DNA of 33,758 nt from Gemmatimonadales bacterium. GTDB taxonomy: Bacteria; Gemmatimonadota; Gemmatimonadetes; Longimicrobiales; Gaopeijiaceae. Below the pieces are notes generated by a model. The model did not search any database, had not been told where the DNA came from, and was given only the letters and a program-made list of their open reading frames with translations. Shown here in pieces: positions 1 to 33,758 of the stretch. Numbering within the stretch: the stretch's first letter is position 1; every line of letters starts with the position of its first letter. The position numbers and the translations under genes are program-made. The DNA lies in assembly GCA_007692665.1 (NCBI GenBank), contig REBP01000145.1, positions 1 to 33,758 on the forward strand. The letters are read 5' to 3'.

Positions 1-1
1 A

Positions 2-163
2 CTGGCGATCGCGTTCCTGGATCAGGCCACCTTTTTCGGGATCGGCCACCTGATCAGCGAGGCCGTCTTCGTCGGTGGGCTGGCGTGGCTGGAGTGGGTC
101 CAGAGAGAGCAGCTTGCCGGAGGGGTGCGCTGGATTGGAACGGATTCCACGAATTGTAAATGA
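2..163 (+). CDS. C-terminal end of an unrecognised protein (partial, cut by window start)
   Basis: The frame is open from base 2 to a TGA at 161-163 and gives the last 53 residues of a protein that begins outside the window. Codons up to about base 133 have the strong G/C third-position bias of the real genes here, so I believe it is coding. The visible part is rich in aromatic and aliphatic residues, with a hydrophobic stretch around AVFVGGLAWLEW, so it could be the end of a membrane or membrane-associated protein. The last ten codons (from about base 134) lose the GC bias, which suggests the original 3' end was replaced when the ATPase remnant next to it arrived. I do not recognise the family. 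Confidence 0.45.
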   Translation: MAIAFLDQATFFGIGHLISEAVFVGGLAWLEWVQREQLAGGVRWIGTDSTNCK

Positions 164-173
164 GATTTACAAT
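153..173. promoter_or_regulatory. Perfect 9-bp inverted repeat just upstream of the ATPase remnant
   Basis: ATTGTAAAT at 153-161 and ATTTACAAT at 165-173 are exact reverse complements separated by GAG. The palindrome is AT-rich in a region that is otherwise very GC-rich, and it ends six bases before the ATG of the ATPase fragment at 180. The position fits an operator or a hairpin in the leader, and the base composition suggests it came with the ATPase gene. It also overlaps the stop codon of the upstream partial gene. Function is inferred from position and symmetry only. Confidence 0.6.
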
Positions 174-179
174 CGGTGC

Positions 180-323
180 ATGATCCCTCGCATCCTTCAC
201 CCGGTTCTGACCGAGGCCGCTCGATCCATGCCCGTGGTTGCGGTGGTTGGACCGCGACAATCGGGGAAGACCACCCTTTGCCGCGCCGCCTTGTCGTTCT
301 GCCCGCGGCGCGCGGGCCGGTGA
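180..323 (+). pseudogene. 5' remnant of an AAA ATPase gene (AAA_14/DUF4143-like)
   Basis: The first 47 codons read MIPRILHPVLTEAARSMP followed by a Walker A motif GPRQSGKTT (residues 24-32, bases 249-275), the classic start of the AAA_14/DUF4143 family of about 400-residue ATPases often linked to toxin-antitoxin-like or mobile loci. Family similarity continues only to about LCRAAL (base 293). After that the frame reads arginine-rich junk and stops at 323. Walker B, the sensor residues and the DUF4143 domain are all missing, so no working ATPase can be made. The start is chosen from the family's usual N-terminus and the palindrome just before it. The break coincides with the end of a second, opposite ATPase remnant. 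Confidence 0.7.
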
Positions 324-387
324 CGAGCACGCCCCCGGCGCGGCGGAGACGCGCTGCAATCATGGTGTCGACGATGCGAGGTTGCAC
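292..387 (-). pseudogene. 5' remnant of a second, opposite AAA ATPase gene (DUF4143-like)
   Basis: Read on the minus strand from a GTG at 385-387, the sequence gives MQPRIVDTMIAARLRRAGG then VLVTGPRAAGRTT, which matches the N-terminus of another DUF4143-ATPase subgroup (usually PRVVD, an amphipathic helix, then a Walker A). The Walker A occupies bases 292-318. The frame stays open further but shows no family resemblance past the TT. A G-rich run 6-11 bases before the GTG could be a ribosome site. This fragment and the plus-strand one meet with essentially no gap at about base 292, so two distinct ATPase genes have been joined head to head through their Walker A regions. Non-functional as it stands. 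Confidence 0.55.
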
Positions 388-570
388 GGAGGGCCCCCCG
401 GGACACGGACGACGCTTCACTGAGTACCCGCGGGCGGACCAACGAAGCGTACCCACAGCGATTAACGTTTCGTACTCGCATGGCATAACCTCTGGTACTC
501 GCGGCGGACAACACATGGTGCCGGGTCGGTAATGATCCAGGGGCACCCCGCGCCCCCGACTCCCCGCCTC
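388..570. other. Noncoding stretch, nothing recognised
   Basis: No frame here shows codon bias or a recognisable family. Base composition is lower in GC than the flanking genes, especially about 455-535, in line with the remnant ATPase region being decaying or acquired DNA. I see no strong hairpin or promoter. Confidence 0.4.
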
Positions 571-1617
571 CTACCCATCCACCCCCAGGTCGAACACCCC
601 GTTCGTGATGACGAGCGGCGCCGTGGCCCCGCTTCCGGCCTGGGGCGGAATCGTGAAGGAGAAGGTGCCCACCAGGCGCCCGGATGCCGAGGACTGGACC
701 ACGACGCTCCCGGTGGCCCCCGGGGTGTTGGTGTTCCAGCAGCAGGTCGGCTCGGAGGTCGCGGCCCCGTCGGGGCCCCGCACCGCAACGTTCAGGACCC
801 TCGGACCCGATCCCCCAAGGGGGTAGGTCCCTGGCCCGGCAACGTCGCCCAGGGCAATGGTCATCGAATGTCGGGTGTTGCTGGCCGCCACGACGAAGAT
901 GCTTGCGGCCCCCGAGGTGGCTACCGTCGCGGCGTTCCAGGCCTGGCCGTTGAGGGTGGCCTGCACTCGATTCCGGCTCCGATTGGCAACCGGCCCCGGC
1001 GGTGCCACGATCGAGATCGGAAGATCCACCGAACCGGCGGTGACGGTCCGGGTGCCGGTGGCCGATCCGGAACTCGCCTCGGCGGTGAAGAAGAAGGTGG
1101 CGACGAACCGTGAGTCCGTCAGGGTGGTGATCGAGATGCTCCCGGCGGCGCCGCTCAGTGGGGTCCCCCAGCCCCCCGTCGCATCGCTCACGATGGCGCT
1201 CCCGCCCGACACGTTGCCCCCGGTGCCCAGAGGGTAGGTCCCCGGCCCCGGGATGTTCATCAGCCAGAGGAAGATGGTCCGGGCGGACGCCCCCGGCTGG
1301 GAGGATCCGGTGATCGTGTAGCCGCCGGGGCCGGCGGTCTGGACCGGCGAGGTCAGCGCGCCGGCCCCGCTCTGCCAGGACGTTCCCTCGATGGTGGCCC
1401 GCATGCCCCCTCCAGCGGTGTTCCCGGGCCCGTTGCCCGGGCCGGGATCCAGTGGCCCTCCGGAGGCGTCGCCCCCGGAGCACCCGACGAGGAGCGCCAG
1501 GCTCCCTGCGAGCGCCAGCGCGAGTGCCGGCGCGAGTGCCGGAGAAGGGGCCGGGGAACTGCGAGGGCGGCGGCCGAGTGCGCGAAGGGGAACGGGGGTC
1601 GGAGAGGGGGCTGGCAT
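571..1617 (-). CDS. Lipoprotein with two tandem copies of a beta-rich domain (DUF6252-like)
   Basis: A 348-residue protein with an Ala/Leu-rich signal and lipobox LLVGC (Cys at about 46), then a Gly/Pro linker and two related domains. Each starts with a phrase such as ATIEGTSWQS or ATLNGQAWNA, contains a shared GPGTYPLGG-type turn, then an SGSISITT/TGSVVVQS strand, a RFVATFFFTA/RLVGTFSFTI strand, and ends in GSVDL or GVFDL. This layout resembles small DUF6252-type lipoproteins of Bacteroidota and Gemmatimonadota, here duplicated within one chain. Function is unknown; it is expected on the outer membrane. The ATG at 1617 gives the more normal signal peptide; a GTG at 1680 preceded by GGAGAAAT would add 21 residues. 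It diverges from the sigma factor gene. Confidence 0.72.
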   Translation of the reverse strand: MPAPSPTPVPLRALGRRPRSSPAPSPALAPALALALAGSLALLVGCSGGDASGGPLDPGPGNGPGNTAGGGMRATIEGTSWQSGAGALTSPVQTAGPGGYTITGSSQPGASARTIFLWLMNIPGPGTYPLGTGGNVSGGSAIVSDATGGWGTPLSGAAGSISITTLTDSRFVATFFFTAEASSGSATGTRTVTAGSVDLPISIVAPPGPVANRSRNRVQATLNGQAWNAATVATSGAASIFVVAASNTRHSMTIALGDVAGPGTYPLGGSGPRVLNVAVRGPDGAATSEPTCCWNTNTPGATGSVVVQSSASGRLVGTFSFTIPPQAGSGATAPLVITNGVFDLGVDG

Positions 1618-1823
1618 GGCAGGTTCTCGGCTGGGGTTTGGCGCCCGCCCGGGGACGCCCGGCAGGGTGGTCAGAGCCACATTTCTCCATGCGCAGAAAG
1701 CTCGCGAGGAGCGTCATGCGCCCCCCGGCCGGCTCCTCGCGAACGCGGGTCTTTCCGGGCACCGCATCTCCGTCGTATCGTGGTGTTGTTCCCGGCAGGG
1801 CCGCCCTCTCCCCGGACCCCTGG

Positions 1824-2345
1824 ATGTCTGACGAGCGTCGTGCACTGGACCACCTCTTCGGCCTGGCCTACGAAGAACTTCGCCGCCTGGCGGGACAGGT
1901 CCGCACCGCGGGGGACGGCGAGACGCTGAGCCCCACGGCCCTTGTCCACGAAGCGTGGATGCGCCTCGCAGGGTCGCCCGAACTTGGCGACCTCTCCCTT
2001 GTCCACTTCAAGCGCGTCGCCGCGCGGGCCATGCGTCAGGTCCTGGTCGACGCCGCCCGGCGTCGGGGGGCCGGCAAGCGCGGCGGGGGCGCCGCCGCCG
2101 TGACCTTCGACGATGACGTCGGCCTTGCCGACCGTCCCATCCACGACCTCCTGGAGCTGGACGCGGCCCTCGGCGAACTCGCACGCATGAGCCCACGCCA
2201 GGCGACGCTGGTGGAGGCCCGGTTCTTTGGAGGCATGGAGACCCGGGAGGCGGCCGAGTTCCTGGAGATCTCGGAGGCCACCGCCAACCGGGACTGGCGG
2301 GCGGCCAGGGCGTGGCTCTCGGGGCGACTCAGGGAGGAGGCATGA
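1824..2345 (+). CDS. ECF-type RNA polymerase sigma factor
   Basis: A 173-residue protein with the two conserved blocks of the ECF sigma-70-like family common in Acidobacteriota, Planctomycetota and Gemmatimonadota. Region 2 contains ALDHLFGLAYEELRRLAG and the diagnostic LSPTALVHEAWMRL; region 4 near the C-terminus contains MSPRQATLVEARFFGGM and the helix-turn-helix TREAAEFLEISEATANRDW that reads the -35 element. The N-terminus is short compared with relatives, which usually have about 15 further residues; no in-frame start with a good ribosome site lies upstream, so the ATG at 1824 is kept although it also lacks a clear Shine-Dalgarno sequence. Its stop overlaps the start of the Ser/Thr kinase gene as ATGA, so the two are translationally coupled, and the kinase is the likely regulator. 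No anti-sigma gene is adjacent. Confidence 0.88.
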   Translation: MSDERRALDHLFGLAYEELRRLAGQVRTAGDGETLSPTALVHEAWMRLAGSPELGDLSLVHFKRVAARAMRQVLVDAARRRGAGKRGGGAAAVTFDDDVGLADRPIHDLLELDAALGELARMSPRQATLVEARFFGGMETREAAEFLEISEATANRDWRAARAWLSGRLREEA

Positions 2346-4930
2346 GGCAGCCCCCGGACCCCGAGCGGTGGGAGCGCGTGCAGGCGCTCTTCCACGAGGC
2401 ACGGACCAGGCCCGAGGAGGAGCGCCGCGCGTGGCTCGAGGACGCGGCGCCGGAGGACCCCACCCTGCGCGCCGACGTCCTCCAGCTTCTCGGCGACGAT
2501 GCCCGGGAGTGGGGGCTCCTGGACGACGGCGTGGCGTCGGTGGCCAGGCAGATCCTCACGCGCAGGCCCGACCGGGACGTCCGGGGGGAGCGATTCGGCC
2601 CCTACCGGATCGTCTCCTTCCTCGGGGAAGGCGGCATGGGGGTCGTGTACCGGGTGGCCCGGGACGACCTCGGCATCGAGGCTGCGCTCAAGCTTCTCCA
2701 GGATGCGACGCTTTCTCCCTCCCGGCGGGCCCGCTTCCTCTCGGAGCAGCGCACGCTGGCCCGGCTCCGCCACCCGGGGATCGCCCAGCTCCTCGACGCA
2801 GGAACCCTGCAGGACGGTACGCCCTGGTTCGTCATGGAGCTGGTGGATGGCCGGCCCCTGGACGCCTGGCTCAGGGAAGGGGAGCGGACGCTGGATGCGC
2901 GCCTTGCCCTCTTCAGGGGAATCGGCGAGGCGGTGCGCCATGCCCACGCCCACGCCGTCATCCACCGGGACCTGAAGCCGTCCAACATTCTCGTCGACGA
3001 GGGCGGCACCCCGAAGCTCATCGACTTCGGGATCGCCAAGCACCTCGTGTCCGACGGCTTCACGGTCGGGAGTGAATCGCTGACCCGGACCGGAATGGCG
3101 CCCTTCACGCCGGGACATGCCGCCCCGGAACAGCTTCGCGGGGAGGAGGTGGGGATTCACACCGACGTGTACGCCCTGGGGGTTCTCCTCTTCCAGATCC
3201 TCGTCGGATCCCCTCCCTTCGACCTGGCCGGCCGCAGCGTGGCCGAGGCCGAGCAGATCCTGGTCCGGGGATCTCCGCCCCGGCCCTCGGAGCGGGCCGC
3301 GTCCCTCCGGCTTTCGCGGGGTCGCTGGGCCGACCTCGACGTGCTGTGCGGCGTGGCCATGCACCCGGACCCCGGACGCCGGTATCCCTCTGCCGAGGCG
3401 CTTCTCCGGGATCTGGATCACCTTCTCGCCGGGCAACCGCTCGAGGCGAGGCCGGATTCCGTTTCCTACAGGGCAGGAAAGTTCGCCCGGAGGAACCGGC
3501 TCCCCCTGGGCGTCGCCGCCGCCGGCCTGGTCCTGCTGGCGGGGCTGTCGGCCGGCTACACACGGTCCCTGGTTTCGGCCCGTGACGCGGCGCTCTCCGA
3601 GGCCGCTCGCGCGGAGCGCATCCAGCAGTTCACCCTGAACCTCTTTCGTGGCACCGACCCCGACTTTGCCCCGGCCGAGGGGCTCCGGGTCCTGGACCTG
3701 CTGGAGATGGGCGTCCAGGAAGCCCGGGCTCTCGAGGCCGACCCTGGACTCCAGGCAGGGATCTACCTCGCCCTGGGCGAGATCCATCGCCAGATCGGGG
3801 CCCTGGAGCGGGCCTCGGAGCTGCTTGCAGCGGCGCTGGAAATCCGCGAACGGCTCCGGGGCGAGTCCCACCCCGAAGTTGCCGAAGCGCGCATCGCCCT
3901 GGGGATGCTGAGGGAGGCGCAAGCCGACCTGGATGACGCCGAGCGCCTCACGGCAGGTGGTCTGCAGGTGGCCCGGGCCTCCCTCCCGGCTCGGCACCCC
4001 GCCCTGGGGCGCGCGCTGGCGGCGCACGGCCACGTCCTGGAGGCCCGCGGACGCTACGACGAAGCCCTTCCGCTGGTGGAGGAGGCCGTCCGTCTGCATC
4101 GGATCGGCGGGAGTGGCTCCCCCGAGCTTGCTTCCGCCCTGGGGCAGCTCTCGAACCTCCACTTCTACCTGGGAAATTACGCCGTGGCGGATTCCGTGTC
4201 CCGGGAGACCCTGGACCTCCACCGCCGCCTCTACGGGGACGCCCACCCGGCCGCGGCAGGCGATCTCATCAACCTGGGCGCCATCCGGTTCGAGCTGGGC
4301 GATGCCGTGGCCGCCGAGGGGCTCTTCCGGGAGGCCCTGGTGGTGCAGGAGCCCTGGTACGGCCGGAACCACCCCACCACCGTCGCGAACCTGACCATGG
4401 TGGGGCGTGCGCTGGTCCGCCAGGAACGCCTCGACGAGGCGAGGGAGATCCTCCGGGATGCGGAAGTCCGAGCCCGGGCCACGCTGGGGAACCACCACCC
4501 CCGGGTGGCCTCGGCACTCAACGAACTGGGACTGGTGGCGCAGCTTGGCGGGGAGTGGGATGAGGCGTCCAGGATCTTCCTCGAGGTGGTGGAGATCTAC
4601 GAGAGCATCTACCCCGAGGGTCACTACTACCTGGGGGTGGCGCGCTCGAACCTGGCAGGGACGCTTCAGGCCGGCGGAGATGCGGCCGGGGCCGAGGCCA
4701 TGTTCCGGGAGGCGCTGGAGATCTACCGGGCCTTCCTCCCCCCGGGCCACCAGCTCGAGGGGATCGCCTGGATCCGGCTTGGCGGCGCCCTCCTGGCCCA
4801 GGGCCGCACCCCGGAAGCCGAGGAGGCGCTTGTCCGAGGCCGCCAGGTCCTCGAGACACAGGGTGCGAGCCCCGCATGGGTCGAGCGGGCGGACGAGCTC
4901 CTGGCGCGGGCCCGGTCCACCGAGGGGTGA
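2342..4930 (+). CDS. Membrane Ser/Thr protein kinase with C-terminal TPR repeats
   Basis: An 862-residue Hanks-type kinase. Residues 1-80 form a charged cytoplasmic region. The kinase domain (about 86-365) has a glycine loop GEGGMG (95-100), the ATP-contacting Lys117 in AALKLL, the catalytic HRDLKPSN (208-215), DFG (228-230), the activation segment ending HAAPEQLRG, and DVYALGVLLF. A single membrane segment lies at about 387-407, and the remaining 450 residues are TPR-type helical pairs (for example ALGEIHRQIGALERASELL and ALGQLSNLHFYLGNYAVAD), expected outside the cytoplasm or as a protein-binding platform. All key kinase residues are present. The start is set by GGGAGGAGG just before the ATG and by the 4-bp overlap with the sigma factor stop. 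It probably phosphorylates the co-encoded sigma factor or a linked regulator; the target is inferred from the operon. Confidence 0.93.
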   Translation: MRQPPDPERWERVQALFHEARTRPEEERRAWLEDAAPEDPTLRADVLQLLGDDAREWGLLDDGVASVARQILTRRPDRDVRGERFGPYRIVSFLGEGGMGVVYRVARDDLGIEAALKLLQDATLSPSRRARFLSEQRTLARLRHPGIAQLLDAGTLQDGTPWFVMELVDGRPLDAWLREGERTLDARLALFRGIGEAVRHAHAHAVIHRDLKPSNILVDEGGTPKLIDFGIAKHLVSDGFTVGSESLTRTGMAPFTPGHAAPEQLRGEEVGIHTDVYALGVLLFQILVGSPPFDLAGRSVAEAEQILVRGSPPRPSERAASLRLSRGRWADLDVLCGVAMHPDPGRRYPSAEALLRDLDHLLAGQPLEARPDSVSYRAGKFARRNRLPLGVAAAGLVLLAGLSAGYTRSLVSARDAALSEAARAERIQQFTLNLFRGTDPDFAPAEGLRVLDLLEMGVQEARALEADPGLQAGIYLALGEIHRQIGALERASELLAAALEIRERLRGESHPEVAEARIALGMLREAQADLDDAERLTAGGLQVARASLPARHPALGRALAAHGHVLEARGRYDEALPLVEEAVRLHRIGGSGSPELASALGQLSNLHFYLGNYAVADSVSRETLDLHRRLYGDAHPAAAGDLINLGAIRFELGDAVAAEGLFREALVVQEPWYGRNHPTTVANLTMVGRALVRQERLDEAREILRDAEVRARATLGNHHPRVASALNELGLVAQLGGEWDEASRIFLEVVEIYESIYPEGHYYLGVARSNLAGTLQAGGDAAGAEAMFREALEIYRAFLPPGHQLEGIAWIRLGGALLAQGRTPEAEEALVRGRQVLETQGASPAWVERADELLARARSTEG

Positions 4931-5026
4931 CAGGCCGCCGCCAGGTTCTGCGCATGGGGGAGTGAAGGCCAGATCCTCGCCCACGTGCCGTGGTCGATCC
5001 CGTTCCCCCCAGCCAGGGACCTTGCC

Positions 5027-5554
5027 ATGCGCATCCTCTCAACCACCGGTCTCCTCGCCCTTTCCCTCCTTCTCCTCGTCCCCGCCCAGGGGCTCGTGGC
5101 CCAGGCGCCGGACGCCCCGCCCCCCGGCTCCCGCCTCGGCGTGGGCTTCCAGAGTTCGTGGCCGGCCTACGGCGTGAGCGGAGTCTACGACGTCAGCGAC
5201 CGCATCACCGCCCAGGCCGTGGTCGGTGCCTTCGGATCCCTGAGCACGCTCTCGGGGCGGGGGCTGTACCGATTCCAGATCGAGGAAAAGTATTCGACGT
5301 ACGGTTTCGGTACCGTCGGGGTCTGGCGGCATTCGTTCCGGGGCCTCGGATCCTCGCTCAACGAGACCTCGCCGGGCGTGGGAGGGGGCGCGGGGGTCGA
5401 ACTGGACTGGCGGCGAATCCTGGATGCCTCGGGCAATGGCTCCGGATTCCCCCCGCTCTTCAGTTCCATCGACCTGGGATTCGTGGCGGCAAGCTTCGAC
5501 AACTACAACTTCTCCGGTCTCGTCTTCGGGGCAGGCCTCCACTATCGGTTCTGA
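5027..5554 (+). CDS. Small outer-membrane beta-barrel-like protein
   Basis: A 175-residue exported protein. The signal peptide (residues 1-25) ends VAQ, and the mature part shows alternating hydrophobic and polar strands rich in Gly, Tyr and Phe: LGVGFQSSWPAYGVSGVYDV, a TAQAVVGAFG strand, STYGFGTVGVWRHSFRG, GGGAGVELDWRRI, SSIDLGFVAASFDNYNF and a terminal GLVFGAGLHYRF. A last-residue Phe after alternating residues is the usual barrel-assembly signal for outer-membrane proteins. About eight strands can be drawn, like the OmpA/OmpX-size class. The ATG at 5027 is chosen because AGGGA lies about ten bases upstream and the signal peptide starts there; an upstream in-frame start at 4985 would spoil the signal. 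It lies 96 bp after the kinase, probably in its own unit. The ligand or role is unknown. Confidence 0.75.
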   Translation: MRILSTTGLLALSLLLLVPAQGLVAQAPDAPPPGSRLGVGFQSSWPAYGVSGVYDVSDRITAQAVVGAFGSLSTLSGRGLYRFQIEEKYSTYGFGTVGVWRHSFRGLGSSLNETSPGVGGGAGVELDWRRILDASGNGSGFPPLFSSIDLGFVAASFDNYNFSGLVFGAGLHYRF

Positions 5555-5780
5555 GGGGGCTGCGGGGGGCGCCCGGGGTCAGGGCCCGGTCCCGCGTCCC
5601 CTGCTCTGAGCCGACTCGCCCCAGTTCCCGTCCCGCTCCAGGTTTCCAGCTCGTTACAGGATCCCCTCCCCGGCGAGGCCGAATGCTCGACTTTGCCCGG
5701 TAGTCTTCTGCCCCGTCAGGAACCGGGGGGTGTGTCGCCCCCCGGACCTGAGCGGTACTCAGACGAAACCGGGAGGAGCG

Positions 5781-8771
5781 ATGTTGGCATCAGTAATTCG
5801 AGCGTTCGTGGGGCTTGGTAGCGCGACCCTCCTGCTGCTGGCCCTTCCGGTCCCCGGATTCCTGCCTGGCGTTCTCGGAGCACAGCAGGCGGTCGTTGTG
5901 ACAGGCACGGTCGTCGATGCCGTGACCGGAGAGGGCGTTTCCACCGTGCGTGTGGAGCTGGAGGGGGCTGGCCGCAGCGCGGTCACGCAGCCCAACGGCA
6001 GCTTTCAGATCGAGGTTCCCGGGCTCGACGCGATCCTGGTCTTCTCGCGGATCGGGTACGAGAGACTTCCCGTCGAACTCGAGGGCCGGACCACGCTTCG
6101 GGTGGAACTGGGGCGGAGTTCGATCCAGCTGGAGGAGCTGGTGGTGGTCGGCTACGGCAGCCAGCGACGCCGGGACCTCACGGGGGCCGTGGCCTCGATC
6201 TCGCGAGCGGACATCGCGGAACTGCCCGTCTACTCCATCGAGAACCTTCTCCAGGGCATGGCTTCGGGGGTCGAGGTGACTGCGAACGGCTACCGCCCGG
6301 GGCAGTCGTCCACCATCCGCATTCGCGGGACCCGGTCACTCTCGGCCAGCAACGACCCCCTCTTTGTCGTCGACGGCGTACCGGTCGAGGGCGGGATCAT
6401 GGATCTCGCCCCGCAGGATATCGAGTCGATCGAGATCCTCAAGGACGCATCTTCCACGGCGATCTACGGGTCGCGGGGTGCGAACGGGGTCATCCTCATC
6501 ACGAGCACACGGGGCTTCGAGGGCCCGACCCGCTTCCGGTACAGCGGGTCCGTCGGAACCCAGCGGGCGACGCACAGGCTCAGGATGATGGATGCGGAGC
6601 GGTACGCCGAGATGAAGCGGCAGGCAGAAATGCACCAGGGAACGTACACGACCGACGAATCCCTCTTCGAGCCCTTCGAACTCCGGGCGCTGCAGCAGGG
6701 AATCTCCGTCGACTGGCAGGACCTCATCTACCGCTCCGGCACGCAGCACGATCACCAGCTCTCCATTACCGGCGGTACGGACCGGACCCGGGTTGCCCTC
6801 TCGGGGAGTTACACCGGACACGAGGCCATCGCGGCCAACAACGACTACGCACGCTATTCCAGCCGCGTGAACCTGGATCACCGGGCAACCGATCGGCTCA
6901 ACCTCGGCGTCTCGGCGCTCTTCAGTCACAGCATCACGCACCAAGGGGGGAGCTTCGGGAACGTGGTGAGGGTGAATCCGATGGCCGAGCCCTGGGATGA
7001 GGAGGGCAACCTCGTCTTCCTCCCCGCCGGCGACCCCTTCCAGGAAAACCCCCTCTTCGATTTCGACCGACAGAACCACGAGGACCAGCGGCGGCGGTCC
7101 CGGGTGCTTGCGAACCTCTTCGCCGAGGTCGACCTGCGGGACGACCTCTCGTACCGGCTGAATTTCGCCCCCGATCTCTCCTTCGCCCGAAGGGGTCTCT
7201 TTCGCGGAAGCGAGACGATCGCGAATGCCCTCGGGCCGGCAGACGCCCGGGTGGAGCATGACAACACCAGGTCGATCCTCCTCGAGCACATCGTGGACTT
7301 CAATCGACGCTTCCTGGGGGAGCACCTCTTCCAGGCGACCGGTCTCTACAGCATGCAGCTCTACAACCGGGAAGAGAGCATGCTCGCCGTCCGGGGCCTC
7401 CCGTACGAGCACCAGCGCTTTCACAACCTTGGAACGGCCATCGAGACCACGGACCGGTCGAGCCGCCTTCGGGAGTGGGCCCTCGAGTCGTACATGCTGA
7501 GGCTCAACTATTCCTACTCCGACCGGTACATCGCCACGCTCACCGGACGGGTGGATGGTTCGTCGCGGCTCGCCGAAGGCAACAAGCATGGTTTCTTCCC
7601 CTCGGCCGCCCTCGCCTGGAGGGTGATCGACGAGCCCTTCCTGCAGGATCTCGAGAGTGTCTCGGAACTCAAGCTCCGGCTCAGCTACGGAATGACGGGA
7701 AACACGGCGATCCAGCCCTACCAGACCCAGGGCGGGCTGTCGAGGACCCCCTACAACTTCGGGGGACGGAGCGTCTTCGGGTTCGAGAACCGGGACATCG
7801 CGAACCCGAGTCTCCAGTGGGAGACGACGACGCAGCTCAACCTCGGCGTCGACGTCGGCCTCATGGACAATCGCTTCGCCGCGGCCATCGAGGTCTACCA
7901 GGCCGACACGGACAACCTTCTCATGGCCCGTGCGCTGCCGGCGACCTCCGGGTACTCGAGCATCATCGAGAACGTCGGGTCGACCCGGAACCGGGGGGTC
8001 GAGCTGTCCCTTTCGTCGGTCAACTTCACCACGGCCGGTGGCCTGACCTGGAGCACCAACCTGAATGTCGCCGCCAACCGGAACCAGATCACGAGTCTCT
8101 ACGGGGGGCTCGAGAGCGACCCGGGGAACGGCTGGTTCGTCGGGTCATCGATCAACTCGCATTTCGACTACCAGTTCGACGGGATCTGGCAGCTCGACGA
8201 GGCAGAGGAGGCGGCAAGGTACGGTTTCCAGCCCGGCGACATCAAGCTGCGGGACCTGAACGGGGATGGCCGCATCTCGAGCGAGGATCGGGTCATCCTC
8301 GGGAGCCCGGACCCGAGCTGGACGCTGGGCATGACCAACCGGGTCCAGTACGGTCCTCTCGACGTCTCGGCCCTGGTCTACACGGCCCAGGGCGTGATGG
8401 TCAACAGCGGGGCCTACGGCGCCAGCGTGAACCCGCTCCGAGCGCGGTACAACAGCCGGGACGTGGATTTCTGGACGCCGGACAATCCCTCGAACGAGTA
8501 TCCGCGGCCCCAGTACGAGAACCGGGGTTCCTTCCAGAACGCGCTGAACTATCGCGACGGCTCATACCTCCGGGTACGCAACATCACCCTCGGATACAGG
8601 GCGCCCGGGGGCGTGCTGAGCCAGTTCGGCCTGGCCGGCGCACGCGCCCACTTCACGGCCCAGAACCCCTTCACCTTCACGAGCTTCGAAGGCTATGACC
8701 CCGAGGGGGCGACAGGGAGCAGCATGCCCAACTACCGGACGTTCATGATCGGCGTCGAAATCAGCCACTAA
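5781..8771 (+). CDS. SusC/RagA-family TonB-linked outer membrane transporter
   Basis: A 996-residue protein with a signal peptide (1-35), a carboxypeptidase-D-regulatory-like domain (about 38-112, VVVTGTVVDAVTGEGV to TLRVEL), a TonB-box-like LEELVVVGYG (117-126), a plug domain (about 130-245, with IRIRGTRSLSASNDPLFVVD, DIESIEILKDASSTAIYGSR and GANGVILITS), and a long barrel. This is the standard SusC layout and length: an energy-dependent outer-membrane channel that works with a SusD lid. The start is fixed by GGGAGGAG five bases upstream; the in-frame start at 5730 is ignored. The chain ends in GVEISH rather than an aromatic residue, a little unusual for a barrel. The SusD partner starts 12 bp downstream, and a phosphatase gene follows, which hints at a phosphorylated substrate. 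Confidence 0.95.
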   Translation: MLASVIRAFVGLGSATLLLLALPVPGFLPGVLGAQQAVVVTGTVVDAVTGEGVSTVRVELEGAGRSAVTQPNGSFQIEVPGLDAILVFSRIGYERLPVELEGRTTLRVELGRSSIQLEELVVVGYGSQRRRDLTGAVASISRADIAELPVYSIENLLQGMASGVEVTANGYRPGQSSTIRIRGTRSLSASNDPLFVVDGVPVEGGIMDLAPQDIESIEILKDASSTAIYGSRGANGVILITSTRGFEGPTRFRYSGSVGTQRATHRLRMMDAERYAEMKRQAEMHQGTYTTDESLFEPFELRALQQGISVDWQDLIYRSGTQHDHQLSITGGTDRTRVALSGSYTGHEAIAANNDYARYSSRVNLDHRATDRLNLGVSALFSHSITHQGGSFGNVVRVNPMAEPWDEEGNLVFLPAGDPFQENPLFDFDRQNHEDQRRRSRVLANLFAEVDLRDDLSYRLNFAPDLSFARRGLFRGSETIANALGPADARVEHDNTRSILLEHIVDFNRRFLGEHLFQATGLYSMQLYNREESMLAVRGLPYEHQRFHNLGTAIETTDRSSRLREWALESYMLRLNYSYSDRYIATLTGRVDGSSRLAEGNKHGFFPSAALAWRVIDEPFLQDLESVSELKLRLSYGMTGNTAIQPYQTQGGLSRTPYNFGGRSVFGFENRDIANPSLQWETTTQLNLGVDVGLMDNRFAAAIEVYQADTDNLLMARALPATSGYSSIIENVGSTRNRGVELSLSSVNFTTAGGLTWSTNLNVAANRNQITSLYGGLESDPGNGWFVGSSINSHFDYQFDGIWQLDEAEEAARYGFQPGDIKLRDLNGDGRISSEDRVILGSPDPSWTLGMTNRVQYGPLDVSALVYTAQGVMVNSGAYGASVNPLRARYNSRDVDFWTPDNPSNEYPRPQYENRGSFQNALNYRDGSYLRVRNITLGYRAPGGVLSQFGLAGARAHFTAQNPFTFTSFEGYDPEGATGSSMPNYRTFMIGVEISH

Positions 8772-8783
8772 CACAGCGAGAGG

Positions 8784-10442
8784 ATGATGGGATTCATCAT
8801 GACGGACCGGAAGAGAGAAACCCCCGGAAGGGGCACGAGGCGCCTCGGGCTCTGGCTCGCATTCCTCGGAATGACGGCTGGGGGATGCGTGGACCTCAAC
8901 GAGAACGTGGTCTCGGGGATCACGGCTCCGCAGTACTTCGGGACGGTGGCGGGGTTCGAAGACGCCGTCGTCGCGGCGTACCAGCCGCTGCGCACGTACT
9001 ACGGGAGCCAGAATGGCTGGGTCATGTCCAGCATCGGTACCGACCTCTGGAAGGACGGGAGCCTCAACCAGGACTGGTACAACCGATACACCGCAGGTCT
9101 CAATGGCAGCAGCCCCTTCGTGACGAACGTCTGGAACGGCATGTACCGCGGCATCAACAACGCCAACACGGTCATCGCCCGGGCCGACAACGTGGACGGC
9201 CTCAGCGCCTCGCTCCGGGATGTCCGGGTGGCGGAAGCCCGTTTCCTGAGAGCCCACTACTACTACCTCCTGGTGATGCACTACGGCCCGGTTCACCTGA
9301 CGCTCGAGGAGACGATCGGCGTCGAGACCGAGGCAAACCGGACCTCCGAGGAGGAAATCTTCGCCGTGATCCTCGACGATCTCGAGTTCGCCGTCCAGCA
9401 CCTGCTGGTGACACCGGACGACTGGGGCCGGGCAACCCGCGAGGCCGCCCGCCACATGCTGGCCAAGGTTCACCTCGTACTCGGCAACTGGGAGCAGGCG
9501 GCGGAGTACGCGCAGGCCGTCATCAACTCGGGAACGCACGCCCTTCTCGACGATTTCAACGACGTCTGGGACCACGACAACGAACAGCACGCCGAGGTGA
9601 TCTGGTCCGTCCAGTACACCGACGACCTGAACGCAAATGGTGGCGGCAACTGGGGTCACCTGGGCTTTCTTGCCCGGTACGACCAGGTCACCGGCATGGT
9701 TCGGGACCTGTGGAATGGACGCCCCTTCAGCCGGCTGCGTCCCACGACCTACATGCTGACCGAGGTGTTCGGCAACGATCCCGGGAATGGCGGCGTCAAC
9801 GTCGAGAACGACGTTCGCTACCATGCGAGCTTCAACGAAGTGTTCCTCTACAACGACCCCGCCGGCCTTCCGCCCGGGGCCGCTCTCGGCGACACGGCTG
9901 CCTGGTTCACTGCGGACTGGCGGGTTCAGGAGATGTCGGCGGAAGAGCGTGCGTCAGCCCCCTATCTCCTTCTGGGCGTCGACGACTTCACGATCCGCTG
10001 GTACCCCTCCCTCACGAAGGTTCGTGACCGGAATCGAGCCCACTTCCAGGACGCGGCAGGCTCGCGCGACCAGTTCGTGATGCGGCTTGCCGAGACCTAC
10101 CTCATCGCTGCCGAGGCGCTGATGATGATGGGGCGCTCCGGGGAGGCTGCCATGCATTTCAATGCGGTCCGGGCCCGCGCGGCCTATCCCGGCCGGGACA
10201 TTCCCCTGATCACCCCCGGGGAACTCGACATCGATGCGATCCTGGACGAGCGAGCCCGGGAGCTGGTGGGGGAGCAGCATCGATGGATCGACCTCAAGCG
10301 CACCGGCACGCTGGTCGAGCGGGTCCGGATGCACAACCCGTTCGCCACCGGCAACATCCAGGAGCACCACATGCTCCGCCCGATCCCCCAGACCCAGATC
10401 GATCGAACGAGCAACAACTACTCCCAGAATCCCGGATACTGA
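8784..10442 (+). CDS. SusD/RagB-family surface lipoprotein
   Basis: A 552-residue lipoprotein with lipobox GMTAGGC (Cys at about 35) followed by the typical SusD start VDLNENVVSGITAPQYF. It has the family's TPR-like helices (ARFLRAHYYYLLVMHYGPVHL, ATREAARHMLAKVHLVLGNW) and the conserved C-terminal phrases DERARELVGEQHRWIDLKRTGTL and HHMLRPIPQTQIDR. SusD proteins bind the oligomeric ligand at the cell surface and cap the SusC channel. Three in-frame ATGs lie at 8784, 8787 and 8799; GAGAGG directly before the first makes the second or third as likely, and the choice changes only the n-region of the signal. It is 12 bp after susC and 27 bp before the phosphatase gene, so the three form one operon. 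Confidence 0.94.
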   Translation: MMGFIMTDRKRETPGRGTRRLGLWLAFLGMTAGGCVDLNENVVSGITAPQYFGTVAGFEDAVVAAYQPLRTYYGSQNGWVMSSIGTDLWKDGSLNQDWYNRYTAGLNGSSPFVTNVWNGMYRGINNANTVIARADNVDGLSASLRDVRVAEARFLRAHYYYLLVMHYGPVHLTLEETIGVETEANRTSEEEIFAVILDDLEFAVQHLLVTPDDWGRATREAARHMLAKVHLVLGNWEQAAEYAQAVINSGTHALLDDFNDVWDHDNEQHAEVIWSVQYTDDLNANGGGNWGHLGFLARYDQVTGMVRDLWNGRPFSRLRPTTYMLTEVFGNDPGNGGVNVENDVRYHASFNEVFLYNDPAGLPPGAALGDTAAWFTADWRVQEMSAEERASAPYLLLGVDDFTIRWYPSLTKVRDRNRAHFQDAAGSRDQFVMRLAETYLIAAEALMMMGRSGEAAMHFNAVRARAAYPGRDIPLITPGELDIDAILDERARELVGEQHRWIDLKRTGTLVERVRMHNPFATGNIQEHHMLRPIPQTQIDRTSNNYSQNPGY

Positions 10443-10469
10443 CCCGATCCCCGCGCTGAAGGAATGCCG

Positions 10470-11777
10470 ATGAATCCCTGGACCCTGAACCACCCCCGTC
10501 TCCAGCCGGGCTGTCGGGGGGCCTGGGCGAGGATGGCCCCCGCCATCTCGGTCGTTCTGGCCCTGCTCCTCGGCGGACCTCCCCTCCTCGCCCAGGGGGG
10601 GAGTGGGAGTCCCATGGGCCTCCTCCTCACGTGGCAGCAGGATCCTCTTACCACGATGACCATCGACTGGCACACGGGTGCCACCTCCACCCCCCAGGAG
10701 GTCCGGTACCGAAGGGTGGGTGCATCCGATTGGAACGCGGGACCGACCCCGGAGGAATTTCCCTTTCCCCATGTCGAGGACGCCAGGATCCACCGGGTGG
10801 AACTCGTGGGACTCGAGCCTGGATCGCTCTACGAGTTCAACCTTTCCGAAGGCGGGCGCAACTACCGGTTCCGCACGATGCCGCAGGATCTCCAGCGTCC
10901 GGTTCGCTTCGCGTCGGGTGGGGATGTCCGGCACGAGCGGGAAATGATGGAGCGCATGAACCGGGTGGTCACACCCTACGATCCTGACTTCATCCTCTGG
11001 GCCGGGGACCTGGCGTACGCGGACGGATTGCCCGAGCGAGCCTATCGCTGGGTCGATTTCCTGGACGTCATGATGCGAACGCTCATCACGGCCGAGGGGC
11101 GCGTGATTCCGGTCCTGGCCGCGCCCGGCAATCACGAGGTGCGAGGGGGCTACTACCGGAACTCGGACGCCTGGGAGCCGGGACCCGAATGGCAACGGGA
11201 GTTCGCACCCTTCTACTACGCGCTCTTTGCATTTCCGGGGCATCCCGGCTACGGCGTGCTCGACTTTGCGGACTACCTCTCCATCGTCCTGCTGGACACG
11301 GACCACACCGGGCCGATGGCGGGTGATCAGACCGAGTGGCTCCGGACAACGCTCCGGGACCGGACGCACGTTCCCCATGTCTTCCCCACCTACCACGTTC
11401 CGGCGTATCCGTCGGTACGCAGCCCCGATGGAGGCGTCTCCACGCAGGTCAGGGAGACCTGGTCGCCCCTCTTCGAAGCGTTCGGAGTGCGCGTGGCGTT
11501 CGAGGCTCATGATCACGCATTCAAGCGCACGCATCCCATCCGGGCTGGAGCGGTGCACCCGGCCGGTGTCGTCTACATGGGAGATGGCGCCTGGGGGGTC
11601 CGAAACCGGATCATCGGCGCGAGCCACTCGGAGCCCGCGTGGTACATTGACCGGGCCCTCACGGATCGCCACTTCAGCCTGGTCACCCTTCATGGTCCAC
11701 ATCTTCACATCCTCACGGTGAACGAGGACGGACGGGTCATCGACGAGTTCCCCGAGGCGCCGACCATGCCCAGGTGA
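10470..11777 (+). CDS. Secreted metallophosphoesterase, purple-acid-phosphatase type
   Basis: A 435-residue exported phosphatase. After a signal peptide (to about 42, LLAQG) comes a fibronectin-like N-terminal domain (about 50-137, with TIDWHTG and HRVELVGLEPGSLYEFNL) and then a dinuclear-metal phosphoesterase domain. Its motifs are in order: GDVRHE (151-156), GDLAY (179-183), GNHE (220-223), His309 in YHVPAY, and HDH (347-349). This is the purple acid phosphatase layout, an enzyme that hydrolyses phosphate monoesters outside the cytoplasm. The ATG at 10470 has AAGGA six bases upstream; the ATG at 10464 touches that site and is unlikely. Being third in the SusC-SusD operon suggests that it dephosphorylates the imported ligand or releases phosphate from it. 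The precise substrate cannot be read from the sequence. Confidence 0.88.
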   Translation: MNPWTLNHPRLQPGCRGAWARMAPAISVVLALLLGGPPLLAQGGSGSPMGLLLTWQQDPLTTMTIDWHTGATSTPQEVRYRRVGASDWNAGPTPEEFPFPHVEDARIHRVELVGLEPGSLYEFNLSEGGRNYRFRTMPQDLQRPVRFASGGDVRHEREMMERMNRVVTPYDPDFILWAGDLAYADGLPERAYRWVDFLDVMMRTLITAEGRVIPVLAAPGNHEVRGGYYRNSDAWEPGPEWQREFAPFYYALFAFPGHPGYGVLDFADYLSIVLLDTDHTGPMAGDQTEWLRTTLRDRTHVPHVFPTYHVPAYPSVRSPDGGVSTQVRETWSPLFEAFGVRVAFEAHDHAFKRTHPIRAGAVHPAGVVYMGDGAWGVRNRIIGASHSEPAWYIDRALTDRHFSLVTLHGPHLHILTVNEDGRVIDEFPEAPTMPR

Positions 11778-11919
11778 CCTCCCGGCCACGTTGGTCGTGG
11801 TGGTCCTGTGGCGCCTTCCGTGCGACCTTACGGCAGGATGAGTGGTTCGGTGGCCCCGTGGCGTGCCCAGCCAGGCGACGGCGCTCGACCGAGCGTACCC
11901 GGGAAGGGGAGTACCTGCC

Positions 11920-12522
11920 ATGCCGACCATCGACCGCATCCTGGAAGAACAGGCCCGGATCGCCGGCATCGCCATCGAGGAGCTGGAGAGCGAGCAGTCC
12001 ATCGTCTACCTCGTGGACGCCAGCCTCCGGCTGATCTACTGCAACCCCGCCTGGGACCAGTTCGCCATCCGGAACAATGGCGACGGGCTCCAGTGGAACC
12101 GCCCCCGGGGAAGTGGCCTTCTCGAGGCCATCGCGACGCCTCTCCGTCCCTTCTACGAGGAGGGGTTCCGAAAGGTCAGGGAGACCGGGGAGACCTGGGA
12201 GCACAACTTCGAGTGCAGTTCCAGCGAGCTGTACCGGGTCTATCACATGCAGGTGAGGCCGCTGGAGGCGACAGGTGGCTTCATCGTCATCAACTCGCTC
12301 CTGGTGGAAACGCCCCATGGCGAGGACCGGGAGGCCATGCCCGGGGTGGCAGACCTCTACCTGGGGCAGGAAGACATCGTGACGATGTGCTCCCACTGCC
12401 GGCGGACCCGGACGAGTGACGGGAGCCAGCGGTGGGACTGGGTGCCCCGGTACCTCGAGGCGCCCCCGGAGCGGGTCTCCCATGGACTCTGCACAAGCTG
12501 CGTCGGGTATTTCTATCCCTGA
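11920..12522 (+). CDS. Stand-alone PAS-domain protein with C-terminal four-cysteine motif
   Basis: A 200-residue soluble protein. Residues about 26-130 are a PAS-type sensor fold (SIVYLVDASLRLIYCNPAWDQF, then an ETWEHNFEC strand and VYHMQVRPLE). The C-terminal 50 residues carry CSHC at 157-160 and CTSC at 191-194 around WVPRYLE, ending VSHGLCTSCVGYFYP. The same CxxC-WxxxxxYL-SHGxCxxC pattern is found at the ends of many PAS-containing signalling proteins and response regulators, where it probably binds a metal. Here there is no kinase, cyclase or DNA-binding domain, so it may act as a partner for another signalling protein. Start: GGGGAG nine bases upstream of the ATG. The last ten bases overlap the convergent tctA gene. 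Confidence 0.85.
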   Translation: MPTIDRILEEQARIAGIAIEELESEQSIVYLVDASLRLIYCNPAWDQFAIRNNGDGLQWNRPRGSGLLEAIATPLRPFYEEGFRKVRETGETWEHNFECSSSELYRVYHMQVRPLEATGGFIVINSLLVETPHGEDREAMPGVADLYLGQEDIVTMCSHCRRTRTSDGSQRWDWVPRYLEAPPERVSHGLCTSCVGYFYP

Positions 12523-14006
12523 CGCCTGGCCCGCATCGCCCCCACGAGGGGGAGCGCCAGGACCGCCAGGGTAACGCCCCAGATTCCCACCGCCAGGGGC
12601 GAGGAAACGAGGACGGACCAGTCTCCTCCCCCGAGGGCCAGGGCGCGCCGAAGGTTCTTTTCCATGAGGGGCCCGAGAACCAGCCCGAGGATCACCGGCG
12701 CCAGGGGAATCCCGACCTTGCGGAAGCCGTAGCCGGCCACCCCGAAGCCCACCATCAGGAAGAGGTCGAACACGCTCCCGTTCACCGCGTAGACCGCGAC
12801 GCAGCCGAGGGCGGCGATCCCGGGCACCAGGATCCACCGGGGGACCGACAGCACGCGGACGAAGACCCGGACCAGCGGAAGGTTCAGCGCCAGGAGAAAG
12901 AGGTTCCCGATGTACATGGAGGCGACGAGCCCCCAGAAAACCTCGGGATTCCGCTCCAGGAGCAGGGGTCCGGGTGTCACGTTGAGCCCCATGAGGGCCC
13001 CCAGGAGCACGGCGGTGGTGGCGCTTCCCGGCACCCCCAGCGTCAGGAGCGGAATCAGTGCGCCCGTTGCCGCGGCATTGTTCGCGGCTTCCGGCGCGGC
13101 CACCCCGCGGAGGTCACCCTTGCCGAAGGTCCCCTCCCGGTCCGAAATTCGCTGCTCGGCACCGTAGGCCACGAAGGTGGAGACGGTCCCCCCGGCCCCG
13201 GGAAGCACCCCCATCAGGAACCCGATGACGCTCCCCCGGAGCATGGACCACCCGGAGAAGGCCAGCTCCTTCATCGTCAGGCCTACCCGCCCGACACGGG
13301 TCGCGGCGGCTTCCCCCGCCCCGGTTCGCTCGAGGAGGAGGAACACCTCGCTGATGGCGAACAGCCCGATGGTGACCACCACGAAGTCGAGCCCGTCCAG
13401 GAGCCTGAGCTCCCCGAAGGTGAATCGGGCCACGGAGCTGTTGGGGTCGAGCCCGACCGACGCCAGGAGGAGTCCGACGCCGGTGGCCACCAGCGCCTTC
13501 GGGAAGCTGCCCCCCGAGAAGCTCGAGAGGGCCGCAAAGGCAAGCGCCATGAGGGCGACATACTCCGCCGGCCCGAACCGGAGCGCCCACGAGGCCAGGA
13601 GCGGAGCCAGCAGCACGAGGCCGAAGATCGAGAGCGTTCCACCCACGAAGGAGGCGATGGCCGCGGTGGCCAGCGCCGGGCCGGCCTTTCCCTGCTGCGT
13701 CAGCGGGTAGCCGTCGATGGCGGTGACCACCGACGACGTGGTGCCGGGCACGTTCAGCAGGATCGTGCTGATGGAATTGCCGTACTGGGAGCCGTAGTAG
13801 ATCCCCGCCAGGAGGATCAGCGCCGACTCCGCCGGAAGCCCCACGGCGAAGATCACCGGGAGGAGGATGGCAATGGCGTTGATGGGCCCGATGCCCGGGA
13901 GCATCCCCACCACCGTTCCCACCCCCACGCCCCCCAGGGCGAAGGCCAGGTTCAGGGGACGCAGCGCCACGGCGAACCCCTCCAGAAGGAGGCTGAAGCT
14001 GCTCAT
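12513..14006 (-). CDS. tctA: Tripartite tricarboxylate transporter, large membrane subunit TctA
   Basis: A 497-residue, very hydrophobic protein with about eleven or twelve membrane segments. It has the two family signatures: GTVVGMLPGIGPINAIA near residue 30 and GFLMGVLPGAGGTVSTFVAYG in the middle, plus GIYYGSQYGNSISTILLNVPGT, all hallmarks of TctA, the channel of the TTT family that imports tricarboxylates and other organic acids using an ion gradient. The start is the ATG overlapping the tctB stop as ATGA, with GGAGGGGG just before it. It ends in a short Arg-rich tail and overlaps the convergent PAS gene by ten bases. It is the last gene of the tctC-tctB-tctA operon. Confidence 0.95.
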   Translation of the reverse strand: MSSFSLLLEGFAVALRPLNLAFALGGVGVGTVVGMLPGIGPINAIAILLPVIFAVGLPAESALILLAGIYYGSQYGNSISTILLNVPGTTSSVVTAIDGYPLTQQGKAGPALATAAIASFVGGTLSIFGLVLLAPLLASWALRFGPAEYVALMALAFAALSSFSGGSFPKALVATGVGLLLASVGLDPNSSVARFTFGELRLLDGLDFVVVTIGLFAISEVFLLLERTGAGEAAATRVGRVGLTMKELAFSGWSMLRGSVIGFLMGVLPGAGGTVSTFVAYGAEQRISDREGTFGKGDLRGVAAPEAANNAAATGALIPLLTLGVPGSATTAVLLGALMGLNVTPGPLLLERNPEVFWGLVASMYIGNLFLLALNLPLVRVFVRVLSVPRWILVPGIAALGCVAVYAVNGSVFDLFLMVGFGVAGYGFRKVGIPLAPVILGLVLGPLMEKNLRRALALGGGDWSVLVSSPLAVGIWGVTLAVLALPLVGAMRARRQG

Positions 14007-14449
14007 CCGCCCCCTCCGGCCAGGAAGAGCCGACCCAGGGGAAGGGGCACGCTCAGCAGGTACACGAACAGAAGGTACATGGCCGCCGCGAGGCCGAGCG
14101 ATGCGGCGGCCGAGGGTACCGCGCGCCCCCCGAAAAGGCGGGCCAGCACCCACATGACCCCGGCCGTGGTGGTGATGAAGCCGAGCAGGGGGAGGAGGAC
14201 GGGGTAGAGCCCGAGCGCCACCAGCGCCAGGAGGAAAGGCCGAAGCCGTCCCGAGGGGAGCGACGGTCCCGCCCTCTCCTCGGGCCGGAGGAGCATGAAG
14301 GTCGCCCCCACCGCGATGAGCCCCGCCGCGACCCAGGGGAAGGCCCGGGGACCCACCGGGTCGGCGATGAAGTTCACCGTGTACCCCCGGGCCAGCCACG
14401 CCGCGACTGCGGCCAGGACCAGGAGTCCCGCGCCGGCAACCCGGTTCAC
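14003..14449 (-). CDS. tctB: Tripartite tricarboxylate transporter, small membrane subunit TctB
   Basis: A 148-residue protein with four predicted membrane helices (AGAGLLVLAAVAAWLARGY; RAFPWVAAGLIAVGATFMLL; RPFLLALVALGLYPVLLPLLGFITTT; SLGLAAAMYLLFVYLLSV), the size and layout of TctB. The phrase DPVGPRAFPWVAAGL is typical of the first loop. It starts with GTG that overlaps the tctC stop as GTGA, and its stop overlaps tctA, so all three subunits are translationally coupled. Sequence is poorly conserved in this family, so the identification rests on topology plus position between tctC and tctA. Confidence 0.88.
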   Translation of the reverse strand: MNRVAGAGLLVLAAVAAWLARGYTVNFIADPVGPRAFPWVAAGLIAVGATFMLLRPEERAGPSLPSGRLRPFLLALVALGLYPVLLPLLGFITTTAGVMWVLARLFGGRAVPSAAASLGLAAAMYLLFVYLLSVPLPLGRLFLAGGGG

Positions 14450-15468
14450 GGGATGAGACCCATGGAACGGGAAAGGGCCCTGAATTCCCGGACCTGTGCC
14501 TCGACGAAGGCCTCGAACTCCGGTCCGGCCAGGAAATACGGGTCGAGGCGGGTCCGTTCCAGCTCCCGGGCCCAGGCCTCGGACCCTGCCGCCTCCCGCA
14601 GCGTCTCGATCCAGGCCTGGTAGCGTTCCTCCGGCACGTCCGGCGGGACGTAGAACCCCCGCCAGGTCACCCAGTCCACCTCGTACCCGGCCTCGCGGGC
14701 GGTGGGGACCGCGGCGAGGGCGCCGCCCACCCGCTCGGGAGCCAGGACCGCCAGGACCCGGAGGTTGCCGGCCTCCACCTGCGCCTCGACCTGCGTCACA
14801 TCTCCGGAAAAGAGCTGCACGAAGCCCCCCAGGAGCGCCGTCATGGCCTCGCCGCCCCCGTCGAAGGGGACGTAGCGCACCGCAAGGGGATCCACGCCGG
14901 CCTCACGCGCCAGGAGCAGCATCTTCATGTGATCCTGCCCGCCCACGGCGCTCCCCCCGCTCACCGTGAGGCTCCCGGGATCCGCCCGCCATGCCGAAAG
15001 CAGGGCATCCAGGTCTTCCCACGGTGCGTCGGGCGAGACGGCCACCACGCCGTGATCCGTGGCAATGGCGCCAAGCCAGCGGACATCCGTCTCCACCAGG
15101 TGGGCGAACTGCCCCTGGGCCAGGCGGAGGACGGTGGCGGGGCTCGCGGCCACCACCACGTTCCCGTCACCTCGCCGCTGGGCCACCGCGTTGGCGTAGG
15201 CGATCCCGCCCCCGGCGCCCGGGATGTTCACCACCCGCACCATTCCCGGCGCCAGCCCGAGCTCCTGGAGAGTGCGGGCCAGGGCGCGACAGGTCAGATC
15301 CCACCCGCCACCCGCCGCCGCCGGGGCGACACACTCCCACCCTCCCCCCTGGCGGGGCTCTTCGCATCCGGCGAGGGCAAGCACGCCGAAGAGCGCCGCC
15401 GGCATGCGGAAGCGACCCATCCCGCAGCGGCGGCGGCGATTACAGGGTTCGGCAGCCACGTCGCTCAT
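14446..15468 (-). CDS. tctC: Tripartite tricarboxylate transporter substrate-binding protein TctC, lipoprotein form
   Basis: A 340-residue binding protein of the Bug/TctC family: the ligand-binding lobes contain WECVAPAAAGGGWDLTCRAL, VNIPGAGGGIAYA, SGGSAVGGQDHMKM, YVPFDGGGEAMTALLGG and WRGFYVPPDVP. TctC usually is a soluble periplasmic protein, but here LALAGC gives a lipobox (Cys 35 from this start), so it is expected to be anchored to a membrane. The ATG at 15468 has GGAGAG rather far upstream; an internal ATG at 15420 gives a cleaner signal peptide and may be the true start. The substrate is some carboxylate; the exact compound cannot be read from sequence. It diverges from a lipoprotein gene over 73 bp that contain an inverted repeat. 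Confidence 0.9.
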   Translation of the reverse strand: MSDVAAEPCNRRRRCGMGRFRMPAALFGVLALAGCEEPRQGGGWECVAPAAAGGGWDLTCRALARTLQELGLAPGMVRVVNIPGAGGGIAYANAVAQRRGDGNVVVAASPATVLRLAQGQFAHLVETDVRWLGAIATDHGVVAVSPDAPWEDLDALLSAWRADPGSLTVSGGSAVGGQDHMKMLLLAREAGVDPLAVRYVPFDGGGEAMTALLGGFVQLFSGDVTQVEAQVEAGNLRVLAVLAPERVGGALAAVPTAREAGYEVDWVTWRGFYVPPDVPEERYQAWIETLREAAGSEAWARELERTRLDPYFLAGPEFEAFVEAQVREFRALSRSMGLIP

Positions 15469-15496
15469 CGGTGCATTGCTTCTCTCCAGGGGCCGC

Positions 15497-15538
15497 CGTA
15501 ACGTCAGCTCGGGGTTACCTCACCGCCGGGACGTTACG
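15497..15538. promoter_or_regulatory. Inverted repeat in the tctC/lipoprotein divergent region (operator candidate)
   Basis: CGTAACGTC at 15497-15505 and GACGTTACG at 15530-15538 are exact reverse complements. Their starts are 33 bp apart, about three helical turns, so both face the same side of the DNA. A related GGTTACC sits between them at 15514-15519 or so. The region separates the divergent tctCBA operon from the lipoprotein gene at 15542, and the second arm ends three bases before that gene's ATG. This fits a shared repressor or activator site, or a leader hairpin for the lipoprotein mRNA. No regulator gene is next to it. Confidence 0.5.
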
Positions 15539-15541
15539 CCC

Positions 15542-16045
15542 ATGAGACCGATCCGTCGAATCTCCGCCGCATGCATGCTTGCCCTCCTCACGGGCGGGTG
15601 CTTCTCCTACGTGCCCGTCGAGACGTCGGAGGTTCGCACGAGCGACGTGATCCGGGCCCGGATCTCGGCGGCGCAGGCCGAGGAACTGGAACCCATTCTG
15701 CAGCGGCAGACCCGGGAAGTCGAGGGGCGAGTCCTCGGCGTGTCTCCGGATTTCATGATGCGGGTCCCGGTCCAGTCCCAGCTGCAGGGCGCGTCGGTCC
15801 AGACGCTGCACCAGCAGGTTCGCATCCCCCCGTCCGAGATCTCCTTCGTCGAGCTCCGGCAACTGGACCGGACCCGGACCGGTTTCCTCGCGGCGGGTTC
15901 GACCGCCCTCCTCGTCCTCGTGCTGCGGCGCGCCTACGGCGGAGAGAGCGGCGGCGACTCGAGGGAGGTCCCCCCGACCCCCGGTGAGATCCGCATCCCC
16001 GTCTCCCTTCCCTTTTCGGCAATGACGGGGAGCGGCGGGAGGTGA
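15542..16045 (+). CDS. Small lipoprotein of unknown function
   Basis: A 167-residue protein starting MRPIRRISAACMLALLTGGC, a textbook lipoprotein signal with Cys20. The mature part holds an SH3-like or PRC-like run of strands (VRTSDVIRARISAAQAEEL, then REVEGRVLGVSPDFMMRVPV and VRIPPSEISFVELRQLD) followed by a hydrophobic segment TGFLAAGSTALLVLVLRRAY at about 118-136 that may be a membrane helix. This looks like the small lipoproteins of Gemmatimonadota that are sometimes described only as hypothetical. No function can be given. Its stop overlaps the GTG of the next lipoprotein, so the two are coupled. Confidence 0.75.
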   Translation: MRPIRRISAACMLALLTGGCFSYVPVETSEVRTSDVIRARISAAQAEELEPILQRQTREVEGRVLGVSPDFMMRVPVQSQLQGASVQTLHQQVRIPPSEISFVELRQLDRTRTGFLAAGSTALLVLVLRRAYGGESGGDSREVPPTPGEIRIPVSLPFSAMTGSGGR

Positions 16046-16422
16046 GGGCCTGGCGGGGCGTTCCGGGTGCATGCGCAGCCGTGATGCTGGGCATCGCGAT
16101 CCTTCCGGGGTGCCAGGACACGGGGGTCGAGGTGGGTTCACCGCTGGCGGTGAGCCTGGAGGTAGACCACGACACCCGCGTGGCGGAGCAACCCTTCGAG
16201 TTCCGGCTCGAGGCCCGGGGCCGCAGGCTGGCCGTGGCCCTCGTGCAGTTCGGCGACGGGTCGGCCGACACCATCGAGGCCTTCGGTGCGCAGTCCCTCG
16301 GGCACACGATCACCCGCGCGTACGATCAGCCCGGGAGCTACACCGTCATCGCCGAGGTGGAAGACCTTCTCGAGGGTTTCGCCCGGGACTCGCTGGTGGT
16401 GGAGGTGACCCCGTCCCCCTGA
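16042..16422 (+). CDS. Small lipoprotein with a PKD-like domain
   Basis: A 126-residue protein. The GTG start overlaps the previous stop as GTGA and gives a signal with lipobox ILPGC (Cys24). The mature domain (about 33-124) has LAVSLEVDHDTRVAEQPFEF, then VQFGDGSADT and ITRAYDQPGSYTVIAEVED, matching the core of PKD folds (FGDG followed by HxYxxPGxYTV), which are surface-exposed beta-sandwiches used for binding proteins or polysaccharides. An internal ATG at 16084 would truncate the signal. Predicted partner of the lipoprotein encoded just before; the job of the pair is unknown. Confidence 0.78.
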   Translation: MRAWRGVPGACAAVMLGIAILPGCQDTGVEVGSPLAVSLEVDHDTRVAEQPFEFRLEARGRRLAVALVQFGDGSADTIEAFGAQSLGHTITRAYDQPGSYTVIAEVEDLLEGFARDSLVVEVTPSP

Positions 16423-16496
16423 GGGCGGGGCTCCGAATTCTTCCTGACATGCTCCTGCCCGGGAATGACGCGCAAATCACCCGATTCTTGCGATGA

Positions 16497-16526
16497 TTGA
16501 CAAGGCGCCGGAATGGGGCGCATTCT
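16497..16526 (+). promoter_or_regulatory. Possible promoter for the second SusC/SusD pair
   Basis: TTGACA at 16497-16502 matches the -35 consensus exactly; CATTCT at 16521-16526 after an 18-bp spacer is a poor -10 (three of six). A small inverted repeat GAATG/CATTC (16511-16525) overlaps the -10. It lies about 85 bp upstream of the SusC start and no other good candidate is seen in the gap. Weak evidence. Confidence 0.3.
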
Positions 16527-16611
16527 GGGAGTGAAGCCGGGCTCGTCCCCCCGTGCACCGGGGGGTCTGGTCGTGTTCTGGGTTCACTCGCAGCGCAGGA
16601 GGTAAGGGGAA

Positions 16612-19590
16612 ATGTATGCATCCAACGTTCGAGCAGGTGGGTGGGAACGCGCAGGAGGGGGAGGGGCCGGGACCGCCCGACGCGCCTTGCTCCCGGGTCG
16701 GGTGGGGCGGTGGGGAGGAATTTTCGCCGCGGCGGCCGTGCTCCTCCTCCTGACCGCCCCCGCCTCGCAGGCCCAGAACACGGTGAGCATCACCGGGGTG
16801 GTGACCGATGCCGCCTCCGGGAATGCCGTGGGCCAGGCACAGGTCTACCTGGTGGGCACCGGGCTCGGCACCCTCACGAACCCGTCCGGGCGCTACACCA
16901 TCGCCAATGTAACGCCCGGCAGCTACACGATTCGTGTGGAGCGCATCGGGTTCCAGACGATGAACCGTGAGGTGGAGGTGGCGGCAGGCGCGCCCTTCAC
17001 CGCCGATTTCCGGCTCGTTTCGCAGGCGCTGGGGCTGGATGAGCTCGTGGTGACCGGGACCGCCGGGGCCGCCCGTCGCAGGGAGATCGGCAACACCGTG
17101 AGCCAGATCGACATGACGAACGTCATCGAGCCCCCGGTGAACCTGGATGCGCTCCTCCAGTCCCGGGTCACCGGCATGACCGTCACGCCGGGATCCGGTT
17201 CCATCGGGAGCGGCTCGCAGATCCGTCTCCGCGGGAACGTTTCCGTGGCCATGAGCAACCAGCCCATCGTGTACGTGGACGGGGTAAGGGTGCGAAGCGA
17301 CGGATATGCCAAGAACGTGCCGAACACCGGATTCCAGAGCCGGAGCAACAACGACGTTTCCTCCCCGTTGAACGACATCAACCCCGGCGACATCGAGCGC
17401 ATCGAGGTCATCAAGGGCGCGGCCGCCACCACCCTCTACGGGACCGAGGCCGCGGCCGGCGTGATCCAGATCTTCACGAAGCGGGGACGGCCGGGGGCCG
17501 CCCAGTGGACCTTCCAGATCGACCAGGGCGTGGCCCGGGTCCTCCCCTTCGGCCCCAGCACGGCGGACCGCCCGCCGTCGCAGCCCGAGCAGACCTCTGC
17601 GGGCGGGACATCGGAATACCTCTTCATCGACCCCTGGCTTCGGGACGCCTGGCAGCAGCGCTACTCCCTCTCGGTGGCCGGCGGCCGGGAAGACTTCCAG
17701 TACTTCCTTTCCGGGACCCTCACCGACAACGAGGGCGTCCTGCCCAACGACAAGGAGGACAAGTCCAACTTCCGGGGGAACTTCGTCTTCGCCCCCCTCC
17801 CGTCGCTGCAGTTCCAGTGGAACACCGCCTTCAACAACACCGAGATGTCCTACACGGCGGTGGGGAACAACGCCCACGGCCTCACGCTCAATGCCTTCCG
17901 GAGGGACCGGAACTATGCCTCCTCGGAAGATCGGGAGGCGATCGACCCCCTCCTGAACCAGGAAATCACCACCCAGATCGAGCACCTGATCACGGGGCTC
18001 ACCGCCACCTGGACGCCGATGGCGAGCCTGACCAACCGGCTCACGGTGGGATACGACCTGGCACAGCAGAACAATCGGAACCTGCGCCCCTTCGGCTTCG
18101 CCCTCGCGCCTACCGGGATCCTGGCCGACCGGCGGCACCGCTTCTCCACCCTGACCGTGGACTACGTAGGGAGCTACAATCTCCCCATCACCTCCGACTT
18201 CCGTACCGGGATCTCCTGGGGTGGGCAGATGGTGGAGACCGAGACCGAGGAGACGGGGGCCTACGGAGAGAACTTCCCGGGCCCGGGGCGCCCCATCGTG
18301 GATGCCGGGGGCACCACCCTGGGCTTCGAATCCCGGCAGCGCGTGATCAACGCGGGCTTCTTCGGCCAGACGCTCTTCGACCTGAGGGACAAGTACTTCC
18401 TGACCCTGGGCCTCCGGGTGGACGGAAACAGCGCCTTCGGAGAGAACCTGGGGCTCCAGACGTACCCCAAGGTCAGCTTCTCCTGGGTCACCTCCGACGA
18501 GGGCTTCTGGAACCCGGACTGGGGTCAGCTCAAGCTCCGTGCGGCCTGGGGGCAGTCCGGCCGGGCACCGGGAGCCTTCGACGCCGTGCGGACCTACAAC
18601 CCCGTCGGCTGGGGACAGGATCCGGCCTTCTTCCCCCTGAACGTGGGGAACCCGGACCTGGGCCCGGAACGCACCGCCGAGCTCGAGTTCGGCTTCGACG
18701 GGTCCTTCCTGGATGACCGGGTGTCGGTGGACTTCTCGGTCTACGACGCGCGCACCACCGATGCGCTGTTCAACGCCCGTCAGATCCCCTCCTCGGGCTT
18801 TCTCCAGAGCCAGCTCGAGAACGTGGGCGAGATCCGGAACAGCGGGGTCGAGCTGTCGGTTCTCACCACCGTGCTTCGCCGTTCGAACCTGAGCTGGGAC
18901 GTGGGGGGCAACTTCTCCACGGTGAACTCGGAGGTTGTGAGCCTGGGCGGGGCCCCGGCGTTCTCCCTCGGTGACTTCGGCTGGGTGGTGGAGGGTGCGC
19001 CGGTGCCGGTGATCCGGGCGCGCTGCGTGCTGAACGCGGGGGAGCTTGCCGCACCCCAATACCAGGAAGACTGCGAGATCGGGCCGGCCAATCCCACCCG
19101 CATCATCGGAGGCAATACCACGCTCCGGCTCCCTCACGGGATGCAGGTCTCCATGCGGGGCGAGTACCAGGGAGGCCACTACATCTACGACCTGGCCGCC
19201 TTCAACGCGGTGACCCGGTCCGTGATCTGGGCCGGATGCTACAACGTCTACGCCATCGTGGAGACGCAGGGCGTGGACATGGTCCCCGCCGAGGAGCGGG
19301 CCCGCTGCCTCCTCCCGACACGTGCGGACCACCATATCTATCCGTCGGACTTCTTCAAGATCCGGGAGCTGAGCTTCCAGGCTCCCGTCCCTGAAAACCT
19401 CGTGCCCGGGAGCGCCCGGGCCACGCTCACCCTGGCCGGCCGCAACTTCTACCGCTGGACCCGGGAGGAATTCCGCACCTTCGATCCGGAGATGTCCAAC
19501 AACTCCGGCTTCGAGGCGTCCGTGCGTTCGATTTCCGAGCACGTTCCCGCGCCGTCCGTCTGGACGGCCTCCCTCCGGGTCACCTTCTGA
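16612..19590 (+). CDS. SusC/RagA-family TonB-linked outer membrane transporter (second copy)
   Basis: A 992-residue transporter with the same layout as the first: a long, Arg/Gly-rich n-region and signal peptide (about 1-54, ending ASQAQ), carboxypeptidase-D-regulatory-like domain (about 57-135, VSITGVVTDAASGNAV), the TonB-box-like GLDELVVTGTAG (141-152), a plug with SGSQIRLRGNVSVAMSNQPI, DIERIEVIKGAAATTLYGTE and GVIQIFTKRG, then the barrel ending in VTF, a proper aromatic terminus. The start is decided by a strong AGGAGGT eight bases upstream of the ATG, which makes the unusually long n-region real. It overlaps the SusD gene at ATGA if the first ATG of that gene is used. It is only a distant relative of the first SusC, so the substrate should differ. 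Confidence 0.95.
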   Translation: MYASNVRAGGWERAGGGGAGTARRALLPGRVGRWGGIFAAAAVLLLLTAPASQAQNTVSITGVVTDAASGNAVGQAQVYLVGTGLGTLTNPSGRYTIANVTPGSYTIRVERIGFQTMNREVEVAAGAPFTADFRLVSQALGLDELVVTGTAGAARRREIGNTVSQIDMTNVIEPPVNLDALLQSRVTGMTVTPGSGSIGSGSQIRLRGNVSVAMSNQPIVYVDGVRVRSDGYAKNVPNTGFQSRSNNDVSSPLNDINPGDIERIEVIKGAAATTLYGTEAAAGVIQIFTKRGRPGAAQWTFQIDQGVARVLPFGPSTADRPPSQPEQTSAGGTSEYLFIDPWLRDAWQQRYSLSVAGGREDFQYFLSGTLTDNEGVLPNDKEDKSNFRGNFVFAPLPSLQFQWNTAFNNTEMSYTAVGNNAHGLTLNAFRRDRNYASSEDREAIDPLLNQEITTQIEHLITGLTATWTPMASLTNRLTVGYDLAQQNNRNLRPFGFALAPTGILADRRHRFSTLTVDYVGSYNLPITSDFRTGISWGGQMVETETEETGAYGENFPGPGRPIVDAGGTTLGFESRQRVINAGFFGQTLFDLRDKYFLTLGLRVDGNSAFGENLGLQTYPKVSFSWVTSDEGFWNPDWGQLKLRAAWGQSGRAPGAFDAVRTYNPVGWGQDPAFFPLNVGNPDLGPERTAELEFGFDGSFLDDRVSVDFSVYDARTTDALFNARQIPSSGFLQSQLENVGEIRNSGVELSVLTTVLRRSNLSWDVGGNFSTVNSEVVSLGGAPAFSLGDFGWVVEGAPVPVIRARCVLNAGELAAPQYQEDCEIGPANPTRIIGGNTTLRLPHGMQVSMRGEYQGGHYIYDLAAFNAVTRSVIWAGCYNVYAIVETQGVDMVPAEERARCLLPTRADHHIYPSDFFKIRELSFQAPVPENLVPGSARATLTLAGRNFYRWTREEFRTFDPEMSNNSGFEASVRSISEHVPAPSVWTASLRVTF

Positions 19591-19604
19591 TGAGGAGCAC
19601 GACG

Positions 19605-20894
19605 ATGAATCGAGCAGACCGCCAGAGGGTTTCCGGTGTGCGCGGTGGAGGGCTTCTTCTCCTGGTGGGCGTGGGTGTCGCCCTGGCCGGATGTGACTTC
19701 GAGGTGACGAACCCGGGTCCGATCCAGGAGGAATTCCTGAACGAGGAGCTGGCCCAGCCCGCAATCGTGAACGGCATGGGGCGGGCGCTGGCCCAGGGCA
19801 TGAACTGGCTGGCGTACACCGGGGCGGCGGTTTCCCGGGAGATCCACCCGGCCGGCTCCACTGCGGCCTTCGGGATCGCCAACGAGTGGGCCGCCGGGCA
19901 GCTGGAACCCACGGACCGCATTCTCAACACGCACTGGGAGCAGTCATCCCGCGCCCGGTGGCTGGCCGAATCCGGGGTGGCCCGCATGGTGGAGCTGGGG
20001 TCCGCGGCGGATCTTCTGACCCAGGGACGTCTCTGGGCGGGGTACGCCAACCGCCTCATGGGCGAACACTACTGCGAGGCGGTGATCGACGGCGGAAGCA
20101 TCCAGTCGCGGGAAGAATACCTGAACCGGGCCGAACGCTACTTCAGCGAGGCCATCGAGAGCGGCACCGGCAATCGGCGCCTCGCGGCCCTTGCCGGACG
20201 GGCCTCCATCCGGATGCACCTGGGGAACTGGTCCGGGGCGGCCGCGGACGCCGCCCAGGTTCCCATCGCGTTCGAATACCGCATCCCCTACTACAGTGTT
20301 GGCGCCGACGACCAGCGGAACCGCATCGCCTGGGCCTCCGCCGGCACGCCATACAAGGCCCACACCGTCTGGAACACGGTCTACGAGCCGATTGCGCTGA
20401 GCCCCGAGAATCCCGGCGGCGACCCCAGGGTGGAGTACTCGTACACGCCCGGCGAGGTCGGTGACGCCGCCATCAACTGCTGCGGGCCGGTCCCCTTCAA
20501 GAGGCAGCGGAAGCACGCCACCGACGCGGCTTCGATCCGGCTGTCGTCCGGTCGGGAGATGCGGCTGGTGGAGGCGGAGGTCGCCCTCATCGGGGACAAC
20601 TGGCAGGGTGCGCTCCAGATCATCAACGAGGTGCGAGCCTACGCCGGCGTGGATCCGGTGCAGGCGGCGAACGCCGGCGAGACCTGGACCCGCCTCAAGC
20701 GGGAGCGGGGGATCGAGCTCTGGCTCGAGGGGCGCCGGATCGGCGACCTCTACCGGTGGAACCAGCAGAACCGACCCGGCGAGTTCGGGGCCCTGGAGAC
20801 CCCGGGGGGCGGCTCCAACCTGGAGCGCCAGGATCTGTGCTTCCCCATCCCGCCCTCGGAGCGGGAGACCAATCCCAACGTGCCGCTGAACTGA
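19605..20894 (+). CDS. SusD/RagB-family lipoprotein (second copy)
   Basis: A 429-residue lipoprotein with lipobox VALAGC (Cys30) followed by DFEVTNPGPIQEEFLN, a start typical of the Gemmatimonadota branch of the RagB/SusD family. TPR-like helices run through the chain (ESGVARMVELGSAADLLTQG, ALAGRASIRMHLGNWSGAA), and the C-terminus has the family phrases RLKRERGIELWLEGRRIGDL and DLCFPIPPSERETN. It is shorter than the first SusD. The ATG at 19605 is chosen because GAGGAG lies eight bases upstream; an ATG at 19590 overlapping the susC stop would add five residues. Two adjacent Cys (CCGPVP) near residue 295 could form a disulfide with neighbours. It pairs with the transporter just upstream and is followed by a strong hairpin. 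Confidence 0.92.
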   Translation: MNRADRQRVSGVRGGGLLLLVGVGVALAGCDFEVTNPGPIQEEFLNEELAQPAIVNGMGRALAQGMNWLAYTGAAVSREIHPAGSTAAFGIANEWAAGQLEPTDRILNTHWEQSSRARWLAESGVARMVELGSAADLLTQGRLWAGYANRLMGEHYCEAVIDGGSIQSREEYLNRAERYFSEAIESGTGNRRLAALAGRASIRMHLGNWSGAAADAAQVPIAFEYRIPYYSVGADDQRNRIAWASAGTPYKAHTVWNTVYEPIALSPENPGGDPRVEYSYTPGEVGDAAINCCGPVPFKRQRKHATDAASIRLSSGREMRLVEAEVALIGDNWQGALQIINEVRAYAGVDPVQAANAGETWTRLKRERGIELWLEGRRIGDLYRWNQQNRPGEFGALETPGGGSNLERQDLCFPIPPSERETNPNVPLN

Positions 20895-20905
20895 GTCGAA
20901 CCCCG

Positions 20906-20929
20906 CCTCCCCCGGGATCCCGGGGGAGG
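20906..20929. terminator. GC-rich palindrome after the second SusC/SusD pair (probable terminator)
   Basis: A perfect 24-bp palindrome: CCTCCCCCGGGA at 20906-20917 is mirrored by TCCCGGGGGAGG at 20918-20929. In RNA it gives a very stable stem starting 11 bases after the SusD stop. No T-run follows, as is common in GC-rich genomes, so termination without Rho is not certain. Confidence 0.65.
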
Positions 20930-21011
20930 TGGGGGGCGGGCGGTCCGGCATGGAATCATGGGCAGCGCGGGAGCCTGACACCTGGCGCCTCGTCGCGGGT
21001 AGCCCGCCGCC

Positions 21012-21833
21012 ATGAACCGGCCCATCGACCCAGCCCATCAGCATCGGCGCGACGCGCTCTTCCTCGCGCTCTGCGCCATCTTCCTCACGGCACTCGTCAT
21101 GGGGAACATCATCGGGACCACGAAGTTCGTGACCCTCTTCTCGGTGACGTTTCCCACCTGGATGCTGGGGCTCGTGCCCGAAATCGTCCGGGATGGGCGC
21201 ACCTGGAGCATGGTGGTTCCGGTGGGCGTCATCGCCTTTCCGGCCACCTTCCTCGCCACCGACCTCGTGTCGGAGCTCTTCGGCCGGAAGAAGGCCCAGC
21301 TCCTCGTCTGGGTCGGGTTCGGGATGAACGTCTTCCTGCTGGCGGTGATGACGATCAATCACCTCCTCCCCGATGCCATGGGCGTGAGCGGGGGGACAAG
21401 CCTCTTCGAGGGGGTCTACGGCTTCATGGTGGCCAACGTGGTGGCCAGCATGATCGCCTACCTGGCGGCCCAGTTCATCGACGTGCGGCTCTTCCACTTC
21501 TGGAAGAAGGTGACGAACGGCAGGCACCTCTGGCTCCGGAACAACGCGTCCACCATGGTGAGCCAGCTCGTGGATTCCACCGCCATCCTCACGATCCTGT
21601 ACCTGGCGGGGAACCTGGGCGACGCGGTGACGGGGGTCGGCACCCTGGTCATCCTCATTCTGAACTCCTACCTCTTCAAGGCCATGGCCGCGGCCCTCGA
21701 CACCCCGCTCATCTACCTGGGCGCGTTCCTCTTCCGGAACTACGAGGAGGATCCGGATGGTCACCCCTTCTTCGAAAAGGGCCCCGTCAGGCTCGCAGGT
21801 GGTCCGGCTGCCACGTCCGGATCTCCCTCTTGA
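21012..21833 (+). CDS. yhhQ: Queuosine-precursor transporter, YhhQ family
   Basis: A 273-residue membrane protein with about six helices (FLALCAIFLTALVMGNIIGTTKF; TWSMVVPVGVIAFPATFLATDLVSELFG; LLVWVGFGMNVFLLAVMTINHLL; GVYGFMVANVVASMIAYLAAQFID; MVSQLVDSTAILTILYLAG; LVILILNSYLFKAMAAALDTPLIYLG). The ATDLVSELFGRKKA motif and the VDSTAI motif mark the YhhQ/VUT family, which imports queuine precursors (preQ0/preQ1) for tRNA modification. It carries a C-terminal tail of about 30 residues (EEDPDGHPFFEKG...) that overlaps the convergent DUF6526 gene by 47 bases. No tgt or queuosine biosynthesis gene is nearby. The start has no clear ribosome site but fits the family N-terminus. Confidence 0.9.
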   Translation: MNRPIDPAHQHRRDALFLALCAIFLTALVMGNIIGTTKFVTLFSVTFPTWMLGLVPEIVRDGRTWSMVVPVGVIAFPATFLATDLVSELFGRKKAQLLVWVGFGMNVFLLAVMTINHLLPDAMGVSGGTSLFEGVYGFMVANVVASMIAYLAAQFIDVRLFHFWKKVTNGRHLWLRNNASTMVSQLVDSTAILTILYLAGNLGDAVTGVGTLVILILNSYLFKAMAAALDTPLIYLGAFLFRNYEEDPDGHPFFEKGPVRLAGGPAATSGSPS

Positions 21834-22230
21834 TGGCGTCGCCGGAAGCGAGTTCGCCTTCGAGAGCCCGCCGGACCAGCACCGGGAGCTCCACATCCGC
21901 GGCAAAACGGAGCGCGATGAGATGACGACGTGGGAGTTCGCCCACCCGGTCGGCGAGTTCCGGAGGAAGGACGCCCCTCAGGCGGATGAGCATCTCGAGA
22001 CGGATGACCCGGTCCTGAACCGTCAGGGCCATGAGTCGGGACGAGACTGCCAGCGCCACGAGTCCGAGCCCCAGCACGACCTGGAAACCCGTCTCCACCG
22101 AGGGATCCCGAGCGAGGCCAGCGAGCGCGTAGACGAGCCAGGCCAGGAGGAGCGGAGTGGCCACGAAATGATGCAGCGGATTGAGGCGGCGGTGAGAGGC
22201 GTAGTCCTGGGGGGCTTCGCGAGAGGCCAT
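21787..22230 (-). CDS. DUF6526-family membrane protein
   Basis: A 147-residue protein that matches the DUF6526 pattern closely: QDYASHRRLNPLHHFVATPLLL at the start, a second helix around TGFQVVLGLGLVALAVSSRLMAL, then the signature VQDRVIRLEMLIRL, LIALRFAADVELPVLVRRAL and a terminal AIKREIRTWQPDHLRA. Two membrane helices precede a cytoplasmic helical tail. The family is widespread but has no assigned function. It converges on yhhQ with a 47-bp overlap and diverges from the acyl-CoA dehydrogenase gene. Confidence 0.88.
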   Translation of the reverse strand: MASREAPQDYASHRRLNPLHHFVATPLLLAWLVYALAGLARDPSVETGFQVVLGLGLVALAVSSRLMALTVQDRVIRLEMLIRLRGVLPPELADRVGELPRRHLIALRFAADVELPVLVRRALEGELASGDAIKREIRTWQPDHLRA

Positions 22231-22281
22231 GGTCGGCGGGCGTCCGGGTGGGGGGAGCGTGCGGCGAGAGCGCTGGCGGTT

Positions 22282-22303
22282 ACCCGGGGGCGTTCACCCG
22301 GGT
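22282..22303. promoter_or_regulatory. Small inverted repeat in the DUF6526/acyl-CoA dehydrogenase divergent region
   Basis: ACCCGGG at 22282-22288 is repeated in reverse complement within ACCCGGGT at 22296-22303, with a 7-bp spacer. It sits in the 228-bp gap between divergent genes, which holds no coding frame. Such a GC-rich repeat can arise by chance in this composition; it could be an operator for one of the two neighbours. Confidence 0.25.
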
Positions 22304-22458
22304 CCCACCTCCCGCCGCCCCGTCCCACCGCAGCAGCCCCGGGGGGGGTCCTGTCGCGGCGTGCCGGAAGACCGCATCATGAAGGGAGGGACCCCAGGGA
22401 ACGTCCAGCCCGCCCGGTAAGGCAGGGATCGCCGCCTCTCCAGCCCAGGAGCGCACGA

Positions 22459-24306
22459 ATGTCTTCCACTGCCGAGGGAATCCGACAGTCCCGCGAGGTC
22501 GCCGAGTCAGCCCGGGAGAAAGGCTGGGAGAAGGCCAGCTTCATGCGGGACTTCTTCCAGGGGCGCTTCCGCCTCGACCTCCTCCATCCGCTGCCACCCC
22601 CCGATCCCGAGGAGCAGGCCCGGGCCTCGCCGTTTCTCGCTTCCCTCGAGGCCTTCGCAAGGGACCACCTGGACGGCGACGCCGTGGACCGGGACGGGTG
22701 GGTGCCCGAGCAGGTGCTGGACGGACTCCGGGAGCTCGGCGCCTTCGGCATCAAGATCCCCGAGCGCTACGGGGGGCTGGGGCTGTCCCAGCTGAGCTAC
22801 GCCCGGGCCCTGGGGATCGTGGCCGGTCGCTGCGCATCCACCGGGGCCTTCCTTTCGGCCCACCAGTCCATCGGCGTGCCCCAGCCCGTTCTCCTCTTCG
22901 GGACGGATGCCCAGAAGGAGCGCTGGCTCCCCCGCATCGCCAGGGGGGCCCTATCGGCCTTCGCCCTCACCGAGCCCGAGGTGGGATCGGACCCGGCGAA
23001 CCTGGCCACCGAGGCGCGCCTCTCCGACGACGGGAGCCACTGGATCCTGAATGGCGAGAAGCTCTGGTGCACGAACGGTCCGCGGGCCGAACTGCTGGTC
23101 GTCATGGCCCGGACCCCTCCCCGCGAGGGGGTGCGGGGAAAGCGGCCCATCACGGCCTTCGTGGTGGAGCGGTCGTGGGAGGGGGTGGAGGTGGCCCATA
23201 CCTGTCACTTCATGGGGCTGAAGGGGATCTCCAACGGGGTCCTTCGCTTCAGCGACGTGAAGATCCCGCTGGACCACGTTCTGCTGGGCGAGGGCGAGGG
23301 GCTTCGTCTGGCCCTCGTGACCCTCAACACCGGCCGCCTGTCCCTTCCGGCCTTCTGCGCCACGTCGGGGCGCCTCCTGCTCGAGATCTCCCGCCGCTGG
23401 GCCGCCTCCCGGGTCCAGTGGGGCCAGCCGGTGGGGAGGCACGACGCCGTGGCCCAGAAGCTGGGCCGCATGGCTGCCGATACCTACGCCATGGAGGCCG
23501 GCATGGAGCTCACCTCCCGGATGGCGGACCTGGACACCTTCGACCTGCGGCTGGAGGCGGCCCTGACCAAGCTCTGGCACACGGAGACTGCGTGGCGCGT
23601 GGCCAACGACGCGCTCCAGATCCGGGGTGGGCGAGGGTACGAGACCGCCGATTCCCTCCGGGGACGGGGAGAGGAGGGGATCCCGGTGGAGCGGGCCCTC
23701 CGGGACCTTCGCATCAACCTCATCTTCGAGGGCACCTCCGAGATCATGCGCCTCTTCATCGCGCGGGAGGCCGTGGATCCGCACCTGCAGGTGGCGGGGG
23801 ATCTCGTGGATGCGAAGGCGCCGCCCTCGAAGCGGCTGCAGGCCCTGGGGCGCGCAGGGGTCCACTATGCCGGATGGTACCCGACGCGATGGGTGGGCTG
23901 GGGGTGGTGGCCCCGGTACGGGGAGTTCGGACGGCTGGCTCCCCAGCTTCGCTTCGTGGAACGGACCTCGCGAAGGCTGTCGCGGACCGTCTTCCATGCC
24001 ATGGTCCGGCACGGGGCGGGGCTCGAGCGGCGGCAGGCCGTCCTCGGGCGCCTGGTGGACGTGGGGGCGGAGGCCTTCCTCATGACCGCCGTGTGCCTGG
24101 ACGCCCACCGTCGCATGGCGGCCGACCCCTCGGATGGGTCGCCCGGCGAGCTTGCGGACACCTTCTGCCTGCAGGCCCGTCGGCGGATCGGGACCCACTT
24201 CCGGGAGGTGTTCGGGAACGACGACGTGGCCACGTACGCCGCCGCCCGTCGCACCCTGGCGGGGCGCTACACCTGGCTCGAGGACCAGGGTGTCGGATCC
24301 GTCTGA
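22459..24306 (+). CDS. Acyl-CoA dehydrogenase with C-terminal extension (VLCAD/ACAD9-like)
   Basis: A 615-residue flavoenzyme of beta-oxidation, catalysing alpha,beta-dehydrogenation of acyl-CoA with FAD. The N-terminal helical domain is followed by the signature FALTEPEVGSD (168-178), the middle beta domain with WILNGEKLWCTNG, and the C-terminal helical domain with QIRGGRGYET (387-396) and LIFEGTSEIMR (421-431), where Glu424 is the expected catalytic base in the long-chain position. The remaining 185 residues form the extra helical domain seen in VLCAD and ACAD9-like homodimeric, membrane-associated enzymes. The start has AGGAG eight bases upstream. The gene is 17 bp overlapped by the fructosamine-kinase-like gene, so they share an operon, though no metabolic link is obvious. 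Confidence 0.93.
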   Translation: MSSTAEGIRQSREVAESAREKGWEKASFMRDFFQGRFRLDLLHPLPPPDPEEQARASPFLASLEAFARDHLDGDAVDRDGWVPEQVLDGLRELGAFGIKIPERYGGLGLSQLSYARALGIVAGRCASTGAFLSAHQSIGVPQPVLLFGTDAQKERWLPRIARGALSAFALTEPEVGSDPANLATEARLSDDGSHWILNGEKLWCTNGPRAELLVVMARTPPREGVRGKRPITAFVVERSWEGVEVAHTCHFMGLKGISNGVLRFSDVKIPLDHVLLGEGEGLRLALVTLNTGRLSLPAFCATSGRLLLEISRRWAASRVQWGQPVGRHDAVAQKLGRMAADTYAMEAGMELTSRMADLDTFDLRLEAALTKLWHTETAWRVANDALQIRGGRGYETADSLRGRGEEGIPVERALRDLRINLIFEGTSEIMRLFIAREAVDPHLQVAGDLVDAKAPPSKRLQALGRAGVHYAGWYPTRWVGWGWWPRYGEFGRLAPQLRFVERTSRRLSRTVFHAMVRHGAGLERRQAVLGRLVDVGAEAFLMTAVCLDAHRRMAADPSDGSPGELADTFCLQARRRIGTHFREVFGNDDVATYAAARRTLAGRYTWLEDQGVGSV

Positions 24307-25279
24307 CCTGATCGAGGACGCCCTCGGGGTGCGCCCGTTCCGCCTGCACCCCCTGCCGGGCGGGGCCTCCGGGGGTGTGTTCCGGGCGGACCTCCCCGGC
24401 GGAGAGGCGGTCGTGGCGAAGGTCGCCGGGGTCGCCGGCCTCGCCGGGCTCGCCGGGGTCGACTCGGGGGTCGGGACCGCAACCGTATCGGAGGCTGGGT
24501 CCGCGCTGGGCATCGAAGGCCGGATGCTGACGTACCTGGCGGAATCCACGGGGCTCCCCGTGCCGGAGGTCCTGCATTCCACGGATCGGCTCCTCGTCAT
24601 GGAGCACGTGGAGAACGACGGGAGCCGGAGCGATACCGGGGAGGAGGAAGCCGCCGAAATGGTGGCGGCGCTCCATGGCAACGCGGGTCCGGCCTTCGGA
24701 TTCCACTGGGACACGGTGCTGGGCGGGCTCCCGCAGCCCAATCCCTGGACCCCGTCCTGGGTGGACTTCTTCGCCCGGGAGCGCCTCCTCTTCATGGGCA
24801 AGGCATGTGTACGCGCCGGCCGCATGCCCTCGGAAACGCTCCGGAGGGTCGAACGGCTCTGCGCCGGCCTGGACCGATGGCTCGAACCGGGGCCGGCGAG
24901 CGTCGCCGGGCGGGAATCGCGCACCGCCCTCGCGGCCGGTCCCGGCGCCGGTTCCGCCGCCGGTTCCGCCGCCGGCCCCGCCCTCGTCCACGGCGACCTC
25001 TGGGGTGGAAACGTGCTCTGGCGCGGGGGGCGGGTGGTGGCCTTCATCGACCCGGCGATCCACTTCGCCGACCCCGAGGTCGAGATCGCCTTTACCACCC
25101 TGTTCGGGGCCTTCGGTGACACGTTCTACCGCCGCTACCAGGAGATCCGCCCCCTTCGGCCGGGGTTCCTCGAGGTGCGGAAGGACCTCCTCAACCTCTA
25201 TCCCCTCCTGGTCCACGTGCGCCTGTTCGGTGGCGGCTACCTGGCCTCGGTGGAGCGGATCCTGGCGCGCTTCGTCTGA
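24290..25279 (+). CDS. Fructosamine/ketosamine-3-kinase family protein
   Basis: A 329-residue kinase of the fructosamine-kinase/aminoglycoside-phosphotransferase fold, which in the family phosphorylates sugar adducts on protein lysines so that they fall off (deglycation). The lobes hold PLPGGASGGVFRADL as nucleotide loop, Lys44 in AVVAKV, Glu77 in GIEGRML, the catalytic HGDLWGGN (234-241) and the metal Asp254 in FIDPAIHFADPE. All key residues are there. Two low-complexity insertions are odd: an Ala/Gly/Val repeat at 45-58 right after Lys44, and an Ala/Gly run at 216-230 just before the catalytic loop. The GTG start at 24290 has GAGGA upstream and overlaps the acyl-CoA dehydrogenase end. Its stop codon touches the convergent histidine kinase stop with no base between. 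Confidence 0.88.
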   Translation: MSDPSDLIEDALGVRPFRLHPLPGGASGGVFRADLPGGEAVVAKVAGVAGLAGLAGVDSGVGTATVSEAGSALGIEGRMLTYLAESTGLPVPEVLHSTDRLLVMEHVENDGSRSDTGEEEAAEMVAALHGNAGPAFGFHWDTVLGGLPQPNPWTPSWVDFFARERLLFMGKACVRAGRMPSETLRRVERLCAGLDRWLEPGPASVAGRESRTALAAGPGAGSAAGSAAGPALVHGDLWGGNVLWRGGRVVAFIDPAIHFADPEVEIAFTTLFGAFGDTFYRRYQEIRPLRPGFLEVRKDLLNLYPLLVHVRLFGGGYLASVERILARFV

Positions 25280-26482
25280 TCAGGCCGCCTGAGCCCCGGG
25301 GCTGGAGACCGGAAGCGAAACCCGGAATGCCGCGCCGTGGCCGAGTCGGCTCTCCACCGACATCGAACCCCCGTGGGCCTGGGCGATACTCCGGCAGATG
25401 TAGAGCCCGAGCCCGAGCCCCTGCTGTCCATCGCCCTTGACCTTCCAGAACCGGTCGAACACGTGGGGGAGCGCCTCCGGGTCGATTCCGGGGCCGCTGT
25501 CGTGGACAACGAGCGCCACTTCGCCGTCACGGGCCTCCGCCCTCAACTCGACGTGTCCGCCCTGCGGCGTGAACTTCATCGCGTTGCCGAGGAGGTTCGA
25601 GAGCAGCTGGACCACCCGGTCGTGATCGAAGGAGGCACACACCGGAGCCTCGGGCTGCATGATCGTGAACCGGACGCCCAGGCTTGCGAAGATCGGCCGA
25701 TACGAGGACAGGACCTCGGTCAGGAGGGCGCCGATGTCGTGGTCCCCCTTCTCGATCCGGAGCGTCCCGGATTCGATTCGGGCGACATCGAGAAGGTCCG
25801 CCAGCAGCCGTCCCATGCGGGCTGCGGCTCCCAGCATGTCCTCGGCCGCCTCGCGGGTCAGTTCTTCCGCCGTTGCCTCGGAGATGAAGGACGCGTTCGC
25901 GACGATCACCGTCAGGGGGCTCCGGAGGTCGTGCGTCACCATGGCCAGCATGTCGTCGTGGCGCGCCCGGTCGGCCTGCGCCTCGATGAGGGCGGTGGAC
26001 AGCCTGCCGAGGTTGAAGAGGGTGAAATCCGCACCGCTCCGTTCGTCGGAGAGCCGCTCGTTGGTATCCTGCCGTTGCGACTCCTGGTCGGCGCGATCCG
26101 AATCCTGCTCCTCTCGTTTCAGCGCGGCGCGGGCGTCCACACGCCCCCGCTCGCGTTCCAGGAGGGCATCGGAGGCCTCGCGCTCGGCCTGGATACTCCT
26201 GTCCGCGGCCAGGCGCTCGAGCTCGGTGCGCCGGCTGGCGTCCGGGGAGGCCAGCCGGTCGCGCTCGATGAGGCGGTCGGCCTCCTCCCGGAACCGCATG
26301 AGCCGCTCGTCCGCGAGGTGGCGGTCGCGCTCGATGAGGTCGTCGAGCCGGCGGCGCGCCTTCACGATTGCCTTCTCCTGAACCGCGTCTGCGCCCGATC
26401 GCTCCGCGTCGAGGCTGGCATCGGTCAGCGCCCGGTCGGCGGCGACGTCGTCGCGACCCTTCTCGCTGCTGCTGTCCTCCAT
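25280..26482 (-). CDS. Soluble sensor histidine kinase with charged coiled-coil N-terminus
   Basis: A 400-residue kinase with no signal or membrane segment. Residues 1-175 form a highly charged helix rich in Arg, Asp and Glu with recurring ER-D-LADER-type units and two copies of ERSGAD (at about 28 and 148), so a long coiled coil is expected. Then come the H-box MLAMVTHDLRSPLTV (His184), the N-box QLLSNLLGNAMKF, and the G-boxes VHDSGPGID, FDRFWK and GLGLGLYI, all intact. It autophosphorylates on His184 and passes the phosphate to a response regulator that is not encoded nearby. GGAGAGAG lies just before the ATG, and a sigma-70-like promoter is found 83 bp upstream. What signal the coiled coil reads is unknown. 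Confidence 0.92.
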   Translation of the reverse strand: MEDSSSEKGRDDVAADRALTDASLDAERSGADAVQEKAIVKARRRLDDLIERDRHLADERLMRFREEADRLIERDRLASPDASRRTELERLAADRSIQAEREASDALLERERGRVDARAALKREEQDSDRADQESQRQDTNERLSDERSGADFTLFNLGRLSTALIEAQADRARHDDMLAMVTHDLRSPLTVIVANASFISEATAEELTREAAEDMLGAAARMGRLLADLLDVARIESGTLRIEKGDHDIGALLTEVLSSYRPIFASLGVRFTIMQPEAPVCASFDHDRVVQLLSNLLGNAMKFTPQGGHVELRAEARDGEVALVVHDSGPGIDPEALPHVFDRFWKVKGDGQQGLGLGLYICRSIAQAHGGSMSVESRLGHGAAFRVSLPVSSPGAQAA

Positions 26483-26564
26483 GGCTCTCTCCGAAGTTCC
26501 ACCCCCCTGCGGGGAACGAGCGGCAGAGAGACATTGAAATCAGTGCGTTTCCTTTGCGTGGGGC

Positions 26565-26593
26565 ATTTTAGCCCACACGGGGCATGGCGGCAA
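26565..26593 (-). promoter_or_regulatory. Sigma-70-type promoter for the histidine kinase gene
   Basis: On the minus strand, TTGCCG (26593-26588) and TAAAAT (26570-26565) are separated by exactly 17 bp: four of six and five of six consensus matches. TAAAAT is striking in this GC-rich setting. Transcription would start around 26558 and give a leader of about 75 bases before the kinase ATG at 26482. A short GTGGGC/GCCCCAC stem brackets the -10. Confidence 0.5.
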
Positions 26594-26673
26594 CGTGAAC
26601 CGCCTCGCCCGGTACCTGACCGCCCCACTGCCTGCGGCGGCCCGCTGCCTGCGGCCTCCCCTTTCTCCGCCCC

Positions 26674-28353
26674 CTACCGCCGCCGCACCACCTGCCCCGG
26701 ACCCCCCTCCGCCTCCGGGGCGGGACCGCGCTCGGCGCCGGCCTCTCCGCCCCAGGCCTCGACCCCGTTCACCCAGACCCGGTGCATCCCCCGGGCGAGC
26801 TGGTGGGGCTCCTCGAAGTCGGCCATGTCCACGACCTCCGCGGGGTGGAAGAGGACCATGTCTGCCGCGAACCCTGGCCGCAGGTACCCCCGGGGCGTGC
26901 CCACCCGCTCCGCATCCGAGAGCCCGAACAGGTCCGCCGTGAGCCCCGACATCTTCCGCACCGCCGCCTCGATCGACAGGAGTTCCTCCTCCACGACGAA
27001 CCGCCGGATCACGAGGGAGAAGGCGCCGTACCCCCGCGGGTGGCCCATGACCGGGCTCCCGTCGGTGGACACCACCGTGTGGTCGGCGGTGAGAAACCGC
27101 ACCATCATGCCGTCGTCCATGACGAAGTAGGCCGCCCGGGCGCCCCCGGGCCCCAGCCGCACCAGGATCTCCTCGTAGGGAAGCCCCTCGGCTTCGGCCG
27201 CCTCGGCCAGCGTCATCCCCGCGTAGGGGCCGGTCCCGAAGAGGGTGGCCTCGGGTCCGTTCCTCCCCGCCACCCGGGCCCGCAGGTGGTCCGCCAGCTC
27301 GACGCGGCGGGCGTTCCGCACCGCGTCGTAGTCCGCCGGCGGGCGCGCCCAGTCCGGAAAGAGGATCGCGATCCCCGTGAAGCTTGCCGTGTACGGGTAG
27401 ACGTCGGCGCTCACTTCGATCCCCTCGGCCCGGGCCGCCTCCATCTGCGCCAGCATGCGGTCCGCCAGCGCCGGATCGTCGCCCAGCACCACCTTCAGGT
27501 GCGATGCGTGAACCCGTGCCCCGGACCGCCGGCCCTGCTCGATGAGCTCCGCCAGCGACGCCTCCACCTTGTCCGCGTCCTCGTTCCGCATGTGGCTCGC
27601 GATGATCCCGTTTCGCGCCGCCACCTCCTCGCCCACCCGGGCCAGCTCCTCGGCGTCCGCGGGGAGGCCGGCATCGTACTCGAGGCCCAGCGACAGTCCG
27701 AGGGCCCCCGCGTCCATGGCCTGCGCCACCAACCCCGCCAGCCGTTCCCGCCCCTCGGGCGTGGAGGCCGCGTACCCCATCCCCGACTCCATGCGGAGCG
27801 TGCCGTGTCCGGCGAGCCACCCCACGTTCGTCCAGGGCCCCAGCGCCTCGGTCTCGGACATGACGCCCGCCAGCGCCGAGGCCCGCGGGCTCCCGCCATC
27901 CTGGCCCATGAGCACCGTGGTGATCCCCTGCGCCAGGAAGCTCGGGAAGCCCGGGGTCTGAAGCGGGTCGCCGTGGGCGTGGGCATCGATGAACCCCGGA
28001 GCCAGCACCCGGCCCCCTGCATCCATGGACTCGCCCACCATGTCCGCTCCCAGCGTGTCCGGGTCCAGCGGCCCCACGTAGACGATCCGACCCTCGTGCA
28101 CGAGCACGCCCCCGGTGAAGAGCGCGTCGCCGCTTCCATCCACCACCCGCGCGTTGTGGATCGCCAGCTCCCAGGGGCCGGGAACCAGGGGCGGGGCGGC
28201 CGGGACCGCCGCTCCAGCCATGGCGCCGCCCCCGGCGTCACCTGATCCTCCGGAGGCGCGCCCGTCGGTCTCGGTGCCGCATCCGGCCGCGAATACGGGG
28301 AGCAGGAGAAGGAGGGAGGCTCGGTTCAGGAGATGCGAAGCCGGTCGGTGCAT
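26674..28353 (-). CDS. Lipoprotein amidohydrolase, N-acyl-D-amino-acid deacylase family
   Basis: A 559-residue exported enzyme with lipobox FAAGC (Cys25) and an Ala/Gly linker, then a metal-dependent amidohydrolase barrel. The metal-binding motif FIDAHAHGD lies at 121-129 (His125, His127), His254 is in ASHMRNE, His282/285 in VHASHLKV, and the active-site Asp431 in VVSTDGSP. The beta-sandwich parts (ELAIHNARVVDGSGDALFTGG and GYLRPGFAADMVLFHP) are standard. D-aminoacylases hydrolyse N-acyl-D-amino acids or D-peptide amides. In the usual enzyme a Cys sits in a GNCG turn after QGITTV; here that turn is GQDGG (150-154), so a metal ligand appears to be replaced by Asp. This places it in a subgroup whose exact substrate is not known. 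It is preceded by a 191-bp gap with no gene and diverges from the CDP-alcohol transferase. Confidence 0.88.
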   Translation of the reverse strand: MHRPASHLLNRASLLLLLPVFAAGCGTETDGRASGGSGDAGGGAMAGAAVPAAPPLVPGPWELAIHNARVVDGSGDALFTGGVLVHEGRIVYVGPLDPDTLGADMVGESMDAGGRVLAPGFIDAHAHGDPLQTPGFPSFLAQGITTVLMGQDGGSPRASALAGVMSETEALGPWTNVGWLAGHGTLRMESGMGYAASTPEGRERLAGLVAQAMDAGALGLSLGLEYDAGLPADAEELARVGEEVAARNGIIASHMRNEDADKVEASLAELIEQGRRSGARVHASHLKVVLGDDPALADRMLAQMEAARAEGIEVSADVYPYTASFTGIAILFPDWARPPADYDAVRNARRVELADHLRARVAGRNGPEATLFGTGPYAGMTLAEAAEAEGLPYEEILVRLGPGGARAAYFVMDDGMMVRFLTADHTVVSTDGSPVMGHPRGYGAFSLVIRRFVVEEELLSIEAAVRKMSGLTADLFGLSDAERVGTPRGYLRPGFAADMVLFHPAEVVDMADFEEPHQLARGMHRVWVNGVEAWGGEAGAERGPAPEAEGGPGQVVRRR

Positions 28354-28442
28354 GAAGGACGCTCGGCGGTGGGGGCGGGGGGGGCGAAGGGGCCGATCCG
28401 GGACCGATGGACGTGGAGCCCCCGCCCCGGGTAGCTTCCGCC

Positions 28443-29075
28443 ATGCTCGACGATCGCCTGCGTCCCGTCAAGGAGCGCGTCCTCGCGCGCCCGGCGCGCC
28501 AGCTCGCCCGCTGGACCTCGCCCACGGCGATTTCCGTCGTGGCCTGCCTAATCACCCTCGGGGCTGCGGGGGCGGCCTGGCAGGGCGCGTGGATCCCGGC
28601 GCTCGTCCTCTGGCTGGCGGGCCGGACTCTGGACGGGATGGACGGAGTCGTGGCGCGCGTCCAGGGGTCCAGCTCCGACTTCGGCGGCTACCTGGACATC
28701 GTGCTGGACACGGTGGGCTACGCCGCCGTTCCGCTGGGGATCGCCGCCTGGTTCGGAACCCCTGCCGCCTGGATGGCTGCGGCGGTCCTCGTCGCCACCT
28801 TCTACGTGAACACCGTGTCGTGGAGCGTTCTGGCCACGCTGCTGGTGAAGCGCGAGCAGACGGGCGCGCTCGGTCCCGACGGGGCCCGCTTCACCTCCGC
28901 CCCCATCCCCAGGGGGCTCGTGGAAGGGACCGAAACCATCGTCTTCTACGCGCTCATGCTGGCCCTTCCGGCGTGGGCGCCTGCGCTCATGTGGCTCATG
29001 GCGGCGCTGGTGGTGGTCACGGCAGCGGAGCGGGTGCGGTGGGCAGGTCGGACGCTCCGCGACGGCGGCAGGTAG
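28443..29075 (+). CDS. CDP-alcohol phosphatidyltransferase family protein
   Basis: A 210-residue membrane protein with about five or six helices and an exact CDP-alcohol phosphotransferase signature: DG at 67-68, AR at 71-72, then G81, D85 and D89, giving the DGxxAR-x8-GxxxDxxxD pattern whose aspartates hold the metal ion. Enzymes of this family swap CMP on a CDP-activated lipid or alcohol for another alcohol to make phospholipids; which acceptor it uses cannot be told. The ATG at 28443 is chosen because MLDDRLRPVKERVLARP fits the family start; the ATG at 28407 would add 12 residues without helping. Neither has a strong ribosome site. The gene is followed by the repeat island. Confidence 0.88.
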   Translation: MLDDRLRPVKERVLARPARQLARWTSPTAISVVACLITLGAAGAAWQGAWIPALVLWLAGRTLDGMDGVVARVQGSSSDFGGYLDIVLDTVGYAAVPLGIAAWFGTPAAWMAAAVLVATFYVNTVSWSVLATLLVKREQTGALGPDGARFTSAPIPRGLVEGTETIVFYALMLALPAWAPALMWLMAALVVVTAAERVRWAGRTLRDGGR

Positions 29076-29120
29076 CGCGAGCAGGGCAGGCCGGGCGGAC
29101 TTCGCGCTCCGGGGGGCGGC

Positions 29121-29214
29121 CAGGGCGACGGGGCAGCCAGGCAGCCAGGGCGACCGGGGCAGCCAGGCAGGGCGACGGGGCAGCCAGGCAGCCAGGGCGA
29201 CCGGGGCAGCCAGG
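29121..29214. repeat. Two perfect tandem copies of a 47-bp unit
   Basis: The 47 bases at 29121-29167 are repeated exactly at 29168-29214. The unit itself is composite, made of two related halves of 25 and 22 bp that both contain CAGGGCGAC and GGGGCAGCCAGG. Perfect identity points to a recent duplication. A decayed partial third copy follows. Confidence 0.9.
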
Positions 29215-29322
29215 CCGACCGAGCGGCCTGGGCGACCCGGGCAGCCAATGCGACCGGTGCGGGTGGTCGGAACGCTCGTTGCCGGTGAGCGGTGCCGACT
29301 GCGCACCCCGGGCCTCGCGATT

Positions 29323-29481
29323 CTGCCAATCGGGCGACGAGATCTGGCGGCTGGCAGAAAAGGCACGTCATCACGCGGCCAGTTTCCCAACCTGCCAATC
29401 GCCCGTTTCCCGATTGGCAGATTCAGCCACCTATGCCCAGCGCTTCCTGCCATTGGCGCCGGCGGGCCTCACGATTGGCAG
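29323..29481. repeat. Four copies of the decamer CTGCCAATCG in direct and inverted order
   Basis: CTGCCAATCG occurs at 29323-29332 and 29392-29401, and its reverse complement CGATTGGCAG at 29411-29420 and 29472-29481. The middle two form a perfect 10-bp stem with a 9-base loop (29402-29410). A degenerate CTGCCATTGG sits at 29449. The context around copies one and three also agrees (TCTGCCAATCGGG). This resembles REP-type palindromic repeats. Confidence 0.85.
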
Positions 29482-29493
29482 CCCAGGGGCGTC

Positions 29494-29578
29494 GCGCCTG
29501 CCCCGCCGTCGCGCCTGCCCCGCCGACGCGCCTGCCCCGCCGTCGCACCTGCCCCGCCGACGCGCCTGCCCCGCCGTC
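29494..29578. repeat. Five tandem copies of a 17-bp unit
   Basis: Units of the form GCGCCTGCCCCGCCGWC run five times from 29494 to 29578. The sixteenth base alternates T, A, T, A, T, so the array is also a 34-bp higher-order repeat. One unit has GCA for GCG. The length is not a multiple of three, so it is not coding. The decamer CCCCGCCGTC of the unit recurs at 29601-29610 inside the serpin 3' end. Confidence 0.88.
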
Positions 29579-29597
29579 GCGCCGTCCGCCGCCCGCC

Positions 29598-30863
29598 CTA
29601 CCCCGCCGTCGGCGGTTCCACCATGGCGCCCAGGAAGAGGACAGTACCCGAGTGACGCTCCCGGATCGCCAGCAGGAAGGGGCGGTCCACGATGAACGAG
29701 GGCGGCATGGAGGTCACGCTGACCTCCACCGATGTCACTGCCGCCGCCTCGGTGCCCCGCTCGTCCACGCGCATGAAGGTCTTCTGCCGCACATCGCTGA
29801 GGTAGAGGTCGGCATCCTCCACGAAAAGCCGCGAGAAGTCGGCGCCCATGGGCGAGAAGGCGGTGGGCATGCCCATGCGGGAGAGGGCCGCGTTCAGCCC
29901 GCCCTCCCACTCCACCGTGAAACGGGGGAGGCCCAGGATGCCCCGGTACTCGGTGAAGCCCGAGGTCAGGGCCTCCCATCCTTCGGCGTCCAGTTCGGCC
30001 AGGAGGTCCTGAACCGTGGCGCCCGCGCGGGGGAGGACCACGGTCATGGACCAGGCGGCCCCGCCGTAGGGGAGGTCGGCGGCCTGGTGTCCCTGCCACT
30101 GGGTGCCGCGGATCTTCCCCTCGCGCTGCATGAGCCGCATGGGGGTGGTGCTTCCGTCCTGGCCGGTGAACTGGTGGTCGCGGGTGTCGGCGGGGTCGAA
30201 GGCCTCGCGCCAGTCGCCCAGGAAGTGGAGGGCGTTGATGAGGTAGGCCACGGCATCCTCGGGGATGGGATCCGGGGCGATTTCCGGGATGCGGCCCCGG
30301 GTTGCGTCCTTCACCCACGCGTTGATGCGGCCCGACGCCCCGGGGTCGCGGAAATTGATCCCCTCGACCCGGGCGCCGAAGTGCGCATTCACCGCATCCC
30401 GAAACGACGGGCGGAGCGTCCAGACCTGGTCGTACCAGACCGAGTTCGCCACCGAGAACGAGACCGCCGGGTCCAGCGCCAGGAGCAGTTCCAGCAGGTC
30501 GCGGTAGCTCCGGTTGATTTCGTCGCGGTCGAGCGTGCCGAAGCCGAGCGTGGTGCGCATCTCGTCGAAGGTCGTGCCGTCGGCGCCGTTCAGCGCCATG
30601 CCCAGCGCCATGGATGCGCTGAAGGGGGACACCAGGTGGGTCGAATCCGGCTTTTCCGAGACCATCTGGCGGAGGAGCTCGAGGCCGAAGCCCGTGCTGG
30701 CGCGGAGGACCTGCGATTCCGCCGGCGTCAGGGCGCGGGGGAGTTCGGTGATCTCGGCGGGCGTGGGCCCGGGGCCCTCGCTTCCGGTGATCCAGTCGCA
30801 GGCCGGAAGGATCAGGAGGGTTGCGGCGGCAAGGCTGAGTCCGGCAAGGCGGGACGCGGTCAT
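29598..30863 (-). CDS. Serpin-family protease inhibitor, lipoprotein
   Basis: A 421-residue serpin with lipobox LILPAC (Cys22), so it is tethered to a membrane, probably the outer one. The serpin core is complete: FGLELLRQM, LVSPFSASMALGMALNGADG (the family's helix-B pattern), NSVWYDQVWTLRPSFRDAV, GRINAWVKDATRGRIPEI, AYLINALHFLGDWREAFD and C-terminal PFLLAIRERHSGTVLFLG. The hinge of the reactive loop reads DERGTEAAAVTS, the small-residue pattern (GTEAAA) of inhibitory serpins that can insert the loop into the sheet. Counting from the hinge, P1-P1' would fall near Thr-Ser in EVSVTSMPP, so the target protease is not obvious. The start has CGGAG about eight bases upstream. Bacterial serpins are sporadic; here it may shield the cell surface from host, predator or neighbour proteases. 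Confidence 0.92.
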   Translation of the reverse strand: MTASRLAGLSLAAATLLILPACDWITGSEGPGPTPAEITELPRALTPAESQVLRASTGFGLELLRQMVSEKPDSTHLVSPFSASMALGMALNGADGTTFDEMRTTLGFGTLDRDEINRSYRDLLELLLALDPAVSFSVANSVWYDQVWTLRPSFRDAVNAHFGARVEGINFRDPGASGRINAWVKDATRGRIPEIAPDPIPEDAVAYLINALHFLGDWREAFDPADTRDHQFTGQDGSTTPMRLMQREGKIRGTQWQGHQAADLPYGGAAWSMTVVLPRAGATVQDLLAELDAEGWEALTSGFTEYRGILGLPRFTVEWEGGLNAALSRMGMPTAFSPMGADFSRLFVEDADLYLSDVRQKTFMRVDERGTEAAAVTSVEVSVTSMPPSFIVDRPFLLAIRERHSGTVLFLGAMVEPPTAG

Positions 30864-30953
30864 GACAAGACTCCGGAAAGGGACGCCGGGCGAAGATGCC
30901 GGGGCGTGGGTGTGCATGAGGTCTACACCGGGAACGATCAAGGGGCTCCCCGT

Positions 30954-30982
30954 GTGACATGTGGCCGGGTGCCGTGTACTTT
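30954..30982 (+). promoter_or_regulatory. Possible promoter for the zinc-type dehydrogenase gene
   Basis: GTGACA (30954-30959; five of six matches to TTGACA) and TACTTT (30977-30982; three of six to TATAAT) with a 17-bp spacer, about 50 bp upstream of the dehydrogenase start. The -10 is weak. It lies in the 170-bp divergent gap with the serpin gene. Confidence 0.35.
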
Positions 30983-31033
30983 CGGCTCCAGGGGTGGCTT
31001 CCCAGCGGTTCGTCCTGCAGTCCAGGAGAAAAT

Positions 31034-32074
31034 GTGCGTGCTGTCGTCTTTTCCGAGCATGGTGGACCCGAGGTGCTGCGGTCCGAGACCCTCCCCACCC
31101 CGGAGCCGGGGCCGGGCGAGGTGCGGGTCCGGGTGGGGGCCTCCTCGCTGAACCACCTCGACCTCTGGGTGCGGCGCGGGCTCCCCATTCGCATTCCCAT
31201 GCCCCACATCGGGGGCTCGGACATGGCGGGGCGGGTCGATTCGGTGGGGGCGGGGGTCGACGAAGGACTGGTGGGGGCGCGGGTTGTCGTGGACCCAACG
31301 CTGGACTGGGAGTGGATCACCGGGGTGCGGCGGGGCGGGGGACCGATCCCCGAGCCCGAGTTCCGCGTCATCGGCGAGCACACCCAGGGGGCCTTCGCCG
31401 AGTACGCGCTGGCGCCCGTGGCGAACCTCCGGCAGCTCCCGGACGGGGTGTCGTACGAGACGGCGGCGGCGGCGGGTCTCGTCTTCGTCACCGCCTGGCG
31501 GGCCCTGTTCGGGCGGGGCGGGCTCGGGGCCGGGGAGCGCGTCCTCGTCACCGGCGGTTCCGGCGGCGTCGCGACGGCGGCGGTGCAGCTCGCGCGGCAC
31601 GCGGGGGCGGAGGTCTTCGTGCTCACCTCGGGCGAGGAGAACTGCCGGCGGCTCGAGTCGCTCGGGGCCCACCACGCCCTGGACCGCCTCGCGGGCCGGC
31701 CGTCGGACCTCCTGCGCGAGGCCACGGGGCGCCGGGGGGTGGACCTGGTGGTGGACTCGGTGGGCGAGGTCCTCTGGGAGACGCTGATCCGGGTGCTGGC
31801 GCCGGCGGGGCGGCTCGTGACCTGCGGCGCCACCACGGGACCGAAGGCCACCACGGACCTCCGCCACGTCTTCTGGAAGCAGCTCTCGATCCTGGGCACG
31901 ACCATGGGAAGTCCGGCCGATTTCACCCGCGCCATGGAACTCGTCTTCCGGGGCGAGGTGGCGCCGGTGATCCACTCGGTGGTGCCGCTGGCGGAGCTTC
32001 GCGGGGCCCAGGAGATGCTGGAGGCGGGAGGCGTGTTCGGGAAGATCGTCGTGGTGCCCGGGGTCGACGCGTGA
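31034..32074 (+). CDS. Zinc-type alcohol dehydrogenase / quinone oxidoreductase family (MDR)
   Basis: A 346-residue medium-chain dehydrogenase/reductase. It starts MRAVVFSEHGGPEVL, the family's usual opening, has NHLDLWVRRG in the catalytic domain, and the NAD(P)-binding Rossmann fold begins at ERVLVTGGSGGVATAAVQLA (168-187). The lobe that in alcohol dehydrogenases holds the structural zinc (about 85-112) has no cysteines at all, so it may lack structural zinc and act as a quinone or enone reductase using NADPH. The GTG at 31034 is chosen because AGGAGAAAAT precedes it; an ATG at 30959 would put 25 unrelated residues in front. Its stop overlaps the GTG of the HEAT-repeat gene. Confidence 0.92.
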   Translation: MRAVVFSEHGGPEVLRSETLPTPEPGPGEVRVRVGASSLNHLDLWVRRGLPIRIPMPHIGGSDMAGRVDSVGAGVDEGLVGARVVVDPTLDWEWITGVRRGGGPIPEPEFRVIGEHTQGAFAEYALAPVANLRQLPDGVSYETAAAAGLVFVTAWRALFGRGGLGAGERVLVTGGSGGVATAAVQLARHAGAEVFVLTSGEENCRRLESLGAHHALDRLAGRPSDLLREATGRRGVDLVVDSVGEVLWETLIRVLAPAGRLVTCGATTGPKATTDLRHVFWKQLSILGTTMGSPADFTRAMELVFRGEVAPVIHSVVPLAELRGAQEMLEAGGVFGKIVVVPGVDA

Positions 32075-33758
32075 CGGGGCCGGGTGGGGTGCGGGATCCC
32101 GGGGAGCGGCCCGCGGGGGAGCGGCCTGCCGGAGAGCGGCCTGCGAAGGAGCGGCCTGCGAAGGAGCGGCCTGCCCGGCGCAGGCCCCCCGACGAGCGGG
32201 TGGTGTGGCGCCGATGGCTCTGGGGCGGGCTCGCCGCCCTCTTCCTGCTCTGGTTCGTGCCAAACCTGACCTTCGAGCGCTCCATCTTCACGAGCGGCCC
32301 GCCGGTTGTGCCCGAACTTCCCGAGGCGGTGGCCATGGACCGCCCGATCCTCGAGTTCGATGTCCGTGCCGACCGTGACATGTTCATGGAGCTCCTGAGG
32401 CTGGAGGATGCGCGGGCTCCCACCTCGGGGGATGTGGACCGGATCGCCGAGGCGCTGGGCCACGCGGAACCGGGGATCCGGCGGGTTGCGGTGCGGGCTC
32501 TGGGCCGGCTCGAGCGCGGCGACCTGATGGAACGGATCGTGCCGGCCCTGGACGACGGGGACCCCCTGGTCCGGGCCGAGGCGGCCAACGCCCTGGTCCA
32601 GGCGGCCAACGCCGCGAACGCCGGCACTCCCGCGAACGCCGGCACTCCCGCGAACGCCGCAGGCGCCGGGGGCGGGCGCCTCCCGGCAGAAGACCACCTG
32701 GAACGCGCCCTCGACGCGGAGACCGACCCCCGGGTACAGGGGGCGCTGGCCCGGGCCCTGGGTCGTCTCCGGCTTTCGGCCTCCCCCGCGCCGGAGGAAC
32801 TGGATCGCCGTGCCCGGCGGCTCCTGGCCGTGGCGTCCCTCCCCCCCGATGAACCCGGGGGAACCCTCCACGACGAGCGCCTCCTGGGGGTGGCCCGGGG
32901 TGCCCACTTCCTCTTCCGGGGTGCGAGTGCGGCCCGGGCCGGGGGCCTCGAGTGGGACACTTCGACACGGGCTGAACTGGAGGCGGCGCTGGCTGACCAG
33001 GTCGTCGGAGAGGGGACCGCCGACCCCGTCCGACGCGCCGCCGCCCTGGCGAGGACAGCGGCCGGGCCCGCGCCCGCCACCTGGGTCGCCGCAGTGCTCC
33101 GGGCTTCCGACCCGGAGGTCCGCCGCATCGGAGCCGCGGCGGCGCGGGATCGCCGTGAGGTGGAGGCGGCGCTCGGCGACACCCACGCGGCGGTGCGGGT
33201 GGAAGGGGTGCGCGGGTGGGCCCGTCACCATGCCCCGGGAGCCGGCTGCGCTCCCCTCGTCGCCGCACTCGACGACGATTCGGACCACGTGGCCCTGGCC
33301 GCGCTGGACGCACTGGGCGAGGCCGGGTGCGGGGCCGACCAGCGAGCCCGCCTCGAGGCCGAGGCCCGGCCCCTGGTCGGGCGCGGCGCCGGCGAGAGCA
33401 CCCCCCGCTGGCACCGGCCGGTTCGTGCCCTGCAGGCGCTCTCGCGTCACGCCCCGGAGGTGGCCCTCCCCATGCTGGCCGAGGCCGCGAACCACGGCGA
33501 TCCCTTCGTCCGGGCCCACGTGGCGAGAGTTGCCGGGCGCCTCGGCCCTCCCGCCGAGCCGCTGCTAAGGACGCTGGCCCAGGACTTCTCGGCCAACGTG
33601 CGCGAGGCGGCGCTTCCGGGGCTCGTGGCCGTGGCGGGGCGGGACGCCGACCCGGTTCTCATCGCCCAGCTCGAGGACGCCGATCCGCAGGTCGTCCGCA
33701 CCGCGGCGCAGCTCCTCGCCGGGAGCCCGGCCACGGAGGAGCGCACGGCGGCCCTCAT
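32071..33758 (+). CDS. Membrane-anchored HEAT-repeat protein (partial, runs off the window)
   Basis: An open frame of 562 codons from a GTG that overlaps the dehydrogenase stop as GTGA; it has no stop before the window edge. The first 45 residues contain five ERPA[GKR] repeats, then one membrane helix (about 49-64, WLWGGLAALFLLWFVP). The rest is a long series of HEAT-type helical pairs (for example IRRVAVRALGRLERGDLMERI, VRAEAANALVQAANAANAG, PFVRAHVARVAGRLG and VREAALPGLVAVAGRDADP). In related Gemmatimonadota proteins such HEAT arrays can precede a cyclophilin-type prolyl isomerase domain; that part, if present, lies outside. The topology suggests a short cytoplasmic tail and an exported HEAT scaffold for protein binding. 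Confidence 0.82.
   Translation, partial: MTGPGGVRDPGERPAGERPAGERPAKERPAKERPARRRPPDERVVWRRWLWGGLAALFLLWFVPNLTFERSIFTSGPPVVPELPEAVAMDRPILEFDVRADRDMFMELLRLEDARAPTSGDVDRIAEALGHAEPGIRRVAVRALGRLERGDLMERIVPALDDGDPLVRAEAANALVQAANAANAGTPANAGTPANAAGAGGGRLPAEDHLERALDAETDPRVQGALARALGRLRLSASPAPEELDRRARRLLAVASLPPDEPGGTLHDERLLGVARGAHFLFRGASAARAGGLEWDTSTRAELEAALADQVVGEGTADPVRRAAALARTAAGPAPATWVAAVLRASDPEVRRIGAAAARDRREVEAALGDTHAAVRVEGVRGWARHHAPGAGCAPLVAALDDDSDHVALAALDALGEAGCGADQRARLEAEARPLVGRGAGESTPRWHRPVRALQALSRHAPEVALPMLAEAANHGDPFVRAHVARVAGRLGPPAEPLLRTLAQDFSANVREAALPGLVAVAGRDADPVLIAQLEDADPQVVRTAAQLLAGSPATEERTAAL
32104..32178 (+). repeat. Five in-frame 15-bp repeats coding ERPA(G/K/R)
   Basis: Five tandem 15-bp units, each GAGCGGCCYGC plus a variable codon, code ERPAG, ERPAG, ERPAK, ERPAK and ERPAR at residues 12-36 of the HEAT protein. 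Being a multiple of three, unit-number changes would keep the frame, so the tail length could vary between strains. Confidence 0.88.
32614..32658 (+). repeat. In-frame 18-bp repeat coding ANAGTP
   Basis: The unit GCGAACGCCGGCACTCCC at 32614-32631 is repeated exactly at 32632-32649, with a half copy after it. It codes an ANAGTP linker between HEAT helices and looks like a recent in-frame expansion. Confidence 0.8.

Follow-up and report, generated by a model that had tools for sequence, protein, structure and literature searches.

A palindrome before a truncated DUF4143 ATPase gene as a probable autoregulatory operator that travels with the gene

What does a perfect palindrome do a few bases before the start codon of an ATPase gene? 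The site in question lies near the beginning of a DNA stretch of 33,758 nt from a Gemmatimonadales bacterium (the whole stretch is called the window here), whose first base is base 1 of contig C253 of the source genome (G000). The first-pass annotation proposed that this palindrome might be an autoregulatory or insertion-target site travelling with DUF4143 ATPase genes, that it would then mark a selfish module, and that this module might have replaced the end of the upstream gene. The features on which the argument rests are the following.

2..163, + strand: 3' end of the upstream gene, which by eye looks like a membrane protein; its stop codon TGA (161-163) lies within the palindrome.
145..150, + strand: putative, weak -35-like element TTCCAC (TTGCAC in the relatives L153 and L154), 17 nt before TACAAT, from comparison.
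153..173, + strand: palindrome, here named the class-A operator of the DUF4143 ATPase, from the sequence, shuffles and genome scans.
168..173, + strand: TACAAT, a -10-like element in the right arm of the palindrome, with a putative promoter role.
180..323, + strand: relic A, the N-terminal part of an AAA_14/DUF4143 ATPase reaching slightly beyond Walker A (homology 180-293), followed by nine unrelated codons and a stop.
292..381, - strand: relic B, which probably encodes the N-terminal part of another ATPase (PRIVD...GPRAAGRTT), cut off at Walker A and facing relic A, from similarity.
424..502, - strand: four GYGRGTAC copies preceding relic B at spacings of 23, 23 and 25 bp, similar to a direct-repeat operator, from a repeat scan.

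The palindrome, ATTGTAAAT-GAG-ATTTACAAT, is a perfect 9+3+9 repeat at 153-173 on the + strand, and the ATG at 180-182 starts six bases past its right arm, exactly as first described. With up to three mismatches allowed, the window has no second copy, and none of 100 dinucleotide shuffles contains one. The sequence TTGTAAATNNNATTTACAA has a single exact match in the 4.23 Mb source genome and is absent from all 120 other genomes of the same family that were searched.

What follows the palindrome is only part of a gene. The first-pass annotation spoke of an ATPase gene and missed both its truncation and the second ATPase-like fragment that it faces. Starting at ATG 180, the frame comprises 47 codons with a stop at 321-323, and homology covers 38 residues, which are 81.6% identical to the L154 ATPase and 68% identical to the ATPase of L149/L151. 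Its match to AAA_14 (E 1.8e-4) lies under the curated cut-off, with only Walker A retained. When the full L149 ATPase was searched against the window's own assembly, the relic A stretch was the sole match, and the DUF4143 domain was not found in this genome; the window thus holds a relic and not a member gene. On the minus strand, positions 381 down to 292 encode PRIVDTMIAARLRRAGGVLVTGPRAAGRTT (relic B), whose closest counterpart outside the window is the L193 ATPase (51.7% identity over 29 residues, E 0.007); this short piece matched no AAA family in Pfam. The best pair score of the GYGRGTAC copies was reached by 16 of 2000 base-composition shuffles. Taken together, both relics indicate that two convergent ATPase-like units lost everything past Walker A and now meet at about 292-297. 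We infer that the window copy was destroyed by deletion, an assembly error being the alternative. In the source genome the ATPase looks dead: its control site and first 38 codons remain, and the operator would now be a fossil.

Several observations concern the surroundings of these relics. A DUF6252-family protein (Pfam) is encoded beside them at 571-1680 on the minus strand, followed on the plus strand by an ECF sigma factor at 1452-2345 (Pfam) and by a long frame at 2312-4930 that by eye resembles a serine/threonine kinase with repeats. Outside the window, at L193, two such ATPase genes from different subfamilies stand in tandem.

That the module replaced the end of the upstream gene is possible. 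Homology of this gene stops at residue 39-40 of 53, at about base 121, and the last ~13 residues have none. Counted from the last shared block, its tail is 11 and 7 residues longer than those of the homologues at L243 and L244 (n=2). The longer tail and the early end of homology weakly suggest a replaced end; on the other side, C-terminal tails vary and the comparison rests on two homologues.

Intact relatives carry an AAA_14 domain with Walker A and B. In the L149 protein, AAA_14 spans 18-133 (E 3.5e-24) and DUF4143 spans 175-334 (E 4.2e-47), a combination that we take to be COG1373. The same protein matches the PADLOC model PDC-S01 (E 4e-105), so that PDC-S01 and L149 belong to one protein family, of which the window copy is a relic. 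Neither the key Walker residues nor E314, D316 and E329 of a PD-(D/E)XK motif vary among 23 relatives selected for diversity, and K331 is nearly invariant. The N-terminal half of DUF4143 was modelled as a winged helix (pLDDT 78). MarR-type repressors lead the weak Foldseek list for this model, with a best E of 0.004 and no matches at E <=0.001, and the best VIA score was middling (Z 8.2), a fold match that shows no function. ORC and Cdc6 chains were among the Foldseek matches. The full-length model is poor (pLDDT 59.9) and its fold matches are therefore only suggestive. A sequence search of the PDB gave generic ATPase similarity only. We describe the family as a candidate phage-defence gene, PDC-S01, predicted to combine an AAA+ ATPase, a winged helix and a PD-(D/E)XK motif.

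A nearly identical site occupies the same place in three close relatives of the window: GATTGTAAATCGCGTTTACAATCCGTGCATG in L153, GATTGTAAGTGAGATTTACAATCCGTGCATG in L154 and GATTGTAAATCAGATTGACAATTGATGCATG in L149/L151. Two members of the same small clade, L152 and L177, are without a class-A site. Scanning public genomes for exact TTGTAAATNNNATTTACAA yielded at least 115 loci, most of which are AT-rich sequence where an exact match means little. Five of these loci (L023, L035, L065, L066 and L118) contain a strong ATPase gene by the ATPase profile, and in all five the palindrome is correctly oriented and lies 8-77 nt upstream of the matched domain. We then counted class-A motifs (up to two mismatches) in nine class-A genomes, of which four were reached through the palindrome (G431, G440, G456 and G457), four through the protein (G151, G167, G190 and G376), and one is the source genome itself. 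Exactly one site was present in each of the nine, several of which are incomplete drafts, and the reversed-pattern control gave no match in the same nine. By its coordinates, each site lies just upstream of a DUF4143 ATPase, or of the relic in the case of the source genome. One of the nine genomes is that of an archaeon, and G457 has 27 DUF4143 matches yet a single class-A site. The same motif accompanies one protein clade across phyla, and the upstream dyad proposed at the outset turns out to be recurrent and linked to the gene.

We then compared upstream regions across the family. For the relatives, the start codon was placed approximately, 66 nt upstream of Walker A, and the dyad score of a gene is that of its strongest inverted repeat within the 135 nt preceding this approximate start. 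The first set comprised 89 non-redundant genes from the window's phylum together with L023, L035 and L066. A score of at least 9 was reached by 31 of these 89 genes, by 10 of 300 other genes in the same loci and by 6 of 1780 shuffles; leaving aside the loci preselected by the palindrome, the difference persists (28/86 vs 10/300, p 9e-13). The second, cross-phylum set was drawn from 50 genomes reached through the palindrome loci; PF13635 was found in 30 of them, with up to 36 matches in one. Here, 28 of 85 genes scored at least 9, relative to 11 of 188 control genes and 56 of 1700 shuffles, and 17 of 85 scored at least 12, relative to 2 of 188 controls and 3 of 1700 shuffles. Without palindrome-preselected loci, the counts were 24/81 vs 11/188 at a score of at least 9 (p 5e-7) and 15/81 vs 2/188 at a score of at least 12. 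The controls of this second set come from palindrome-containing loci, which makes the test conservative. Strong upstream dyads are therefore 5 to 10 times as frequent at DUF4143 genes as at controls, among genes that were mostly the best family scores per list and not a random draw, with many of the matches coming from lists of capped length. The first-pass annotation had staked its reading on such an enrichment upstream of homologues, and the enrichment is there. A chance origin of the palindrome, which we also considered, is excluded by the window shuffles and by the dyad enrichment in both sets.

What these genes share is not a single palindrome. Dyads are specific to clades, as exemplified by ATTTGCATTT-n-AAATGCAAAT, GGCTGATTCAAGAT-nnn-ATCTTGAATTAGCC, GATTGTCATTYGGATTGACAATC and TTGCAATTTCGGTAT...ATACCGATATTGCAA, and paralogues within one genome bear different dyads. 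Some genes have direct repeats instead, and many have neither: about two thirds of the DUF4143 genes lack a dyad of score >=9, and direct repeats explain only some of these. The idea of one palindrome common to all DUF4143 ATPase genes has accordingly been dropped. We also rejected a single shared motif, as cross-phylum k-mers gave no common operator word. The word TTGYAAW was found in 25 of 86 upstream regions of the first set against a shuffle mean of 4.4, and in 22 of 80 regions of the cross-phylum set, where the shuffle mean was 15.4 and the largest shuffle value 23. Nine plasmid or phage copies, out of 32 matches listed, were inspected by eye: seven have a dyad, one has direct repeats and one is ambiguous.

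Of 206 genes, 34 have direct repeats (period 18-26, score >=10) in front of them, as do 6 of 1030 shuffles, the shuffles preserving base composition only and the 206 genes including duplicate loci. Members of this class (L210, L202, L203, L207, L194, L208, L205, L227, L218, L229, L219 and L201) carry repeats of ~21-23 bp resembling TTTCAnTTGGmCG directly before the ATG and again past the stop codon in the same orientation, where they are possible element ends. Similar direct repeats of the TTGGmCGA type stand before a DUF4143-type ATPase gene in another phylum, on plasmid pRPC2 of Rhizobium sp. BG4 (L314). Gene numbers per genome can be high. DUF4143 matches number 36 in G445, 27 in G457 and 25 in G427; among the g2 genomes (G017, G139, G174 and others), at least 12 DUF4143 genes were scored in many, and there were up to 36 first-look candidates.

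To place the operators on the protein phylogeny, a tree of 196 proteins was built with FastTree, and operator classes were assigned by loose patterns. Seven of the eight class-A members fall in one clade with a support of 86 (98 without L066). This clade spans several phyla: besides members from the window's phylum it includes L035 from an Acidobacteriota MAG, L066 from a deltaproteobacterial MAG and L065/L324 from a proteobacterial MAG. Class B (nested), class C and other operators fall in this clade as well. The archaeal L023 belongs to a sister clade. The fewest changes on the tree were 7 for the 8 members of class A, 2 for 16 in class B, 5 for 11 in class C, 4 for 9 in class D, 1 for 10 in class E, 7 for 17 in the direct-repeat class and 2 for 3 in class G. 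These counts suggest that class A is old and was repeatedly modified, rather than being a marker of single origin, and operator classes are unclean markers of descent. Comparing operator similarity with domain identity revealed no signal specific to the winged helix (partial rank correlations of 0.04 and 0.11 for winged helix vs ATPase domain).

Whether the site moves with the gene can be judged from close copies. We collected pairs with at least 80% DNA identity over at least 900 nt of the gene and removed places that had been fetched twice, which left 117 pairs, not independent of each other, from 65 genes and 15 families. In 49 of these 117 pairs, 80-95% identical and from 6 of the 15 families, both flanks are unrelated. 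Only the 5' flank is unrelated in 8 further pairs and only the 3' flank in 14, both flanks are shared in 26, and 20 were left unclassified. Three-prime breaks lie within 20 nt of the stop codon in 52 of 63 cases (again from pairs that are not independent), and five-prime breaks lie 20-150 nt before the approximate start in 44 of 57. Copies that are 80-95% identical often share the gene and its upstream site only, breaking at the stop codon. The same unit is thus observed at unrelated sites with sharp ends, and the proposal that the site travels with the gene is borne out by close copies that keep their upstream site between unrelated flanks.

Sites without the unit are informative as well. The L225 unit sits between two convergent genes. 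In G067, the counterpart of the upstream gene (84% identity) gives way within ~10 nt to a member of the downstream gene's family (66% identity), with neither unit nor dyad. This is a probable empty site of the L225 unit, the second gene belonging to a multicopy family whose orthology is not sure. At the same site, G240 and G053 have internally deleted ATPase relics, and the sequence is a different one in G139, G303 and G098. In 9 of 11 relatives no unit follows the upstream gene of L227, and the other 2 have relics; the downstream flank there is not conserved. The search for empty sites near L154 and L153 found none: in G192 the flanks lie on different contigs, and in G309 the match is confined to the upstream gene and ends with its stop codon. 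On mobile replicons, one tblastn query detected the family in 372 of 72,556 plasmid and 7 of 50,697 phage records, and a scan of viral_contigs with peptide patterns found no relative. The two flanks of most units share nothing above control. Inverted matches between flanks averaged 7.57 relative to 7.44 in control pairs, with L156 (17 nt) as an exception, and direct matches of score >=11 were found in 13 of 105 units, mostly of the direct-repeat class.

Individual loci show further traces. At the L225 site, L293 (G064:C118) has an orphan dyad, TTTGCAAATCGGGAATGACGTTCCGGTTTTGCAA, without an ATPase gene, where a relative carries the unit. In L145 (G054:C51), which belongs to the dyad class, a 28-nt direct repeat (27/28 identical) occurs ~110 nt before the start and 22 nt past the stop, and L238 has a 15-nt flanking direct repeat. 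The matches at L145, L238 and L156 are possible target duplications or insertion scars. L297 (G304:C537) is a relic with repeats at both ends and about the last 25 ATPase codons between them.

How would such a site act? In L153 and L154, TTGCAC lies 17 nt before TACAAT, and TACAAT lies 6 nt before the ATG. Agreement with the -35 consensus is 3 of 6 positions in these relatives and 2 of 6 in the window, where a consensus promoter scan called no promoter at the palindrome. Judging from L153 and L154, a promoter overlapped by the dyad and almost without leader is plausible; as TACAAT is six bases from the ATG, a nearly leaderless mRNA would be expected. Dyads or repeats just before the gene are enriched and associated with protein clade, and we favour the reading, with a probability of roughly 0.7, that the palindrome serves as autoregulatory operator for a module consisting of one gene, which encodes an AAA+ ATPase, winged helix and PD-(D/E)XK protein, and that it travels with this gene. 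The ATPase would bind its own dyad as a dimer through the winged helix and, once bound, would repress the promoter whose -10 element lies in the right arm of the palindrome. Titration or switching of the ATPase, for example by invading DNA, would then derepress the gene; the window copy would have been lost by deletion. The operator reading is based on comparison of sequences, and the ATPase itself would be the presumed binder and repressor, and perhaps mobiliser, of its unit. Promoter, operator and gene fit in ~1.25-1.4 kb and no other gene is evidently needed, so that the unit can work wherever it lands.

The palindrome might instead be an insertion or homing target, cut by the nuclease so that the gene is copied beside it. 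This would agree with the conserved nuclease motif and with copies that are homologous from about the dyad to the stop codon; the direct-repeat class, with similar repeats upstream and past the stop, resembles an element with two ends, and the flanking repeats of L145 and L238 could be target duplications. All nine class-A genomes, however, have one site each and none of these is unoccupied. Less firmly, the probable empty site in G067 lacks the dyad, and the flanks of most units match no more than those of control pairs. We consider a target role improbable: of the two functions first proposed for the site, autoregulation is the better comparative reading, whereas the insertion target has against it the single site per genome and a probable empty site without dyad. 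Another possibility is that a global regulator of the host binds the palindrome and controls these genes by happenstance. MarR-, ArsR- or Fur-type regulators typically bind AT-rich dyads of such a length, but a global regulator would be expected to have many sites where one per genome was found. Moreover, the motif accompanies one protein clade in the window's phylum, in an Acidobacteriota MAG and in proteobacterial MAGs, and paralogues in one genome have different dyads, which makes a host regulator very improbable. That the palindrome is a terminator or 3' hairpin of the upstream gene is hardly credible; the upstream stop codon does lie inside it, but the window scan called no terminator and the position of the site is fixed relative to the ATPase ATG beside differing upstream sequences.

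A last alternative concerns mobility and is compatible with the operator reading. The units may lack any mobility mechanism of their own and owe their spread to usual horizontal transfer combined with loss of the gene, which we hold to be slightly favoured by the odds. In general, the units were seen without a mobility enzyme at their side, the family occurs in the small numbers of phage and plasmid records given above for one tblastn query, and relics with internal deletions were present at both sites examined. The clustering of breaks near the stop codon, in pairs that are not independent, and the count of up to 36 DUF4143 matches in one genome speak against it. The palindrome may or may not signal a selfish module, as first supposed; the family is at present filed as a candidate phage-defence gene.

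The autoregulatory operator favoured here has relatives among known systems. Autorepressed toxin-antitoxin and restriction-modification loci also have a compact promoter-operator before the gene and are mobile as single loci. Unlike in these systems, no second protein was seen, and the presumed repressor would be the ATPase-nuclease itself. Dedicated repressors of defence genes reportedly exist, such as RptR. Cdc6/Orc1-type initiators likewise combine AAA+ and winged helix, and the ~22-23 bp repeats of the direct-repeat class recall those of iteron-binding replication proteins; in contrast to both, the DUF4143 ATPase bears a PD-(D/E)XK motif.

PMC12988326 describes PDC-S01 as an ATPase fused to PD-(D/E)XK that is very common and was transferred multiple times across domains. 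It is given there as the fourth most common defence in prokaryotes, with 29,494 bacterial and 9,986 archaeal copies in one survey, validation pending for most such defence candidates. The terms palindrom-, operator, promoter and autoregulat- are absent from the main text of that paper, and our literature search found no description of an operator upstream of DUF4143 genes. In PMC4406477, a table in a section on how plasmid DNA alters expression gives a value of 6.6 for a Thermus AAA_14-DUF4143 gene. Relative to the PDC-S01 description, the upstream dyad, its clade specificity and the gene-sized boundaries of the unit are added here.

A private, clade-specific operator before the start codon would predict the DNA bound by each protein and would provide a readout of when the gene switches on. 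It would also serve as a sequence signature for spotting dead copies, as in the window, and would allow a test of whether PDC-S01 genes defend the host or themselves. A more speculative reading, which we think rather unlikely at present, is that DUF4143/PDC-S01 genes are not host defences and instead are self-contained selfish modules, each a self-repressing ATPase-nuclease with a private DNA address. Copies of the operator on rival or incoming DNA might then titrate or redirect the enzyme, such that rivals with the same address would exclude each other and those with different addresses could coexist, by the dozens in one genome; in the direct-repeat class, an address at both ends of the unit may serve mobilisation.
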